Shown piece after piece: positions 1-64,000 of a stretch of DNA of 64,000 nucleotides. Numbering within the stretch: position 1 is the first letter of the stretch; the number at the start of each line of letters is the position of its first letter. Under the pieces are notes generated by a model. The model searched no databases. It was given only the letters and a program-made list of their open reading frames with translations, and was not told where the DNA came from. The stretch spans positions 620,001 to 684,000 of the forward strand of contig JAWARJ010000001.1 in assembly GCA_038893495.1 (NCBI GenBank), written 5' to 3'. Source of the stretch: Thermoproteus sp. (GTDB lineage: Archaea > Thermoproteota > Thermoprotei > Thermoproteales > Thermoproteaceae). A program made the translations under genes and the position numbers.

Positions 1-846
1 GGGGCCGCCGCGATAGCCGGGCTCTCTCTAGTATATGCACAACTCTCCAGCGATCCCCGGACTATAGTCCTGTGGACATTTGCCACGGCGATAGCGCTGG
101 CCCTCGTGGTGTTGCTGGCTAGGCTCCACCTCCCGGAATCCCCCAGGTGGCTCGCCGCGAGGGGGAGGGCCGCGGAGGCCAGGAGGGTCATCGCGTCTTT
201 CGCTGGAGTCGAGGCGGATCCCCCGCCGCAACAAATAGGCGTCGGGCTCAAGGAGGCCTTGAGGACTAGGGCCCTGGGCTTCTTCGTGTTGCTTGTGGTA
301 ACTTCGGCGCAACTGGCCACCTACAATATAGCGGCCTACTACGCTCCCTACGCCTTCGGCTTCCCATACGGCTCCGACTTCGCCCCTGTGGTGGTTGCCG
401 TGGCCAACTTCGGCGCGTCGCTAGGGGCCTTCCTCCTCCTGCCCGTAATAGATAGGTCCAGAAGGGCCTCCCTCACTTCGGCCTTCGTAGGGGGGTTCGC
501 CACCGCGGTGCCCCTCTGGCTTTTAGTCCTCAAGGCGGCGCCAGCCCCGTTCCTGGCTGTGTTGGCCGTCAACATGATCTTCGCCGAGTGGGCCTGGGGC
601 TCTCTCGGCGTCTTGGAGAGCGAACTCTTCCCCACAGGCGTCAGGGCGTCAGTAGTCGGCGTGATTACGGCGACGGCTTGGGCCGTAAATACCGCCTTGG
701 TGGCGGTCGAGAGCTATATAGACGCGCCGACCTTCATGGCGGTCAACGCGGCCGTCTGGGCGGCTGGCGCGGCGGCGGCATTGCTCTGGCACTTAAAGGG
801 GTTCGAGTCGGCCAGAAAGACTTTAGAGGAGATACAGAAGTCTTAA
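1..846 (+). CDS. MFS transporter, C-terminal part (5' end outside window)
   Basis: The frame is open from base 1, so the gene begins before the window and about 281 codons are visible. Hydrophobic helices alternate with short loops. The inter-domain motif PESPRWL (about codons 43-49), followed by a basic stretch, is the hallmark of the sugar-porter/MFS fold at the end of the first six-helix bundle. What remains is therefore roughly the second half. It should be an integral membrane carrier for a small solute; the substrate cannot be read from sequence. The internal ATG at 106 is not the true start, because coding continues upstream of it. A methyltransferase follows after one base. Confidence 0.85.
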   Translation, partial: GAAAIAGLSLVYAQLSSDPRTIVLWTFATAIALALVVLLARLHLPESPRWLAARGRAAEARRVIASFAGVEADPPPQQIGVGLKEALRTRALGFFVLLVVTSAQLATYNIAAYYAPYAFGFPYGSDFAPVVVAVANFGASLGAFLLLPVIDRSRRASLTSAFVGGFATAVPLWLLVLKAAPAPFLAVLAVNMIFAEWAWGSLGVLESELFPTGVRASVVGVITATAWAVNTALVAVESYIDAPTFMAVNAAVWAAGAAAALLWHLKGFESARKTLEEIQKS

Positions 847-847
847 G

Positions 848-1303
848 GTGTACCCCAGGGAGGTATCTGGGCGAACTGCGCTCGACGTGGGCTTGGGCTT
901 CGGCTGGTCCGTCGGCGAGCTCCTAAGGCGCGGTTTCCATGTGGTGACGTCCATCGACCCCGACCTGGACGTGTTGCGGCGCTTCAGAGGCGATTTGAGG
1001 CTGGACCTAGTGGCCGCCGTCGCCGAGAGCCTCCCCTTTAGGGACGGGGCATTTGACGTAGTCGTTTCGGCGTTGGCTCTACACCATTTCGACGACGTGG
1101 AGAGGGCCCTATCGGAAATCGCCAGGACGGCCAGAGGTGTCGCCTACGTCGTTGACTACGATGGGAGCGGCCCCTCGCCCCACCCCCGCCGGTTTTTGGC
1201 TGAGACGGCCCGCAGGGCCCTCGAGGCGGGGGCCAAGCTGGGCTTTAAGGCGTCGAGAAGAGACGGCTACTACGTGTTGTATCTACAGAGGCGTGATTTT
1301 TAA
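848..1303 (+). CDS. Class I SAM-dependent methyltransferase
   Basis: A 151-aa protein with a Rossmann-type SAM fold. Motif I is TALDVGLGFG (about residues 10-19), an acidic residue ends the second strand (SIDPD, 36-40), and the later strand motif is DGAFDVVVSALALHH (about 67-81). It is short for the family and lacks the usual N-terminal helices, so it is a minimal methyltransferase of the UbiE/Methyltransf_11 type. Start is a GTG one base after the stop of the MFS gene, which suggests cotranscription. The methyl acceptor is unknown. Confidence 0.8.
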   Translation: MYPREVSGRTALDVGLGFGWSVGELLRRGFHVVTSIDPDLDVLRRFRGDLRLDLVAAVAESLPFRDGAFDVVVSALALHHFDDVERALSEIARTARGVAYVVDYDGSGPSPHPRRFLAETARRALEAGAKLGFKASRRDGYYVLYLQRRDF

Positions 1304-1320
1304 ATAGGGAGGCCGTCCGG

Positions 1321-2451
1321 GTGGACTATGGGGTGGACTTCGTCGTAACTCCTTGGGAGGTTAAAGGCAGAGTCGACTACGATAAACTTCTCCAACAGTT
1401 CGGCGCAAAGCCGTTGACCCAAGCCGAGGTCGAGCTGCTGGAGCGATATGCGGGGGAGGTCCACCCGCTGATCAGAAGGGGCTTCTTCTACGCTCATAGG
1501 GACTTTGACGCCATATTGAAATGGCACGCGGCGGGGAGGCCTTGGGCCCTATATACGGGCAGAGGCCCCAGCGGGCCCGTCCACATAGGCCACATGGTGC
1601 CGTGGATACTGCTGAAGTGGTTCTCCGACAAGTTCGGCCTCGAGGTCTACTTCCAGATGACGGACGACGAGAAGTTCTACGACGACCCGGAGCTCTCTCT
1701 GGCAGACACCAGGAGGTGGGCCTACGAGAACGCCCTCGACGTAATTGCGCTGGGCTTTACGCCAGATAGGCTACACCTAATAATAGACACCCTCGACATA
1801 AAGCCCCTCTTCCCCGTGGCCGTAAAGGCGGCTAAAAAGCTGACGTGGAACACAGTGAAGGCCACCTTCGGCTTCACCGACTCCACCAATATAGGCCTCA
1901 TATTCTATCCATCGTTACAAATCGCCGTGGCGTTCCTGCCCACAGAGCTTAGGGGCGTGGAGACACCCGTCTTGATCCCGTGCGCCATAGACCAAGACCC
2001 CTATTTCCGTCTCGCCAGAGATATCGCCGACTCCCTGGGCTACCCCAAGCCGGCTACCCTCTACTCTAAATTCATAATGGCCCTCACCGGCGAGAGCAAG
2101 ATGTCCGCGTCGAACCCCGATTCGGCTATATATACCATAGACGACGAGAAGACAGTCAGGAGGAAGATAATGAACGCCTTCACCGGCGGGAGGCCCACGG
2201 CGGAGGAGCAACGGAAATACGGCGGCAACCCCGACATATGTCCGGTCTTCCACTACCACATGCTCTTCGATCCCGACGACAAGTCGGTAGAGAAGATAAG
2301 GGCGGACTGCAAGTCCGGCGCTCTATTATGCGGAGAATGTAAATTGATTCTCTACGACAAGATAAATAGGTTCCTAAAACAGCACAAGGAGGCTAGGGAG
2401 AAGGCTAGAGACAAAGTGGACGAATATAGGCTGGGCGTAAAGCTCCGTTAA
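1321..2451 (+). CDS. trpS: Tryptophanyl-tRNA synthetase
   Basis: A 376-aa class I aminoacyl-tRNA synthetase that charges tRNA-Trp. The ATP-binding HIGH motif lies at residues 88-91 within GPSGPVHIGHM, and the second signature is KMSAS at about 260-264. Length and the N-terminal extension before HIGH match the archaeal/eukaryal TrpRS branch. The start is GTG at 1321. A TATA-like gatttttaaatag at about 1295-1307 overlaps the end of the upstream methyltransferase gene and sits about 20 bases before the start, which suggests a leaderless transcript. Confidence 0.95.
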   Translation: MDYGVDFVVTPWEVKGRVDYDKLLQQFGAKPLTQAEVELLERYAGEVHPLIRRGFFYAHRDFDAILKWHAAGRPWALYTGRGPSGPVHIGHMVPWILLKWFSDKFGLEVYFQMTDDEKFYDDPELSLADTRRWAYENALDVIALGFTPDRLHLIIDTLDIKPLFPVAVKAAKKLTWNTVKATFGFTDSTNIGLIFYPSLQIAVAFLPTELRGVETPVLIPCAIDQDPYFRLARDIADSLGYPKPATLYSKFIMALTGESKMSASNPDSAIYTIDDEKTVRRKIMNAFTGGRPTAEEQRKYGGNPDICPVFHYHMLFDPDDKSVEKIRADCKSGALLCGECKLILYDKINRFLKQHKEAREKARDKVDEYRLGVKLR

Positions 2452-2483
2452 AAACTCGGCGGGCCCTAAAAACAAAAGCCCTC

Positions 2484-2720
2484 TTAAGACACTATTTTGG
2501 CTATGGCGTAAGTCCCTCCGACCTTCTCAATTTGGACCTTCACGTGTTGGCCGGGCTCGGCGCCGGGCACGAAGACTATGAAGCCTTCAACTTTGGCCAC
2601 GCCGTCGCCCCTCCTGGACTTCTCCACGATGTCTACCTCGATTACGTCTCCTTCCTTTACCGGCTTTGGCCCTCTCGGGCCGCCGCGGGATCTCCGCGGC
2701 CTTCTTCCTTCACCTTCCAT
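2484..2720 (-). CDS. TRAM-domain RNA-binding protein
   Basis: A 78-aa protein: a basic, Gly/Arg-rich N-terminus (residues 1-20) followed by one TRAM beta-barrel (about 20-78) with the typical pattern VKEGDVIEVDI, RGDGVAKV, GFIVFVPGA and G..VKVQI. Stand-alone TRAM proteins are abundant in archaea and bind RNA, acting as cold-shock-like or translation-associated proteins; this is family knowledge. A TATA-like tttttatag (plus-strand 2740-2748) lies about 24 bases before the ATG. It is convergent with trpS and separated from it by 32 bases. Confidence 0.9.
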   Translation of the reverse strand: MEGEGRRPRRSRGGPRGPKPVKEGDVIEVDIVEKSRRGDGVAKVEGFIVFVPGAEPGQHVKVQIEKVGGTYAIAKIVS

Positions 2721-2752
2721 TAGCCCCTAGGATTGGGGCTATAAAAACCTTT

Positions 2753-3562
2753 TCATTTCGGCGTGACGTAGTTCCTCCCATCTCTCTTCTCCACAGACAC
2801 CAAGCCGAGGCGCTCCAGCCTCCGTACAGACTTAAAGACTGTCGTCCTCGGGAGGCCAAGGTTCCTCGCTATATCGGGCTCGTAGGCGCCTCCCGTCTTC
2901 TTCAAATAGGAGAGGACCAGCCTGTCCGTATCGTTAAGGTCTACATGCGGCGTCGCCCTCCTCCTAGTCACGCCATATGCAATGCCGACTGCCGCGATGG
3001 CTAGGACTATGCCCACTACATAATAGAGCCATGAGCTGGCGGACACATTTGTGGTGCTTGTAGAGGTCGGGGTGACCATTGTTATTGATGTGGATGACTG
3101 CGTCTCTGTGCTTTGAGTAGCGGTTTGAGTCGTGGGAGTTGGAGTCGTGTTGTTTGTCGGCGTGGAACCTTGGAGCGTATAGGCTACGACCCCCGGCCCT
3201 TCGGCTATGACCAATACCGAGTTGCCAGATCTGGTGAAGTTCAAGATCTTGAGGGCTGGCATCAATATAACGCCCCCTTGCGCCCAAATGATGTAGTCGC
3301 CATCTGTGACGTTGAAGGTCATGACGCCGTCGGCGATTTTGACCTTAGGGACATACTCCACTGTTATTAAGGCCCTGCCCAGCACCGGCACTAAGAGAGT
3401 AGAGCCGTTGAGTACAGCAAATACCGGCGTCTTGTTGTTAAGCACTACGGGCGTCGAGAGGGGCGCCGCGGGTAGCTGTAGGCTGTAGATGTTGCCCACC
3501 AGCGTCTGGTTGAAGACCAGCAGAGCGGTCCCGTTGGCGAAGAGGAGTATGACCCATATCAT
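2753..3562 (-). CDS. Membrane-anchored winged-helix regulator
   Basis: A 269-aa protein with an unusual order of parts: an N-terminal hydrophobic segment (signal or anchor), an extracytoplasmic beta-rich region to about residue 130, a Thr/Ser/Asn linker (about 132-172), one transmembrane helix (about 175-195), a short basic stop-transfer stretch, and a C-terminal winged helix (about 203-269; motif RNLGLPRTTVFKSVRRLERLGL). This topology puts the sensor outside and the DNA-binding domain inside the cell. It lies 36 bases downstream of the secreted-protein gene on the same strand, with its own TATA-like aaatattt about 24 bases before the ATG. The ligand and target promoters are unknown. The architecture is clear; the regulatory role is inferred. 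Confidence 0.75.
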   Translation of the reverse strand: MIWVILLFANGTALLVFNQTLVGNIYSLQLPAAPLSTPVVLNNKTPVFAVLNGSTLLVPVLGRALITVEYVPKVKIADGVMTFNVTDGDYIIWAQGGVILMPALKILNFTRSGNSVLVIAEGPGVVAYTLQGSTPTNNTTPTPTTQTATQSTETQSSTSITMVTPTSTSTTNVSASSWLYYVVGIVLAIAAVGIAYGVTRRRATPHVDLNDTDRLVLSYLKKTGGAYEPDIARNLGLPRTTVFKSVRRLERLGLVSVEKRDGRNYVTPK

Positions 3563-3598
3563 TAAGGAGAGGGAAAAAAGGTAAATATTTTGGTTTCG

Positions 3599-4696
3599 TT
3601 AGTCCTCGCCGTTGCCTTCGTCTTGCTCCCCACTATTTTGAGTCCCGCCGACCGGAGTGGTCCCGCTGCTTGAGCCTCCGTCGCGGCTGTCCTCGTCGCC
3701 GCCAGTAGGCTTGACCTTGCCGGCGCCTTTATGTTCCTCGGTGCTCGTGGTCTTGGCCTTATTTCCGTGGTCCTCGCCGCTGGCGCCTTTATGTTCTTCG
3801 GAGCCCTTGGCCTTGTTCCCGTGCTCCTCGCCCGATCCGGCTTGCACCTCTACCTTATAGCCCTTGCCTACCTTATGGATCTCTATCTGGGTGCCGTTGG
3901 CCAGTTTGACCTCCAGCTCCTTAATCGGCACCGTTATGTTGGATATCAGCGACGCCGCCTCCTTAAGCTGGGCGGCGGCCGAGGGGTTATATGGCGCCAG
4001 TCTGCTGGCCAGCGCCGAGAGGAAAGCCGACAGTTGCGACATGTTGGACGCAAAGGCTTTCACCTCCACCTCGCTACTGGTGCCGTTTATGGCCTTGATG
4101 CCCCTCTCAACTTCGTACTCCACCCTGGCCTTTAGGTAGGTGGCGTTGGGCGTCGTGGAGTTAAGCGCCTTGGCCGTCAGCATTATATTGACCTCGGCCC
4201 TCTTGGTGGCGTTGCTGGTGGCCACATAGGACCCCAGCTCTTTGAGCAAGGCCAGCGCCTGGGTGGTGTTGCCCGACTTGAGCGCCGACGCTACTTGCGA
4301 CAACAGTTGGGACACATAGGTCGAGTTGTAGTTGCCCAGCGCGTGGCCGACGACGTGTATATAGTAGGCGGTGGAGCCGTTATATATCACGGTCTTGAGG
4401 TTGACTGTCAGTACCTGCTTGTTGTAGTTTACTACTATCTGTGTAGTATTGGACACATAGACTATGTGGATTGTGCCGGAGGGAGTCGTCACGTAGACCT
4501 CAGTGGCGTTGGGGAGCTGGGTCACGTTGGCGGCGGGCGCCTTGGTGGCGTTGACGCTCGTGATGTTTGCCGTCTGTGTGGAGTTGGTCCCGTTGACGGA
4601 CGTCGTGTTCGCTGCAAGCGTCGTGTGGGCTCCGGCTAGAGCCAGCGCCAATACGGCTATTGTTACCGCCAGGACGAACTTTACGAGCTCCCGCAT
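3599..4696 (-). CDS. Secreted Asn/Thr-rich protein with acidic, His-containing repeat tail
   Basis: A 365-aa protein. Residues 1-28 form a signal peptide (MRELVKFVLAVTIAVLALAL then a small-residue cleavage region). Residues 29-65 are Asn/Thr/Ala-rich with many N-x-T/S sequons. A helical middle (about 130-260) follows, then a charged tail (about 290-365) with a repeated unit of about 19 residues built from EEHGNKAK and EEHKGA. The tail could bind metal through His/Glu, or be a surface spacer. The downstream neighbour is a membrane-tethered winged-helix protein, suggesting the two act together. A TATA-like ttttttaag lies about 22 bases before the ATG. No enzyme motif seen. Confidence 0.7.
   Translation of the reverse strand: MRELVKFVLAVTIAVLALALAGAHTTLAANTTSVNGTNSTQTANITSVNATKAPAANVTQLPNATEVYVTTPSGTIHIVYVSNTTQIVVNYNKQVLTVNLKTVIYNGSTAYYIHVVGHALGNYNSTYVSQLLSQVASALKSGNTTQALALLKELGSYVATSNATKRAEVNIMLTAKALNSTTPNATYLKARVEYEVERGIKAINGTSSEVEVKAFASNMSQLSAFLSALASRLAPYNPSAAAQLKEAASLISNITVPIKELEVKLANGTQIEIHKVGKGYKVEVQAGSGEEHGNKAKGSEEHKGASGEDHGNKAKTTSTEEHKGAGKVKPTGGDEDSRDGGSSSGTTPVGGTQNSGEQDEGNGED
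3728..3857 (-). repeat. Imperfect tandem repeat inside the secreted-protein gene
   Basis: Two diverged copies of a unit of about 60 bases encode the EEHGNKAK / EEHKGA segments of the protein tail. On the plus strand both copies contain gcgcctttatgttc. This points to slippage or duplication within the coding region. Confidence 0.6.
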
Positions 4697-4828
4697 GGGC
4701 CTTTTGAACCTGTGCTTAAAAAAGGAATGCGTTTATTCCCCGTCGTGTAGGGCCGGCGGAACGGCGTGAATGCCGCCTCTCGGTCCATTCACGGCGTGAA
4801 TGTTATATTTAGGCCCGACGGGGACATC

Positions 4829-6010
4829 ATGAGGCCTCTAGAGGGCGTCAGAATCCTCGACTTCACCGCCGCCATGGCCGGGCCCTTCGCCACCATGTTG
4901 CTCGCCGACTTGGGCGCGGAGGTCATAAAGATAGAGCCGCCTGAAGGCGACCACGCGAGGGACTGGGGGCCTCCCTTCTACGGCGAGAAGTACAGCGCGT
5001 ACTTCGCGAGCGTCAACCGCGGCAAGAAGTCGGTTGTCCTCGACCTAAAGAGGCCGGAAGCGCGCGAGGTGGTATATAGGCTGGCCAAAACCGCTAGGGC
5101 CGTCGTCGTCAACTTCCGCCCGGGCGTCGCGGAGCGCCTAGGCGTCGACTACAAGTCGTTAAGCGCGCACAACCCCGATCTGGTTTACTGTAGCATATCG
5201 GGCTTCGGGGAGGGCCCCTACCGCGACCTGCCCGCCTACGACTTGGTGGCCCTCGCCATGTCCGGCCTCATGGACCTCACAGGCGAGCCCGAGGGCCCTC
5301 CCGTCAAGTTCGCAGTGCCCATTGCTGATATAACTGCAGGCTTCTACTGCGCCCTATACGTCACGGCGGCGGTGCTGAGCGGCGCCAAGGGCCCCATAGA
5401 GGTGCCGTTGCTAGATGCCGCCATATCGCTTCTGACCCACCAAGCCGGCTACTATTTCGCCACAGGGGAGGCCCCCAAGAGGACGGGGAGCGCGCACCAC
5501 CAAATAGCCCCCTACCAGGCCTTCAAGGCCAAAGACGGCTACATCGTGCTGGCCGTCGGGAGCGACCACCTCTGGAGGAAGTTCTGCGAGGCTATAGGCA
5601 GGCCGGAGCTAGCCGACGACCCGCGCTTCAAGACCAACGGGGACAGAGTGAGGAACAGGGCGGAGCTCGTGAGGATAGTCGAGGAGGAGCTGTCGCGGAG
5701 GGAAGTAGGCTACTGGGTCTCCCTCATGTGGCGCAACGGCGTCGCGGCGGCTCCCATATACAACGTGGCGCAGGTCTTCCAAGACCCCCACGTGAGGCAG
5801 AGGGGGCTCGTGGTGGAGATGAGGGGGCCATACGGCGCTGTGAAAGCCATACGGGCTCCTGGGAGCTCGGCCGCTTTGGATCTAGGCAACTACACGCCCC
5901 CGCCCGCGCTGGGCGAACACACAATTGAGGTGTTGAGGGGGCTCGGCTACTCCGACGAGGAGATCCGCAGGCTCATAGAGGGCGGCGCGGCCCGTGCGGG
6001 AAAAATTTAA
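4829..6010 (+). CDS. Class III CoA-transferase (CaiB/BaiF family)
   Basis: A 393-aa enzyme that moves CoA between carboxylic acids. The N-terminus MRPLEGVRILDFTAAMAGP and the nearby LADLGAEVIKIEPPEGD are diagnostic. The family's catalytic Asp is likely in the GLMDLTG region (about residues 150-156). The reading frame stays open upstream to 4766, but the ATG at 4829 is preferred because it starts the conserved domain and follows a TATA-like ttatattt (4803-4810) by about 20 bases. The acyl substrate cannot be told from sequence. It is followed by tRNA-Phe. Confidence 0.9.
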   Translation: MRPLEGVRILDFTAAMAGPFATMLLADLGAEVIKIEPPEGDHARDWGPPFYGEKYSAYFASVNRGKKSVVLDLKRPEAREVVYRLAKTARAVVVNFRPGVAERLGVDYKSLSAHNPDLVYCSISGFGEGPYRDLPAYDLVALAMSGLMDLTGEPEGPPVKFAVPIADITAGFYCALYVTAAVLSGAKGPIEVPLLDAAISLLTHQAGYYFATGEAPKRTGSAHHQIAPYQAFKAKDGYIVLAVGSDHLWRKFCEAIGRPELADDPRFKTNGDRVRNRAELVRIVEEELSRREVGYWVSLMWRNGVAAAPIYNVAQVFQDPHVRQRGLVVEMRGPYGAVKAIRAPGSSAALDLGNYTPPPALGEHTIEVLRGLGYSDEEIRRLIEGGAARAGKI

Positions 6011-6034
6011 TAATTCGGCAGTACAGCACTAATA

Positions 6035-6106
6035 GCGGCCGTAGCTCAGCGGGAGAGCGCCCGGCTGAAGACCGGGCGGTCCCGGGTTCAAGTCCCGGCG
6101 GCCGCA
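6035..6106 (+). tRNA. tRNA-Phe (anticodon GAA)
   Basis: A full cloverleaf: 7-bp acceptor stem gcggccg/cggccgc (6035-6041 with 6099-6105), D arm gctc...gagc, anticodon stem cccgg/ccggg with loop ctgaaga (anticodon GAA), and T arm ccggg-ttcaagt-cccgg. The discriminator base is A at 6106 and CCA is not encoded. There is no intron, although introns are common in tRNAs of this family. A TATA-like aaaaatttaataat at about 6000-6013 overlaps the end of the CoA-transferase gene. Confidence 0.97.
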
Positions 6107-6111
6107 CCTGC

Positions 6112-6750
6112 TCACTCTCCTTCGGGGGTCGGGTAGACGATCCTTACGCCGGCCTCTTTAAATATGGCAACTACCTTGTCGGGGTTTTTGTCGTGGATAA
6201 ACGGCGTTATTACGTATACCGAGTCCACCTTGGCGCCAGTCCTCTTCTCGTAGTACTCCTTCTTCTTTAGGACAATGGGCAGGTCGCCCCGCCTGACTGC
6301 CGCCGTCAGCTCGACCAAGATGGTCTTGCCGTCCCTAACCACCACGTCTATCTCCACCTCGGAGGGGAAGCCGTAGACGTAGCCCTCGGCGTCGTAGAAG
6401 TACTCCTTCTTCACCTTCCACCCGGCCTCCTCCAAAATCTCCAGGAGCCCCGTGCGGAAAGCCTCCTCGCTCCAAACTCCCCACCTCGCCCCAAGGGCCG
6501 CAATCATGTTTTCAAGCCTTCTAACTTCTTTCTCAAGCCTATCTTCAACCTTGCCGATTCTGTCTTCTAGCCTGTTGATGTGGTCTAACAGGCTTTTCTC
6601 AGTTTTGGCCAGGTCTTCCTTTGTTGCCAGCATTTGCCAAGGGGTCAGCTTTGCCAGTGCTTGGTAAAGAATCTGCGGTCTGGCCTCTAGAGCCTCGGCT
6701 ATGATCTCAGGGTGTTCGAGCAATACTTTCTTCACCTCCTCTACAGACAC
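6112..6750 (-). CDS. DUF3782-type coiled-coil / PD-(D/E)XK-like protein (copy 1)
   Basis: A 212-aa protein. The N-terminal helical part (1-50) leads into a coiled coil (about 50-90), then the family motif ALGARWGVWSEEAFR (about 86-100) and a restriction-endonuclease-like core with VEIDVVVRDGKTILVELT (about 131-148). In this fold the metal site is normally E/D...E-x-K; here the third position reads E-L-T, so Lys is missing. A related gene at 56229-56852 keeps E-F-K. Start is GTG at 6750, with TATA-like tttatat about 22 bases before it. It ends six bases after the tRNA gene on the opposite strand. Function is unknown; these proteins are numerous in Thermoproteales. Confidence 0.75.
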   Translation of the reverse strand: MSVEEVKKVLLEHPEIIAEALEARPQILYQALAKLTPWQMLATKEDLAKTEKSLLDHINRLEDRIGKVEDRLEKEVRRLENMIAALGARWGVWSEEAFRTGLLEILEEAGWKVKKEYFYDAEGYVYGFPSEVEIDVVVRDGKTILVELTAAVRRGDLPIVLKKKEYYEKRTGAKVDSVYVITPFIHDKNPDKVVAIFKEAGVRIVYPTPEGE

Positions 6751-7544
6751 GTGTTTAATGACGCGCAGATATAAATACTTGCATCTCTCCGCGGCGAACT
6801 TCCCCTAGGCTTCACGGCCGGCACGTGGCGCCGCTTGGGAGGAGGGCCGGTAGCCCCAGTAAGCGGCTCAACATAGAGCTCCACCTTTTGGTGGACCGTC
6901 TGCCGTCATGTACGGCGATGTGAAGATTTCCGTTTGGGGCTCTGCGGGCTGTTGCTGATGGCGGCAACACGCTCTTGCCAGGCCGAGGCGCCTCATATGT
7001 CTGGGGGAGGGCCTTGCGCATAATGTCGCTGAAAAGGCATTTCCAAGTGCGGGGCTGTCTTCGTGGCTCTGCTTGGGCTGGAACTCGATAGATTCGAGGT
7101 CATAGCGGCGACCAAAGAGCGGATGTAGTTAGAGAAGGCCACCTCCCAGGACGCCTATATTGATGACGAGAGGGCCGTCGAGACTTTAAGAGCAGGGGCC
7201 CCGACATATCTCTAGTGCTTGGTCTCCTAGTGTTGCCGCCGATATGGCTCCCTCCGGGTATAGAAGCCAAGAGACATCTTGCTGTAGTGAAAATAGCGGA
7301 GGGGCGTTAGAGACGTCGAGGCGGCTGGACTGTGCGGCGACTGGAAATCGCTTTGATTGAAGGAGGTGCTGAGGGGGATGGGGCCCTAAGGCTAAGTCGT
7401 GTTGCTCGCAGGGGACGGCTTGATATTAATCTGGTAGCGCCAGGCCTTCGTCATGGCTCGAGGTCTTCTTGAAGGAGCGGAAGGTGGATTATGGCCATAT
7501 ATATTACCATATAGTCGCTATAATTATATAATTAGTTTGTTTCT
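6751..7544 (+). other. Long intergenic stretch, apparently decayed DNA
   Basis: About 790 bases without a convincing gene. Short open stretches occur on both strands. One is at 6812-7021 minus (69 codons, rich in Arg/Pro). Another is a plus-strand run from about 7052 that reads as an ordinary helical protein with internal stops. I could not match any to a family. The right end holds the AT-rich promoter of the next gene (7514-7532). This looks like the remains of one or more lost accessory genes. Confidence 0.4.
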
Positions 7545-8723
7545 ATGACCATGGACTATTCAATTTTCTCGGGGTTCACCTTAATTTTTGGACCTCCTGG
7601 TAGTGGGAAGACGTCTCTGGCCCTACATGTAGCCAGCAGGCTGGGGAAGTCTATACTCTATATAGGTATGTACGAACACAGGGAGAGGATAAAGGCCAAA
7701 TTGGGCTATTTGGGTCTCGACGAGGATGCCTTTCATATCTACGACTTCATAAATATCACCGAACACGCGGCCGTATTGGAGATGATTGGCGATATCTACG
7801 TGAGAGAGGCCCCCGATGTGGTTGTCCTCGACGGGGTGAACTACTTCCCCGAGGACAGACAGACGGCGTCGGCGATATACCGTATGTTCGAGACGCCGGT
7901 AGTGGCCGTCGGCGAGGAGCCCATAGGCGGCAAGCCGCTGGCCTACATGGCCGACGTGTTGATCCAAATTGAGCAGGTCTTCGCGAGGGGAAGCCGCTAT
8001 AGGGTTTTGAGGTTCCTCAAGTCGCGTACTGGCCAGCCGCCAGGCTCCGAGTTCTATCTGGCCATCGTGAGGGGAGGGCCCGTGGTTGTAGAGCCTTGGG
8101 ATGAGGGAAAGGTCTCTGCCAAAATCGCCGCGGCGCTCCCCATGAGGCGCGTGGTTTTCACAGAGGAGGCCGTGAAGGCCCTTGCGGCCGCCAGGCGGGA
8201 CTACTCGCCGGGCCTTTTGGAGGGCTCCCGCGTGGCCGACTTCGTGGGCATGGGCCTTGAGGACATGGCCCTGGCCGCCGCGTTGATCTGCGACTACGCT
8301 GAGGCGGCGAAGACGGCGCTCGTGTACATGTACCCTGCAGTGGAGAGGTTCTTGAAGTGCGATGTGGAGAGGCGCTTGGTGCCTGTGGACAGCCTTGCGG
8401 ATGAGAGGGGGCTCGAGGCCTTGAGGGACGCCGTGGGGGACTCCAAGGTCGCTGTCCTCTACGGGTTGGAGCACGTGTTGCGGACGTTGGGCGCCAAGAG
8501 GCTCCGCTTCGTCCTCGACTTTCTGAGCTCGTGGCGGCCCGAGCTGGCCCTGCTGGCCTTCTTCTCGGGCGTCGAGCCGTCGCCGAGGCTTACGGCTATG
8601 TTCAACACTGTGTGGCGCATCGAGGGCGGGAAGGCCGAAGTCGTCAAGTCTATGTTGGGCTGGCCTGTCAGGTCCTTTAGGGTAGAGAGGAAGGAGGGCG
8701 TCTACTACTTCCGCCCCGAATAG
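7545..8723 (+). CDS. RecA/KaiC-like ATPase
   Basis: A 392-aa protein. Walker A is GPPGSGKT (residues 16-23) and Walker B is a hydrophobic strand ending PDVVVLDG (about 89-96). The layout of the first 200 residues matches the RAD55/KaiC (COG0467) group. The C-terminal 190 residues are less familiar and lack a second Walker A, so this is a single-domain KaiC-like protein with an extra domain. An AT-rich element gctataattatataattag (7514-7532) serves as promoter. The next gene (SpoIIM-like) begins 27 bases later, suggesting an operon. The target process is unknown; signalling or DNA-related roles are both possible. Confidence 0.75.
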   Translation: MTMDYSIFSGFTLIFGPPGSGKTSLALHVASRLGKSILYIGMYEHRERIKAKLGYLGLDEDAFHIYDFINITEHAAVLEMIGDIYVREAPDVVVLDGVNYFPEDRQTASAIYRMFETPVVAVGEEPIGGKPLAYMADVLIQIEQVFARGSRYRVLRFLKSRTGQPPGSEFYLAIVRGGPVVVEPWDEGKVSAKIAAALPMRRVVFTEEAVKALAAARRDYSPGLLEGSRVADFVGMGLEDMALAAALICDYAEAAKTALVYMYPAVERFLKCDVERRLVPVDSLADERGLEALRDAVGDSKVAVLYGLEHVLRTLGAKRLRFVLDFLSSWRPELALLAFFSGVEPSPRLTAMFNTVWRIEGGKAEVVKSMLGWPVRSFRVERKEGVYYFRPE

Positions 8724-8749
8724 ATTTATAGCCGCAACTCAAGTCCTCT

Positions 8750-9283
8750 GTGAGGTTGGTCTTGTGGGTGTTGCTCGCCGAATATGTGGGCATAGCTGTA
8801 ATGGCGTTTTTGGGCTATGTGTACCACGGCGTGGTGCCCAAATTTCTAATCGACATGTTGAGGAGCCAAATAAACCAGACGGTGGTGGGCCCGCTTTCTA
8901 TTTTCGCCCACAACGCGGTGCTGATGACCGCCGACTCTGTGCCGTTTATAGGGCCCGCCGCGCTTGCCTTCTCGATTTCCGCGACAGGCTTTATCCTCGG
9001 CGCAGTTATAGGCTATGCGGCCGGCGGGCTGGGAATTTTGGCGCTCGCCGCCGGCTATTTGGCCTCCGTTGCGCTTCCCCACGGCGTCTTAGAGCTTTCT
9101 GCTTACGCCTTCGCCACGGCTGGCTCTATAGACGCAACTAGGAAGTTACTGTCGAGGCGGGGCGGCGCATTGAGGAGCTGGCTAATCCACTACGCCGTAG
9201 CTCTAGCTCTCCTCCTCGCCGCGGCCTATTTGGAGTGGCTTGAAATAACGTGGCTAAGTGGATTATTGCCGAAGTTTGGTTGA
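8750..9283 (+). CDS. SpoIIM/DUF95 family membrane protein
   Basis: A 177-aa integral membrane protein with about five helices. The signature SVALPHGVLELSAYAFA (about residues 106-122) is the conserved core of the DUF95/stage II sporulation protein M superfamily, which is widespread in archaea that do not sporulate. Start is GTG. It follows the KaiC-like ATPase gene by 26 bases, with a TATA-like agatttatag overlapping that gene's stop, so it may be expressed both with the ATPase and on its own. Its role is unknown. Confidence 0.8.
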   Translation: MRLVLWVLLAEYVGIAVMAFLGYVYHGVVPKFLIDMLRSQINQTVVGPLSIFAHNAVLMTADSVPFIGPAALAFSISATGFILGAVIGYAAGGLGILALAAGYLASVALPHGVLELSAYAFATAGSIDATRKLLSRRGGALRSWLIHYAVALALLLAAAYLEWLEITWLSGLLPKFG

Positions 9284-9297
9284 CGCGGAAAAAGGGC

Positions 9298-11181
9298 CTA
9301 CGGCGGGATTATATGTATCACAGGCGAGGTCCTGAAGCTCCACTGGCCGGTCTTGGGGTCACGTCTCACGTGCGTGAACACGTGCCAATTGTCCTCGTCG
9401 ATATAGGGGTAGTCCGCATTTAAGTAGTAGCCTCTCGACTCCTTTCTGTTCATCATAGAGAACGTCACGGCCTGCCCCACGATCAGGCGGTGGTAGGTCT
9501 CCCAGACGCGGAGCAACTCGTGGAGGCTTGCGGCCGCGGCGAAGCGGAAGTCCTCCTCCAACATCTTGAGGAGCTCCCAGGCGCGGCCGAGCATGTACAT
9601 GTTGGTCGTATAGAACATGCCCCAGCCGGCGACGTACTCGTCCATGATCTTCTGCAGTCTGACCAACAGCTGGTACCAATTGAGGTAGTTGGGATGTACC
9701 TCGAACCAGTTGGTCAGTTGGGGAGGCATCTCGGGCGTGGTGGTGAGCGGCTTGTTCTTGTGGTACCACTCCATGGGGCGGTACACGATCTCCTTATAGC
9801 GCTCTATCGTGTCGTTACTCACAACCGGCTTGTAGTCCTTTGCGGGGCCCAACACGTAGCGGACAGCCGACTTGCCGGCGATACGGCCCTCGGTGAAGGA
9901 GCCAGAGGAGAACTTGTGGCCCGACGCGCCGACCGTGTCGCCGGCGCCAAACAGCCCCTCGACCGTCAACATCCTGTTGGGGCCCCATCTGTACTCCTCC
10001 GGCGCTATGTCGGGAGGCCCGGAGGCCCACATGCCCGCCGACGACCCGTGGCTACCCTGTAGGTACGGCTCGGTGGGCACGAGCTCAGAGGGCTGTTTCT
10101 GCGGGTGTATGTTCTGCGAAGCCCAATAGAGAGCTTGCGTCGGGGTCATGTCGAGGTAGTCCTCAAACAGCACCTTCAACGACTCCTCGTCGGGCAGCCT
10201 CTCTTGAGTCTGCATGAGGTCCGGCCCCCTCCCCTCCTTCAAGTTCTGGATGGTGACCCAAGTCCTTATGGGAGTCGGCGTCGGCCTGGCCCAGGCGTAG
10301 TCGTAGAAGATCTTAGACAGCTGGGCCTTGGCCTCGTCCGGCAGGGGCTCCCACTGCTGGCCCTTCGAGTCGGTAGAGCGCATTTTGAGTAGCAGGTAGG
10401 GGAAGCCCACGGGGCCGTATGCGTCCTTGAAGCGGACCACCACCAGCCTGAACTCGAAGTTGACAGTCTCGGCGCCTGCGAGGAGAGGTATGGCGTAGGC
10501 GCTTCCGTTGGCCCAAGTGGGGTACCACGCCCTGCCCAGACCCTCGCCGACGCTTCTGGGACGGTACAGGAGCGATGTGCCGCCAGCCGCCACTATCACG
10601 GCCTTGGCCTTAAAGACGTAGAACGTGCCGTCCCTAACGCCGAAGCCCACAACGCCGGCGATTCTGTTGGGCCTCTCCTCGTCGAGCAATGGGTGCGTGA
10701 CGAAGACCCTCTCGTAGACCTCGTCCGCCGACTTCTTACAGGGCTCCGCTATTATCGCCTTGTAGGACTCGCCGTGTATGGGGTGTTGCCACCTGCCTGT
10801 GCGGAGGTACTTGCCGGTCTTGGGGTCGCGCCACAGAGGGAGGCCCCACATGTCGAAGAGCTTTATGGTCGACGTCATGTGCCTCGCTATGTCGTATACG
10901 AGGTCCTCCCTCACCACGCCCAGGAGGTCGTTCCTCACGTACTGGACAAACTCCTCCGGCTTGGGGTCGTCTGGATCTGTGGTGAAGACGCCGAGATTCG
11001 TCGCGCTGAGGCCCATGCCCACGGCGCCGCTCTTCTCCAGATTGGCCTTCTCCACGAGCGTCACCTTACATTTGCCGCGGCACCAGTACTTGGCCTCGAA
11101 GACCGCTCCGCATCCCGCCATCCCGCCGCCAACCACCAATATGTCGGTCTCTACGACCTTAGTGGGGAAGTGGAGCGACAT
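9298..11181 (-). CDS. aprA: Adenylylsulfate reductase, alpha subunit
   Basis: A 627-aa FAD enzyme that reduces adenosine 5'-phosphosulfate to sulfite and AMP in the cytoplasm. The FAD dinucleotide motif is VVGGGMAGCGAVFEAKYW (about residues 17-34). Near residues 380-395 is SHGSSAGMWASGP, typical of AprA, and the C-terminal helical domain is present. Length matches the family. It follows aprB with one base between stop and start, so the two are cotranscribed as aprBA. A membrane-protein gene and sat lie divergently next door, giving a sulfate-activation and -reduction cassette. Confidence 0.96.
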   Translation of the reverse strand: MSLHFPTKVVETDILVVGGGMAGCGAVFEAKYWCRGKCKVTLVEKANLEKSGAVGMGLSATNLGVFTTDPDDPKPEEFVQYVRNDLLGVVREDLVYDIARHMTSTIKLFDMWGLPLWRDPKTGKYLRTGRWQHPIHGESYKAIIAEPCKKSADEVYERVFVTHPLLDEERPNRIAGVVGFGVRDGTFYVFKAKAVIVAAGGTSLLYRPRSVGEGLGRAWYPTWANGSAYAIPLLAGAETVNFEFRLVVVRFKDAYGPVGFPYLLLKMRSTDSKGQQWEPLPDEAKAQLSKIFYDYAWARPTPTPIRTWVTIQNLKEGRGPDLMQTQERLPDEESLKVLFEDYLDMTPTQALYWASQNIHPQKQPSELVPTEPYLQGSHGSSAGMWASGPPDIAPEEYRWGPNRMLTVEGLFGAGDTVGASGHKFSSGSFTEGRIAGKSAVRYVLGPAKDYKPVVSNDTIERYKEIVYRPMEWYHKNKPLTTTPEMPPQLTNWFEVHPNYLNWYQLLVRLQKIMDEYVAGWGMFYTTNMYMLGRAWELLKMLEEDFRFAAAASLHELLRVWETYHRLIVGQAVTFSMMNRKESRGYYLNADYPYIDEDNWHVFTHVRRDPKTGQWSFRTSPVIHIIPP

Positions 11182-11182
11182 A

Positions 11183-11671
11183 TCACTTAGAGCCCTGTTG
11201 TTTCGCCTTGATTATACTGCCCACGATCCTCACTGGCTGTTTGGGCTTGGGTAGCTCCGGGAAGCCCAGAAACTCGGGGTTGTCCTCAAGCGCCAATAGC
11301 TCCGAGTCTAAGTCCTGTCTCTCCGGGAAATCGGTCGCGCCTTTGGCGGAGCCCCAGGGCGTCGTGCGTATCGGCGACGCGAAGTCGTAGACCGTGCCGT
11401 CCCTAAAGACGATGCGCCAGTAAATGATGTTCTTCTTTGTGTCCCTGACAACGCCAACCCTAGCCCCGAGGGGGGCGAAGTCGGCGTAGGGCCTTACGTC
11501 CACCGCATGTTCGGGGCAGTACTTGACGCAGTTCAGACACTCGGCGCAGGAGGCCGGATCTGCGTTGTAGGCCTTACGAAGTTTCGGGTTGTACTGCATA
11601 TTGTCGGCGGGACATATGTCTACGCACTTGCCGCATCCCTTACATAGAGAGGCATAGACAAATGTGGGCAT
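11183..11671 (-). CDS. aprB: Adenylylsulfate reductase, beta subunit (iron-sulfur)
   Basis: A 162-aa protein with two [4Fe-4S] sites. Cys motifs CKGCGKCVDIC (about residues 10-20) and CAECLNCVKYC (about 41-51) are followed by the beta-sheet segment and the C-terminal tail that wraps AprA. It passes electrons to the FAD of AprA. First gene of the aprBA unit; a TATA-like tttaaaaat (plus-strand about 11690-11698) lies about 22 bases before the ATG. Confidence 0.96.
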   Translation of the reverse strand: MPTFVYASLCKGCGKCVDICPADNMQYNPKLRKAYNADPASCAECLNCVKYCPEHAVDVRPYADFAPLGARVGVVRDTKKNIIYWRIVFRDGTVYDFASPIRTTPWGSAKGATDFPERQDLDSELLALEDNPEFLGFPELPKPKQPVRIVGSIIKAKQQGSK

Positions 11672-11753
11672 AGAGCGACCCCCTCTGCATTTTTAAAGCA
11701 CTATTAACAGTGAGGTGGAAATAACGGCTTTAATGCGGCCCTTCTAGGGTGCC
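11672..11753. promoter_or_regulatory. Divergent promoter region between aprBA and the membrane partner gene
   Basis: An 82-base gap. The minus-strand TATA-like box for aprB is at about 11690-11698. The plus-strand element ctttaatgc for the next gene is at about 11729-11737, about 20 bases before its ATG. Shared control of the two transcripts is likely but not shown. Confidence 0.5.
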
Positions 11754-12650
11754 ATGTCTTCGCCCACGGGCGGCTTGGTACAGCCCTGCGGGCCTTACGT
11801 CTGCGTCCAATCGCCAGTGGACTGGACCGCCATAGACATATTGGCCGCCATAACTGTAGTCTGGATCATATTCACCTTTTGGTACAAGGGGGTGAGGCAG
11901 TACAACATCTTGAGGTACCCCCAGATAGAGATGTTGATACCGTACCCAGAATGGGAGAAGAGGCTGGTGGACGAAAAGCCTCCCATCGGGGCCGGGAGGG
12001 CCGTAGCGCTGTTCTTCAAGACCCTATTCGTGGACGTATTGGCCATGGAAATCCTCAAGTGTGAATATGGGAAATCCGAGGCGGAGGTCGTGAGGACCAG
12101 GGTCGCCAAACGCGCGGCGAAGTTGCTCATGGTGTGGGGCTTCATATTCGCCGGAGTCGCCACCACCGTGGCGTACTTCACGTTTCCCCACAATATGATA
12201 GTACTGAACCTCACAGATCCCGCCAGGATCTCGGGGATGCTGGGCGGCATTCTCATGATTGTGGGCTCGGCCATATGGCTTGCGGTGAGATATAGGGAGG
12301 TGAACTATAGGGACATGTGGGACCTCTTGGGCGCCGACTATCTGCCATTGATGGTGTTGCTCATAGGGGTCTCCGGCTTTGTGCTACAGGCGGCCATCTG
12401 GCTCTGGGCCTACAATCCGAACACGGCCACCACGGCCTTTCTCTACTTCGCCATACATTTCCACGCGATCCCCGTGGCGCTCTTCTTCTGGGCCTTCTTC
12501 TGGACGAAGGCCGACCACATAATATATCGGTTCTTCTGGCGCATATACGAATACGCCGATAAGGAGCTCGCAGGTGCCAGGACGCGCTTGCCGCCAACCA
12601 CCTTAAAGCCCCTAAATAGGACAGGCAAAGAGATACCTCCCGGCTATTGA
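11754..12650 (+). CDS. Putative membrane partner of APS reductase (AprM/QmoC-like)
   Basis: A 298-aa protein with about five transmembrane helices (near residues 25-45, 125-150, 160-185, 200-225 and 230-255). His residues suited to haem b ligation occur at FPHNM and in the AIHFHAIPVALFF helix, with another at KADHII. Position between aprBA and sat suggests it links AprBA to the quinone pool, the job done by AprM or QmoC in other sulfate reducers. I cannot place it firmly in either family, and no Qmo flavoprotein subunits are visible here. It might instead be a distinct archaeal anchor. Confidence 0.6.
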   Translation: MSSPTGGLVQPCGPYVCVQSPVDWTAIDILAAITVVWIIFTFWYKGVRQYNILRYPQIEMLIPYPEWEKRLVDEKPPIGAGRAVALFFKTLFVDVLAMEILKCEYGKSEAEVVRTRVAKRAAKLLMVWGFIFAGVATTVAYFTFPHNMIVLNLTDPARISGMLGGILMIVGSAIWLAVRYREVNYRDMWDLLGADYLPLMVLLIGVSGFVLQAAIWLWAYNPNTATTAFLYFAIHFHAIPVALFFWAFFWTKADHIIYRFFWRIYEYADKELAGARTRLPPTTLKPLNRTGKEIPPGY

Positions 12651-12705
12651 CTATTGTAGCACAAGTGGTAATAAGTCTTTTAATTAAAATTGAGGAGACG
12701 CCTTT

Positions 12706-14067
12706 ATGTTGATAGAACCCCACGGGGGGAAGTTGGTCTATCGCGTCGTCGACGATAGGGACAAGGCGGCCTCTATGGCGGCGGGGTTGACCAAATTGGA
12801 GGTAGAGCCGACGTTGGGCCCCGACGGGGCGCCTATCCGAAATCCCTACCGCGAGGTGATGTCTATCGCATATGGGTTCTTCAGCCCCGTGGAGGGCTTC
12901 ATGACACGCAACGAGGTGGACTCCATAATTAGGGAGAGGAGGCTCCTCAACGGCTGGCTCTTCCCCTTCCCCCTCATCTTTGACGTCGATGAGGACAGAT
13001 GGAGGGCGGCAGGTCTCAAGGAGGGGGACCGGGCGTTGCTCACGCTCAAGGGGAGGCCCTTCGCGGTCCTCGACGTCGAGGAGGTCTACAAGCTCGGCGA
13101 CAGGAAGGAGCTCGCAGACGCGGTCTTCGGCACACCTGACAAAAACGGGGAGGTAGTCAAGAAGAGGTTTGACGAGAAGCACCCAGGGTGGCTCATATAC
13201 CGCATGTTGAGGCCCCTCGCCGTCGCCGGGAAGGTGACTGTGGTCAACCCGCCGAAGTTCAAAGAGCCCTACGGCCGCTTCTGGTATCCGCCCCACGCCT
13301 CCCGCAAGCTGATAGAGGAGAGGGGATGGAAGATAGTCGTGGCCCACCAGACCCGCAACGTGCCTCACATCGGCCACGAGATGCTCATGAAGAGGGCCAT
13401 GTTCGTGGCGGGCGGCGACAGGCCGGGCGACGCGGTGTTGGTGAACGCCATCATAGGCGCCAAGAGGCCCGGCGACTACGTGGACGAGGCGATACTGGAG
13501 GGCCACGAGGCCCTCAACAAATACGGCTACTTCCACCCCCAGCGCCACGTGGTGACGATGACCCTTTGGGACATGAGGTACGGCAACCCCCTCGAGTCCC
13601 TCCTCCACGGCATAATTAGGCAGAACATGGGCGCCACGCACCACATGTTCGGCAGGGACCACGCGGCCACCGGCGACTACTACGACCCATATGCCACACA
13701 GATCCTCTGGACCAAAGGCCTCCCCAGCTACGGCATAAACGCCCCGCCCCACGAGGTGGACAAGGGGCTGAAGATCAGGCCGGTGAACCTCGGCGAGTTC
13801 GCCTACTGCCCCAAATGCGGCGAGTATACCTACCTCGGCATCTCCTACGGCGGCCACAAGGAGGCGCCCCTATGCGGCCACGAGCCCGAGCGCATATCTG
13901 GCTCCTTCCTGCGGGGCATAATCATAGAGGGCCTCAGGCCGCCTAAAGTGGTCATGAGGCCTGAGGTCTACGACGTGATCGTGAAGTGGTGGAAGGTATA
14001 TGGCTATCCCTTCGTGACGGACCGCTACCTAAAGATAAAAGAACGGGAGCTTGAAGTGGAGCTATGA
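12706..14067 (+). CDS. sat: Sulfate adenylyltransferase (ATP sulfurylase)
   Basis: A 453-aa enzyme making adenosine 5'-phosphosulfate and pyrophosphate from ATP and sulfate. ATP-binding motifs are QTRNVPHIGHE (residues 215-225) and GRDHAA (316-321). A C-terminal Cys cluster (C368, C371, C390, H392) fits the zinc site known in some homologues. It feeds AprBA; a pyrophosphatase gene at 46778 would pull the reaction forward. An AT-rich box tcttttaattaaaatt (about 12676-12691) precedes the ATG by about 20 bases. The next small gene overlaps the stop by four bases. Confidence 0.96.
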   Translation: MLIEPHGGKLVYRVVDDRDKAASMAAGLTKLEVEPTLGPDGAPIRNPYREVMSIAYGFFSPVEGFMTRNEVDSIIRERRLLNGWLFPFPLIFDVDEDRWRAAGLKEGDRALLTLKGRPFAVLDVEEVYKLGDRKELADAVFGTPDKNGEVVKKRFDEKHPGWLIYRMLRPLAVAGKVTVVNPPKFKEPYGRFWYPPHASRKLIEERGWKIVVAHQTRNVPHIGHEMLMKRAMFVAGGDRPGDAVLVNAIIGAKRPGDYVDEAILEGHEALNKYGYFHPQRHVVTMTLWDMRYGNPLESLLHGIIRQNMGATHHMFGRDHAATGDYYDPYATQILWTKGLPSYGINAPPHEVDKGLKIRPVNLGEFAYCPKCGEYTYLGISYGGHKEAPLCGHEPERISGSFLRGIIIEGLRPPKVVMRPEVYDVIVKWWKVYGYPFVTDRYLKIKERELEVEL

Positions 14068-14411
14068 CGTACAAAATTGGCCTCCTGATAGACGACAAGA
14101 GGTATGAGGCCATCAAGGACTTGCCCTTCGCCGCCAAGATGAAGTCTATGTTCGGCGGGGAGATACGAGTCCTCGAGGTGGAAGTCGACGAGGAGACCGC
14201 CAAGAGGATACTGGCGGAGTTTCCCTCGGCGAGAGTCGACGCGAGGGGCTTCTTGGAGGATCTCCCCGTGGCCTTCAAGCGGGCACTCTTTGAGGCTGTT
14301 GTGGAGACTAAAAGCGCAGGTAAGGAAGCTTTGGAGAGAGTATTTGCTAGGCTTCCCGAGATAAAGGAGGCCGCCGCCAGGGAGAAGGAATACGTGCCGC
14401 CGCCCGTCTGA
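14064..14411 (+). CDS. Small conserved-looking protein translationally coupled to sat
   Basis: A 115-aa soluble protein of unknown family. Its ATG overlaps the sat stop codon (ATGA), so translation is coupled. Residues 1-55 predict alternating strands and helices (YKIGLLIDDKRYEAI, then IRVLEVEVDEETAKRILAEF). Residues 60-110 are helical and end in a Pro-rich tail. No Cys and no membrane segment. Given the tight coupling it may bind or regulate Sat or a sulfate-pathway partner; this is inference from position only. Confidence 0.7.
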   Translation: MTYKIGLLIDDKRYEAIKDLPFAAKMKSMFGGEIRVLEVEVDEETAKRILAEFPSARVDARGFLEDLPVAFKRALFEAVVETKSAGKEALERVFARLPEIKEAAAREKEYVPPPV

Positions 14412-14595
14412 CTTTAGGCCTTGTGGGGATTGTTAAGAAAATAAGAATTAATTTTGATTTCTAATTTAGAAAATACGACCAACATGTATATTTATTATTT
14501 CTTTCATACATACAGTAAATCAGATACAAAGATATATTTATCTCTATAATAATATCAGAAAGTAAATTTATAACGATAATTGATCTGTAACAGAG
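14412..14595. promoter_or_regulatory. Very AT-rich intergenic region with a 15-bp perfect palindrome
   Basis: About 180 bases of strikingly AT-rich DNA in a GC-rich window. A perfect palindrome TTTCTAA-T-TTAGAAA occupies 14458-14472. TATA-like elements for the next gene are at about 14564-14575 (aatttataac). It could hold the sat-operon terminator and operator sites for the winged-helix protein that follows. Confidence 0.5.
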
Positions 14596-15321
14596 GTGTA
14601 TATTTTTCCCAAAATAGACGAGAGTACACAATTAATACTTAGCTATGTTGCCATCAAAGGGCCTGTTACTATGTATAGAGTCGCCAGAGATCTATCCCTC
14701 CACTTCTCCCACACGTATAGGAGAGCCAAGAGACTCGAAAGGCTAGGCCTGATATATCGGATTTCTACCAACAACATCTCTCTATATGAGGCTACTCTAG
14801 CAGGATATATCTATTGCTATACGCACGGCGTAGAGCCCAAAGACGTTATTTTATCTAAAGTGGGGAGGCTTTTGGGGCTCGGCGGATTCGCCGTGGAGGA
14901 CATAGAGGGCTTCCTTAAGTTCTACCTCGCTCTATCGGGCGGAGCCCCGCCTCCGGCCGGCTTAGCCACTATGGTGGCGTACATATTGGAGAGATGCGGC
15001 GGCGACTATGTTGACTGCCTAAAGGGCTTCGATCGAGCTACTGCAGTCTCGGCGAGTAGGATTATGGCATATGGAGTGATAGAGATAACTCGCCGCCTCT
15101 TCAAAGTCGGCCATGTGGTGGCCGACAGAGACTACCTCGCCATAGTCGACGTGAAGAGAGGGAGGATAGTGGCGGCCCACTGTCGTATATGCGGATTTGA
15201 CAGATACTGCGGGCTGGACCCATGCCCCACGTTGGTTCAAAGGGTGGAACACAAATTGAAGATAAAGTTAGAGGCCGCTGGGGATGAGGGCGAATCTGCT
15301 TTAAGCAGAGTAGGCATGTAG
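14596..15321 (+). CDS. Winged-helix protein with C-terminal Cys cluster
   Basis: A 241-aa protein. Residues 8-65 form a winged helix (STQLILSYVAIKGPVTMYRVARDL, then THTYRRAKRLERLGLIYRI type). The middle is helical. The C-terminal part (about 195-215) has Cys in a C-x2-C-x5-C-x4-C pattern (HCRICGFDRYCGLDPCP) that could hold zinc or an iron-sulfur cluster. Start is GTG, with a TATA-like box about 25 bases upstream. It follows the sat unit and may sense redox or sulfur state; that is inference. It runs three bases ahead of the Cdc48-N-like gene, so the two are an operon. Confidence 0.7.
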   Translation: MYIFPKIDESTQLILSYVAIKGPVTMYRVARDLSLHFSHTYRRAKRLERLGLIYRISTNNISLYEATLAGYIYCYTHGVEPKDVILSKVGRLLGLGGFAVEDIEGFLKFYLALSGGAPPPAGLATMVAYILERCGGDYVDCLKGFDRATAVSASRIMAYGVIEITRRLFKVGHVVADRDYLAIVDVKRGRIVAAHCRICGFDRYCGLDPCPTLVQRVEHKLKIKLEAAGDEGESALSRVGM

Positions 15322-15324
15322 GCC

Positions 15325-15819
15325 ATGTCTGGGAAATTCGTCACGTTTAGACTCTGTAAGACCTACACAATTCTCGACTATAGGTTTGTATTGTTCCTCG
15401 AAGGAGGGCCTAAGTATGTGGAGCTCAAATCTGTAGATGGGAGGAGAGGCGTGGCGCGTGTCGAGCAGGGGCCCTGCGTCGGGGTCTCCCGAGAGGTCGC
15501 CTACCTCCTATACCCCTATTACGGGTGGGAACGTATGGACGTAGCTGCCCGTTTCGAAGTCGTCGAGACGACCCCGAAGGAGGCCGAGAGGGTAGTTATG
15601 AGGGTCCCCTTCGGCATAAACGAAATGATTGTGAGGAGGCAACTAGAGGGTTTCCCCATATATGAGGGCTCTATAGCGTTGGAATACATGGACCACATAG
15701 AGTTCGGCGAGGTCGTACATGTGGAGCCCGCGCCCTTCTCCATATTGACGGAAAAGACAAAACTCAGACTGGTGGAAGTCCCCGTCGAGGACACCGAGGT
15801 CGTCTACATGAGGCGTTAA
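15325..15819 (+). CDS. Stand-alone Cdc48 N-domain-like protein
   Basis: A 164-aa protein that resembles the N-terminal double-psi barrel plus second subdomain of Cdc48/VAT but has no AAA module. Residues about 93-158 align by eye with the Cdc48 encoded in this window (49875-52067): a Y-x-EGS / L-VEGD turn, then VVHVEPAP versus QVVQARPA, and T-x-KTKLRL versus TDDTQIQL. In Cdc48 this domain binds substrates and adaptors. A free-standing copy could act as an adaptor or decoy. It sits three bases after the winged-helix gene. Confidence 0.55.
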   Translation: MSGKFVTFRLCKTYTILDYRFVLFLEGGPKYVELKSVDGRRGVARVEQGPCVGVSREVAYLLYPYYGWERMDVAARFEVVETTPKEAERVVMRVPFGINEMIVRRQLEGFPIYEGSIALEYMDHIEFGEVVHVEPAPFSILTEKTKLRLVEVPVEDTEVVYMRR

Positions 15820-15921
15820 TGTCCAGTTGGAGCGAGCGTGGCTATAATATAAAGTCCGTATGTCCCCGACCGCGGCGCGGAGTTGCAGGCAAAACAATTA
15901 TTTAGCCGTGTAATGTGTTGT

Positions 15922-16380
15922 ATGGAGCTGTCGAGTCCGGCCTTTAAGTACGGCGAGCCGATACCCCGCAAGTACACCTGCGAGGGTGAAGACGTGTCGC
16001 CTCCCCTCTCCATATCGGGCGTGCCTCAAGGCGCCAAGGCGCTGGTCCTGATAATGGAGGACCCCGACGCTCCCATAGGCCTCTTCGTCCACTGGGTCCT
16101 ATACAACATGCCGCCTACCCTCCAGGCCGTACCCGAGGCCGTGCCCAAGAGGCCCGAAGTGTCGGGCATAGGCGTCCAGGGCGTCAACGACTTCGGGAGG
16201 GTTGGCTACGGCGGCCCATGTCCGCCTAGAGGCCACGGGCCCCATAGGTACTTCTTCAGGCTCTACGCCGTGTCGGAGCCCCTCCAGCTGGGGCCCAGAG
16301 CCACTAGGGCCGAGGTCCTCAAGGCCATCCAGGGCAGGGTCTTGGCGGAGGCCGAATATATGGGCACCTATAGGAGATAG
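15922..16380 (+). CDS. PEBP/YbhB family protein
   Basis: A 152-aa phosphatidylethanolamine-binding-protein-like (Raf kinase inhibitor-like) protein. Family motifs are EDVSPPLSISG, MEDPDAPIGLFVHW (about residues 44-57) and GPHRYFFRLYA. Biological role in archaea is unknown. The frame is open to 15883, but the ATG at 15922 starts the conserved domain and lies about 20 bases after a TATA-like aattatttag (15896-15905). Confidence 0.92.
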   Translation: MELSSPAFKYGEPIPRKYTCEGEDVSPPLSISGVPQGAKALVLIMEDPDAPIGLFVHWVLYNMPPTLQAVPEAVPKRPEVSGIGVQGVNDFGRVGYGGPCPPRGHGPHRYFFRLYAVSEPLQLGPRATRAEVLKAIQGRVLAEAEYMGTYRR

Positions 16381-16448
16381 ACAGGAGGAATATACTCCTA
16401 TTATTATTGGTGTCCGTAGAAAATATAAATAGGTGATTTCATTGCCAT

Positions 16449-16619
16449 ATGGCTAAACAAAAATTGAAGTTCTACGACATTAAGGCGAAACAATCGTTCG
16501 AGACGGATAAGTATGAGACTGTTGAGAAGAATACGGCTAGAGGCCCCATGATATTTGCAGTAGCCACCTCACCCTACACAGGCATAAAAGTCTGGAGACT
16601 AATCGGCAGGAAGAAATAA
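16449..16619 (+). CDS. CC1 crenarchaeal chromatin protein
   Basis: A 56-aa basic protein starting MAKQKLKFYDIKAK and ending SPYTGIKVWRLIGRKK. This matches my memory of CC1, the small monomeric DNA-binding protein described in Thermoproteus tenax and Pyrobaculum, where it binds single- and double-stranded DNA. It has many Lys residues and a predicted all-beta core. A strong TATA-like aaaatataaatag (16419-16431) lies about 24 bases before the ATG, suited to an abundant protein. It marks the window as Thermoproteales. Confidence 0.9.
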   Translation: MAKQKLKFYDIKAKQSFETDKYETVEKNTARGPMIFAVATSPYTGIKVWRLIGRKK

Positions 16620-16661
16620 GCGAGTAAATCCACATTCTTTTTTACCTGGCCTTATTTCTCT

Positions 16662-17768
16662 GTGGAGGGGCCAAACTACAAGCTAATAGCGGCGCTCGGC
16701 CTTACGTCTCTCTTCGCCGACTGGCTCTACGAGGGGGCTAGGGCCGCCTTGCCTCAATACCTGAAGGCCCTCGGCGCTTCGGCGCTGGCGGTGGGCTTGA
16801 TATTCGGGGTGGGCGACTCCTTGGGTTACCTCTTGAGGTTCGCCACAGGCCCCCTCGCGGATAGGCGGGGAGGCTACTGGGCCGAGACCTTCGCGGGCTA
16901 CGCGCTACAGGTCTTGGCTATAGCGGGGCTCGCCTTCGCGCCGTGGCTCTACGCCGCCGTGGCCCTAGTCATGTTGGAGCGGGCCAGTAAGGCCTTGCGG
17001 ACGCCCGCCAGAGACGCCATCATTTCGGCGGCCGGAGGCCGGAGGCAGAGCTTCGCCTTCGGGCTACACGCATCTCTGGACCAAATAGGCGCCGTGGCGG
17101 GCTCGCTCACCGCGTTGGCCCTCCTGGCGGCCGGAGCCACATATAGGTCGTTGTTCCTCCTTCTGGCGGCCCCCGGCGTCGCCGCGCTGGCCGCCCTGTC
17201 GTTCGCATATAGGCTTGGAGTCAGGCCGCGCCGTAGGGAGGGAGGAGGGGGAACCTCAATATCGCGTGCGCTCCTCCTCTTCGCCATATCTCAATTTCTC
17301 TTCGGCGCGTCTTTGATGCATATAAGCCTCGAGATGTACGAACTGCCAGGAGCCGCGTGGATGGGCTCTGCGATATATCTGGCGGCCATGGCCTTCGAGA
17401 TCCCGGCATCTCTTGCCTGGGGGAGACTCTACGAGGGGGCCAGATCCGCCTTATATCTAGGCCCGGTCGCCGCGGCGCTGGCCACATACGTCTTTTCGCA
17501 CGGTAGCTTCGCGGCCGGAGTTCTGGGGGCCTTCCTCTACTCGGCCGCTACCTCCTACGCCGATATAGTCGCCAAGGCCAGAGCTGTGGAGCTCGGCAGG
17601 ATGGGGAGGGCCACAGCGCTCGGCGTCGTGAACGCCGCCTTCGGGCTCGGCTATCTAGCCAGCGGGGCGGTTTACGGATACCTAATAGAGACAGGCCTCA
17701 TGTGGGTGTCGCCGGCCGTCTCGGCGGCTCTGGCGGCCGCCTCCATAGCCCTAATGAGGCTGGCCTAA
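16662..17768 (+). CDS. MFS transporter
   Basis: A 368-aa membrane protein with about 11-12 helices. The loop between helices 2 and 3 carries FATGPLADRRGGYW (about residues 60-73), the MFS motif A region (G-x3-D-R-x-G). The cytoplasmic linker in the middle is short (about 185-200). Substrate is unknown; drug or metabolite efflux is as likely as uptake. Start is GTG at 16662. The last 18 bases overlap the convergent gene at 17751. Confidence 0.85.
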   Translation: MEGPNYKLIAALGLTSLFADWLYEGARAALPQYLKALGASALAVGLIFGVGDSLGYLLRFATGPLADRRGGYWAETFAGYALQVLAIAGLAFAPWLYAAVALVMLERASKALRTPARDAIISAAGGRRQSFAFGLHASLDQIGAVAGSLTALALLAAGATYRSLFLLLAAPGVAALAALSFAYRLGVRPRRREGGGGTSISRALLLFAISQFLFGASLMHISLEMYELPGAAWMGSAIYLAAMAFEIPASLAWGRLYEGARSALYLGPVAAALATYVFSHGSFAAGVLGAFLYSAATSYADIVAKARAVELGRMGRATALGVVNAAFGLGYLASGAVYGYLIETGLMWVSPAVSAALAAASIALMRLA

Positions 17769-18026
17769 GGCCCTATAGACCCCCTCCTCAACTCTGACAA
17801 ATCTGTAGGTCCCCCTCTCGGTGCTGACGACGACCTCTCTAGGCCACCTAGAGGCGTCGACTTCCACTCGCGATGCGCCGGCCCTCTTCAAGAGGTCTGC
17901 GAAGAGGCTTACGTCTAGGTCCTCGGGAACGAGGAAGGCGAAGCCGTCCACACCTCTGGCCAGAAGGGAAGCCGCCTCGGCCCTATCGCCCTCTTCAGTT
18001 ATGTCGTATATCGGCCTGGGCTCCAT
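17751..18026 (-). CDS. Hypothetical protein, 91 aa
   Basis: A small acidic soluble protein, not recognised. It shows an alternating helix/strand pattern (AEAASLLARGVDGFAFLVPE, then DLLKRAGASRVEVDA, then VVVSTERGTYRFVRVEEGVYRAL). The ATG at 18026 is chosen over the open frame to 18065 because a TATA-like attaaatta (about 18043-18051) is 17-25 bases upstream. Its 3' end overlaps the MFS gene by 18 bases on the opposite strand. Confidence 0.6.
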   Translation of the reverse strand: MEPRPIYDITEEGDRAEAASLLARGVDGFAFLVPEDLDVSLFADLLKRAGASRVEVDASRWPREVVVSTERGTYRFVRVEEGVYRALGQPH

Positions 18027-18094
18027 GTGCGCGATACGGCAATAATTTAATAGTATTACGCCCAACCCTAAATAGGCCAGTCCCCAACCGACAT

Positions 18095-18235
18095 ATGGCC
18101 AGAAGGCTCTGCCCCAACTGCAAGAAGGCAGTGGAGGAGGAAGTCGTCAGGGAGGGGCCCCTCGTGATTAAACGTTGTCCCTACTGCGGCCACATATTCG
18201 CCAAATATCAAGTCAAAAACGCAACTGCGAGATGA
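18095..18235 (+). CDS. Tiny zinc-ribbon protein, 46 aa
   Basis: A 46-aa protein with two Cys pairs, CPNCKK (residues 6-11) and CPYCGH (about 28-33), forming one zinc ribbon, with a basic tail. Such proteins often bind nucleic acid or a larger partner. A TATA-like accctaaatagg lies about 22-30 bases before the ATG. Its stop overlaps the ATG of the BtpA-like gene by four bases, so the two are coupled. Confidence 0.8.
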   Translation: MARRLCPNCKKAVEEEVVREGPLVIKRCPYCGHIFAKYQVKNATAR

Positions 18236-19002
18236 GCCTCCCGAGGATAATAGGCGTCGTCCACCTGCCGCCTCTCCCCGGCTCGCCGAAATATAAAGGC
18301 GACTTCGAGGCGGCCGTCAAATTCGCCGTGGAGAACGCCAAGGCCCTAGAGGAGGCCGGATTCGACGGAGTCATCTTCGAGAACTTCAACGACGCGCCCT
18401 ACAAGCCGCGGGTGAAAGAGCCAGAGGCCGTGGCGGCTATGGCCGTGATAGTTAGAGAGGCCAGACGGGCCCTGTCGATACAGGTCGGGGCGAATATACT
18501 ACGTAATTCGGCCCCCGAGGCGGCCGCCGTAGTGGCGGTGGCCGGAGGCTCCTTCATAAGGGCCAACGCGCTCTGCGAGGTCGTATCGGCGCCCGAGGGC
18601 CTGTTGGAGCCCGTCGCGAGGGAGGTGGCGGAAATCTTGGCGAGGCTTAAAGCCGACATCAAGGTCCTGGCGGACGTATACGTGAAGCACGGATGGCCCC
18701 TACACGAGAGGCCTCTCGGCGAGGTCGCGGCGGACTGCGCCGAGAGGGGAGGCGCCTCTGCCTTAATCGTGACGGGGGCCAGGACCGGCTCCCCGCCGGA
18801 CCCCAGCCTTATAGCCGAGGCCTCGCGGTCCGGGCTTCCGGTCTACGTGGGGAGCGGCACGAGGCCGGACAACCTGGAGGCGTTTAGGGGGGCCTACGGC
18901 TACATAGTGGGGACCTACCTAAAGAGGCCGGACGGCTCTATTGACCCGGAGAGGGCTAGGGCCTACGCCTCGGCAGCTAGGCGCGCGCTGGGAGGTCACT
19001 AA
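18232..19002 (+). CDS. BtpA/SgcQ family TIM-barrel protein
   Basis: A 256-aa predicted TIM barrel. Family features are the N-terminal IIGVVHLPPLPGSPKY, EEAGFDGVIFENFNDAP (about residues 39-55), VGANILRNS, and near the C-terminus LPVYVGSGTRPDN. BtpA was first linked to photosystem I biogenesis in cyanobacteria, but archaeal members have no known reaction. The ATG at 18232 overlaps the zinc-ribbon stop; the longer frame to 18175 lies inside that gene and is not used. Confidence 0.88.
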   Translation: MSLPRIIGVVHLPPLPGSPKYKGDFEAAVKFAVENAKALEEAGFDGVIFENFNDAPYKPRVKEPEAVAAMAVIVREARRALSIQVGANILRNSAPEAAAVVAVAGGSFIRANALCEVVSAPEGLLEPVAREVAEILARLKADIKVLADVYVKHGWPLHERPLGEVAADCAERGGASALIVTGARTGSPPDPSLIAEASRSGLPVYVGSGTRPDNLEAFRGAYGYIVGTYLKRPDGSIDPERARAYASAARRALGGH

Positions 19003-19077
19003 AAGTTTCTACGTACTCGGAGGAAATACCTTTTATCTCACCTGAGGGTCTTATATACCCGTATACTTCCCGTATAC

Positions 19078-19275
19078 ATGTTCCGGATCTTCATCGACGG
19101 GAGGACTTGGAGGGTGTTGATAAGCGGGAAGGAGGAGGACCTAGACCTTCTAGACGAAGGCTGGGAGCTCGCCGGAGAATATAAGGATTGGGCCTCGGCC
19201 TATAGGGTCGCCTTGAGGCTTGCAGACGCCCACGATATGGTGCTTGAGTGGTACGTAGAGGAGGCCAACGCCTAG
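19078..19275 (+). CDS. Hypothetical protein, 65 aa
   Basis: A small acidic protein, not recognised. Residues 1-20 predict two strands (FRIFIDGRTWRVLISG) and residues 35-60 a helix. A TATA-like cttatatac (about 19049-19057) lies about 22 bases before the ATG, which supports a real gene. Confidence 0.6.
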   Translation: MFRIFIDGRTWRVLISGKEEDLDLLDEGWELAGEYKDWASAYRVALRLADAHDMVLEWYVEEANA

Positions 19276-19339
19276 ACGACAACCCCCGTTTTTGGACGGC
19301 CCCGAGGGGCCGGCTATTATAAAACCGGCCGGTGTGCGA

Positions 19340-20794
19340 CTAGAGTTTGAACCGCACGGCGGCTCTATCTATCGCTTCGAATATCGTGGGGTGGGCGTGT
19401 GGGAGCAGGGCTAGGTCTTTTATTCTGGCGTTTACCGCCACCGCCAGCGCTATTTCGTTTATTATCATAGAGGCCGCCTCGCCGTAGATCACGCCGCCGA
19501 TTACCCTCTGGCTCTCCCTCTCCACTAATATCTTGACGAAGCCTTCCCTCACCCCCACTATTTGGGCGTATGCGTCGTCTGCGAGGGGATACCGCACAGC
19601 CACGTAGTTTATGCCTCTGGCCCTAGCCGCCTCCTCGCTCAGGCCGACCATGGCAGCCTCCGGCTCTGTGAAGAGGGTCAGAGGTATTGCGTTGAAGTTA
19701 ACCTCGTATATGGGGGCCCCGTGGAGTATATTCCACGCAGCCACTACGGACTCCTTGACGGCCGAGTGGTACAGCATGTATTTGCCCAAGACGTCCCCCG
19801 CCGCGTAGACGTTGGGGAGCTTGGTCGCCATAGAGGAGTCAACTTCGACATGTCCTCTCTCCACTACGCCAAGCCTCTCGAGACCCGCCACATATGGCCT
19901 CCGCCCTACGGCCATTACGACCTCGGCGCCCTTGACGTAGCCCCTACTGCCGTCGGGCCTCTCGTAGACTACAATCTTCTCGCCGCTCTCCTCCTTAATC
20001 TCCACAACCTTAGAATTCGTGAGGATCTCCACGCCTCTGGACCTCAACTTCTCCTCTATTTGCGACACCACGTCTTGATCCCACCCGCCGAGTATCCTCG
20101 GCAACATCTCGACTACCGTCGCCTTGACGCCCATAGCCCCCAGGACGGACGCCACCTCAACCCCGATATAGCCGCCCCCGATGACCACCACCTCGCGGGG
20201 GACCTTCCTGTAGCCCGTCTTGTAGCCGAAAAGCTCCTGGCTACCTATCGCCAACTCGGCGCCGGGTACCGGAATCCTTATGGGCTCGGAGCCCGTAGCC
20301 AACAGTAGGTACTTCCCCTCGACCTCCTTCTCCCAAGAGCCGTCAACGGATTTAACCCTCACCTTATGTCCGTCGACTATCTCAGCGACCCCCTTGACGA
20401 ATTCGAGATTTTCGTGTTCTTTTATCTCCCGTATATGTTGTAGGTACCTTATGTACTGCACCTCGTCCTTATGGCTGATCAGGTCCTCCCACAAGAGCCT
20501 CACCTGGTCTATGGTGTTGTTGCCGACTTCCCTCATGAGGCCTCTGAGCCTCTCGGCGAGGTAGACCATAATCGCCACAGACTTGGAGGGTATACAGCCC
20601 TCGTAGAGGCAGTTGCCTCCCAGATTTCCCTTATCGTCTACCAGCAGGACCTTACGGCCGCCCTTGCTTAACTCAAAGGCTCCGTGGTAGCCTCCTCCGC
20701 CGCCCCCCACAACAACTACGTCGTACCTGTCGGCCCTAGGCGGGTCTTCAAATTCGGGGTCAGTTGGGGGGAAGGTGGGATATTTCCCCAACAT
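19340..20794 (-). CDS. lpd: Dihydrolipoamide dehydrogenase-like flavoprotein
   Basis: A 484-aa class I pyridine nucleotide-disulfide oxidoreductase. The FAD motif is VVVVGGGGGG (residues 26-35), the redox-active pair C62/C67 lies in GGNCLYEGCIPSK, and the NAD motif is VVIGGGYIGVE (about 203-213). A C-terminal HAHPTIFE carries the His/Glu base pair of the family. It oxidises protein-bound dihydrolipoamide with NAD; no 2-oxoacid dehydrogenase genes lie nearby, so another disulfide substrate is possible. A TATA-like ttttaatac (about 20815-20823) sits upstream of the ATG. Confidence 0.88.
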   Translation of the reverse strand: MLGKYPTFPPTDPEFEDPPRADRYDVVVVGGGGGGYHGAFELSKGGRKVLLVDDKGNLGGNCLYEGCIPSKSVAIMVYLAERLRGLMREVGNNTIDQVRLLWEDLISHKDEVQYIRYLQHIREIKEHENLEFVKGVAEIVDGHKVRVKSVDGSWEKEVEGKYLLLATGSEPIRIPVPGAELAIGSQELFGYKTGYRKVPREVVVIGGGYIGVEVASVLGAMGVKATVVEMLPRILGGWDQDVVSQIEEKLRSRGVEILTNSKVVEIKEESGEKIVVYERPDGSRGYVKGAEVVMAVGRRPYVAGLERLGVVERGHVEVDSSMATKLPNVYAAGDVLGKYMLYHSAVKESVVAAWNILHGAPIYEVNFNAIPLTLFTEPEAAMVGLSEEAARARGINYVAVRYPLADDAYAQIVGVREGFVKILVERESQRVIGGVIYGEAASMIINEIALAVAVNARIKDLALLPHAHPTIFEAIDRAAVRFKL

Positions 20795-20894
20795 ATTAGG
20801 AAAGGAAAAAATCGTATTAAAATGTTAATTATAGTCAAATTTTTGACAGACAACAGGAGGGCGATCTATTTATAGGGGAGATATATCGCCCCCC
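20795..20894. promoter_or_regulatory. Divergent promoter region, lpd / Rieske protein
   Basis: A 100-base AT-rich gap with a minus-strand TATA-like box at about 20815-20823 and a plus-strand ctatttatagg (20867-20877) about 20 bases before the Rieske gene. Confidence 0.5.
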
Positions 20895-21230
20895 ATGAAG
20901 GTAAGAATACTCGCAAAGGTCTTCGAGGAGAGGGACCACATAGTCGTGTGGTTCAAGGGGAGGCCGGTCCTAGTCGTCAAGAGGCCGGAGGGGCTTTACG
21001 CCATAGACGCGGTCTGCGCCCACATGGGCTGCGCCTTGCTCACAGAAGTCGAGGGGTACTACGCCGTATGTCCGGCGCATAAGGCTAAATACGACATAAG
21101 GACCGGCGAGATGGTAGAAAAGCCTGTGGTGAGGCCCGAAGTGCCCTGTGAGTTTGAAGACGTGAAGCCGCCTCTCAAGACCTATAAGGTCAAGATCTCT
21201 GAGGACGGCTTTTTGGACATAGATTTTTAG
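20895..21230 (+). CDS. Rieske [2Fe-2S] ferredoxin-like protein
   Basis: A 111-aa soluble protein. Cluster ligands are C41 and H43 (CAHMGC) and C59 and H62 (CPAH), the two-Cys two-His set of Rieske proteins. There is no transmembrane segment, so it is a soluble electron carrier like the small-subunit nitrite-reductase or dioxygenase ferredoxins. Divergent from the lipoamide dehydrogenase gene; a joint redox role is possible. The SWIM gene follows 15 bases later. Confidence 0.92.
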   Translation: MKVRILAKVFEERDHIVVWFKGRPVLVVKRPEGLYAIDAVCAHMGCALLTEVEGYYAVCPAHKAKYDIRTGEMVEKPVVRPEVPCEFEDVKPPLKTYKVKISEDGFLDIDF

Positions 21231-21245
21231 GGGAAACACAATATA

Positions 21246-21755
21246 GTGGGGGCGGACCCCCTCGAGGCGCTCAGGAGGAAATTCCCCAATAAGCCCAGGA
21301 GCTGGCTCAAAAGAGCACTGGCTAGGGTCGGCGACGTGTCGGAGGGGCCTGGCTACTATGTCGTGAGGGGCAGGTCGGACCTCGGCGATAAGTACCCGCA
21401 GTACCACGTCTGGTGGTCTGAAGCCGAGAGGCGTTGGGTCTGTACCTGCTACCTCACCGAGTGGGGTAGCAAAAGGGCTAGGGACATATGTACCCACGTG
21501 GCCGCCGTACTGTTCTACCGCGAATACGGGGCGGCGGGCGCCGGCAAGCGCTACGTGGCCACGATGGTCGTCGAGTGTCCCCAGAGGCCTTCCGCAAACG
21601 GCGAGGTCTTCGCGAAGCTTGTGGCGGGCGGCAAGATCACGGACTACCAAAAGCCCAAGTGGCGCGTCGCAGTGGTGTCCAGCAACCGCTTGGAGGTCGA
21701 GGCAAACGAGGCCTACATAATCGCCAAGGAGTTCGTCTCGGCGCAAGCGATATAA
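21246..21755 (+). CDS. SWIM zinc-finger protein
   Basis: A 169-aa protein. The SWIM motif C-x-C...C-x-H is C66, C68, C82, H84 (WVCTCYLTEW...ICTHVAAV). SWIM domains bind DNA or protein; in archaea stand-alone forms are linked by family knowledge to recombination and repair in some cases. Start is GTG at 21246, 15 bases after the Rieske gene, with a TATA-like gatttttagg overlapping that gene's end. Confidence 0.85.
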   Translation: MGADPLEALRRKFPNKPRSWLKRALARVGDVSEGPGYYVVRGRSDLGDKYPQYHVWWSEAERRWVCTCYLTEWGSKRARDICTHVAAVLFYREYGAAGAGKRYVATMVVECPQRPSANGEVFAKLVAGGKITDYQKPKWRVAVVSSNRLEVEANEAYIIAKEFVSAQAI

Positions 21756-21775
21756 AACAGCGCCTGGACGCCGGT

Positions 21776-22486
21776 ATGTGCATCTCCGCCCGCGGCCTTA
21801 AGAAGCGTTACGGCGACGTGGTGGCGCTCGACGGGGTCTCTTTTGATGTGGAGTGTGGCGGGGCGGCGGCGCTTCTGGGGCCCAACGGAGCGGGGAAGTC
21901 CACTACTCTCCGCATTCTGGCGGGCCTTCTGAGGCCGGACGCGGGGGAGGCTCGGCTCTGCGGCTACGACGTGCAGAGACAGCCGAGAGAGGCCAAGAGC
22001 TGTATGGGCTATCTGCCCGAAGACGCTTCGCCGTTTTTGAACCTCACAGTGCGGGAAAATTTGGAGTACGTGGCGGCGTTGAGGGGTCTGGATGACTCCG
22101 CCGTCGACGAGGCCTTGAAGCTCCTCGGCCTTGAGGATCTCGCCGACCGTTCCGCCGGGTCGCTGTCCCGCGGGAATAGACAGAGGCTCGCCATAGCCTT
22201 GGCCATAATGCACAAGCCCAAGGTGCTACTCCTAGACGAACCGCTGAACTACCTCGACATACCGACACAGGAGGCCGTCATAAAGCTCTTCAGAGAGCTA
22301 AACGCCAGGGGCACCGCCATATTGGTGTCCACCCACATAATGGCTATAGCGGAGCGGCTGGCCGCGAGGGCTTTCGTGATAAACCGGGGCTCTATAGTCT
22401 GGAGCGGCTACATAAAGGAGCTCCAAGAGATGGCCGCGGGGGCAGGCGAGCGGATAGAAGAGGTTGTGGCGAAGCTCATGAGATGA
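21776..22486 (+). CDS. ABC transporter ATP-binding protein
   Basis: A 236-aa nucleotide-binding subunit: Walker A GPNGAGKST (about residues 35-43), Q-loop near GYLPED, signature SLSRGNRQRLAIALAI (SRGN in place of SGGQ), Walker B KVLLLDEP, and H-loop STHIM. The ATG at 21776 is chosen because the open frame upstream is only the shadow of the SWIM gene. A TATA-like gatataaaac (21749-21758) is about 20 bases before it. It overlaps the permease gene by four bases, giving a two-gene exporter. Confidence 0.93.
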   Translation: MCISARGLKKRYGDVVALDGVSFDVECGGAAALLGPNGAGKSTTLRILAGLLRPDAGEARLCGYDVQRQPREAKSCMGYLPEDASPFLNLTVRENLEYVAALRGLDDSAVDEALKLLGLEDLADRSAGSLSRGNRQRLAIALAIMHKPKVLLLDEPLNYLDIPTQEAVIKLFRELNARGTAILVSTHIMAIAERLAARAFVINRGSIVWSGYIKELQEMAAGAGERIEEVVAKLMR

Positions 22487-23943
22487 AGTTCTGGAAGGCC
22501 CTCCGCCTATATGTAAAGCAGATCTACAGCAAGTGGCTTCTAGCCGTAATGGCGTCTATAGTGCTCATGGATCTATCCGTAGTAGTCACCTCCCGTGGAG
22601 AGACCTATAGGGGCTACCTATTGACTACAACTACCTACTACGTACTCCTCCTACTCCTTCTGGAGTTAGTGTCTTCGCTCGCAATAACCAAGTCCGATAT
22701 CGACTTCACGTTCGCCACACCGGCCGATCCCCTTAAACTACATCTAATGAGGTCGGCGTCATTAGGCGTGTTCTACTTTTCGTTTCTCTTCGCGTCGACA
22801 TTTCCCGGCGTTAAGGCCGACGCGCCTCTCTACTTCCTAAATCTCCTCCTCACCTCCGCTTTCCTTTCGGCTGTCGCGGCTAACTCATTATTATATCCCC
22901 TACCGCGGAGGGCCCTCTACATAGTCCCTACAGCTACGATATTGGCTCTGGGCTTTTTAGAGCAGAGGTTCTCGCCGCTTTACGGCTTGGTGGACCCGAA
23001 CCCCCTCTATTCTGCCTACAACTCCGTCCTTCTGGCAGTAGCGCTCGCTACGACGCCCAGAAGGCGCGTGGAGGACCTCGCCACAAACGCCTACGGCGTG
23101 TTGGGAGAGCCTTTCGCCTTTAGGCGTGCGGGCAGGATACAAGGAGGCGGTCTCCCCAAAACTTTCTGGGGGGCCGTGTGGGCCACTTCCATCAATTCCG
23201 CCATGCCAGTCTCGATAAATACGCCGCAGGGGAGAGTAGTCTACATGCGGAGAGTCAATATGCTTAAAGTGTTGGTGCCGGCGTCTGCGGCGGGCGCCGT
23301 CGTGTATTACGTAGTTGCCTCTTACCTCCACGACATTACGGATCTGATTACAGCGTCGAGCCTCTCGTACTATCTGTTCTTCCTCGTCCTATTCATAGGC
23401 GCAGGCAGTACTCTACGTTTCGAGAGACTCTGGATAAGCCTTTCGGCAGATCCGGCGAGGTATATAAAATATAGGATGTTTGCCAGGACCGCAATTGCCG
23501 CAGCGGTCACGTCGCCTTGGATCGCCGCCTATGGGGCACAGAGCCTCTACTTCAAGCCCGCCGTATTTCTGGCTTTGGCCTTAATTGCTACAGTCCTGAT
23601 AATTCCGGCGGCCAGCTGGCTCTTGTCGGCAGTAGTGGAGATGCCGCAGATAAGAGAGTTGGGTGTGGAGATGAGGCCCATGAAGTTCGGCCTGCGCACC
23701 GCGTTACTTCCCAGCGTTATATTTCTGGCCCTATTGGCCCTCACGATGATGCCCTACGGCCTTTCGGTCGCGGCGATGTACCTCCAAGCCATTTCGGACT
23801 TGTTGACGCTCTTCGCGGCGATATATTCGGCGATGTTGCTGGCGGCCTCGGCGGCGTTCTTCTACTACGTCGTGGTCTCGCCTAGGGGGTTCGCTGTGTG
23901 GAGCTGGTTCATAAACGAGCTCTCGGAGAGGGGCTACGTCTAG
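22483..23943 (+). CDS. ABC transporter permease-like membrane protein
   Basis: A 486-aa protein with about 10-12 hydrophobic helices and no other domain. Its ATG overlaps the stop of the ATP-binding gene (ATGA), so it is the membrane partner. Sequence does not match a permease family I can name; substrate unknown. Its last four bases overlap a convergent gene. Confidence 0.8.
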   Translation: MKFWKALRLYVKQIYSKWLLAVMASIVLMDLSVVVTSRGETYRGYLLTTTTYYVLLLLLLELVSSLAITKSDIDFTFATPADPLKLHLMRSASLGVFYFSFLFASTFPGVKADAPLYFLNLLLTSAFLSAVAANSLLYPLPRRALYIVPTATILALGFLEQRFSPLYGLVDPNPLYSAYNSVLLAVALATTPRRRVEDLATNAYGVLGEPFAFRRAGRIQGGGLPKTFWGAVWATSINSAMPVSINTPQGRVVYMRRVNMLKVLVPASAAGAVVYYVVASYLHDITDLITASSLSYYLFFLVLFIGAGSTLRFERLWISLSADPARYIKYRMFARTAIAAAVTSPWIAAYGAQSLYFKPAVFLALALIATVLIIPAASWLLSAVVEMPQIRELGVEMRPMKFGLRTALLPSVIFLALLALTMMPYGLSVAAMYLQAISDLLTLFAAIYSAMLLAASAAFFYYVVVSPRGFAVWSWFINELSERGYV

Positions 23944-24470
23944 CGTCGAGCGTAGGCCTCCGCCTGCCTGTAGAGGTACTCCAGGTCTGTCTTGAGCTTG
24001 GCGAGGTTCTCGTCTATCTCTTTTATCTTGGGCTTTATCTCCTCCTCCCACACCCTCTTGACTCTCGGAGGGGCTCTCCTGGCCAACTGCGCCGACCTTA
24101 AGGCAGCGGAGATCTCGAGGGGCCTCAACTCCCAAGGCAACCTCTCAGCCTCGGCCCTCCTGGCATGTAGGAAGCGCTCCCCCAACTCCAACGCCTGTAG
24201 GTGGTGCGCAAATAGGTGGAGCAGAGTTGCCAAATCGGCCCTGTAGTTAATCTTGATGAGGCCTGGCTCGTAGAGGCCCAATATGCCCCTACAGGCCCCC
24301 TGTCCCCCTCCGCACTCGTCTAGGGGGTTCGCCACGACGACCACTCTGGGCTTCTGCACCCCCAGCTGTTCTGAGAATATCTCCATTATGCCCTCTGCGC
24401 TACTCTCTATATCGCCGAGGGGGCGGAGGACTAGCTCCTCGACGGACTTGAGGAGGGGGCCTAGCTCCAC
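23940..24470 (-). CDS. Zincin-like protein with altered HExxH
   Basis: A 176-aa protein. The helix LLHLFAHHLQ (about residues 85-94) and the downstream PWELRPLEISAALR (about 115-128) look like the HExxH...PWE-x-RP-x-E-x-x-A pattern of small archaeal and phage metallopeptidase-like proteins, but the Glu after the first His is Leu. It is probably not a peptidase, though metal could still bind. A charged coiled-coil tail (about 142-176) follows. Unknown function; convergent with the ABC permease gene. Confidence 0.6.
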   Translation of the reverse strand: MELGPLLKSVEELVLRPLGDIESSAEGIMEIFSEQLGVQKPRVVVVANPLDECGGGQGACRGILGLYEPGLIKINYRADLATLLHLFAHHLQALELGERFLHARRAEAERLPWELRPLEISAALRSAQLARRAPPRVKRVWEEEIKPKIKEIDENLAKLKTDLEYLYRQAEAYARR

Positions 24471-24488
24471 AACACATCATGCTTATTC

Positions 24489-25412
24489 CTATAAATCCTT
24501 TAGCTCCGCCTTGTGTCTCCTCCAGAACTCCCCGAGGGCTTGGAGGTGGTGTTGGGGCAGGGGCTTCCCGTCGCTGGCCTCTGCGTATTCCTCCAGCTCC
24601 TTGACGGAGGTAGCGGTCACTAGGACGGAAGTTATGGGGAAGGACAGGACGAACTTCAGGGCGTATTGGCCCAAGGTGAGGCCCAGCTCCCCCGCGAGGG
24701 GCGCTATCTCCTCCTCCACGAGCCTCCTGGCCCGCAGAAGCCACTCCCTCCTCCTAAGCGACCTGTGGTCGGACGGGGGAAACTCAGGCTTGAACCTATC
24801 AGTCAAGACCTCGCTGGCGTGGGGAACCCTCGCCAACAGCATACGGCCGGCGCCCATTTCGATCAGCTGGAGGCCGGGCTCCTGCTCCAAGATGTTGAAG
24901 ACGAACATTATGGAGTCGTAGCCGGCCCGCAAGGCGGCCTTGCCCTCTTCGTACACGTCGACCTCCGGCCCGAGCGCCGCCCCGACATAGCGGCCGTAGA
25001 GGCCCTTCAGCTTCAGACCGGCGCCGCCCGCGAGGACCTCCCTAGGCGCGTTGTGTATCTGCAAGAGGTCAGGCCTCCTCCCGAGCCTCTCGACGGACCT
25101 CCTCGCCGCCTCTAGGAGGTACCCCTCGTCGTACCTCCTCACAGGCCTCTCAGGGCTGGAGTAGAAGTCATAGCCAACCTTGGTGGCGATATATACATCC
25201 TCCCCCGCTAGAAGTCTCCCCAAAAGCCGCTCCGACTCGCCTCTGCCGTAGACGTCGGCCGTGTCGAAGAAATTGATGCCTAGGTCCAACGCCCTCTTCA
25301 CCAGCCTTTTTGCCTCCTCGTCGCTGAGCCTCCCGTACATGTCGCTCCCTACGACCCAAGCGCCGAAGCCTATTTCGGAGAGCTCCATATCGCCGTACCT
25401 CCTATATCGCAT
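24489..25412 (-). CDS. Aldo/keto reductase
   Basis: A 307-aa TIM-barrel NADPH oxidoreductase. The catalytic tetrad is visible: D50 and Y55 (FDTADVYG), K78 (ATKVG) and H120 (LLQIHN). The C-terminal NADP-binding stretch SVLVTATSVKELEE is present. The substrate is a carbonyl compound that cannot be named. The start is ATG, about 80 bases before the divergent nadM start. Confidence 0.92.
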   Translation of the reverse strand: MRYRRYGDMELSEIGFGAWVVGSDMYGRLSDEEAKRLVKRALDLGINFFDTADVYGRGESERLLGRLLAGEDVYIATKVGYDFYSSPERPVRRYDEGYLLEAARRSVERLGRRPDLLQIHNAPREVLAGGAGLKLKGLYGRYVGAALGPEVDVYEEGKAALRAGYDSIMFVFNILEQEPGLQLIEMGAGRMLLARVPHASEVLTDRFKPEFPPSDHRSLRRREWLLRARRLVEEEIAPLAGELGLTLGQYALKFVLSFPITSVLVTATSVKELEEYAEASDGKPLPQHHLQALGEFWRRHKAELKDL

Positions 25413-25493
25413 AGGCCTATCCGATTCCGTAAATATTTCTTTTTGGTATTAACTTCGAAGTCCATCTATAAATAGGGGGGCCCGCGCCTCGAC

Positions 25494-26027
25494 ATGAGGG
25501 CCCTCTTCCCCGGCAGGTTCCAGCCTCCCCACTGGGGCCACGTCAGGGCGGTCGAGGCCATATTGAGGGAGGTAGACGAGCTCATAGTCTCGGTGGGGTC
25601 AGCCCAGTTCAACTACCTCCTCAAGGACCCCTTCACGGCGGGCGAGAGGATCTGGATGTTGAGGGAGGCCTTGAGGGAGGGGGGCGTGGACCTCTCCAGG
25701 GTGATCATAGTGCCGATCCCCAACGTGGAGAATAACCTCGAGTGGATAGGTAGGGTCAAGTCGTACGTGCCTCCCTTCGACGTGGTCTATACGGGCAACC
25801 CCTTCGTGGCTATGCTCTTCAGAGACGCCGGATATGAGGTGAGGCAACAGCCGATGTACCAAAGGGAGATGTACAGCTCGACTAGAGTGAGGGAGTTAAT
25901 CCTACGGGGGGACCCCCAGTGGGAAGAGCTGGTGCCCAAATCAGTGGCCGCGATAATTAGGCGGATTGGCGGGGTGGAGAGGATAAAGATAGCAACCGCC
26001 GGAGAGGCCGAGCCGCATAGATGGTGA
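25494..26027 (+). CDS. nadM: Nicotinamide-nucleotide adenylyltransferase
   Basis: A 177-aa archaeal NMN adenylyltransferase (NAD synthesis, NMN + ATP). The nucleotidyltransferase motif GRFQPPHWGH spans residues 7-16 and the second motif SSTRVREL lies near 125-132. Length matches the archaeal family. A TATA-like catctataaatag (about 25462-25474) is about 22 bases upstream. Confidence 0.95.
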   Translation: MRALFPGRFQPPHWGHVRAVEAILREVDELIVSVGSAQFNYLLKDPFTAGERIWMLREALREGGVDLSRVIIVPIPNVENNLEWIGRVKSYVPPFDVVYTGNPFVAMLFRDAGYEVRQQPMYQREMYSSTRVRELILRGDPQWEELVPKSVAAIIRRIGGVERIKIATAGEAEPHRW

Positions 26028-26210
26028 TTCGAGGCGCCCCTTGCGTTTTGCCCTACGTTAGGCCCATCGGCCTCCGTGGCTACGGCGTCGCCTCGCTAGA
26101 TTCTGCCGTCGTGGCCTCTGCGGCCGCGCCAGCGCGAACAAGCCGCTCGGCCGTTTTGCCTAACGAAACGGCTCTACTTCTCGTCGTCGGGCATCGCCGT
26201 TGCGAGGACC

Positions 26211-28427
26211 TCAGATCGATAGGAGCCGCTTGAGGACTTCCCTCACTGCCTGATAGTTCGGGAGGTGGTACTTAGCTAGAGACCTGCCCCTCCCGACCTT
26301 TACGGTGTAGGCGCTCTGCGGCAGGGCGGCGAACATGGACTCGTCGGTCTCGTCGTCGCCAGCCGCCAGTATGAAGTCCGGCCTCAGCCTTTCGACCAGC
26401 ATGCGCACCGCGGCGCCTTTGTTTATCCCCGCCGGCTTCACCTCGACTACCTTCTTGCCTCTCAATACGGCCAGCCCGCTACCGGTGAGCATGGCTGAAA
26501 GCACGTCGACTAGCTCCAAGGCGGTCCTCTCGCCGACTTCGGGATCTGCGTTGCGGTAGTGCCAAGCTATCGAGGCGTCTTTCTCCTCTATGTAGGTCCC
26601 CGGCACTCTATTCACGAAGTCCTCCATGGTCTTCCTGACCTTTGGCTTCCAGGAGGGGTCTATTCTGGCAGTCGCCGTCCACTCGCCCGAGGGGTCTCTA
26701 ACCCAAAGGCCGTGTTCCGCCACGAGGTATATGGGCAGGCCTTTAAACCAGCTGTCTAGGAACTCCCGAGGCCTCCCGCTGACCACGGCCACGTATGTGT
26801 TGGGCCTCGCCGCAAGGCCTTTGAGGAGCCCTACGAGTTCGTCGTCGGGCACCGCCTGATATGCGTATGGGTACAACGGCATTAACGTCCCGTCGTAGTC
26901 CAAAAAGAGCGCGCGGGCCCTAGCCGCCCTGTACAGCTCGACCATCCTGTCCAGCTCCCCTCCGGCGAGCGCCGCGGATACGGCCAGTTTGCTCTCCCTC
27001 TCGGCGCGCTCAATCTTGGCGCCTATGAGGGCTTGGATGAAGTCGAGCCCCCACTTCACCACGTCCTGCGCCCTCAACTTCCTCTGCATCTCCTTCAGGC
27101 GGTTGCACTGCTCCTCCTCAGGCATGGAGAGAGCCTTCTCTATGGCCTTAGCCATCCCCTCCACGTCGTTGGGGTTGACTATTATGGCCTCTGTGAGCTC
27201 TCTGGCGGCCCCGGCCGTCTCGCTGAGGATCAAAACGCCTCGGCAGTCCCTACGGGACGCCACATACTCCTTCGAGACGAGATTCATGCCGTCTTTAAGC
27301 GGCGTGATGAGCGCCACGTCCGCCACGTTGTACATGGCGAGGAGGGTCGGCGTGGGCAAAAAGCGGTAGAGATATATTATGGGGACCCAATCCAGTTCGC
27401 CCAGCTCGCCGTTTATCCTCCCCACCTCCATCTCTATCTGCCTCCTCATAGCCTCGTACTGCTCCACGCCGGTCCTAGAAGGCACCACGACCAACACGAA
27501 AGATGCCTTCTTCCGCCACTCCGGCCGCGACTTCAAGAATTTCTCCCAAGCGTAGACCCTATTGACTATGCCCTTGGTGTAATCCAGCCTATCTATGGAG
27601 AACACGACCTTTAGGCCCTTCAAGAGACGCCTCACCTCCTCCATCTCTCTAGTCACCTCGGGGTCCAGCGCCGAGTTGTAGAACCTCTCGAAGTCTATGC
27701 CTATGGGGAACACGCCGACTTTAGTGAAGCCGTGTCTAGAGCTAACTATGTCCATCTCGACGTTGACCCCCAAGAACTTAACGGCGCTCCTCACGAAGTT
27801 AGAGGAGTAGTCGTGGGTGTGAAAGCCCAAGAGGTCCGAGGCGAGTAGGGCGTCGAGGATTTCGTTCCTCCATGTGGAGGGCATGAGCTGTAGCGTCTCC
27901 GGCGGCGGGAACGGTATGTGTAGGAAAAAGCCCACGCCTAAGTCGGGCATACGGCCTCTTAGAAACAACGGAAGCAACATCAAGTGGTAGTCGTGAACCC
28001 AGACGTAGTCCTCGGGCCTAGCCAGAGCCAACGCAGCCTCTGCGAACTTCCTATTCACAGAGACATAGGCGTCCCAGTACTCCTCCCTATAGGCGGTGTA
28101 GGTGGTGAAGCCGTGGAATAAAGGCCATATGGTCGCGTTGGCGAAGCCCTCGTAGTAGAGCTTCACTTCCTTCTCGCTGAGGGCCACGGGCTCAAGCCCC
28201 ATGGACCTCAACTTCTCCGCGACTTTGGGGTCCAGCGGATCTCCCGCCAAGCCGGGCCAACCCACCCACAAGACCTCGTCGAAGCCGAGGGCCTTGCCTC
28301 CCTCCGTGGCCGAGAGGAAGGTCTTCATGGCTGTGGCGAGCCCCCCGACTGACTCCCTGACGGAGACCTCGCCGTCCCTTACAGAAACTGTAACGGGGAG
28401 CCTGTTGGATATCACAATTAAACGCAT
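26211..28427 (-). CDS. Trehalose-6-phosphate synthase/phosphatase fusion
   Basis: A 738-aa two-domain enzyme. Residues 1 to about 470 are a GT20 synthase (ISNRLPV at the start, VWVHDYHLMLLPLFLR, and PLKDGMNLVSKEYVA). Residues about 500-738 are a HAD-type trehalose-6-phosphatase with FLDYDGTL (DYDGTL about 509-514) and AGDDETDE near 685. One polypeptide should convert a sugar nucleotide and glucose-6-phosphate to trehalose. The same fusion is known from Thermoproteus tenax. It has a TATA-like ctttttatc (about 28448-28456) and stands alone. Confidence 0.95.
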   Translation of the reverse strand: MRLIVISNRLPVTVSVRDGEVSVRESVGGLATAMKTFLSATEGGKALGFDEVLWVGWPGLAGDPLDPKVAEKLRSMGLEPVALSEKEVKLYYEGFANATIWPLFHGFTTYTAYREEYWDAYVSVNRKFAEAALALARPEDYVWVHDYHLMLLPLFLRGRMPDLGVGFFLHIPFPPPETLQLMPSTWRNEILDALLASDLLGFHTHDYSSNFVRSAVKFLGVNVEMDIVSSRHGFTKVGVFPIGIDFERFYNSALDPEVTREMEEVRRLLKGLKVVFSIDRLDYTKGIVNRVYAWEKFLKSRPEWRKKASFVLVVVPSRTGVEQYEAMRRQIEMEVGRINGELGELDWVPIIYLYRFLPTPTLLAMYNVADVALITPLKDGMNLVSKEYVASRRDCRGVLILSETAGAARELTEAIIVNPNDVEGMAKAIEKALSMPEEEQCNRLKEMQRKLRAQDVVKWGLDFIQALIGAKIERAERESKLAVSAALAGGELDRMVELYRAARARALFLDYDGTLMPLYPYAYQAVPDDELVGLLKGLAARPNTYVAVVSGRPREFLDSWFKGLPIYLVAEHGLWVRDPSGEWTATARIDPSWKPKVRKTMEDFVNRVPGTYIEEKDASIAWHYRNADPEVGERTALELVDVLSAMLTGSGLAVLRGKKVVEVKPAGINKGAAVRMLVERLRPDFILAAGDDETDESMFAALPQSAYTVKVGRGRSLAKYHLPNYQAVREVLKRLLSI

Positions 28428-28519
28428 GTAGTTGAGGGCTCTTAGAGATAAAAAGGTATCCAGTCCCGACTCTGTACGCCTAGAGGAGGACGCCGGGCTG
28501 CTCTGGGGGTCGTCCCGGC

Positions 28520-28756
28520 CTAAAGCGCGGGGGACTCGGCGTGTTGTCTGGTCGTGTAGAACGTAAGTCCTCCGCTTTGGACGCGCCGGACGAAGCCCTC
28601 CCTCTCAAGGACGTAGAGATGCCACTGGACGGCGCCGATGGATGCCCCCAGCTCTCTGGCTATCTGCGATACGGTTAAAGGACCCCGCTTCTTCAAAAGC
28701 TCTAAGACTTGCCGGCGCTTATGGCTTAAGGCAGGCGCATATTTCCCTCTCGCCAT
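28520..28756 (-). CDS. Small winged-helix (ArsR-like) regulator
   Basis: A 78-aa protein that is almost only a winged helix: RRQVLELLKKRGPLTVSQIA, then GASIGAVQWHLYVLEREGFV (recognition helix), then a wing RRVQSGGLTFYTT. No effector domain is visible. It lies between the trehalose gene (same strand, upstream of it in transcription) and gdh (divergent), so either could be a target. TATA-like tttttatg lies about 24 bases before the ATG. Confidence 0.8.
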   Translation of the reverse strand: MARGKYAPALSHKRRQVLELLKKRGPLTVSQIARELGASIGAVQWHLYVLEREGFVRRVQSGGLTFYTTRQHAESPAL

Positions 28757-28957
28757 GCCACCGCCGTACGTCCCACATAAAAAATCTTCCGTAGCGCCGA
28801 GCTCGACATGCCGAGCATCTCTGTGGCGATTACAGCTGGAGCCTCGGCGTTTGGTTCCACTTTGGGGCAGGCGGCTACCTTACGCAGGAGCTGGCCTAAG
28901 TGCGTCAAGGCGGCGGGGCGCGTCGGCGGACGTAATTTTATATGAGAACTAACGTAC

Positions 28958-29998
28958 ATGAAGGCCGTAACTGTAATCCCCGGCGTGCCCGAGTCCTTGA
29001 GACTGAGGGAGGTCCCAAAACCCTCTCCCGGGAGGGGGCAAGTCCTTCTGAGGCCCTTGAGGGTAGGCGTCTGCGGGACCGACAAGGAGATCATCGAGGG
29101 GAAGTACGGGAAGGCCCCCGAGGGGAGCGACTATTTGATACTGGGCCACGAGGCCCTGGCCGAGGTGGCCGAATTGGGGCCGGGCGTGGACAATATATCT
29201 GTCGGCGAGCTGGTAGTCCCCACTGTCAGGAGGCCTCTCGGGTGCGACTTGCCGGTAGACTACTGTCCGGTGGGAAAATACTTAGAACACGGCATATGGG
29301 GTCTCCACGGCCACGCCGCGGAGTTCTCCGTGACAGACGCGGCGTATTTGGTGAAAGTGCCTAAGGAGGTCGCCGATGTGGCTGTGCTCACAGAGCCGCT
29401 GTCGGTCGTGGAGAAGGGGATCGAGCTGGGGGTCAACGCATACCAGTCGAGGCTGGGCAGAAGGCCCGAGACCGCCTTGGTTCTGGGGGCCGGCCCTGTC
29501 GGCCTGTTGGCCGCCATGGTGCTCAGACTCATGGGCATATCGGTCACCACAGTGGCCACGAGGCCGCCCGACAGCCTAAAGGCGAGGCTGGTTAGAGAAA
29601 TAGGCGGGACGTATGTAGATGCGGCCCACGAGAGGCTTTCGGGCATCTACGATTTAGTAATAGAGGCCACCGGCGCTCCCTCCATGGCGCTAGAGGGCTT
29701 GGCGAGGCTGGGCCCCGGCGGCGTGGAGGTGCTCCTAGGGGTCTACCCGCCCGGCGGCCGCATCGACGATTTGGGGAAGGTCCTAACAGACGCCGTGTTG
29801 AACAACAAACTCGTGGTGGGGTCGGTCAATGCGGGCGTTAAACATTTTGAGGCGGCTTTGAGGCACCTCAAAGAGGCGCTGGATAAATTCGGCGACTGGC
29901 CCAGGAGACTTATAACCAAGACGGCCCCTCTGGCCCAATACCAAGAGGCTTACTCTTGGACCCACGACGACATAAAGGCGGTCCTTCTGATAGAATAG
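28958..29998 (+). CDS. gdh: Glucose 1-dehydrogenase (zinc MDR family)
   Basis: A 346-aa zinc medium-chain dehydrogenase. Signature segments are GVCGTDKEII (about residues 37-46), LGHEALAEV (about 62-70), EHGIWGLHGHAAEF (about 108-121) and the coenzyme motif LVLGAGPVGLLAAM (about 173-186). These match archaeal glucose dehydrogenases of the Entner-Doudoroff pathways, oxidising glucose to gluconolactone with NAD(P). The aldehyde-oxidoreductase genes start 36 bases after its stop. TATA-like gtaattttatatg (about 28931-28943) precedes the ATG. Confidence 0.9.
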   Translation: MKAVTVIPGVPESLRLREVPKPSPGRGQVLLRPLRVGVCGTDKEIIEGKYGKAPEGSDYLILGHEALAEVAELGPGVDNISVGELVVPTVRRPLGCDLPVDYCPVGKYLEHGIWGLHGHAAEFSVTDAAYLVKVPKEVADVAVLTEPLSVVEKGIELGVNAYQSRLGRRPETALVLGAGPVGLLAAMVLRLMGISVTTVATRPPDSLKARLVREIGGTYVDAAHERLSGIYDLVIEATGAPSMALEGLARLGPGGVEVLLGVYPPGGRIDDLGKVLTDAVLNNKLVVGSVNAGVKHFEAALRHLKEALDKFGDWPRRLITKTAPLAQYQEAYSWTHDDIKAVLLIE

Positions 29999-30034
29999 GC
30001 GCATAACTTTAATATTCGCCACGAGGCGCTAGCA

Positions 30035-30874
30035 ATGATCCCGCCACAATTCGAGTACTACAGGGCTTCTTCTATCGACGACGCGATAAAGGCGCTCTCC
30101 GAGGACCCCAACGCCAAGGCTCTCGCAGGGGGCCAGAGCCTAATACCCCTCCTTAAGCTACGCGCGCTGTCGCCCAGCAAGCTTATAGACATCGGAAGGA
30201 TCAGGGAACTCCGTTATATAAGGCAGGCCGGGCGGGGGCTGACCATAGGGGCCTTGACTACCCACGCCGACTTGGAGAGGTGGGCCGGCCCCTGCGGCGT
30301 CCTGCCGGAAGCCGCAAGGCAGATAGGAGACCCCCAGATAAGGTCCATGGGGACCATTGGGGGAAGCCTCGCACATGCCGATCCTGCCGCTGACTGGCCG
30401 GCCGTGGTCTTGGCCTTAGGCGCTATGATCAAAATCGCCGGCCCGTCGGGGCCCCGCGAGGTCCCCGCCGAGGAGTTCTTCCAAGGGCCCTACACGACCG
30501 CCCTCCAACAGGGGGAGTTGATAACAGAGGTCCTGGTGCCCGAATGTCCCCCCAAGTCTTCATACGTCAAGATAGCCCGGGCCTACAACGACTTCGCCAT
30601 AGCCGGAGTCGCCGCGGCTGTCTGGGCCGAGGGGGGATATATCAACGAGATAAGGCTGGCCGCGACCGGCGTGGGCCTCAAGCCCGTTAGGCTAAAAAAG
30701 GCCGAGGAGGCCGCGCGGGGGAGGAAGGCGGGCGAGGACGTCCTCTTGGAGGTCGCCGAGGCCGCGTCTAAGGAGGTAGACGCCATATCTGACGTAAGGG
30801 CCTCTGCCGAGTACAGGAGGGCCATGGCGGGAGTAGCGGCGAGGAGGGCCTTGAGGAGGGCGTTGGGGCTATGA
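30035..30874 (+). CDS. Aldehyde oxidoreductase, FAD-binding medium subunit
   Basis: A 279-aa CoxM/CutM-type subunit. FAD motifs are AGGQSLIPLLKLR (about residues 31-43) and the TIGG motif in MGTIGGSLAHADPAAD (about 108-123). It passes electrons from the iron-sulfur subunit to an acceptor. First gene of a three-gene operon with four-base overlaps; TATA-like ctttaatat (30007-30015) is about 24 bases upstream. Context with gdh suggests glyceraldehyde oxidoreductase rather than CO dehydrogenase. Confidence 0.93.
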   Translation: MIPPQFEYYRASSIDDAIKALSEDPNAKALAGGQSLIPLLKLRALSPSKLIDIGRIRELRYIRQAGRGLTIGALTTHADLERWAGPCGVLPEAARQIGDPQIRSMGTIGGSLAHADPAADWPAVVLALGAMIKIAGPSGPREVPAEEFFQGPYTTALQQGELITEVLVPECPPKSSYVKIARAYNDFAIAGVAAAVWAEGGYINEIRLAATGVGLKPVRLKKAEEAARGRKAGEDVLLEVAEAASKEVDAISDVRASAEYRRAMAGVAARRALRRALGL

Positions 30875-31314
30875 GGATCAGAGTGAGAGTCAACGGGGTC
30901 TGGTACGAACGCGATGTGGAGCCCCGGAAGCTGTTGGTGCACTTCCTGAGGGACGACCTGGGCATAAAGAGCGTGAGGGTCGGTTGCGATACGGGCCACT
31001 GCGGCGCCTGCACTGTCCTGCTCAACGGGATGCCGGTCAAGAGCTGTAACGTCCTCGCCGTCCAGGCAGACGGCGCCGAGATAATCACGGCGGACTACGG
31101 GGACGAGCTCATGGAGAGACTCAAGAGGGCCTTCCACGAGCGCCACGCGTTGCAGTGCGGGTTCTGCACTTCGGGCATGTTGCTGGCTTCTTACGCCCTG
31201 CTGAGGAGGAACCCCAAGCCGACGGAAGAGGAGATAAGAGAGGGCATAAGCGGCGTCTTGTGTAGATGTACGGGCTATCAAAACATAATAGAGGCGGTGA
31301 AGGCGGCGATATGA
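30871..31314 (+). CDS. Aldehyde oxidoreductase, [2Fe-2S] small subunit
   Basis: A 147-aa subunit with two [2Fe-2S] clusters. The N-terminal ferredoxin-like site is CDTGHCGACTVLL (about residues 39-51), and the C-terminal helical site is CGFCTSG plus CRCTGY. Overlaps the medium-subunit gene and the large-subunit gene by four bases each, so all three are translated together. Confidence 0.95.
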   Translation: MRIRVRVNGVWYERDVEPRKLLVHFLRDDLGIKSVRVGCDTGHCGACTVLLNGMPVKSCNVLAVQADGAEIITADYGDELMERLKRAFHERHALQCGFCTSGMLLASYALLRRNPKPTEEEIREGISGVLCRCTGYQNIIEAVKAAI

Positions 31315-33500
31315 AGCACGTAGGGAGGCCCATACCGAGGCTGGAGGACTACCATCTGCTGTACGGCGGGGCCCGCTATCTCGACGACATAGAGCTTCCG
31401 GGCCAGCTCTACGCCGGCTTCGTCAGGTCGCCCTACCCCCACGCTAGGGTGAAGAGAGTCGACGCGTCTGAGGCCCTCTCGATGCCAGGCGTAGTGGCGG
31501 TCTTCACTCCGCAGTCCGGCAGGCCTTTCGACTTCGCGCCGGGGGGAAAGGTGAGATATCAAGGCGAGGCCGTCGCCATGGTGGTGGCCGCCGACAGATA
31601 TCTACTTTACGACGCCCTGGAGAAGGTCTATGTGGACTACGAGCCTCTGCCCGCCGTCGTCGACCCCATTAAGGCCATGGAGCCCGGCGCGCCTGTGATA
31701 GACGAATCGCTCGGCACAAATATAGCCAAAAGGGAGAAATACGCATCGGGCGACGCCGAAAGGGCCCTCTCGAGCTCGGATAGGGTGGTAGAAGAGGAGC
31801 TGGTGATAGAGCGCACGGTGCCTGCGCCTATGGAGCCCCACGGCGTCCTTGCCGCATACGACGGGAGGACTCTGCTCGTATACGACTCGACGCAAAAGCC
31901 CCATATAGTCAGGAGGGAGATCGCCAAGAGCCTCGACGTGCCTCTAACTGCAGTCCGCGTGGTGCAGCCGGACGTAGGCGGAGGCTTCGGCTCCAAGATA
32001 CAGGTGTATCCCGAAGAGATTAGAGTGGCGACGGCCGCCATGGCCTTGAGGAGGCCCGTCAAGTGGGTCGCCACTAGGAGCGAGGACTTCAAGATGACGA
32101 CCTACGGGAGGGGGCTGATATTGAGGTACAAGGCTGGCTTCACTAGAGACGGCGTCCTCAAGGCGATAAAGGGCGAGGTGATAGCGGACGCAGGGGCCTA
32201 CGATTGGTTCGGCTTCGAGCTCGCCTCGACGGCGGTCACTATGTTGCCCGCGGCGTATAAGGTCAGAGACCTAGACGTGGACGCGGTCTCTGTGCTTACG
32301 AACAAGCCGCCTTTAGGCCCGTATAGAGGCGCCGGGAGGCCCGAGGCCACCTTCTTCATAGAGAGGATTATGGACCTCATAGCGGACGAGACGGGGCTTG
32401 ACCCCGTGGAGGTCAGGAGGAGGAATCTAGTCGAGGCGGCGCCCTACGAGAACCCCTTCGGGATGAGTTACGACTCCGGCGAATACGTCGCTGGCCTACA
32501 GCGGGGCATAGAGGCCACGGGCTATTACGACCTAATTAGAAATGCGGAGTCCGAGAGGGCGAGAGGGCGGACGTTGGGCGTCGGCATGTCTTTCTATATA
32601 GAAATAACGACATACGGCCACGAGGTCGCGATAGTGAGGGCCGAGAGAGACGGAAGCTTCACGGTTGCCGTCGGCATAGCCCCCCACGGGCAGGGGGACG
32701 CGACGGGCATAGCCCAGCTGGTCGCAGACGAGCTCCAAATCCCCATAGATAAGGTCAGGGTGGTGTGGGGCGATACAGACTTGGTGCCCGACGGGCTCGG
32801 CACCGACGGGAGCAGATCGCTTACGGCCGGCGGCTCTGCGGCCGTATTGGCGGCTAGACGCCTCCTGGATGAGCTGAAAAAGGCCGCGGAGGCCATGGTC
32901 GGAGGCCCTGTGGAGTACTCCAACGGGACGTTTAGGTCTGGCGACAAGGCCGTCAGCATCGCCGAGGTGGTAGAGGCGGCCTATAGGGGCAAGGTCAAGG
33001 CCCAGCTGGAGGCCATGGAGGTCTATAGGGCCAAGGCCACTTACCCCTACGGAGTCGGCGTCGTGGTGGTAGAGCTGGATCCCGAGACCGGCTTAGTCAA
33101 GCCGTTGCTCTATAGGTCCTACGACGACGTGGGCGTAGTCGTCAACCCGTTGCTGGCCGCCGGCCAGATACACGGCGGCGCTCTCCAGGGCATATCGCAG
33201 GTATTGTACGAAGACGTAGTCTACGACCAAGAGGGCAATTTGGCCACGCCGAACTTCGCCTTCTACCACATACCTAAAGCCACAGAGGCGCCGCGCTACG
33301 AGCCCCATTTCGCGGAGGCGCCCCACAGGTCGGAACACCCCACTGGGACTAAAGGCGTCGGGGAGGCCCCCACCATCGCGGCGGCCGCTGCTGCCATAAA
33401 GGCGGTAGAGGACGCCATAAGGAGGGCCACCGGGAAGAAGGTAAGGCTGAGGAGGAGCCCCGTGAGGCCCGAGGAGATCTATAGGCTTTTGCGGGAGTAG
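31311..33500 (+). CDS. Aldehyde oxidoreductase, molybdopterin large subunit
   Basis: A 729-aa xanthine-oxidase-family subunit. GPYRGAGRPEATFF replaces the AYRCSFR loop of form I CO dehydrogenase, so the enzyme is an aldehyde oxidase-type hydroxylase. The catalytic Glu is in KGVGEAPT near the C-terminus. In Sulfolobus and Thermoproteus such enzymes oxidise glyceraldehyde to glycerate in the non-phosphorylative Entner-Doudoroff route. The start is the ATG at 31311, overlapping the small-subunit stop; the ATG at 31266 is inside that gene. The end overlaps the convergent rhomboid gene by 22 bases. Confidence 0.92.
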   Translation: MKHVGRPIPRLEDYHLLYGGARYLDDIELPGQLYAGFVRSPYPHARVKRVDASEALSMPGVVAVFTPQSGRPFDFAPGGKVRYQGEAVAMVVAADRYLLYDALEKVYVDYEPLPAVVDPIKAMEPGAPVIDESLGTNIAKREKYASGDAERALSSSDRVVEEELVIERTVPAPMEPHGVLAAYDGRTLLVYDSTQKPHIVRREIAKSLDVPLTAVRVVQPDVGGGFGSKIQVYPEEIRVATAAMALRRPVKWVATRSEDFKMTTYGRGLILRYKAGFTRDGVLKAIKGEVIADAGAYDWFGFELASTAVTMLPAAYKVRDLDVDAVSVLTNKPPLGPYRGAGRPEATFFIERIMDLIADETGLDPVEVRRRNLVEAAPYENPFGMSYDSGEYVAGLQRGIEATGYYDLIRNAESERARGRTLGVGMSFYIEITTYGHEVAIVRAERDGSFTVAVGIAPHGQGDATGIAQLVADELQIPIDKVRVVWGDTDLVPDGLGTDGSRSLTAGGSAAVLAARRLLDELKKAAEAMVGGPVEYSNGTFRSGDKAVSIAEVVEAAYRGKVKAQLEAMEVYRAKATYPYGVGVVVVELDPETGLVKPLLYRSYDDVGVVVNPLLAAGQIHGGALQGISQVLYEDVVYDQEGNLATPNFAFYHIPKATEAPRYEPHFAEAPHRSEHPTGTKGVGEAPTIAAAAAAIKAVEDAIRRATGKKVRLRRSPVRPEEIYRLLRE

Positions 33501-34021
33501 AAAGGCTCCAGGAGGCCGAAGAGGGCCCCGCCTATTATCCCGCCTATATGGGCCAAGTAGTTCACATAGGGCATTATTGAGGAAAAGAAGAAGACTGTGG
33601 CCAACAACGCGACGCCAGTCCAGCTGAAGGAGCGCGTAGAGACCATGTTCTTCACTATGTAGTACGCCAGTATCCCAAATATGCCGCCTGACGCCCCCGC
33701 CGACATGGTGTCGGGCGGGAAGAACGCCACAGTGAGCAGATTGCCCAAGACGCCCGAGGCGAAAAAGACCACATATTCCTGCCGGCCCGCCTCGCCGCCG
33801 AATATTGTATATATCACGTAGAGCGCCACGGCGTTAAGCAGATAGTCGAGAAACGACGGCGTCACCAAGATGCCTGTGACCAATTCGTAGTAGTACCCCT
33901 CCAATACGGCGCGGTTGTACAGCACCAAGTACGGCAGGGCCCTCGGGCTTATGGAGTAGACAGCCGCGCCGACTATAAACCCTATCGTTATCAACACCAA
34001 TATGCCCAGAGTGGCCTTCAT
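33479..34021 (-). CDS. Rhomboid-type intramembrane serine protease
   Basis: A 180-aa membrane protein with about six helices. The catalytic dyad is S111 in GASGGIFG and H158 in LAHIGG; N63 sits where the oxyanion Asn is usual. It cleaves membrane-anchored substrates within the bilayer; none is known here. It overlaps the thioesterase gene by four bases (ATGA), so both are one transcript. Confidence 0.9.
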
Positions 34022-34458
34022 CCCGTCCGCCCGACCTCACGCCTCAAGATGTACCAAGTCCCCAAGGCCTTGGCGATAAGCCTCCCCGCCCTGTCCCTCA
34101 CCTCGCCCTCTGCGACGACCAGCCTGCCGCCCCGCCTCACGACCTGGCCGCAGACCCTATAGGGCCCCTCCCTCCCCGCCTCCAGGAAGTTCACCTTGAG
34201 CTCCACAGTGACTTGGTCGGCCCCGTCGTTGACTGTCAGCACCGCCATGCCTAAAGTCTCGTCCAGCACCGACGCCAAGACGCCGCCGTGGAGCACGCCG
34301 CCTATTCTCTCGACGTTCCTCGTGTGGTCAAACTCGGCGCATGCCCTCCCGGGGGAGAGCTCCACCAGCCTGTACCCTATAAACGCCATAAGTGGCTCCG
34401 ACTCGCGTATAAAGCGGGTCGCCGCCTCTACGTCTCTCGGCGCCTCGCCCAGACCCAT
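34018..34458 (-). CDS. PaaI/hotdog-fold thioesterase
   Basis: A 146-aa hotdog-fold protein. The motif [24 protein letters not shown] (about residues 50-73) is that of the PaaI-type acyl-CoA thioesterases, with the helix carrying the catalytic Asp/Glu (DET). It hydrolyses an acyl-CoA or similar thioester in the cytoplasm. First gene of the pair with the rhomboid protease. Confidence 0.9.
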
Positions 34459-34478
34459 GGGGTCTTGGGCGGTTGGCG

Positions 34479-35474
34479 TTAAATAAGTTCAACGTGGGCC
34501 TTGGCGGCGGCGGTCCTCAAAGTCCTTTCGTCAGCTTTAAGCCACGCCGCAAGGGCCCTGGCCCTCTCCATCTCCACGCGGGGCCCCATCTTCTGCAATT
34601 CTCTCATCAGGCGATATATCTTGTCCCGTCTGGCCTGCGCGTTTATTATGGCCTCCTCCAGCGAGACCCCGGCGAACCTCACCGCGAGGATTATCTCGGC
34701 TATCTTGTTAATCCTGTCGGGAACCCCCACGACGGAACCCCTCAGCTCTATACGGCACCTCTTGTCTACCCCTATCCTCTCGGCTATGCGCCTCGTGCCC
34801 GACTTGACCACATGTTCCTTGTCCACAATGCCGCCGATTATGAAATCGCTGTGGGCTAACGCCATCTCTTCGGTGAAGAGACAGGGGCCCTCTGGGTCCA
34901 GGACCACCGGCGCCTCGAAGGGGGGCGTGCCCCCCACTATCTTCATCTTGTGGACCATACCCCGCGCATGTCTTTCAAGGAGCGAGACGAATTCATCCGG
35001 CGCGTTTGTGATCCACAAGTTGCCGTCCCAGAGGAAGTTCCTGACGACTCCCAAAGTGGCCACTATCTGCTCCACCAGCTCGTGCTTCTCGCCCTCAGTG
35101 TGTTCGCCCCATAGGGAGAGGTCCACTACGATCCGGGGGGCCTCCGGAGGCGAGAAGTCTATGGGTATGGGCCTCCCGCAACTCCGCGCCAAAGCCCACC
35201 TACAAGACGCATCGCCTATGCCCGAGAGGAGCTCGACGCCGCCCCAGACGCCGAGGCTGGACCCGCCGCACTGCGCCTCACATATGGAGTACCTACCCAC
35301 CAATATGCCCACCGCCACACATTGAGGCAGGAGCCCGCGGCATTTAAAGCGGCGGGGGACACATAGGCACTCGACGCCCAGCCCTCTAAGCGCCTCGAAG
35401 AAGCGGACCCATAGGGGTTGCGATGCGGCTAGCGCCACGTCCCCCACGAGTCCGGACTTCTCGACGCTCCGCAT
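34479..35474 (-). CDS. Trm10-like tRNA purine-9 methyltransferase (SPOUT)
   Basis: About 331 aa. The C-terminal two thirds hold the SPOUT core of archaeal Trm10: [37 protein letters not shown] and [16 protein letters not shown]. The enzyme methylates N1 of purine 9 in tRNA using SAM. The N-terminal part is Cys-rich (about eight Cys, residues 30-90). The ATG at 35474 is chosen; an in-frame GTG at 35513, nearer to the TATA-like tttaaata (about 35527-35534), is possible. Frame remains open to 35624 but that overlaps tenA. Confidence 0.85.
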
Positions 35475-35574
35475 CGCGTCTGGTCGCGCCTCCCCAGCGG
35501 CGAGCCCCACGCCATATTTACGGCCGGTATTTAAAGCCGCCCCAAAACTTATTAATAACATTTCCATAACCCAT

Positions 35575-36228
35575 ATGTCTACGACAGAGACCCTCAGGCG
35601 GGCCGCAGACGCCATATGGGCCAAGATATTCCAACACCCCTTCGTGGTGGGCCTATATCGAGGCGACCTCCCGCTGGAGAAATTTAGGTACTACCTACTT
35701 CAAGACTACAACTACCTAGTCAATTTCGCCAAGGCGCTCGCGCTGGCCGCCGCCCGCGCGCCGGACGTGAAGGCCATGAGGGCCATGTTGGAGCTGGCAT
35801 ACGGCGAGCTCACAGGCGAGATGGCCAACTACGAGTCTCTACTGAAGGAGCTGGGGCTCTCCCTAGAGGACGCCGTGAGGACCAAGCCGAACCCCACAAA
35901 CGTCGGCTATATGTCCTACCTCACATCTATCTGCTCCACAGGGTCCTTCGGCCAATGCCTCTCAGCCCTCCTGCCCTGTTTCTGGACCTATCTGGAGATC
36001 GCCGAGAGGCACAAAGGCCTGTTAGAGAGAAACCCCGTGGAGATATATAGGAGGTGGGCCTCGGTGTACCTCTCCCAAGAGTATAGGAGGCTCGTCGAGA
36101 TGTTGAGGGGACTTCTGGACTCCCTATCGCCGAAGGTCGAAGAAGTTCTGGAGCCATTCCTCACGGCCTCCCTCTATGAGCTGGCCTTCTGGGACGCCGC
36201 ATATAGGGCGGAGTCCTGGCCGGCCTAG
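35575..36228 (+). CDS. tenA: TenA family thiaminase II / aminopyrimidine hydrolase
   Basis: A 217-aa all-helical protein of the TenA/PqqC fold. Recognisable segments are FVVGLYRGDLPLEKFRYYLLQDYNYL (about residues 22-47) and the catalytic Cys in LLPCFWTYLEIAERH (about 127-141). It recovers the pyrimidine part of degraded thiamine. TATA-like cttattaata (about 35549-35558) precedes the ATG. It is the last ordinary gene before the AT-rich island. Confidence 0.93.
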   Translation: MSTTETLRRAADAIWAKIFQHPFVVGLYRGDLPLEKFRYYLLQDYNYLVNFAKALALAAARAPDVKAMRAMLELAYGELTGEMANYESLLKELGLSLEDAVRTKPNPTNVGYMSYLTSICSTGSFGQCLSALLPCFWTYLEIAERHKGLLERNPVEIYRRWASVYLSQEYRRLVEMLRGLLDSLSPKVEEVLEPFLTASLYELAFWDAAYRAESWPA

Positions 36229-36392
36229 CCGAAGCCCAGTTCCCTCGAACGGGCTTATCGGAACTATCTTACTGCCTGGTGGTTAACGAGACATTAGGCT
36301 AAGCGATTCGGTCATTGAGGGCAGATATAAACCTTGAGACGAGCCATAGGCGGCTATGACATTCGGTCTCTGGTATATGTGTCGTGAAGAAT

Positions 36393-37454
36393 CTAATCGC
36401 CGCATGATGTCATAAGTCTCCTTAACGCCAGCTCCTCAAGTACATTTAATTCCTCTATTACATCCTTGTAAATGTTTTGATAATACTTAGAGATATTGTC
36501 AACCAATTGCGGTATTAACCGTCTCAATTCACTGATATTGGGTGCATTAAATCCAACAAACCATAGATTAATCCACGATAAGTTATTTAGTAACTCATCT
36601 ATATATTTCGTGGCGAATTTTACGAATTCATTAACATATCTATCAGGGATACCCTTGCCCTTTAATTCCTCGACCCTCTTCTTCAGTTCGCCGTAGAACT
36701 GCTCACCATCTACGTCGATATTATATGACCTTAAGATGGCTTTAAGCCTCTTAAATAATTCAGACCTCAGCTCTTCCTTGTTTTTAGCCTCTATATGGCC
36801 TAGAAACACATAGCCAGATATGTCTCTACAGTATTTTAGATATATGTTATATCCACTCTGTAGCTTTTTTATTAAAATTTTAATGCCAGTTTCCAGATTA
36901 GGTTGCGATATACCGTTTATTTCTAAAACTTCAGTGCAATTTCTATACTTCATCTTAGTCAATAGCACAACGGCAACTAGCAAATTACGAATTTCAAGGG
37001 TTCCGTTCTGTAGGGCGTTAACTTCACCATGTATCTGCCTAAGGATATCATCAAGATAGTTCTGCATTAGTGAGCCTACACGAATAACGAGGTCATCTCT
37101 ACCCGAATTATTATATACATAATTTATAGCTTCATTCATAGCTTTTTTGGCATTTTTAATTCCAAATAGTACTAGGTAATCTTTAAAGTAATCAAGCACA
37201 TGGTGAGCGATAGCTATTTTATGTGCTATTTCGAAACATTTATCTAAACCATACTTATTAAGCATTAAATGTATGATCTCAATCATATAATCCCATTTTT
37301 TATAAATCTCAGGACATTTAATACCGAGGTCGTGGCAATACGCGATATCTATTAGGTAATCAACTATGCGGCCAATATATAGAACATCACAGTTAATCGC
37401 CTCAGAGCTAAAGATTAGGCGATATACATATTTATGCGCTAACCAGCTAGGCAT
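36393..37454 (-). CDS. HD-domain-like protein of the island
   Basis: A 353-aa, AT-rich-coded protein. The N-terminal 100 residues match an HD phosphohydrolase pattern: H7 (PSWLAHKY), H41-D42 (AYCHDLG), H84-H85 (AIAHHVLDY) and D88. The remaining 250 residues are helical with no motif I know. HD proteins cut phosphate esters, including nucleotides and nucleic acids. It lies 55 bases downstream of the winged-helix gene on the same strand and is probably cotranscribed. Only a weak promoter-like sequence precedes the ATG. Confidence 0.6.
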   Translation of the reverse strand: MPSWLAHKYVYRLIFSSEAINCDVLYIGRIVDYLIDIAYCHDLGIKCPEIYKKWDYMIEIIHLMLNKYGLDKCFEIAHKIAIAHHVLDYFKDYLVLFGIKNAKKAMNEAINYVYNNSGRDDLVIRVGSLMQNYLDDILRQIHGEVNALQNGTLEIRNLLVAVVLLTKMKYRNCTEVLEINGISQPNLETGIKILIKKLQSGYNIYLKYCRDISGYVFLGHIEAKNKEELRSELFKRLKAILRSYNIDVDGEQFYGELKKRVEELKGKGIPDRYVNEFVKFATKYIDELLNNLSWINLWFVGFNAPNISELRRLIPQLVDNISKYYQNIYKDVIEELNVLEELALRRLMTSCGD

Positions 37455-37509
37455 CTCGTGCCATCCTTATCCGCACGTCCTTTTTTGTCCTCATGGCTTG
37501 TGCGTGACA

Positions 37510-38505
37510 TTATACGAGATTATTGTCATCCGTCAAGTTACTTATCGCTAAGTTTAATTCGTCTATTCCCACCTCCTCCAACCCTGGCACATTCACGCTG
37601 TTAATCAGCAACTGAGGAACCTCGTATTTGTAGCCAAAGTCGTTGAAGTAGATCTTGCCATCCCTCGAATTGGTCATGACGAAGAGTCCCAACAGGAGCT
37701 TCGTGTTATAGAGCGCCCTAAGCGTTGCGTCTATCATAAACAGGTGGTAGAACGCATATGTGTAGGCCAGCCTGACGAAGAAGCTCGACGAGGATTCCAA
37801 GTCCATATACCGGCCGATGTACGAAATCACTGAATGTTTGTCCGCAATGGCTTCGAGCTCAGACTTTGACGGATAGATCATAGCGGACCAGTAGTCGACC
37901 TCCAAGAAGTCGCCCAGCGAGCCGTCACGGCTAGGCTCCTTGCCGATTGCGACTACCGTGTTTATGCCCGGCGGGTCGAAGAAATTCAGCACGTAGGCGT
38001 CATCGGTCTCGTACCAGAACTTCGTCCAGCCCGGCTCGCTCAGCTTCTTTTCAAGCATCTCGGAGTTGACGTAGTCGATCCTCTCAACCGCTTCGTCGAT
38101 TCCCAAGGCCTCTATCAAGTCGTAGCCGCCGAACTGCCTGTCGGCCTTCGGCGCTATCCAGTGCATGAATGTAAAGTCCAGGTGGCCGCCCGCCAGCATC
38201 TCCCTATCTCTCCTGAGGAGTTGCGCCAGCTCGTTCAGAGACCTGTCGAGAAGCACCAAGATATCTACATTCCTACTCATGTACCTCAGACCGTCCTCCG
38301 TGATAACATACCTGCCGGCGCTGTCCTTCCTGACCAAACCGTCGCTCACTAAATCCTTGAGTATATTGCCAAGAGCCCCCTTAGACTTACCTCCAGGACT
38401 ACCAACACGTCTATAAAATTCAAGGAGCTCGCTAAACGAGGCGGAGCCGCCACGTCCCCTAATGTACCGGAGCAACAGGACCTTGACGACAGGTCTCCTA
38501 GGCAT
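37510..38505 (-). CDS. Island winged-helix regulator candidate
   Basis: A 331-aa protein. Residues 1-75 form a winged helix (VKVLLLRYIRGRGGSASFSE, then GALGNILKDLVSDGLVRK and the wing DSAGRYVITEDGL). Residues 76-331 are an unrecognised globular domain. The gene starts at the divergent promoter that carries four TAGAAC-type half-sites, so it may control itself and the operon on the other strand. A TATA-like gtttatta (plus-strand about 38526-38533) lies about 24 bases before the ATG. Confidence 0.65.
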   Translation of the reverse strand: MPRRPVVKVLLLRYIRGRGGSASFSELLEFYRRVGSPGGKSKGALGNILKDLVSDGLVRKDSAGRYVITEDGLRYMSRNVDILVLLDRSLNELAQLLRRDREMLAGGHLDFTFMHWIAPKADRQFGGYDLIEALGIDEAVERIDYVNSEMLEKKLSEPGWTKFWYETDDAYVLNFFDPPGINTVVAIGKEPSRDGSLGDFLEVDYWSAMIYPSKSELEAIADKHSVISYIGRYMDLESSSSFFVRLAYTYAFYHLFMIDATLRALYNTKLLLGLFVMTNSRDGKIYFNDFGYKYEVPQLLINSVNVPGLEEVGIDELNLAISNLTDDNNLV

Positions 38506-38653
38506 GTGACTATAAAACGGGATCCTAATAAACTTTTTTCTAGAACCACAAGATTAAAACATAGGGTTATTCGATAGATGAGTTCTAATTATTTTGTAAG
38601 TAGAACTATAGGTTCTACAAAAAATCTTATAAGGCCGCAAGTTGAGACGGGCA
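38506..38653. promoter_or_regulatory. Divergent island promoter with four TAGAAC/GTTCTA half-sites
   Basis: Half-sites: TAGAACC at 38541-38547, AGTTCTA at 38581-38587, GTAGAAC at 38600-38606, GTTCTAC at 38612-38618. The last two form a perfect 7-5-7 palindrome (38600-38618). It ends seven bases before the TATA-like tcttataagg (38625-38634) of the right operon. The 38541 site lies just upstream of the TATA-like box of the left gene. This is the layout of an archaeal operator. Confidence 0.65.
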
Positions 38654-39814
38654 ATGACAAGCAACGAGCAGTTTAGGTACTGGGACCCAAGCTGGTGGGA
38701 GAACTACTTCAAAAACGACCTATACAGCCTCTACAGGAGCCTTCACTGCCTAAATAAGTACAAGGATTTGATGATAAATGAAATAGAGAGTTCAAGCGAT
38801 TTGAGGGGCCTTCTTTCAAAGAACTATGAATTTTGGATCAAGGTATTTATGGGTGGGGTCGATGAGAAGTGCGTCAAGAAGGGCCAGATAACATATAGTT
38901 GCATACCTGATAATTCATTGGCTACATTCTTCAGAAAGGTGCTGAACATACAGCTCAGCGAGGACGATATGAACAAATATATCGCCAGAGTGATGAGTTA
39001 CGTTGACGCCAAGGAAGCAGGTAAAGGCATAAATCCGAGCTACAATAGAGACGATAGAGTAGGGCGGGACTTATACGAGAACCTGAAGGAACTGTTCAAA
39101 CTAATAGGGATGTCGGAGCCCGAGTGCAATATTGAGCTGAGGGATCCGATAGACGCAATCAACCTATATATAGAATATATCAATAATATCAGAAGGATAT
39201 TGCCGCTCTATAATGACGTTTCGTTTTTCATACAGTCGGTACACTCAACGCCGAGGTTCTACATAGAACAGGTTTATGGCGGCGAAATATTTAGCGACAA
39301 AATACGGCAAATACTGCAAAACTACGGGATTAAGCTGAGGGTACTGATAGAAGCGCCTAAAGGGCTAGAGATGTATGATGTAATTGGTTATGAGCCGAAC
39401 TCCGTAGGGGAGATAGTAACGCATGTATTAATTAAGGCCTGGAACTACGCCAATCCAATAGTGCCGATAGCAAAAGGTCCCTCGATACGGTACAATGATT
39501 ATGTGAAAATCTACTTCAATGACGTTAATAATGATATTGTAAACTATTTAGGAAAAAAGTATTATTTAACATGTGATAGCGATATTAATAATATTGATTA
39601 TGCCATCGTCAAAATAGACAGTGGTATGCTGGAAAGAGTAAATGACCACCAAGTTAGAGTAGCGATGCCATGTATTGGGTATCAGTTAATACCATACATA
39701 CTGTTTGTTATTGCCTTCGCGAAAGCGATGTTTACCGGCTTAGTATTAATAGATGAGAGTGAAGAGAAAGGTAAATACACGATCAGTAGGTCTGCAATTT
39801 ATAAGCATGGTTAG
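38654..39814 (+). CDS. Island protein of unknown family, 386 aa
   Basis: Not recognised. The N-terminus is rich in aromatics (FRYWDPSWWENYF), the body is mixed helix/strand, and residues about 345-365 are hydrophobic (IPYILFVIAFAKAMFTGLVLI), perhaps a buried helix rather than a membrane anchor. Coding is AT-rich with Asn/Ile/Tyr bias. The ATG at 38654 is chosen because it follows the TATA-like box by 20 bases; TTG at 38642 is less likely. The next gene's ATG overlaps its last eight bases, so the two are translated together and likely interact. Confidence 0.65.
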   Translation: MTSNEQFRYWDPSWWENYFKNDLYSLYRSLHCLNKYKDLMINEIESSSDLRGLLSKNYEFWIKVFMGGVDEKCVKKGQITYSCIPDNSLATFFRKVLNIQLSEDDMNKYIARVMSYVDAKEAGKGINPSYNRDDRVGRDLYENLKELFKLIGMSEPECNIELRDPIDAINLYIEYINNIRRILPLYNDVSFFIQSVHSTPRFYIEQVYGGEIFSDKIRQILQNYGIKLRVLIEAPKGLEMYDVIGYEPNSVGEIVTHVLIKAWNYANPIVPIAKGPSIRYNDYVKIYFNDVNNDIVNYLGKKYYLTCDSDINNIDYAIVKIDSGMLERVNDHQVRVAMPCIGYQLIPYILFVIAFAKAMFTGLVLIDESEEKGKYTISRSAIYKHG

Positions 39815-41660
39815 TGAAGGGTCGAGAGTAGAGTCTCGGAGGATCTTCATACCATATCATCATGACGCTCCGAGCGATATTGAGAAACAAATTGAGCGCC
39901 TGTTTTGGTCTGCAGGTGTTCGCGAGGTTGAGGGCGGCTTTGAGGTAGCTATTGGCGTGGTGATGCCATCGATAAGGCCATATCCGCGACTCGGCGAGGC
40001 CACGGTGCTTGGTAGCGTCGCCCTGGAGAGCATCAAGCCCAATCCAATGCTGGTTAAGCTCGTCGAACCCATTATTAGGCCTCTAAACGGGATCTCGTTG
40101 GGAGATGTCGCCGTGAACGTCTCGGTGGAGGGCATGACTGCGATGCCGCGTCTAGGCGTCATTAAGCCCGTCATTAGGGATATGCAGTCGATTGCCATCG
40201 GCGATATGGTCAGCGTAGCCCCCAGGATCCAAGTGTTACCTATGCCTAGCTCCGTCGAGCCTCAAATAGCCCCCATCAGGGAAGTTCAACGCGCCGACGT
40301 CATTAGCGACACGCCTAAGATATCTACGCACGGCCACGGCACATCTGTAGTAAGGCCCCTAGTAAGGAGCGCGCAGACCCTAACGCCCACCGAAGCCATT
40401 ACGGACGTCCCGAAGGTTTTGGCGCCGGCTGGCTCATCGCAGACGCAAGCCTCGGCTGTGGAGCGTGCTAGCGACTACGACGAGTATACTTCGCTGGTTG
40501 ATAGTTTGGTTGAGGCCTACAGCAGGGATCCCATTCTTGGGTTTGTCGGTAGGGTTTTGGCCGATAGGCCTTTGCTAGTTATCGCCAGGAGGGGCGATTT
40601 TGACTATATCGAATTTCTCAAGAGACTCCTTAGGGAGGTCTTTAGGGTTAGGGTCGGCGGACTGCCGAGGCCTAGGCATGTGAGTAGGGAGTTGGCGTCT
40701 ATAGACGTAAACGACATGCCGAGCTACGAGTTGCTGGAGACGAAGGCGGGCGGCTACGTGTATGTGGTTGACGCCAGGGGCTTTAAGGCCGATAGCGAGG
40801 AGGATAGGAGGAGATTGGGTAGGCTACTCGCCTCTGTGGTGTTCACCAATAGGCTCCTCGAGCTGTTCTCACAGGGCTTTGGCTTTCTGGTGATATACCA
40901 AAACAAGGACCTGAGCGTAGCCCCGGCGCTTGGGCCCTACCAGAGGCCCGTTGTCGTTGAGGCTTCCAGTGAGTCGTTCTATAGGCGTGTCGCCAAGGTT
41001 ATGTGGGGCTTCGTTGAGGGAGTTGACGACGCACAGCTTGACTATTACGTTGTTGAGGCTGAGGACGAGTTCTACAAGGCGCTTGAGGGCGTTGTCAGGG
41101 ACTTTGACGTGTTTTTAGCCACAAGGCCTAACGCAGAGCCCGAGGGGCAAGGCTTAGGCGCCGAGTCGTCGCTACACTACCTCACCAAGGCCGCCGTTGT
41201 TAAATACCTAATCGACGAAATTGTCGGGGAGCTCGCCAGGAGCGGCTACGACCGGGAGAAAGCTCGCGATTTGGCGCTTAAGTGCGTAGATACCGAGCAT
41301 GTTGAGGGCAACGTCAGGTTTGATGTGTACGTTAGGCCCAACTGCGGGAGCCTCAGCGGCTTGGTTGTTGAAGTCGAGACGCTGTACGGCACTGGTACTG
41401 TTGTCCACAAGCTGGCGGACACGATAGAGAGTAGGTTAAAGGCCGGCGTTAATAAGCTGTGGATCGTTATACCGAACCCGACGTTCGCGATATATCTGCC
41501 GGAAATAGCCAGGCTGTGGCTCCGCTATAGGAGGATGTATGGAGACAAGCTGGAAGTGAAGACGTTGAGGATTAAGCCGGAGGAGAGCAAGGCGAAGATT
41601 GAGTTAATCGACGTGAGGGATGCGATTAGGGAAATAGTCGGCGCATACGAGAGTAGGTAG
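39807..41660 (+). CDS. Island protein: repeat linker plus PD-(D/E)XK-like C-terminus
   Basis: A 617-aa protein. Residues 1-50 form a small N-terminal region. Residues about 53-210 are a chain of degenerate repeats of about 30-35 residues rich in Pro, Ile and Val (I-x-x-GD-x-V-x-V...P-x-I-x-P-x-I-R). Residues 220-420 are globular. Residues 450-560 resemble a restriction-endonuclease fold: an E-x-x-x-H-x-x-x-K-type helix (ESSLHYLTKAAVVKYLI), D506 in RFDVYV, E522 and E524 in VVEVET, then a strand KLWIVIP. The Lys of a classical site is replaced by Thr. The ATG at 39807 overlaps the preceding gene by eight bases. Confidence 0.65.
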   Translation: MVSEGSRVESRRIFIPYHHDAPSDIEKQIERLFWSAGVREVEGGFEVAIGVVMPSIRPYPRLGEATVLGSVALESIKPNPMLVKLVEPIIRPLNGISLGDVAVNVSVEGMTAMPRLGVIKPVIRDMQSIAIGDMVSVAPRIQVLPMPSSVEPQIAPIREVQRADVISDTPKISTHGHGTSVVRPLVRSAQTLTPTEAITDVPKVLAPAGSSQTQASAVERASDYDEYTSLVDSLVEAYSRDPILGFVGRVLADRPLLVIARRGDFDYIEFLKRLLREVFRVRVGGLPRPRHVSRELASIDVNDMPSYELLETKAGGYVYVVDARGFKADSEEDRRRLGRLLASVVFTNRLLELFSQGFGFLVIYQNKDLSVAPALGPYQRPVVVEASSESFYRRVAKVMWGFVEGVDDAQLDYYVVEAEDEFYKALEGVVRDFDVFLATRPNAEPEGQGLGAESSLHYLTKAAVVKYLIDEIVGELARSGYDREKARDLALKCVDTEHVEGNVRFDVYVRPNCGSLSGLVVEVETLYGTGTVVHKLADTIESRLKAGVNKLWIVIPNPTFAIYLPEIARLWLRYRRMYGDKLEVKTLRIKPEESKAKIELIDVRDAIREIVGAYESR

Positions 41661-41676
41661 AGAGATGAGGCGTCCG

Positions 41677-42192
41677 TCAGCGCCTAGCTCTACTCCTACC
41701 GCGACGCCTTGGCTCTAGCGGGTTTAATGTCGGCTTTAGCTCATCTATCAGGCACTCCTCAATTTCTTTACGTTTTGAATTTACTTTTCTGGGCTCTAGA
41801 TCTTTAAGTTCATCGCATATAGCTACATATATGTCTAGTTGACCTATAAACGGCTTCAGTATCCGTTCTTTGATATAATCTTCTCTCTCCTTTGCATTCA
41901 TATTTCGCCAATTTTGTGGCAGTCTATCACAGAGATCATTATCGAATAGATAAATGAAGAACCTCACCACGCCCTCGGAGCCGCCTATGTGGGCCGCACA
42001 GTGCTCTTTGAGCCTACGCTTAACGTCGTTTGCTTCGCCCACATAGTATATCTGTTCCCCCTCGTAGAAAATATAGACGCCAGGCCCACTGACGTCGAAG
42101 TTCCCACAACTGACAACCCCAAACCTGCATCTACTGAGATCCAAACCAGCCCTATTCAGACACCTCCCCACCGCATCGCCTAGCCTATACAT
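41677..42192 (-). CDS. GIY-YIG domain protein of the island
   Basis: About 171 aa. A GIY-YIG nuclease core lies at about residues 37-65 (GVYIFYEGEQIYYVGEANDVKRRLKEH), where GVY and YYVGE stand for the GIY and YIG strands and the Arg/His/Glu helix follows. The C-terminal tail is strongly basic (PRRRGRSRARR), suited to nucleic-acid binding. The ATG at 42192 is preferred because a TATA-like gatttaag (42217-42224) is about 25 bases upstream; GTG at 42216 would sit on top of that box. Convergent with the 617-aa gene, 16 bases apart. Confidence 0.75.
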   Translation of the reverse strand: MYRLGDAVGRCLNRAGLDLSRCRFGVVSCGNFDVSGPGVYIFYEGEQIYYVGEANDVKRRLKEHCAAHIGGSEGVVRFFIYLFDNDLCDRLPQNWRNMNAKEREDYIKERILKPFIGQLDIYVAICDELKDLEPRKVNSKRKEIEECLIDELKPTLNPLEPRRRGRSRARR

Positions 42193-42232
42193 GACATAGT
42201 GCAGATCGTGCGTCACTTAAATCTTTCTATTC

Positions 42233-43627
42233 CTACAGTTGCCCCCCGCGTTCGGCCAACAAATAGGCCGCAGTGCTGGAGCCGAGGGTTCCTCTAGCCC
42301 TCTTGATTAGTGTATATACGAGCGCCGCGACCGCCACGGCCAGCGAGGCGCAGACGGCCGGCAGATATGACCTATATACGGCGGTGTAGTACAGGGTGTA
42401 TAGGAATATGGCCAGGCCCGCCGCCGGGGCCAACACGCCTGTCAGCACGGCCTCGGCTCTGGACTTGACGAGGCCGGGCCTCTTCCTCAAGAGGGGATAT
42501 AGGGCGAGTTCGGGCGGGACGTGGTGGAAATACCACAACACTGTGGCCGCCGTCGAGACTTCGAGCCAAGCCTCTTCGGCCGCGGCTGGGGACATCCCGT
42601 AGAGGGCGAAGGTGAGGGCCGAGGTTCCGAGCGCCGTCGCCGCGGAGAGGGCTAGGTTGAAGAGGGCGGCGTTCTTGGGGACGCCGGCCTTTACCTCTCG
42701 GAGCTTTTTGTGGCCTATAAAGCCGTCTCTAGCCATAGCCCAGAGCAACCTCGCGTGGGACCCCGCAGGTCCTCCATAGGCCAGTACCGCCGGCGCCAAC
42801 GCGAGGGGGTATAGGAGTAGGGCCCACTGAGGGAGGTATTTAGACCAAGCGTCTATGTAGGGCATCGGCGAGTTGGCGAGGACATTTAAGTCGGCGGGAG
42901 GCACTGCGGAGACTATCGCGTAGACTGACAGCAAGTATACTGCGGCCGAGAGGGCCGTGGCGGCCGCTATGGCCTTCCAGACGTCCGAGAGGGGCCTCTC
43001 GGCCTCTTCGCTGTAGAACAGAGGGGTCCCGTACCCCACAAAGAGCCAGAAGCCCTGTACGGCCGCGGCGAGGGCGACCGGCCCCCAGTCGGCCGGTGGA
43101 GCTAAGAGCGACGGCGACCTGTAGGGGGAAGAAGACAACACATATATGTCCAGGGCTACCGTCAAGCCCGTCGTCGAGAGTATTACGGGTAGCAGTAGGC
43201 CCTCGGCGTAGCGCCTAGGAGGAGCCGACGCGCCTAGATACGACAGCAGTAGGACCCCGACGGCCGCGATGAGCCACGCCCGCGCGTCGTCCGTCATGCT
43301 GTAGACGATCCAGCCGGCCTGCAAGGCGTTCTGGGCCTGCCAGGCCAGATAGTAGAGGTAGTTCATCAACGCCGTGTACTTCCCCGCGGTCAGGCCCAGC
43401 CCCAACTCGGCGAGCCCGTAGTACCCGCCCGAGAAGCGGGCCAGCTTGCTGTATTCAAGTATCGGCACCGCCGATAGGGCCACCATGGCGTAGCCCAGCA
43501 GGACGGCCCACACGGCGGAGGGTCCGGCATATTTTATGAGGGGGGCCACGCCTATCGGGGCCCCTACTGGGAGGATGCCGGCGAGGGCCAAGGCGAGTAG
43601 ATCCCTATATTTCAACCTGGCCGACAC
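42233..43627 (-). CDS. APC-family amino-acid permease
   Basis: A 464-aa protein with about 12 transmembrane helices. The first helix carries GILPVGAPIGVAP, an unwound-helix pattern typical of APC transporters. It moves amino acids or amines; the substrate is not clear. Start is GTG at 43627. Divergent from the YjbQ/thrC operon, with a TATA-like gatatta (about 43650-43656) upstream. It is the first normal-composition gene to the right of the island. Confidence 0.88.
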   Translation of the reverse strand: MSARLKYRDLLALALAGILPVGAPIGVAPLIKYAGPSAVWAVLLGYAMVALSAVPILEYSKLARFSGGYYGLAELGLGLTAGKYTALMNYLYYLAWQAQNALQAGWIVYSMTDDARAWLIAAVGVLLLSYLGASAPPRRYAEGLLLPVILSTTGLTVALDIYVLSSSPYRSPSLLAPPADWGPVALAAAVQGFWLFVGYGTPLFYSEEAERPLSDVWKAIAAATALSAAVYLLSVYAIVSAVPPADLNVLANSPMPYIDAWSKYLPQWALLLYPLALAPAVLAYGGPAGSHARLLWAMARDGFIGHKKLREVKAGVPKNAALFNLALSAATALGTSALTFALYGMSPAAAEEAWLEVSTAATVLWYFHHVPPELALYPLLRKRPGLVKSRAEAVLTGVLAPAAGLAIFLYTLYYTAVYRSYLPAVCASLAVAVAALVYTLIKRARGTLGSSTAAYLLAERGGQL

Positions 43628-43690
43628 CTACCGCAACGGCCGCTTCGAGTAATATCTTTTCTCCCTTTAAATATCGGCGTCTAAATATAC

Positions 43691-43912
43691 ATGAGGCTCA
43701 TCAAGATTAGATTTAGAGTGTACTCCAAGGCCAAGGGGTCTAGGCGCTATCCCTATATAGTCGGCGCCTTGACTCTAGGCGGATGGGCCCTTACCGACGA
43801 CGAGAGGCGCGAAGTTCTGGAGAGAGGCGAATTGGAGAAGGACTTCGTGATACTCACGAGGGAGGAATACGAAAAGCTCGTAGAGCCTCCGTTCGAGGTA
43901 TATACTATTTAA
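43691..43912 (+). CDS. Hypothetical protein, 73 aa
   Basis: A small basic-then-acidic protein, not recognised. Two N-terminal strands (MRLIKIRFRVYSK) are followed by a helix (DDERREVLERGE) and a hydrophobic end. A TATA-like ctttaaatat (about 43664-43673) precedes the ATG. It is the first gene of the unit with YjbQ, 15 bases before it. Confidence 0.65.
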   Translation: MRLIKIRFRVYSKAKGSRRYPYIVGALTLGGWALTDDERREVLERGELEKDFVILTREEYEKLVEPPFEVYTI

Positions 43913-43927
43913 TACGGACTTTTCTAC

Positions 43928-44338
43928 ATGAAGGTCTACACTAAGGAGCTTCAAGTGAAGACCCCCACTGGGCGGGCTTTAGTAAACATAACGAGCCAGG
44001 TCGAGTCGGTCGTCGCCGAGTCGGGCGTCTCGGAGGGCATGGCTCTTGTCTTTCTGACCCATGCAACTGCCGCCCTCTTCGCCAACGAGGACGAGCCCCA
44101 TATACGTAAGGACTATTTGGCCCTCTTCGAGCGGCTGGTCCCGGCTTCGGGCAACTACGAACATAACGTCATCGACAACAACGCAGATGCCCACCTCTTG
44201 AGCGTGTTGTTCAAACAGTTCTACCTCTTCCCGGTAAAGGGGGGCAAATTGGTGAGGGGGACCTGGCAGGAGCTGTTCCTAGCCGAATTCGACGGCCCTA
44301 GAATCCGTAGGGTGACGGTGGTGGTGATGGGGCAATGA
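43928..44338 (+). CDS. YjbQ/UPF0047 family protein
   Basis: A 136-aa protein of the widely conserved UPF0047 family. Signature: [19 protein letters not shown] (about residues 39-57) and [20 protein letters not shown] (about 77-96), whose His and Asp/Glu residues form a metal-like pocket. Weak thiamine-phosphate synthase activity is known for the family; the true role is unsettled. Overlaps thrC by four bases. Confidence 0.92.
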
Positions 44339-45342
44339 GGTTAGTCTGCGCCCGCTGTGGCTTCGAGCGTAGGGGCGACGAGTTGAGGTGTCCCCGTTGC
44401 GGCGGCCCCTTTACCGTTGAGGTGGATTTCCCATATAGGGAAAAGATAAGGGAGAACTTCCCCTATATCTCCAAGTGGATTACTCTCGGCGAGGGGAACA
44501 CGCCCCTCGTGGAGATAGAAGGCGTGAAGTTCAAACTGGAGTACTTAAACCCCACGGGTAGCTTTAAGGATAGGGGCTCTACGGTGTTGATCTCGGCTCT
44601 AGCCGCTAGGGGGGTAAAGAGGATATCGGAGGACTCTTCGGGCAACGCCGGGGCCTCCATTGCGGCGTACGGCGCGCTGGCGGGCATGGAGGTGGAGATA
44701 TACGTGCCGGAGACCGCCCGAGGCGGCAAGTTGAGGCAGATAGAGGCCTATGGGGCCAAGGTGGTAAGGGTGTCGGGCAGTAGGGAGGACGTGGCCAAGG
44801 CCGCCGAGAGCTCCGGCGCCTACTATGCCTCGCATGTGTGGAGGCCGGAGTTTAGGGACGGGATAAGGACTCTCTCCTACGAGCTGGTAAGGGATTTGGG
44901 GAGGCCGCCGGAGGAGGTCTACCTCCCCACGTCCGCCGGCACTTTACTGTTAGGCGTATATGCGGGCTTTAAACACCTCTTGGACTCCGGCGTGATAGAC
45001 AAAATGCCGAGGCTGGTGGCCGTACAGACGGAACAAGTAAGGCCGCTCTGCGCCTCGGTAAAGGGAGAGCCCTATACGCCCCCGCCGAGGCTTACCTCAA
45101 TCGCCGACGCGTTGGTATCGACTAACCCGCCCTTACTGCCGGAGATGGCCCAAGTGGTAAAGAGCCACGGCGACTGCGTTTGGGTGACAGACGGCGAGAT
45201 AGAGGCCGCTTGGAGGTGGCTGGCGCGTAGGGGGCTCCTCGTAGAGCCGTCATCGGCGGCGGCGCTGGCCGGCTATTGGAAAAGAGGCAGTAAGGGGGAC
45301 GCGGTAATAGTATTAACGGGCAACGGGCTCAAGACGCTATGA
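44335..45342 (+). CDS. thrC: Threonine synthase
   Basis: A 335-aa PLP enzyme making threonine from O-phosphohomoserine. The PLP Lys is K78 in GSFKDRG, and [17 protein letters not shown] (about residues 102-118) holds the phosphate loop. The N-terminus has a zinc ribbon (C5, C8, C19, C22), usual in archaeal threonine synthases. The ATG overlaps the YjbQ stop and the stop overlaps the next gene's ATG, so three genes are coupled. Confidence 0.93.
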
Positions 45343-46730
45343 GCTGGGGCACATCCATAGCGGTCGCCTCCGAGAGCTTCCAGGCCACCTATTTGGGCAT
45401 CAAGGTATATGAGGCAGGCGGAAATCCAGGCGACGTGGCGGTGGCGGTCTCCCTTGCCCTTTCCTACCTCTTGCCCCACCTCAACGGGCTCGGCGGAGAC
45501 TTCTTAGCCCTATACGAGAAGGCGGGATCGGTAAGGGCCATCTTGGGCTTGGGGTGGGCGCCCAAAGGCATATCGACACGGCCGCCGCAGACAGGTCTTA
45601 GATCTGCGGTGGTCCCCGGCTATATTGCTGGCTTGTGGGAGCTACATAGGGCATTGGGCTCCATGGAGTGGAGCAAGTTGGTAAATATGGTAGTGGACTT
45701 CTTGGAAAGACATGCAGTGGTCCATCCGAGCCTCGCATATGCGCTGTCCAAGACCGAACTGGAGGGGCCCGGGGCGAAGATATATGAGGCGGTCCCCAAG
45801 ACGGCGGGCGCGCCCTACAGGCTGGGGCCTCTGCTCGAGCTCTACCGGCTGGCCGCCGAATACGGCCCCCAGGGCCTCTACGAGGCCCTCGCCGAGTCGC
45901 TCTCTGGGGACTATTTCGACAAGGAGGATTTGATTCAATTTAAGGCTGAGGTAAGGGACCCCATCTCGATTGAATACGGCGGGTGGACCCTCTACGAGGC
46001 CCCTCCGCCTTCTCTAGGCTTTGCCGTCCTCCTTACCTTAAAGCTCGCCAGAGGCCAACTGCCCAAAAGCCCCCTTTCCTACAGTAGGATAAGGGCCGTG
46101 GTGGCGGCGGCCAGGAGGGCGCACTGGGCCCGCGATAGATATCTAGGCGACGTGCCGGTGCCTCTAGACGACATACTGTCGGGTAGGATACAACTGGGCG
46201 AGGCCGAGGCGCCGACGCCTACGCCTGGCACTACATATTTCGCCGTGGCGAGTAAAGAGGTCGTAATCTCGGCAATACAGAGCCTTTACCACAACTTCGG
46301 CTCGCGGTACGTGGAGGGCAGGTGGGGAGTCGTGTTGAACAATAGGGCTTCTGACTTCACCACGGGCCCCAACGCGCCGGCCCCTAGGAAGAGGCCAGCC
46401 CATACGCTTTCCGCGTTGTTGGCGGTAAGGGGAGGCGAGGTGGCCGCCCTAGGCTCTAGCGCCGCGCATTACAGGCCAGTCGTCTACGCCCAGTTGGCGC
46501 AAAACCTAATCGACTACTCCATGGACCCCCGCAAAGTCGTATGGGCGCCCCGCTTCATATGGACGGGCGGATGGCATGTCGTCGCGGAAAGGGGATATGA
46601 GGAGGGGCCCGACGTGGAGGTTGTGGACTACCCGTCTAGGCTGGGCGTCGCCGCTTTAGCGCTTAGGGGGGACAAGGCGCTGGCGGCAGTGGCCGACATA
46701 AGGGGCGATGGCCTTGCGCTTTCGGTTTGA
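45339..46730 (+). CDS. Gamma-glutamyltransferase-family protein
   Basis: A 463-aa Ntn-hydrolase-like protein. The N-terminal half has the GGT core ([15 protein letters not shown], then [12 protein letters not shown] and [16 protein letters not shown]). The predicted nucleophile Thr is T298 or T299 in [10 protein letters not shown], where autocatalytic cleavage would occur. The Arg that binds the glutamate carboxylate is not obvious. There is no signal peptide, so it acts inside the cell. Overlap with thrC suggests an amino-acid or peptide role, but the substrate is uncertain. Confidence 0.82.
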
Positions 46731-46777
46731 TATATAATTAGGAAAAACGTTTATATTTGACATTCAGACCTGTCCCC

Positions 46778-47314
46778 ATGTTGAGGCTACCGCCAGGCAG
46801 GAATCCGCCCGATGAGATATATGTCTTCGTGGAGATACCGGCAGGCTCCAACGTGAAGTATGAATACGACGAAGAGCTGGGCGTCATAACGGTGGACAGA
46901 GTCCTGTATACCGCCTTGGTCTACCCCTTCAACTACGGCTTCATACCCAGCACCCTCTCGGAGGACGGCGACCCCCTTGACGTAGCCCTGCTGAGCGGCG
47001 CTGAGTTCTCGCCTGGGGTGTTGGTGAGGGCGAGGCCCTTGGGCCTTTTGGAGATGGAGGACGAGGAGGGGCTGGATTATAAGGTCATAGCGGCGCCCAT
47101 AGAGAAGATAGACCCCTCGTATGCCGACGTGAAGGAGGTCTTCGACCTCACCAAACCCACGTTGGAGAAAATCAAGCATTTCTTCGAGAGGTATAAGGAG
47201 CTGGAGCCCGGCAAGTGGGTAAAGGCCAAGGGCTATCTGGGGGTCGAAGAGGCCAAAAAATACATAATGGAGGCCATCGAGAGGTTCAAGAGGGCTGGAG
47301 GGCAGAACGTATAG
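46778..47314 (+). CDS. ppa: Inorganic pyrophosphatase (family I)
   Basis: A 178-aa soluble pyrophosphatase. Motifs are EIPAGSNVKYEYDEE, YPFNYGFIPSTLSEDGDPLDVALL (metal-binding Asp in DGDPLD) and KVIAAPIEKIDPSY. It removes pyrophosphate from biosynthesis and from Sat. The frame is open to TTG at 46757, but ATG 46778 is 21-29 bases after the TATA-like gtttatatt. The 3' end overlaps the convergent esterase gene by 29 bases. Confidence 0.95.
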   Translation: MLRLPPGRNPPDEIYVFVEIPAGSNVKYEYDEELGVITVDRVLYTALVYPFNYGFIPSTLSEDGDPLDVALLSGAEFSPGVLVRARPLGLLEMEDEEGLDYKVIAAPIEKIDPSYADVKEVFDLTKPTLEKIKHFFERYKELEPGKWVKAKGYLGVEEAKKYIMEAIERFKRAGGQNV

Positions 47315-48221
47315 AGGCGGCGGCTAGGTCCAAGGCCTCCCTACCTGCGTCCACGAAGGGGTAAAAGCTGACAAATCCGTGGACCATCCCGGCGAATCTC
47401 ACGGCGACTGCCCTAGAGCTTGAGGCCTTCATCTTGTACGCATATAGCTCCCCCTCGTCTCTCAACGGGTCGTACTCCGCAGTTATGATCAGAGCCGGAG
47501 GCAAGCCGCCTAGATCGGCCAGAATGGGCGAGGCTCTGAAGTCGTAGGCGTCCTCAGGCCCCCTTAGGTACTGCCTGCCGAACCACACCATTAGCTCCAT
47601 TGGGAGCGAGGTGGTTTCGGCTACGCCGAACTCGACGAGAGATGTGGTGGGCACTCCGGTCATATTGACTACGGGGTATATCAATACCTGCTTCTTTACG
47701 AGTTTCTCGCCGGAGTTTCTATCCAGTATGCTCACTACAGCGGCCAGATTGCCCCCGGCAGAATCGCCAGCAACTGCGATCCTATTGGGGTCTACGCCCA
47801 ACTCGCTTGCGCGGTCGGCGACCCACTTCAATGCGGCGTAGGCGTCCTCGACTGCGGTCGGGAATTTGTGCTCCGGGGCGAGCCTATAGTCTACAGACAC
47901 GACGACCGAATCTGAAAGCCTGGCAAGTCTCCTACATATGTGGTCGTGGGTCTCAATACTGCCGAAGACGAAGCCCCCTCCGTGGTAGTACAACACGGCC
48001 GATAGCCCGGCCGCCCTCCTTGGGAGGTAGATCCTAGCCTTTATGGAGCCTCCCGAGACTGGTATATATACGTCTCTCGTCTCGGCTACGGGCTCTCGTA
48101 CGGCGGCAGTCAGCAATCTCGACTGTTCCTCTACTTGTCTACGTAAATCCTGTGGGGACGTAAGGGCCGGCAGGGCCCTTATCCTCTCCAAAATGGGCTT
48201 GATTTGGGGGTCCAGCGGCAT
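47286..48221 (-). CDS. HSL-family alpha/beta-hydrolase esterase
   Basis: A 311-aa carboxylesterase of the hormone-sensitive-lipase family. The oxyanion motif is HGGGF (residues 80-84), the nucleophile S154 lies in GDSAGG, the Asp is in EYDPLRDEG and the His in VHGF near residue 285. Thermophilic homologues hydrolyse short acyl esters. Its ATG overlaps the DsrE gene stop by one base, so they are cotranscribed. Confidence 0.94.
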   Translation of the reverse strand: MPLDPQIKPILERIRALPALTSPQDLRRQVEEQSRLLTAAVREPVAETRDVYIPVSGGSIKARIYLPRRAAGLSAVLYYHGGGFVFGSIETHDHICRRLARLSDSVVVSVDYRLAPEHKFPTAVEDAYAALKWVADRASELGVDPNRIAVAGDSAGGNLAAVVSILDRNSGEKLVKKQVLIYPVVNMTGVPTTSLVEFGVAETTSLPMELMVWFGRQYLRGPEDAYDFRASPILADLGGLPPALIITAEYDPLRDEGELYAYKMKASSSRAVAVRFAGMVHGFVSFYPFVDAGREALDLAAASIRSALQPS

Positions 48222-48547
48222 TAGAACACCATGGGGACGTAGCCCGAGTTTATGTAGTACGCTATCCTCTCGCCTGCGGGCATCAGCCTGACTATGGCGG
48301 ATAGCTTCTGGTCTATCCCCCTATTTTTGGCGTAGTTTATACAGGCGGAGTCGACGGCGCCTGCGGCGTTTAGGGCGTCGAAGGCCTGTTTCGAGGGGCC
48401 GGAGAGGGACAGAAGCCGCTCTTGGCTGGGGCCGAAGAATATTATCTTCAGGTCTTCATACCTCTTGGCGTCTAGAGATCTAGCCGCCAACGTCAAGGCG
48501 AGGTCCATCTTCTCGTCGCCGCTCATTATTACAAATAGGACCTTCAT
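48221..48547 (-). CDS. DsrE-like protein
   Basis: A 108-aa protein of the DsrE/F superfamily fold: KVLFVIMSGDEKMDLALTLA, the strand LKIIFFGPS, and a single Cys in DSACINYAKNRGI (about residue 69), the usual position of the sulfur-carrying Cys. Such proteins carry or sense sulfane sulfur. No dsrAB genes are in this window. First gene of the unit with the esterase; TATA-like ctttaaaaac lies about 25 bases upstream. Confidence 0.85.
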   Translation of the reverse strand: MKVLFVIMSGDEKMDLALTLAARSLDAKRYEDLKIIFFGPSQERLLSLSGPSKQAFDALNAAGAVDSACINYAKNRGIDQKLSAIVRLMPAGERIAYYINSGYVPMVF

Positions 48548-48575
48548 GCAGAAATAACGACATCCGTTTTTAAAG

Positions 48576-49616
48576 TTAGAAAAAGGCGTCTAGGGAGGAG
48601 GTCTTGGCTTTGCCGAGGGCCTTCCTCAAACGTTCAAGCCCCCTCTCGACTCTATCTCTGCTAAAGTCGTGTTCCTCCACCAAAATCTCTATTACTTTCG
48701 CCTCGTCCGGCTCTTTGAACTCAACCTTGTAGTTGTCGGTGGCTGGGGGGTTGAGGAAGACCTTTTTTATCTCGAGGGGGTCTACGGGCCATTGGACGCC
48801 CTTGAGGACCGTCTTGAGGGCGTTTTCGAGCGAGCCTTGCTCCCAAATGATCTTGAGCGCCTTCTGGGGCCCTATTCCGGGCACGCCGTCGGGGTTGTAG
48901 TCGGTGCCCAACAGGATCGCCACGTCTATCAGCTGTTCCCTCGATTTGAGCCTCAAGGCTTTGAGGACCTTATCCAGCTCTATGAGCTCAGGGGGCACCT
49001 CGACGTATTCCTCTCCGACTTTGCGCCTAGAGGACACTGCGAGGTTCCTCACAAGCCTGGGCGCCCCAAAGAGGAGCGAGTCGTAGTCTTGGCTCCCAGC
49101 GCCCCAGGCGGACCCCTTGGCGGCCATATGCGCGGCCTGCGCCTCGCCCTCGCTTGGGGCTTGGACCCAAGGTATGCCCATGGCCGACAGGAGGGCCTTC
49201 GCGTCTTGGGCCATGGCGTCGGTCACGTAGACGACCCTCTTGGCGTATTTCGCGACCTCCTCGACCTTCCCCTCGGCGGCGGCTCTCTCCATTTGTTCTC
49301 TCGCCTTTTCCTTCACCGCCCGCCGCGCCTCTATCTCGGCCCTCTTGAGTTCAGGCGGCTTCCCGTCGAAGACGTATACGGGCTTTATGCCGGCCTCTAC
49401 GAGATTTATAGTCCTGTAGAACAGCCCGTTGAGGTGGCTCGTGATCCTCCCCCTACTGTCCATTAGGGGGGTCCCGTCGGGCTGTCTTATAGAGGCGAGG
49501 AATTGATACAACGCGTTGTAGGCGTCTAAAGCCACTACGCGCCCGGCCAGTTGCTCCAATTTGACCTCCCGCCTCGCCTCTTGCGGTATGAGTTTGCCCA
49601 ACTCTGTAACTCCCAC
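48576..49616 (-). CDS. fen: Flap endonuclease 1
   Basis: A 346-aa FEN1 structure-specific nuclease for Okazaki-fragment processing and repair. The N-terminal nuclease region (VVALDAYNALYQFLAS, VYVFDGKPPELK) and internal region (APSEGEAQAAHMA, GSQDYDSLLFG) carry the metal-binding acidic residues. The helix-hairpin-helix GVPGIGPQKALK follows. The tail SSLDAFF (340-346) is a PCNA-binding motif. Start is GTG, with a TATA-like tttttattac about 20 bases upstream. Confidence 0.96.
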   Translation of the reverse strand: MGVTELGKLIPQEARREVKLEQLAGRVVALDAYNALYQFLASIRQPDGTPLMDSRGRITSHLNGLFYRTINLVEAGIKPVYVFDGKPPELKRAEIEARRAVKEKAREQMERAAAEGKVEEVAKYAKRVVYVTDAMAQDAKALLSAMGIPWVQAPSEGEAQAAHMAAKGSAWGAGSQDYDSLLFGAPRLVRNLAVSSRRKVGEEYVEVPPELIELDKVLKALRLKSREQLIDVAILLGTDYNPDGVPGIGPQKALKIIWEQGSLENALKTVLKGVQWPVDPLEIKKVFLNPPATDNYKVEFKEPDEAKVIEILVEEHDFSRDRVERGLERLRKALGKAKTSSLDAFF

Positions 49617-49641
49617 GAATGTAAGGCGTCGTAATAAAAAA

Positions 49642-49878
49642 TTAGTGTCTCCGCGTGATTTGATATATTTCCTTCCCGCCCTTGGTTATCCTCCTGACGT
49701 ATATCTTGCCGTATAGCTCCAAGACCATGAGGGCCTTCCTCAACTCGGCTTCCGTTATATCGGGCCTGGCCCTCTTGAGGAACTCCATGATCTCCTCGGA
49801 AGTCATCTGTTCCTGCCTCCTCAATTTATATATGGTCTCGATTACGTCGTTGACGAGCGCGACGGTTATGTTTTTCAT
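49642..49878 (-). CDS. Small winged-helix-like protein coupled to cdc48
   Basis: A 78-aa protein with a winged-helix-type pattern: helix [22 protein letters not shown], second helix [20 protein letters not shown] and a basic wing [17 protein letters not shown]. Its ATG overlaps the cdc48 stop by four bases. It could be a DNA- or Cdc48-binding partner. Specific role unknown. Confidence 0.7.
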
Positions 49879-52067
49879 AGATATAGCGGCGGCGTGGCTC
49901 TAGCCTTGGCGGTCGGCTGTAGTTGCCTGGCCCTCTCGAGCCAGCTCTCGTAGAACTTCAACATGTCAGGCGTTATGGAGGGCTTGACTTTAGCCAAAGC
50001 CGCCTCGAAGTGCCTCATGGCGACCTCCTTGGAGTTTATGTCCTCTCTCAACGCCATGAATGTGGCCTCCCTGACGACCAGCTCTATGTCGGCGCCCGAA
50101 TAGCCCTCAGTCCTCCTAGCCAGCTCCTCCAGATCCACGTCCTTGGCTAAAGGCACGTTGCGGGTGTGTATCAAGAATATGTCGAGCCTCGCCTTGAAGT
50201 CGGGAGGCGGCACGTATATTATGCGGTCGAACCTGCCGGGCCTCAAGAGCGCCGGGTCCACTAGGTCCGGCCTGTTGGTCGCGCCTATGATCACTACGTT
50301 CTCCAAAGTCCTAATTCCGTCCATTTCGGCCAAGAGCTGGGCCACCACGCGCTCAGTGACGAAGGAGTCGGCGCCGAGACCTCTGGCGGAGGCTAAGGCG
50401 TCTATCTCGTCTATGAAGACCACGCAGGGGGCCGCCATCCTGGCCTTCTGGAATATCTCCCTTATCATCTTCTCGGACTCGCCGACCCACTTGGAGAATA
50501 TCTCGGGGCCTCTCACCGCAATAAAGTTGGCGCCGGACTCCGTGGCCACGGCCTTGGCCAGAAGAGTCTTGCCGGTGCCGGGAGGCCCGAAGAGCAGTAT
50601 GCCCTTTGGGGGCCTCAAGCCGAACTTCCTGAACTTGTCGGGGTACTTCAAAGGCCACTCCACGGCCTCTCTCAACTCTTGTTTCACCTCGGCGAGGCCT
50701 CCCACGTCTTTCCACCTTACCTTGGGCACCTCTATGTGTATCTCGCGGAGGGCAGACGGCACTATCTCCCTCATGGCCTCCATGAAGTCCTGCATGGTGA
50801 CCCTCACCCTCTCTAGGGACTCTGCGGGTATCGTGGGCTGGTTTAAGTCCACGACGCCGCTCTGTATGGCCTTCCTCAAAGCCCTAATTGCGGCCTCTTT
50901 TGCCAACGCGGCTATGTCGGCGCCGGTATAGCCGTGGGTCATCTCTGCGAGCTTCCTCAAGTCGACGTCGGGACTTAAGGGCATGTTGCGGGTGTGAATC
51001 TGCAGTATCTCCAGACGGCCCTTGAAGTCCGGCGGATTTATCCAAATCTCTCTGTCGAATCTTCCGGGTCTCCTCAGTGCTGGGTCTACTGCGTCTGGTC
51101 TGTTGGTTGCGCCTATGACTACTATCTGTCCTCTTTCCTGTAGTCCATCCATGAGGGTTAGTAGTTGCGCCACGACTCTCTTCTCCACCTCTCCCGTCAC
51201 TTCCTCCCTCTTTGGGGCTATGGCGTCTATCTCGTCTATGAAGATTATGGCAGGCGCGTTCTTTTTGGCCTCCTCAAAGATTTCTCTAAGCTTAGCCTCA
51301 GACTCGCCGTAGTACTTCGACATAATCTCCGGCCCGTTGATAGCGATAAAATAGGCATTAGCCTCATTAGCAACAGCCTTAGCCAACAAAGTCTTACCAG
51401 TGCCAGGAGGGCCGAAGAGCAATATGCCCTTGGGCGGGTCGATCCCGAGGTGTTTGAACAGTTCGGGGTGCTTTAGGGGCAACTCGACTAGCTCTCTAAT
51501 CTTCTGCTTAGCCTCCTCCAAATCGCCGATGTCCTCCCATGTGACGGGCGGGATCTTGACGCCGGAGACCGGCTTCTCGTAGAGCTGGATCTGTGTGTCG
51601 TCCGTTATCAACAACACGGCGTTGGCGGGGCGGGCTTGCACCACCTGGAACGTCAGGGGCTGGCTCAACACGTGGATCTGGATCACGTCGCCCTCCACCA
51701 AGACGTAGTCGCGGAGCCTCTGCTTTATGTACTGGAGGAAGTTGGGGTCGACCGCTATGGTCATGGAGACCGGCGCCAGCTTTACGGACTGCGCCGGCCT
51801 GGGCTCCACCTTCCTTATCTTCACGCTCTCGTTTAGGGAGACGTCGGCGTTTTTCCTCAATATGGAGTTCATACGGATTATGCCCTTCCCGCGGTCCTCC
51901 GGCAGTCCGTTCCAGACCTTGGCGGCGGTTCTCCTCCTGCCCACTATCTCCACCACGTCGCCCACCATGATGTTGTACTGCTCCATCACGTCGGGGTCTA
52001 TACGGACTATAGGCCTATTGGCGTCGCGCGCCTTGCTCTCGGCCACTCTGAGTTCTACCCAACTCAC
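49875..52067 (-). CDS. cdc48: Cdc48/VAT AAA+ ATPase
   Basis: A 730-aa hexameric unfoldase. Residues 1-180 are the N domain (double-psi barrel plus second subdomain). The two AAA modules each have Walker A GPPGTGKT and Walker B FIDEIDA. The C-terminus is Ala/Thr/Pro-rich and ends PPLYL, a short hydrophobic tail of the kind used for proteasome docking in VAT/Cdc48. It unfolds proteins for degradation. Start is GTG at 52067, with TATA-like ctttttatag (52088-52097). The first AAA module has a patch of unusual codon choice (see findings). Confidence 0.96.
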
Positions 52068-52103
52068 GCGCCTAAAGCCATAGGTCTATAAAAAGCTATA
52101 CGC

Positions 52104-52382
52104 CTAAAAGCTGAGCCGCGAGAAGTACTCCAGCTCGATGTTGCCCACGCCTTGGACCGACCTCAAGAGCTCCTCCACCTCGTCCGACGTATACTCGTCG
52201 GACTCCGGATGTCTGATGTAGACCTTGAGGGCCGTTATCCCGAAGCCTATGGGCTCCTCCTCTATTTTGTCCACCTTATATTTGGGCTCCAGCCTCTTGG
52301 TGATCTCCTGCTTCAACTTGGCTATATCGACCTCCGCGCTGTCGGGCAGGACCCTATAGACCAACGCCACTTCCGCCGACAT
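52104..52382 (-). CDS. Elongation factor 1-beta
   Basis: A 92-aa archaeal aEF-1beta, the guanine-nucleotide exchange factor of EF-1alpha. A two-layer ferredoxin-like fold is visible: [38 protein letters not shown] and [13 protein letters not shown]. Length is typical. TATA-like tttttaaag (about 52404-52412) precedes the ATG. A zinc-ribbon gene is just upstream on the same strand, a common archaeal pairing. Confidence 0.93.
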
Positions 52383-52415
52383 AGGACCCGCAACCCCAGC
52401 CCTTTAAAAATTTTC

Positions 52416-52613
52416 TCAAGGACCCTCGAAGCCGCAGACGGGACACTTGTAGGGTATGCCGAGCTTCCTCGCCTTATAGTTCCTAATAATTGTCGACCTC
52501 CCGCAGTTGGGGCAGACGAATTCGACTCCACGCTCCAACGGCGCCAGAGTCCAGTTGGTCGTGGTGTCGCTAGGCGGCGACGGGCCGTATATCTTGGCGC
52601 CTCTGACGGACAT
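52416..52613 (-). CDS. Reduced zinc-ribbon protein next to EF-1beta
   Basis: A 65-aa protein. The second half, FVCPNCGRSTIIR...RKLGIPYKCPVCGFEGP (residues about 31-65), matches the archaeal small zinc-finger proteins found beside EF-1beta, which usually carry four Cys pairs. Here only two pairs remain (C33/C36 and C57/C60). The N-terminal pair and the central C-E-x-C are absent (NYKARKL in that place). One zinc site should persist. TATA-like atatttaaac (about 52633-52642) precedes the ATG. Confidence 0.8.
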   Translation of the reverse strand: MSVRGAKIYGPSPPSDTTTNWTLAPLERGVEFVCPNCGRSTIIRNYKARKLGIPYKCPVCGFEGP

Positions 52614-52683
52614 GGCCCCCTCGACCTTACCGGTTTAAATATTTTGAGGCCACAATTTAATTACCGGCCTCAAACCGTCCCCC

Positions 52684-54390
52684 ATGGATCTGCTTGCGGC
52701 CAGGCTCTTGTCGGTAAAGACGGCGACGGCGCCATCGGCGGCGCCGGACGGAACTGTATTTTATCTCTCCGACGCGACGGGGCAGTACCAGTTGTGGAGG
52801 TTCGACGGGAGGAGGCACGACGTGTACTTCCCCTGGGATGGAAGGATAGGGGGCTTTGTCATATCGCCGACGGGGCGTATCGCCTTTGCGGCCGACGTGG
52901 GGGGCGACGAGAGGTGGCGGATATATATAATCGAGGGGGACGAGGTCAAGCCGGTCGCCCTAGAGGGTTTCAACAATTTGGGCGTGTGGAGCCCCGACGG
53001 GCAGAAGCTGGCCTACGCCTCTACTGTGGAGAGGCCGGAGGACTTTTCGCTCTACATATTCGACGGGACGTCGGCACGAAAGGCGGCGGACCTACAGGGG
53101 ATAAACGCGCCCGCCGATTGGTGCGAAGAGGGCGTGTTGGTAGTCCACTCCGAGTCCAGTAAGGACGGCGATATATACCTCGCGTCCGGCGGCGAGGTCA
53201 AGAACTTGACTAAACACTCCGGCGAGGAGGTGAACACATCCCCTAGATGTCTGGGCGGGGGCAAAATCGCATATCTGACCGATAGGGGGTCGGAGCACGT
53301 GGGCATAGCTGTCATGGACCTAAAGAGCGGCGAGGCCAAGCCCTTGGTCCAGCTGGACCGAGACGTGGAGCTTATGGACGTGTGGGGCAACTACATGGCC
53401 TATACAGTCAACGAGGACGGCTACTCGGGGCTCTACATCATGCACCTGCCCACAGGCCTCACCCATAAGGTCTCCATACCGCCGGGCGTCGTCACGTCGT
53501 TGAGCTGGCGTTTCGGCAAGTTGGTCTTTTCGCTCTCAGGGCCTAAGACCGGACACGAGGTCTTCATCTACGCGGCCGAGGTCAGGGCGCTGACGGACTC
53601 GCCCAAATACGGCATAGATATGGGCCAAAACGCAGTGCCCGAGGTGGCGAGGTTCAAGGCTAGCGACGGCGTTGAGGTGCCCCTACTCCTCTACAAGCCG
53701 AGGGGGTCTCCTCCCTACAAGACCGTCGTGGTGCTACACGGAGGCCCCGAGAGCCAGGCCAGGCCCTACTTCGAGCCCCTCACACAACTACTAGTGAGGA
53801 TGGGCTATATGGTAGCCGCCCCCAACTTCAGAGGGTCGACGGGCTATGGCAAGACCTACGTAAGGCTGGACGACGGCGAGAAGAGGCTGGACGCCGTTAG
53901 GGACGTCGCCGAGGCTGTGGGCTGGCTCAAAGAGAGGGGCCTTGTCTCGGAGAGGCCTTGCGTGTTGGGCGGAAGCTATGGCGGCTATCTGACCTTGATG
54001 TCCCTAGCCCTATACCCCGACCTATGGAGATGCGGAGTGGAGATGGCCGGGATAGTAAACCTCGCCACCTTCCTCGAGAGGACTGCCCCCTGGAGGAGGA
54101 GGCATAGGGAAGCAGAATACGGGCGGCTGGAGGATAGGGAGTTGCTCGCGAGGCTGAGCCCCATCACCTATGTCGAGAGGATTATGGCCCCCCTCTTGGT
54201 GATACATGGCGTGAACGACATAAGGGTGCCCGTCTCCGAGGCCGACCAGCTGGTGGAGAGGTTGCGGGGGCTCGGAAGACCTGTGGAGTACATGAGGCTG
54301 GAGGGCGAGGGCCACGTCTTCTCCTCTTCGGCGAGGCCCAAGGTGTACGGAAAGGTCGCGGAGTTCATAAAGGCGCATTTAGGCTTATAA
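52684..54390 (+). CDS. S9-family acylaminoacyl peptidase / prolyl oligopeptidase
   Basis: A 568-aa two-domain serine peptidase. The N-terminal half (to about 320) is a beta-propeller with WSPDGQKLAYAS-type blades. The C-terminal half is an alpha/beta hydrolase with nucleophile S431 in GGSYGG, Asp in GVNDIRVP and His in EGHVF near 540. It removes acylated residues or cuts short peptides in the cytoplasm. Divergent from the zinc-ribbon gene. Confidence 0.94.
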   Translation: MDLLAARLLSVKTATAPSAAPDGTVFYLSDATGQYQLWRFDGRRHDVYFPWDGRIGGFVISPTGRIAFAADVGGDERWRIYIIEGDEVKPVALEGFNNLGVWSPDGQKLAYASTVERPEDFSLYIFDGTSARKAADLQGINAPADWCEEGVLVVHSESSKDGDIYLASGGEVKNLTKHSGEEVNTSPRCLGGGKIAYLTDRGSEHVGIAVMDLKSGEAKPLVQLDRDVELMDVWGNYMAYTVNEDGYSGLYIMHLPTGLTHKVSIPPGVVTSLSWRFGKLVFSLSGPKTGHEVFIYAAEVRALTDSPKYGIDMGQNAVPEVARFKASDGVEVPLLLYKPRGSPPYKTVVVLHGGPESQARPYFEPLTQLLVRMGYMVAAPNFRGSTGYGKTYVRLDDGEKRLDAVRDVAEAVGWLKERGLVSERPCVLGGSYGGYLTLMSLALYPDLWRCGVEMAGIVNLATFLERTAPWRRRHREAEYGRLEDRELLARLSPITYVERIMAPLLVIHGVNDIRVPVSEADQLVERLRGLGRPVEYMRLEGEGHVFSSSARPKVYGKVAEFIKAHLGL

Positions 54391-54410
54391 AGGGCCGACT
54401 CCAAGCGCAT

Positions 54411-55307
54411 ATGATCCCGCAGAGGGGCAAGGAGCTCCTATCGGCCGTAAGGCCCGTTTGGGTCGAGACAGTCTCTTGGCATACCTCGTTGGCCATGCAG
54501 ATAGAGGGGGTGAGGCTCATGAAGAGGACTAAATACCAAGAGCTCGCAATAATAGACACTGTCGACTTCGGGAGGGCCTTGGTGCTGGATGGCTTCATCC
54601 AATCCACGTATTTCGACGAGCCTTACTACCACGAGTCGTTGGTGCATCCCGCCATGACAGCCCACTCGTCGCCGAAGAGGGTCTTGATTGTGGGGGGCGG
54701 CGAGGGCGCCGCGTTAAGGGAAGTACTTAAGCACAAGACCGTCGTCGAGGCGGTAATGGTGGATATAGATGGGGAGGTCGTCCAGGCCGCTAGGGAATAT
54801 CTGCCCCTGATGCACCAGGGGGCCTTCGACGACCCTAGGGCAAAGGTGCTGATTATGGACGGCTTTAAGTATGTAGAGGACGCCTTGGCCCGCGGCGAGA
54901 AGTTCGATGTGGTGATTATGGACCTGACGGACCCCTACGGCCCCGAGATAGCGCAGACACTCTACTCGGCCGAGTTCTTCGGGAGGGTTAAGGGGCTTTT
55001 GGGCAGAGGCGGCGTTCTGGTCACCCAAGCCGGCGACTCCTTCTTCTTCGAGGAGGAGTACGACGCGGTGTTGAGGAACATATCGGCGAACTTCAAGATC
55101 GTGGTGGAGTACACGGTGTGGATCCCGTCGTTCGGCTACGCCGTGAACTTCATTCTGGCCAGCGACGAGGTCGACCCGAGGTCGCTGACCGCCGAGGAGG
55201 TGGACAGGATCCTCGCGGAGAGAGGCGTCTCGACGCTCTTCTACTCCGGGAGGACACACGTGGCGTTGATGAACTTCCCCATCTATAGGAAGCTCAGGAG
55301 GCCCTAG
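54411..55307 (+). CDS. speE: Polyamine aminopropyltransferase (spermidine synthase family)
   Basis: A 298-aa SAM-type fold enzyme that moves an aminopropyl group from decarboxylated SAM. Signatures are the substrate-gate region GFIQSTYFDEPYYHESLVHP (about residues 60-79), VLIVGGGEGAALREVLKH (about 91-108) and DVVIMDLTDPYG (about 168-179). Thermoproteales homologues can use agmatine as well as putrescine; which one cannot be read here. TATA-like ggcttataaag overlaps the stop of the peptidase gene. Confidence 0.92.
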   Translation: MIPQRGKELLSAVRPVWVETVSWHTSLAMQIEGVRLMKRTKYQELAIIDTVDFGRALVLDGFIQSTYFDEPYYHESLVHPAMTAHSSPKRVLIVGGGEGAALREVLKHKTVVEAVMVDIDGEVVQAAREYLPLMHQGAFDDPRAKVLIMDGFKYVEDALARGEKFDVVIMDLTDPYGPEIAQTLYSAEFFGRVKGLLGRGGVLVTQAGDSFFFEEEYDAVLRNISANFKIVVEYTVWIPSFGYAVNFILASDEVDPRSLTAEEVDRILAERGVSTLFYSGRTHVALMNFPIYRKLRRP

Positions 55308-55993
55308 GCCTTTTTGGGCCTTACAGACATAAGCGCCTTGACCAGCTCGTAGTGTTTAAGCTCGTCGAACTCTATGGACTTGAGGAGCGCCCTCACCAGG
55401 GGGTCCTCGATCGCCGACAGCGCCGCCAAGCTCTCCCTCATCCCCCTCTCCTCCTCTGATATGGCTTGGAGCTCTTCGGGGCCTAGGGCGAGCTCGTCGG
55501 CCTTTATCCTCCCGGCCATGTAGTCCAGTATCATGGTCAGTATTTCGGCGTGGCGGAGGCTGTCCATGGCTATCTGCATGAAGAGAGCCCTCACGAGGGG
55601 GTTGGCCGACTTGTAGGCCATCGCCAGCCCCCTATTTGCGGTCTCCTGCTCAAGCCTTATGCGCTCCGCTATCAACGCCGACATGTCGGCCCCGGCCCTC
55701 TGCGGCGACTCCATTACGTTCCTCACGGCGCGGGCCAAGTCGGCCAAGTCGAGCACGGCGTTCCTCCCGCTTTCGGCTATGGCGTCCACATAGGACCTAA
55801 TGACGGCCATGGCCCTCTCGTCCGATTCGATCTTGGCCGCCAGTTCCCCTCCCCTCTTGCCGCTCGCGTAGAGGCTGACCGCAGCCGCCGTGACGCCCAG
55901 AAGTCTCGCCGTCTCGTTGACCGAAAATCCCCTCCTCACCATCTCCTTTGCCACCACGGCCCTGACGGCCGAGACGTACTTGTCGACGGCCAC
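55304..55993 (-). CDS. HTH - ferritin-like domain fusion
   Basis: A 229-aa protein. Residues 1-45 are a helix-turn-helix (FSVNETARLLGVTAAAVSLYASGKRG). Residues about 95-220 form a four-helix ferritin-like bundle with metal-type residues: E in RLEQETANRG, E/H in MDSLRHAEIL and E-x-x-H in SIEFDELKHYELV. This may be an iron- or oxidation-sensing regulator. A TATA-like tttaaag (about 56013-56019) lies upstream of the ATG. Its end overlaps speE by four bases. Confidence 0.75.
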   Translation of the reverse strand: MAVDKYVSAVRAVVAKEMVRRGFSVNETARLLGVTAAAVSLYASGKRGGELAAKIESDERAMAVIRSYVDAIAESGRNAVLDLADLARAVRNVMESPQRAGADMSALIAERIRLEQETANRGLAMAYKSANPLVRALFMQIAMDSLRHAEILTMILDYMAGRIKADELALGPEELQAISEEERGMRESLAALSAIEDPLVRALLKSIEFDELKHYELVKALMSVRPKKA

Positions 55994-56228
55994 GTGCTGA
56001 AAGGCGCACGAACTTTAAACCTTTCCGTTCGCTATACGGGTCTGAGAGCAGATCGCCGTAAGTTTCGACGGACTTCGGTCGATAGGTCGTATGGAATAGA
56101 CGACATGGAACAAGACGTATCGAACCTTGTGTATTGCGTCGGCGAAACGCTTGTTAAACGTCGGCTCAGCGACAGGCCTTATGGAGGTAGGCTCCGACGA
56201 ACCGTATGCTAAGAGGCGGCGCGCTTGC

Positions 56229-56852
56229 TCAATCCCCCACTTCGCCTCTTATCTCCACGCCTAGCTCTCCCGCAAGTTGCGCCGCCCTTCTCCTCACGTA
56301 TGGCGACACGAGGAGGAGCCTAGGCTTTACGCCGGTGGCCTTTTCGTACAGTTGCCCAACTCTGTAGAGCTCCCCCACGTCTGGACGGTCGGCCGACGAC
56401 TTGAACTCCACCAAGACGTGTACGCCGTCTTTAACCAACACGTCGACCTCCACCACCGAGGGATGGCCATATACAAGGCCCTCGGAGTCGTAGTATACCC
56501 ACCTCTTGACCTCGTACTCTTTCAACAAGTCTTCGACGAGGTACTTCACCGACTCGCGGAACGCCTCCTCGGTCACCACCCCCCAGCGGTTGCCCAACGC
56601 AGCGATCTTAGCGGCAAGCTCCTTAATAGCAATGGAATGGGCCTCTGCTTGTTTCTGCAACGCCCCCATTTGCCTTTGCATGTTTTGTATAGCTCTGCTC
56701 AGCCGTAGTATCGCCCGCGTGTGCTTATCTACCCGTTCCTGAAGCCTCTCCAAGTTTTTTATAACTTCCTCAAGCCCAAGCAGGCCGAGAACTGCGTATC
56801 TAAACTCCTCGTCTTCTCTCAGAAGGCGCAACAACTCTTCTTTCAAGCCCAC
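56229..56852 (-). CDS. DUF3782-type coiled-coil / PD-(D/E)XK-like protein (copy 2)
   Basis: About 207 aa. A helical N-terminus, a coiled coil with RLQERVDKHTRAILRLSRAI, the family motif ALGNRWGVVTEEAFRE, then VEVDVLVKDGVHVLVEFKSS with an intact E-x-D...E-x-K metal site. It is a relative of the gene at 6112-6750. GTG at 56852 is preferred because a TATA-like tttttaagta (56870-56879) is about 22 bases upstream. An in-frame ATG at 56939 exists but lacks a promoter. Function unknown; a nuclease is plausible. Confidence 0.7.
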   Translation of the reverse strand: MGLKEELLRLLREDEEFRYAVLGLLGLEEVIKNLERLQERVDKHTRAILRLSRAIQNMQRQMGALQKQAEAHSIAIKELAAKIAALGNRWGVVTEEAFRESVKYLVEDLLKEYEVKRWVYYDSEGLVYGHPSVVEVDVLVKDGVHVLVEFKSSADRPDVGELYRVGQLYEKATGVKPRLLLVSPYVRRRAAQLAGELGVEIRGEVGD

Positions 56853-56939
56853 GTCCACACCCAATACGTACTTAAAAATCTCATACGCTATTTCGCCCGC
56901 CGCTGGATAGAGGTATATACTAGCCAGATGATGAAACAT

Positions 56940-57429
56940 ATGCGGCGCGTCGTGGGGGCGGCGCCGCCGGCATGTATCCGGCCCATCTTTCGTCAGGAGG
57001 CTGGATGTGATTATAGACCCGCGCGAGCGGCACGAATTCCTCCCTAGGAATCTGATGACCGTGGCGGGGCTGGCGAACTTCGGCGATTTGTACAAAGCAG
57101 GGTGGCCATGGCGGCCAGTCGGAAAGACATAATCACGCCCGCGGCCACGTCTTCGCTAAAGCCCAACCTCCCCGTCGCCAACACTGCCAAGTCTAGCAGA
57201 ACGACGAAGAGGGGCGCCAATGCTGTATTATACGCCGACCCGACGCATCGCAGGGGCCCATGCGGAGGCCATGAGTGTGCTGACCAGCAGGAGGGCAGAA
57301 GTCAAGCGGACGGCCGAGGGCAGGGCTTGGCGCCTCCGGCTTTAAGCGACTTGGGGCAGTTGGGCGCGGGCTGAGGGGCAGTAGTGGGGAGAGTGCACAA
57401 TCGGTGTCCGCCGAGAGGAAACGATATAT
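56940..57429 (-). pseudogene. Possible remnant of a membrane-protein gene
   Basis: No intact gene lies between copy 2 of the DUF3782-type gene and the next gene. On the minus strand about 57090-57220 reads as a hydrophobic protein fragment (LAPLFVVLLDLAVL, then GVIMSFRLAAMATLL), and a neighbouring frame continues KSPKFASPATVIRFLGR after a shift near 57090. This suggests a decayed gene, perhaps a transporter. I could not name the family. The right end holds the TATA-like cgatatatat (57421-57430) of the next gene. Confidence 0.3.
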
Positions 57430-57450
57430 ATGGGGGCCTCCTCTCTGGGC

Positions 57451-57882
57451 ATGTATAAGGTCTACGAACGGAATGTGGAGGTGCCCATTAGGATCTCCAA
57501 GACCGCCGATGAGCAGGCCAGGTTGAGGAGGCTGGAGAGGTGGCCTAGGGAGAGCGGCCTTAGCCTAGTCCTCGACGAATCTGGGAGCAACTTCAACAAG
57601 CTCATGCAGATGTACGCCTCCGACTACGGCCTCGAGCTGGGCGAGAAGAAGTGGTCTGCCGATTCTTCCGGCGACGAGATAAAGGCGAGTTTAGAGGTGC
57701 CGTTGCTCAAAGGCGGGCAGGTCAAGGGGAGGGCCGTCATGTTGGCGAGGATACCCAAAAAGCCGACGGGCGAGGAGGGCAACAACTACGTCTTCACGGC
57801 GTCTGTTAATTACTCCATAGAGCTTGAAGACGACGTGTTGGCGGAGGGCGCCACCAGCGGGATGGTTGAGTTCACCCTATAA
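57451..57882 (+). CDS. Hypothetical beta-rich protein, 143 aa
   Basis: Not recognised. It is a soluble, mostly beta protein with a Lys/Glu-rich surface: strands YERNVEVPIRIS, IKASLEVPLLKG, VKGRAVMLARIP and YVFTASVNYSIEL. Start is the ATG at 57451, because a TATA-like cgatatatat lies 20-29 bases upstream; the frame is open to 57430. The ATP synthase B gene follows 33 bases later, so they may be cotranscribed. Confidence 0.65.
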   Translation: MYKVYERNVEVPIRISKTADEQARLRRLERWPRESGLSLVLDESGSNFNKLMQMYASDYGLELGEKKWSADSSGDEIKASLEVPLLKGGQVKGRAVMLARIPKKPTGEEGNNYVFTASVNYSIELEDDVLAEGATSGMVEFTL

Positions 57883-57915
57883 TCAAAACATAAAAAGGTC
57901 CCTTTCTGTAGCCAC

Positions 57916-59322
57916 ATGCAAGTATCTCCCATTGTCAGCTATTCCACCGTTAGGGAGGTCAAAGGGCCTCTGCTCGTAATAGAGAAGACGCGGGGAGTCG
58001 CCTACAACGAGATAGGAGAGGTGGTGGGACCCGACGGGGAGCCCAGGAGGGTGCAGGTGATCGAGGTGGGCACGGACTACGCCGTGGCTCAAGTCCTGGG
58101 GCCCACCTTGGGGCTTCCGGCCAAGGGGAGCACGGTCAGGTTCTACGGAAAGACCTACAAGTTGGGCGTCAGCGAGGAGCTCATAGGCCGTACGCTCGAC
58201 GGCAAGGGGCAGCCTCGCGACCACATGCCCCTCCCGCCGCCGCAAGACTTCCGCGACATAAACGGAGAGCCGTTGAACCCATACGCTAGGGAGTACCCCG
58301 AAGAGCCCATAGAGACCGGCATATCGGCCATTGACGGCCTGTACACGTTGGTCAGAGGCCAGAAGTTGCCCATATTCTCAGGCACCGGCTTGCCCCACAA
58401 CGTCATGGCGGCTCAAGTCGTCCGGCAGGCCACTGTGAGGGGGAGCGAAGAGGGGTTTGCCGTGGTCTTCGTGGGCATAGGCATTAGGAGCGAGGAGGCT
58501 ATGTACTTCATGGAGGAGTTCAGGAAGACCGGCGCGCTCAGGAGGGCCGTCGCCGTGATAAATCTAGCCTCTGACCCCGTGGCTGAACGTATCTTGGCGC
58601 CCCGCGTGGGCTTGACCATAGCCGAATATCTGGCCTGGGACCTCGGCTACCACGTGCTGGTCGTCATGACCGACATGACCAACTACGCAGAGGGCCTCCG
58701 CGAGCTCTCTTCGGGCAAGGGTGAACTACCCGGAAGGCGCGGCTATCCGGGATATATGTACACAGACCTGGCTAGTATATATGAGAGGGCCGGGAGGGCC
58801 AAGGGCAAGAAGGGCTCAGTGACGCAGTTCCCCATACTCACCATGCCCCACGACGACATAACCCACCCCATCCCCGACCTCTCGGGCTACATAACTGAGG
58901 GCCAGCTGGTCTTGAGCAGATCTATGTGGGGCAAGGGCATATATCCGCCCTTCGATATAATCATGTCGCTTTCCCGCCTCGCCAAAGACGCAATAGGCGA
59001 GGGCAAGACCAGAGAGGACCACAAAGACGTGGCGAACACGCTGATCGCCGCCTACAGCCGCGCCCTCGAGATACGCAACTTGGCCACACTGGTCGGCGAG
59101 CGCAACCTCGGCTGGCGCGAGAGGCGCTACCTCCGCTTCGCGGACGCCTTCGAGCAGAAGTTCGTGAAGCAAGGCGTCTACGAGCGGAGAACCTTCGAGG
59201 AGACACTGGACATCGGCTGGGACGTCCTCTCCATACTGCCGGAGGACGAGCTCACAAACGCGAGGCCTGAGATATCGGCGAAGTACTACCGCAAACACAT
59301 ATTCGAAAGCGTCAAGTTATAA
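57916..59322 (+). CDS. atpB: A-type ATP synthase subunit B
   Basis: A 468-aa non-catalytic B subunit of the A1AO ATP synthase. SGTGLPHN (about residues 155-162) stands where the catalytic A subunit has its P-loop. Other markers are [34 protein letters not shown] and [24 protein letters not shown]. The other ATP synthase genes are not adjacent, so the complex is encoded in scattered loci. Confidence 0.96.
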
Positions 59323-59339
59323 GCCCCTTTCACATTGGC

Positions 59340-59616
59340 GCGCTATTTTTACACTTCTGAGTATAATAGCTAGGGGTGAATTCGTTGTAGGGGTTGTGAG
59401 TCTTGAAGTCATTATGACGTAGCCCTGGCGCACAGTCTGTAGTCATCTACGGCACTAGAGCCGAGACTGGCTCTCTCTTTAAGTCGTTGCAGAGACGGCT
59501 TGAGAGGTTTGTCTTGGTGGTAAACAAGTTCCCCCAAGACGTGTTGTGTCTATCGCTCTTCAAATTCGCGCGGCGCGTGGCGGCATCCTTCCGGGGCGTC
59601 TCCACAGCCGAGGGGC
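59340..59616 (+). pseudogene. Decayed DUF234/AAA-type ATPase remnant
   Basis: The sequence near 59345-59395 resembles the promoter and first codons of the intact ATPase gene at 60753: tttttacacttctgagtataatag... against tttttatactttggagtataatac.... From 59442 a frame reads VIYGTRAETGSLFKSL...ERFVLVVNKFPQD, parallel to VIYGRRRVGKTALVRR...ERFAFVIDEFPY in that gene. Walker A and Walker B have lost their key residues and stops interrupt the rest. Confidence 0.5.
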
Positions 59617-60036
59617 CTAGGGGTCGAGCAGACCTCTCCGCCTCAACTCGTAGTGTAGCTTCTTGATTATTTCGGCGACGCGTACGTAGCCGCCAGCCTC
59701 TACAACTCGGCGGACCCTCTCCACGTCGACCTCGCCGTACTCGTGGACGACTATGTTCCGAAAGCCCACCAGCCTCCTCAAGACCTCCCCGTCGTCGGCG
59801 TCAAGAAGCCCGGCGCCCACCAGATTGCGTATACACCTAATGGGGGTCTCACCGCTCATGTCCAATATCGAACAGGTGTGGAGGAGGTAGTCGATTACCG
59901 ACTGGGCGTATATCTGAAGAGCGTGCAACACCGAATATACGTCGTATATATCACTCCAATTGACGCCCCTCTTCCTAGCTCCCTCCAGCGAATCGACGTA
60001 TCGAATTATGTTTTCCAACAGCTTATCGTGCAACAC
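59617..60036 (-). CDS. hepT: HepT-like RNase toxin (DUF86)
   Basis: A 139-aa all-helical HEPN protein. The active-site motif R-x4-H-x-Y is R93...H98-E-Y100 (FRNIVVHEY). Family members are RNases held in check by a MntA nucleotidyltransferase that AMPylates the Tyr. Start GTG at 60036 overlaps the antitoxin gene by 14 bases, the normal operon layout. The antitoxin is frameshifted here, so either the toxin is silent or the shift is corrected. Confidence 0.9.
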   Translation of the reverse strand: MLHDKLLENIIRYVDSLEGARKRGVNWSDIYDVYSVLHALQIYAQSVIDYLLHTCSILDMSGETPIRCIRNLVGAGLLDADDGEVLRRLVGFRNIVVHEYGEVDVERVRRVVEAGGYVRVAEIIKKLHYELRRRGLLDP

Positions 60037-60423
60037 GTCTCCACACCCTCTCTACGAGAGTTTCGGTGTACCTCACCTTCTCCCTCATCAAGAGGTAGTC
60101 GTTGCAGATGCCCACCGCCTTGACGAAGGCCCACCTTCCAGCCTCGTCACTGTAGAGAATCACGCCGTCTCTGGCTGCCATTAGCAGTAGGGTGCAGTTC
60201 AGATCTTCGAAGTTGTTGAATACATACACGTCGGCGGGCAGCCCCGCGGCGTCCTCCACGACCTCCATGACGTTCAACATGACCTCCTCCACGTCTCTAT
60301 CCGTATATGCGACTATGTCCAGATCTCGGGGTTCTCCCTCCTCAAAGCGGAGCCGTGGAGCACCACGAGCCTAGCCCCAGTCCTCTCCCACCGCGCGACT
60401 TTCAGCCTCTCAATTAGGGACAC
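60023..60423 (-). pseudogene. mntA: MntA-like nucleotidyltransferase antitoxin, frameshifted
   Basis: The gene is split over two frames. The 5' part (60423 to about 60330) reads VARWERTGARLVVLHGSALRREN, and then meets a stop. The other frame gives PRDLDIVAYTDRDVEEVML and continues to the stop at 60023. Joining them at the gggg run (60328-60331) restores GS...DLD, the catalytic motif of minimal nucleotidyltransferases. One base appears to be missing. A sequencing error in the run, a real inactivation, or frameshifting at the run are all possible. It precedes hepT. Confidence 0.75.
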
Positions 60424-60752
60424 TGACGTAATAACTTTTAAAACCCTACTACGGCGCCCGTTGGGCCGCGGGCAGGCGGGAACCGCAAAGGCCCTTGGGT
60501 AGATATGTCCCGCAGCTCCCTGGGGCGCGGGCCGGCCGACGTCGAGACTCACTGTTTTGTCGTTGACCACTTGGCCGTAATGTCTCCGGTCGGGGGAGTT
60601 TTAAGGTTTGGCGTGCACGTCGCCAGCGCCCTTGCCTGTCCAGCCATTTTGGCCGCCTTAGGACCCGGCAATTAGGTGTCGAGCCGTGTTGCTACATCCT
60701 CTTCGCCTAAGATTGTAGCGTTTTGTTTTTATACTTTGGAGTATAATACTTT
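60424..60752. other. Intergenic stretch with two promoters, no gene seen
   Basis: About 330 bases. The left end carries a minus-strand TATA-like ttttaaaag (about 60437-60445) for the mntA/hepT unit. The right end has the plus-strand tttttatac (60725-60733) for the ATPase gene. Between them short open frames exist but none has a recognisable product. Confidence 0.45.
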
Positions 60753-62096
60753 GTGGGCGAATTTATCGATAGGGAGAGGGAGCTGGCCTTGTTGGAGGAG
60801 CTGTGGCGTGCCCCCGGCGCCCAGTTGGTGGTGATATACGGGAGGAGGAGGGTGGGCAAGACCGCGCTGGTCAGGCGGTTTCTCTCGGGGAAGAGGGGGA
60901 TCTACCACATGTGCACGTTGGACACCATCGAGTGGAACGTGAGGGAGATGCTGAGGGCCTTGGCGGAGGCCGTGGGGGACTTCAAGATCTCGGCGCTTGA
61001 GCCTCGGCTTGACGTCTTCTTGAGGGTGCTGGCCGAGGCGGCGTCTGAGAGGTTTGCCTTCGTCATAGACGAGTTTCCGTACTGCGCCTCCGTGTATCCG
61101 CCTATGGCCTCCGTCATCCAGAGGGCGTGGGACATGTGGCTCTCCCAGACGAAGATCTTCATGGTCCTTGTGGGGTCGAGCGTGGGCATGATGGCCGAAC
61201 ACGTGCTCAGCAGGAAGGCTCCCCTCTACGGTAGGCGCACAGGCGGCATGAGGCTAGGCGAGCTGGAGCCCCACCACGTGGGCCGCTTCGTGGGCGGCGA
61301 TGCCGAGGACTGGTTTAAGGCGTGGGCCGTGGTGGGGGGAGTTCCCTACTACCTCAAGCTCTTCGTCCCGGGCCGCCCCGTGGACCTAGAGGTCAGGCGG
61401 CTCTTCTCCAAGGGCGGCCCCCTCTACGAGGAGCCTCTCTTCCTGTTGAGAGAGGAGCTACGGGAGCCCCGGATCTACATGGCCCTCTTGGAGGCGCTGG
61501 CGGCGGGGAGGACGAAGCTCGGCGAGGTGGCCCAATTCGCCGGCCTGTCGAGCGCCAAGGCCTCTAAGTACCTATGGAGGTTGCGGCAGTTGGACGTGGT
61601 GGATAGGGAGGAGGTATACGGCGTCAGGAGGAGCGGCCGCTATTACATCAAGGACAACCTCTTCGCCTTTTGGTTCCGCTTCGTATACCCCAACCTCTCT
61701 AGACTCGAGCTGGACGAGCCCGAGGCCGTCTTCGCCGACGAGAAGCTGGACGCCTACTACGGCGAGATGTTCGAGCGCCTCGTCAGGCTGATCTCGCCGA
61801 GGGTGTTCGGCGTACGATTTTATAAATATATAAAAGGCCAAATAGATATAGATCTAGCTGGCGAGGCGGGCGGCTGTAGGATCTACGGGGAGGTCAAGTG
61901 GAGCAAAGAGGTCGATCCCATCCGGGAGTACAGGAGGCTGGCGGGTTTAAAGCAGGGCGATGCGTACCTAGTGGTGGCCCGAGGCTTCTCCAAGCCTCCA
62001 CAGGAGGGCGTAGCGGCGGTGACGCTTAGGGACCTCTACCACGCCCTGGAGACGGGGAGGAAAATCCAGTTGTGTCCGCGGCGCCAAGCTTTATAG
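60753..62096 (+). CDS. Archaeal ATPase (AAA, DUF234-type)
   Basis: A 447-aa ATPase. Walker A is GRRRVGKT (about residues 30-37) and Walker B is FVIDEFPY (about 104-111). A winged-helix-like part KLGEVAQFAGLSSAKASKYLWRL (about 253-275) follows, then a C-terminal nuclease-like DUF234 region with CRIYGEVKWSKEV (D/E...E-x-K). The family is expanded in Thermoproteales and its role is unknown. Start GTG at 60753 follows TATA-like tttttatac by about 20 bases. A decayed relative lies at 59340-59616. Confidence 0.85.
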   Translation: MGEFIDRERELALLEELWRAPGAQLVVIYGRRRVGKTALVRRFLSGKRGIYHMCTLDTIEWNVREMLRALAEAVGDFKISALEPRLDVFLRVLAEAASERFAFVIDEFPYCASVYPPMASVIQRAWDMWLSQTKIFMVLVGSSVGMMAEHVLSRKAPLYGRRTGGMRLGELEPHHVGRFVGGDAEDWFKAWAVVGGVPYYLKLFVPGRPVDLEVRRLFSKGGPLYEEPLFLLREELREPRIYMALLEALAAGRTKLGEVAQFAGLSSAKASKYLWRLRQLDVVDREEVYGVRRSGRYYIKDNLFAFWFRFVYPNLSRLELDEPEAVFADEKLDAYYGEMFERLVRLISPRVFGVRFYKYIKGQIDIDLAGEAGGCRIYGEVKWSKEVDPIREYRRLAGLKQGDAYLVVARGFSKPPQEGVAAVTLRDLYHALETGRKIQLCPRRQAL

Positions 62097-62221
62097 CGAT
62101 TCCCATAGAGATGCGTATCGAATTTGTATTCGGCAAACGGCGACTCTGAAGGCGAGGTTCCGGCCGCTTCGAGCCGGCCGCTTTGACAGGCGGGCCGGGC
62201 CCTTCGTCCCGCGCCTACATT

Positions 62222-62265
62222 ATGCAGGTATTACCTGAGAGACCGATATAAGTGGGAGCCTGCAT
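62222..62265. promoter_or_regulatory. Operator-like palindromes around the CopG gene promoter
   Basis: A perfect palindrome CAGGTA-T-TACCTG (62225-62237) sits just before the TATA-like gatataag (62245-62252). An outer inverted pair ATGCAGG (62222-62228) and CCTGCAT (62259-62265) brackets the box. The gene that follows (62272) is a ribbon-helix-helix protein, so autoregulation is likely. Confidence 0.6.
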
Positions 62266-62271
62266 TAGTCC

Positions 62272-62511
62272 ATGCCCAGGAACAAGGGGCAGGAGAAGAT
62301 GTCGTTGATATCGGTGCACGTCCCCAAACGCATGTTGGAAGAGCTGGACGAGTTGGTCAGAAGGGGCATCTACCCAAATAGGAGTGAGGCCATAAGGGCC
62401 GCCATAAGGGAGCTCCTATACAAAGAGTCCTTGAAGCCCTCGGCGAGGCAGATAGAGGCCGAAGAGGTCGAGGAGGAAGGCGAGGAGATACAGGTTTTGA
62501 CTGGCCGCTAG
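62272..62511 (+). CDS. Ribbon-helix-helix (CopG-like) regulator
   Basis: A 79-aa protein. The RHH fold spans residues 10-50: strand SLISVHVPKRM, helix LEELDELVRRG, turn IYPNRSEAIRAAIRELL. The tail is acidic (EAEEVEEEGEE). Such dimers bind palindromic operators; one overlaps its own promoter (62225-62237). pheS begins 37 bases after its stop. Confidence 0.88.
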   Translation: MPRNKGQEKMSLISVHVPKRMLEELDELVRRGIYPNRSEAIRAAIRELLYKESLKPSARQIEAEEVEEEGEEIQVLTGR

Positions 62512-62548
62512 GCCCCCCTAATTCTTATTAATCCAATAGATTTTAGCC

Positions 62549-64000
62549 GTGGCTTTGGTCGCGCCTATAGAATACGCCATATTGAAGTCGGCGGCTAGGC
62601 GGAGGAGCCTCAGAGAGGTCGCGGCGGAGCTGGGGGCCAAGCCTGAAGACTTGATGCGGTACGTGGAGTCGCTTAGGGCCAGAGGCCTTCTGGACGTCGA
62701 GAGGAGGCAGGTGGAGGCCTACGAGCTGACAGAAGAGGGGGCTAGATATGCGAGGGAGGGCTTGCCGGAGCTCTTGGCGCTTAGGTCTGCCAGATGTGAG
62801 GGAGATGTCTGCGTCATCGATGTGCCCGACACAGCGGAGGGGAAGATCGTCCTGGCCAATTTGGCCCGCCTTGGGCTGAAGCCCCGCGGGGGCAGGGTGG
62901 AGGCGCCTCGGGAGGATGTCGAGAGGGCGCTTAGGGCCGTCGAGGAGAGGCAGAAGTACCTCGTTGAGCTGGCCTCTGGGGGGCAGGCTCCTCCCGAGAT
63001 ATACGCCGAGTTCTCTAGGAGGAAGTTAGTGCGTAGAGTCGCCAAGACTGAGCTGTACGTAGAGACGCGTGTGGACCTCTCGGCCTTGAAAGTGGCGCAG
63101 ATGAAGACCGCCTTGACGTCCGAAGACCTCAAGAGCGGCGCGTGGAGGGAAATAGTGTTGAAGCCCATAGACGCCTCGATTGAAGTTCCGCCGGCGCCTG
63201 CCCCCGTGCCCCACTTCTTCCAGGAGTTTCTGGAATACGTGAGGGAGGTCATGGTGGGGCTTGGCTTCGAGGAGGTGAGGGGACCCGTCTTGGAGTACGA
63301 ATTCTGGAACTTCGACGCTTTGTTCCAAGCGCAAGACCACCCGGCGAGGGAGGTCCACGACACCTTCTTCGTGGAGTGGAGCGGCGAGATGCCCGAGCCT
63401 CCCCCCAAGGACCTCATGGAGAGGGTCGGGAGGGAGCACGAGGCGGGGTGGGGCTATAGGTGGAGCCCCGAGAGGGCGTTGGGGCTGGTCTTAAGGAGCC
63501 AGACCACCGCCACGACCATTAGGGCTCTGGCCGAGAGGGGCGAGGGCGAGTATAAGGTCTTCACTATAGGCAGGGTCTTCAGACCGGAGCACATAGATGC
63601 GAAACACAACGTGGAGTTCCACCAGCTGGACGGGATAGTGGTGGGGAGGGGCCTCTCCTTCAAGCACCTATTGGGCCAATTGGAACAAATAGCGAAGGCC
63701 TTGGGGATGGAGGAGGTCAGGTTCAAGCCGGCCTACTTCCCCTTCACCTCGCCGTCTGTTGAGGTCTACGCGAGGCACGAGAGGCTAGGCTGGATAGAAT
63801 TCGGCGGCGCCGGCATATTCAGGCCGGAGGTCACGAGGCCTTTGGGCGTGGAGAAGAGCAGAGTGCTGGCTTGGGGCTGGGGGCTCGACAGAGTCGCCAT
63901 GATACTCCTGGGCATCGACGACATTAGGGACCTCTTCACGACGGACCTCAACAAGCTAGCCGAATACTACAGGAGGTGGCAGGCCTTCAAGAGAACTGTA
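62549..64000 (+). CDS. pheS: Phenylalanyl-tRNA synthetase alpha subunit (3' end outside window)
   Basis: 484 codons are visible before the window ends, so the gene is almost complete. The N-terminal region (1-90) is the helical/winged-helix DNA-binding-like part of archaeal PheS. Class II motifs follow: GFEEVRGPVLEYEFWNFDALFQAQDHPAR (motif 1 region), IGRVFRPEHIDAKHNVEFHQLDG (motif 2) and AWGWGLDRVAMILLG (motif 3). It charges tRNA-Phe with PheT; the tRNA is at 6035. Start GTG; TATA-like ttcttattaat lies about 20 bases upstream. Confidence 0.95.
   Translation, partial: MALVAPIEYAILKSAARRRSLREVAAELGAKPEDLMRYVESLRARGLLDVERRQVEAYELTEEGARYAREGLPELLALRSARCEGDVCVIDVPDTAEGKIVLANLARLGLKPRGGRVEAPREDVERALRAVEERQKYLVELASGGQAPPEIYAEFSRRKLVRRVAKTELYVETRVDLSALKVAQMKTALTSEDLKSGAWREIVLKPIDASIEVPPAPAPVPHFFQEFLEYVREVMVGLGFEEVRGPVLEYEFWNFDALFQAQDHPAREVHDTFFVEWSGEMPEPPPKDLMERVGREHEAGWGYRWSPERALGLVLRSQTTATTIRALAERGEGEYKVFTIGRVFRPEHIDAKHNVEFHQLDGIVVGRGLSFKHLLGQLEQIAKALGMEEVRFKPAYFPFTSPSVEVYARHERLGWIEFGGAGIFRPEVTRPLGVEKSRVLAWGWGLDRVAMILLGIDDIRDLFTTDLNKLAEYYRRWQAFKRTV

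Follow-up and report, generated by a model that had tools for sequence, protein, structure and literature searches.

To our knowledge, few defence systems besides CRISPR have been studied in hyperthermophilic Thermoproteota. The DNA analysed here, a 64,000-nucleotide stretch of a Thermoproteus sp. genome (the window), carries a compact island at 36.2-42.2 kb that splits tenA from an APC permease gene, and a preliminary description had proposed that it encodes a five-gene system with its own regulator. This raises the question of which of these genes form a unit and what that unit does. All five ORFs were present in the island (Table 1). In three of the five congeners compared, tenA and the APC permease gene lie less than 1 kb apart with neither A nor B there, and a second tenA-like gene fills the site. 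The description of an AT-richer island between these two genes was borne out, although its AT-richness was uneven: GC content was 35% in H, 41% in A, 47% in the GIY-YIG gene, 52% in R and 55% in B, and 31% in the R-A intergenic region against 58% for the window. The site is without the island in these congeners, and horizontal transfer has taken place. We judge it slightly more probable than otherwise that a mobile two-gene module with a predicted nuclease, A-B, is present here as an acquired copy with its own regulation. The 8-base overlap of A and B reported earlier (39807-39814) is present given a B start at 39807.

Table 1. Coordinates of the island genes, protein domains and control region in the window
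Feature	Position	Strand	Description
H	36393-37454	-	353 aa, HD-like accessory; second gene of R-H operon
R	37510-38505	-	331 aa; N-terminal winged helix-turn-helix and C-terminal domain, conserved F[FD]xPPxxN-like motif
Divergent R/A control region	38506-38641	.	four TAGAAC boxes at 38541, 38582, 38601, 38612
A	38642-39814	+	390 aa; N-terminal helical domain, winged-helix-like parts ~185-278 (MarR-like) and ~283-390
B	39807-41660 (or from 39753)	+	617 aa (635 aa from 39753)
B disordered repeat linker, residues 50-219	39954-40463	+	pLDDT < 50; four units
B AAA+-like domain with lid, residues ~247-440	40545-41126	+	structure comparison; without Walker A
B predicted PD-(D/E)XK domain, residues ~451-598	41157-41600	+	invariant residues and model topology
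GIY-YIG protein	41677-42216	-	179 aa; convergent with B; PF01541

We examined the B protein, which runs from an N-terminal beta-alpha-beta-beta unit through a disordered repeat linker and an AAA+-like domain to a C-terminal PD-(D/E)XK domain. The linker units, at residues 90-116, 119-141, 151-172 and 182-204, are plainly visible, as the preliminary description had stated. In structure comparison, the middle part aligned with CDC48, NVL and clamp-loader chains over 132-171 residues at a Z of at most 6.7, too low to tell kinship from a shared arrangement; apart from SfsA, the structural matches of B were AAA+ chains. The Walker A motif GxxxxGK[ST] occurred in none of 27 aligned B proteins. These model comparisons suggest an AAA+-like fold. 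At the C-terminus, the pattern E...E...D...ExE together with an H and a K (E453, H457, K461, E497, D506 and E522-x-E524 in the 617-aa numbering) was retained across the 27 divergent B proteins. E, H, K and D were invariant in their alignment (columns E220, H224, K228 and D273 of alignment A8; an earlier one, A1, held too much diversity for pattern scans), and Sulfolobales forms carry D-x-K in place of ExE. The model of this region (pLDDT mostly 82-96) comprises a helix (455-478), three strands (494-500, 503-509, 519-523), a helix (532-545) and a strand (550-554), which fits the alpha-beta-beta-beta-alpha-beta core of PD-(D/E)XK enzymes, and the PD-(D/E)XK-type protein SfsA (4dap) aligned with it at Z 5.6 and rmsd 4.1 over 122 residues. 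The invariant residues and the model topology support the nuclease fold that had been suggested for this end, and B is a predicted nuclease.

For protein A, the model had a pLDDT of 80.9, and structure comparison placed MarR, CzrA and CodY at the top with Z of only 3-4, again too low to distinguish kinship from a shared arrangement. Foldseek alone returned nothing better than E 1. The best PADLOC 2.0 match, LmuA, had E 0.014 and was counted as no match; B had no hit there. A may be a non-enzymatic DNA-binding or sensor subunit. Neither A nor B matched a family in Pfam, NCBIfam, PADLOC, PHROGs or the PDB, and a PDB sequence search with profiles of the two proteins yielded nothing useful.

We then assessed how A and B are distributed. 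B was found in 29 of 398 Thermoproteota genomes, as well as in other archaea and one bacterium, and A co-occurred in 25 of these 29 genomes against 2.8 expected (P 4e-26, phylogeny ignored). The two genes also share a genome where they are unlinked, as in Pyrodictiaceae. Many loci consist of A-B only. In the tree of B, a genome from outside the order (G299) groups with Caldivirga (support 100/99), and one B of another genome (G062) groups with Alkanophaga (100/100) and Archaeoglobaceae (99/95); the tree shows movement of B between orders and phyla. A-B travels between distant genomes. The five genes of the island are not a fixed set: R accompanies A-B only in Thermoproteales, and H homologues were found at only two other A-B loci. 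Conservation as a unit holds for the two genes A and B rather than for all five.

The neighbours of A-B elsewhere are often of the defence type. HerA-NurA pairs adjoin A-B in Vulcanisaeta and Caldivirga (L029, L030), with a methylase and a DrmD/HmaA-like helicase also adjoining at L030; Argonaute and TmtA adjoin it at L081, a methylase at L079, a GajA-like protein at L085 and PDC-S37 at L101. The PADLOC neighbours were selected by eye; at the same cut-off, PADLOC matches were also obtained for 2 of 10 ordinary proteins of the window. Most A-B genomes have no HerA-NurA beside A-B, methylases occur by A-B only at L030 and L079, and no csm6 was recognised with A-B. Given its movement between distant archaea and its frequent position amid antiviral genes, A-B is probably a new defence module.

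In Thermoproteales, A-B also has a predicted dedicated winged-helix regulator, R. Residues 9-84 of R gave weak matches to MarR_2, HTH_45 and phrog_2440, and R homologues adjoin A-B in four further genomes (G003, G006, G015, G030) and at a decayed locus in G005. The box TAGAAC/GTTCTA occurs four times in the 136 bp between R and A; for this given box, none of 20,000 shuffles reached that count, whereas some 6-mer reached four copies in 105 of 2,000 shuffles. With the box fixed beforehand, four independent homologous intergenic regions contained 10 further copies against 0.42 expected (0 of 3,000 shuffles), so that the box is kept across genera at five loci, including that of the window. These results agree with the regulator and dedicated operator proposed earlier, and indicate that the boxes are a putative operator through which R would act. 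A DNA hairpin in the control region was unconvincing (z -1.7), and a scan for sigma-70-type promoters, a type not relevant to archaea, stayed at background level.

On balance, we slightly favour A-B as a defence nuclease in which A senses or recruits and B cuts. Acting on the TAGAAC boxes of their common control region, R would regulate A-B, itself and H and thereby limit production of the nuclease to times of need. A may detect invading virus or plasmid DNA, or the infection state, and B would then be recruited to cut nucleic acid. The catalytically dead AAA+-like domain of B could serve as a binding or relay platform and, with the long flexible linker, tether the nuclease; the pair may be modulated by H or, in Caldivirga, by a peptidase-like HExxH protein. 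More tentatively, and with somewhat less than even confidence, A-B could be an unnamed immune module that is archaea-wide and rarely bacterial, combining a winged-helix sensor with a pseudo-AAA+ nuclease, sometimes a proteasome-like Ntn hydrolase and, in Thermoproteales, the regulator and operator, and domesticated as a core pair in, for example, Pyrodictiaceae.

In agreement with the earlier statement that no known system matches, A-B matched no described system in the libraries searched, and we found no description of the pair in the literature. In defence PD-(D/E)XK nucleases such as Shedu, Mrr-like and NERD proteins, as in B, the domain ends an otherwise variable protein and the catalytic residues are kept; what sets B apart from such nucleases is a middle domain of its own and the constant partner protein A, and it gave no profile match to any of them. 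Archaeal ATPase_2-DUF234 proteins combine AAA+, winged-helix and PD-(D/E)XK-like parts. A-B has these three kinds of domain in common with them, but split over two genes and without Walker A, and a relation of B to ArchATPase or DUF234 was rejected (hhalign probability 0.8% and 0.1%). The BrxB-PglZ pair of BREX couples an inactive STAND NTPase with HTH-like parts to a nuclease effector (PMC12839542). In outline A-B is alike in joining HTH-like parts and a dead P-loop-like domain to a putative nuclease effector, but here a single protein holds both the dead domain and the nuclease, and no sequence relation was seen. As to restriction-modification or BREX, the island's proteins include no methylase, PglX or other, and neither PglZ nor BrxL. 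A-B is a widespread, unannotated pair with a predicted nuclease, and its partner protein, active-site residues, regulator and operator are concrete targets for tests.

About one chance in four, in our estimate, falls to A-B being a complex for DNA repair, recombination or chromosome maintenance, core in some lineages and present as an accessory copy in others, with the HerA-NurA links in Vulcanisaeta and Caldivirga reflecting shared work on DNA ends. Single A-like and B-like genes do lie at conserved positions in Pyrodictiaceae and some other Thermoproteota, which keeps this housekeeping reading alive and is in part what the preliminary description had named as evidence against its own proposal. 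In Pyrodictiaceae, where A lies 0.3-0.7 Mb away in the same genome, B has a conserved chromosomal context with neither A nor defence genes beside it; A is alone and syntenic, with no defence genes around, in four genomes (G144, G310, G314, G328). Such contexts are as expected of a housekeeping gene. However, A-B is missing from ~90% of the Thermoproteota genomes searched, all five congeners included; it has been transferred across phyla and is extremely divergent, and the HerA-NurA pairs beside it sit in clusters with further defence-type genes. The lineages with a single syntenic A or B would tell a domesticated immune module from a repair complex recruited to defence.

It is unlikely that the island is part of an integrated plasmid-like element in which A-B serves maintenance (partition, a toxin-antitoxin-like function or entry exclusion) and not host defence. 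The island is small and AT-rich with its own control region, and in Caldivirga sp. MU80 a ParA gene and a small ribbon-helix-helix-looking gene lie directly downstream of B. ParA was found at this single locus, however, and no integrase or replication gene was recognised at the window island, nor were attachment-type or terminal repeats or a tRNA found flanking it. A virus, phage or plasmid origin of A-B was rejected since IMG/VR, INPHARED and PLSDB held no copy, with the proviso that divergent ones may escape a pattern search such as that of IMG/VR. The lack of such copies also counts against the favoured reading of A-B as a mobile defence module. Of the earlier proposal of a defence or plasmid-type system, the defence part has support from the neighbourhoods elsewhere.

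That R, H, A, B and the GIY-YIG protein act together as one system is very improbable, since H is absent at most A-B loci, many of which hold A-B only, and of 45 Thermoproteales genomes, the 16 that carry the GIY-YIG gene mostly lack A-B. H is an exchangeable accessory: homologues lie at L031:12443-13252, divergent from R-A-B, and at L082:2275-2805, in the same cluster as A-A-B, A-B loci elsewhere in Thermoproteales gave no match, and in Caldivirga its role falls to an HExxH protein. The HD-like character claimed for H is suggested by the motif H...HD...D (H7, H41-D42, H84, D88), kept in three remote homologues; no HD family profile was among its Pfam, NCBIfam and PHROGs matches. The GIY-YIG protein (PF01541, E 8e-6, 26.5 bits, above the gathering cut-off of 22.6) is encoded by an independent gene. 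In Caldivirga sp. MU80 a convergent GIY-YIG gene is again found downstream of B, at a distance of 1.6 kb, but in Vulcanisaeta it lies 1.4 Mb from A-B, adjoining genes that resemble cas genes.

The island is an acquisition. All five ORFs given in the preliminary description were present at the lengths it reported, and the 8-base overlap between the genes for B (the 617-aa PD-(D/E)XK nuclease-type protein) and its partner A holds with the B start at 39807. The genome is a single contig of 1.995 Mb, and GC content is 58% for the window and lower between 36.0 and 42.2 kb. In 3/5 congeners (G038, G039, G042), the flanking genes tenA and APC permease are convergent neighbours 617-999 bp apart, and this gap contains a 211-215 aa ORF beginning at the tenA end, which we take to be a second tenA; in the window, this second gene was not found elsewhere. 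Around the tenA end, the window matches the congener sequence for about 30 bp, after which the island takes over. In congener G041, tenA and the permease are not together. None of A, B, the winged-helix regulator R or the HD-like protein H was found in any of the five congeners searched.

We then searched 45 Thermoproteales genomes, detecting B in 6 of them and A in 8; wherever both are intact, they adjoin in constant order. Profile searches of 398 Thermoproteota genomes were positive for B in 29 and for A in 38, with both present in 25 genomes compared with 2.8 expected (P = 4e-26, phylogeny ignored). In several A-only genomes, B adjoins A and was detected by a broader profile only (L127, L128, L129), while in G144, G310, G314 and G328 A is present and B was not detectable. 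Pyrodictiaceae carry a lone B in conserved context and A elsewhere in the same genome, 0.3-0.7 Mb off; G062, G231 and G248 are named Pyrodictiaceae because their gene context matches the Pyrodictium delaneyi MAG L098. Further relatives, each preceded immediately upstream by A or a shorter A-like gene, are present in Archaeoglobaceae, Alkanophaga, a euryarchaeote, Natrialba, Lokiarchaeota and bacterium HR23. The conserved unit is A-B. As evidence of transfer, the tree of B, built from its middle and nuclease parts and lacking resolution in deep branches and long rows, grouped Caldivirga with G299 (100/99), from a family outside Thermoproteales that includes the A-only G144 and G310. One of two G062 B genes was sister to Alkanophaga (100/100), beside an Archaeoglobaceae MAG (99/95), and the syntenic Pyrodictiaceae copies formed a separate clade. 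Separately, three tandem A-like ORFs precede one B gene in G281, an expansion of A.

Only the GIY-YIG protein among the five island proteins exceeded the Pfam gathering score. R gave weak winged-helix matches in family profile searches, nothing convincing was found for H, A or B in Pfam, NCBIfam, PADLOC or PHROGs, and the A and B profiles had no useful match to PDB sequences. The AlphaFold2 model of B (15 rows) had a mean pLDDT of 65, with residues 50-219, a repeat linker of four recognisable units, disordered. Residues 455-590 are predicted to form helix, three strands, helix, strand, the PD-(D/E)XK order (pLDDT mostly 82-96), and SfsA was among the structural rows (Z 5.6). Across 27 aligned B proteins, E453, H457, K461 and D506 (numbered on the 617-aa form) are invariant, and the remainder of the site is ExE (522, 524), replaced by DxK in Sulfolobales. 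Structurally, the middle domain is similar to AAA+ modules (CDC48, NVL, clamp loader), with Z reaching 6.7 across 132-171 residues, a range that can mean just a common arrangement. Walker A is missing from all 27 rows, so ATPase activity is not expected of this domain. ATPase_2-DUF234 proteins were also compared with B, and no relation was found. The model of A was confident (pLDDT 80.9), showing a helical domain and then two winged-helix-resembling parts, with weak likeness to MarR (residues 185-276, Z 4.2) and CzrA/CodY (residues 281-389, Z 3-4). The A alignment contains no enzyme-type conserved residues, and on this model A would bind DNA. In outline, A-B couples a nuclease to helix-turn-helix parts and a dead NTPase-like domain, much like the inactive-NTPase sensors described for BREX (PMC12839542), but nothing indicates that it belongs to BREX.

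R homologues adjoin A-B in G003, G006, G015 and G030, and also in G005, where R is broken into two ORFs, A is shortened to 118 aa and a single operator box remains; the split R and truncated A indicate that the system is decaying there. Between R and A in the window, the control region holds four TAGAAC boxes in 136 bp (0/20,000 shuffles), a box picked after being seen, and some 6-mer reaches four copies in 105/2,000 shuffles. With TAGAAC fixed on the window, four other control regions contained 10 copies against 0.42 in dinucleotide shuffles (0/3,000). This is the stronger of the two box tests; it reveals a cross-genus footprint, the best evidence for the dedicated operator proposed earlier. 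In Caldivirga, an HExxH protein is the first gene of the A-B operon. The same protein, an R paralogue and another box, GCGCGAAC, also front a second kind of large operon, seen in L038 and on the right of L029 and encoding 1,118-aa, 427-aa, 989-aa DpdJ/helicase-like, 910-aa and 256-aa proteins, which looks like another undescribed defence system.

Elsewhere, A-B has among its neighbours HerA-NurA, two methylases (one accompanied by a DrmD/HmaA-like helicase), Argonaute together with TmtA, a GajA-like protein and a PDC-S37 protein. These were selected by eye, and the PADLOC cut-off used also catches 2/10 ordinary window proteins, so the defence-type neighbours are support rather than proof. Together with patchy presence, transfer, divergence, an own regulator and a conserved nuclease site, they make defence the most likely of the roles considered, at about an even chance of being correct. 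A repair or housekeeping role, kept in play by the syntenic single genes, is rather unlikely.

The H residues H7, H41-D42, H84 and D88 recur in two other genes, one divergent from the G030 R-A-B locus and one in the G161 A-A-B cluster. Four loci belonging to different lineages have a proteasome-like Ntn hydrolase gene beside B, and at these the peptidase may go together with the nuclease module. We found the GIY-YIG gene in 16/45 Thermoproteales genomes, mostly without A-B; it lies near genes resembling cas genes in G015 and adjoins HerA-NurA in G025. In Caldivirga sp. MU80 it is convergent to B, 1.6 kb downstream; contigs C41 and C22 join there through an exact overlap of 18 nt, and C22 opens with the B C-terminus. 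Directly downstream of this B are ParA and a small ribbon-helix-helix-like gene, a plasmid-partition-like pair. The Vulcanisaeta island with A-B and HerA-NurA also has an unknown 468-aa gene and a 557-aa, very divergent second B paralogue. In G186, A-B is grouped with an 821-aa Argonaute and a 958-aa TmtA/sacsin-like ATPase. The window itself holds an archaeal ATPase gene, of ATPase_2/DUF234 type by eye, that matched the PADLOC candidate PDC-S27 (E 1.5e-36).

Coordinates of loci and genes discussed in the text
Feature	Source	Position
Tandem A-like ORFs and B	G281	L070:1032-7032
Decaying R-A locus	G005	L036:7300-8561
Large operon with R paralogue		L038:129-12436
Large operon with R paralogue		L029:11618-17999
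Ntn hydrolase gene beside B		L082:2944-3762
Ntn hydrolase gene beside B		L083:8913-9734
Ntn hydrolase gene beside B		L092:3094-3891
Ntn hydrolase gene beside B		L100:11160-11939
ParA and small gene	Caldivirga sp. MU80	L124:263-1528
468-aa gene	Vulcanisaeta	L029:5905-7311
Second B paralogue	Vulcanisaeta	L029:388-2061
Argonaute, A-B and ATPase group	G186	L081:2379-11538
Archaeal ATPase gene	Window	60753-62096
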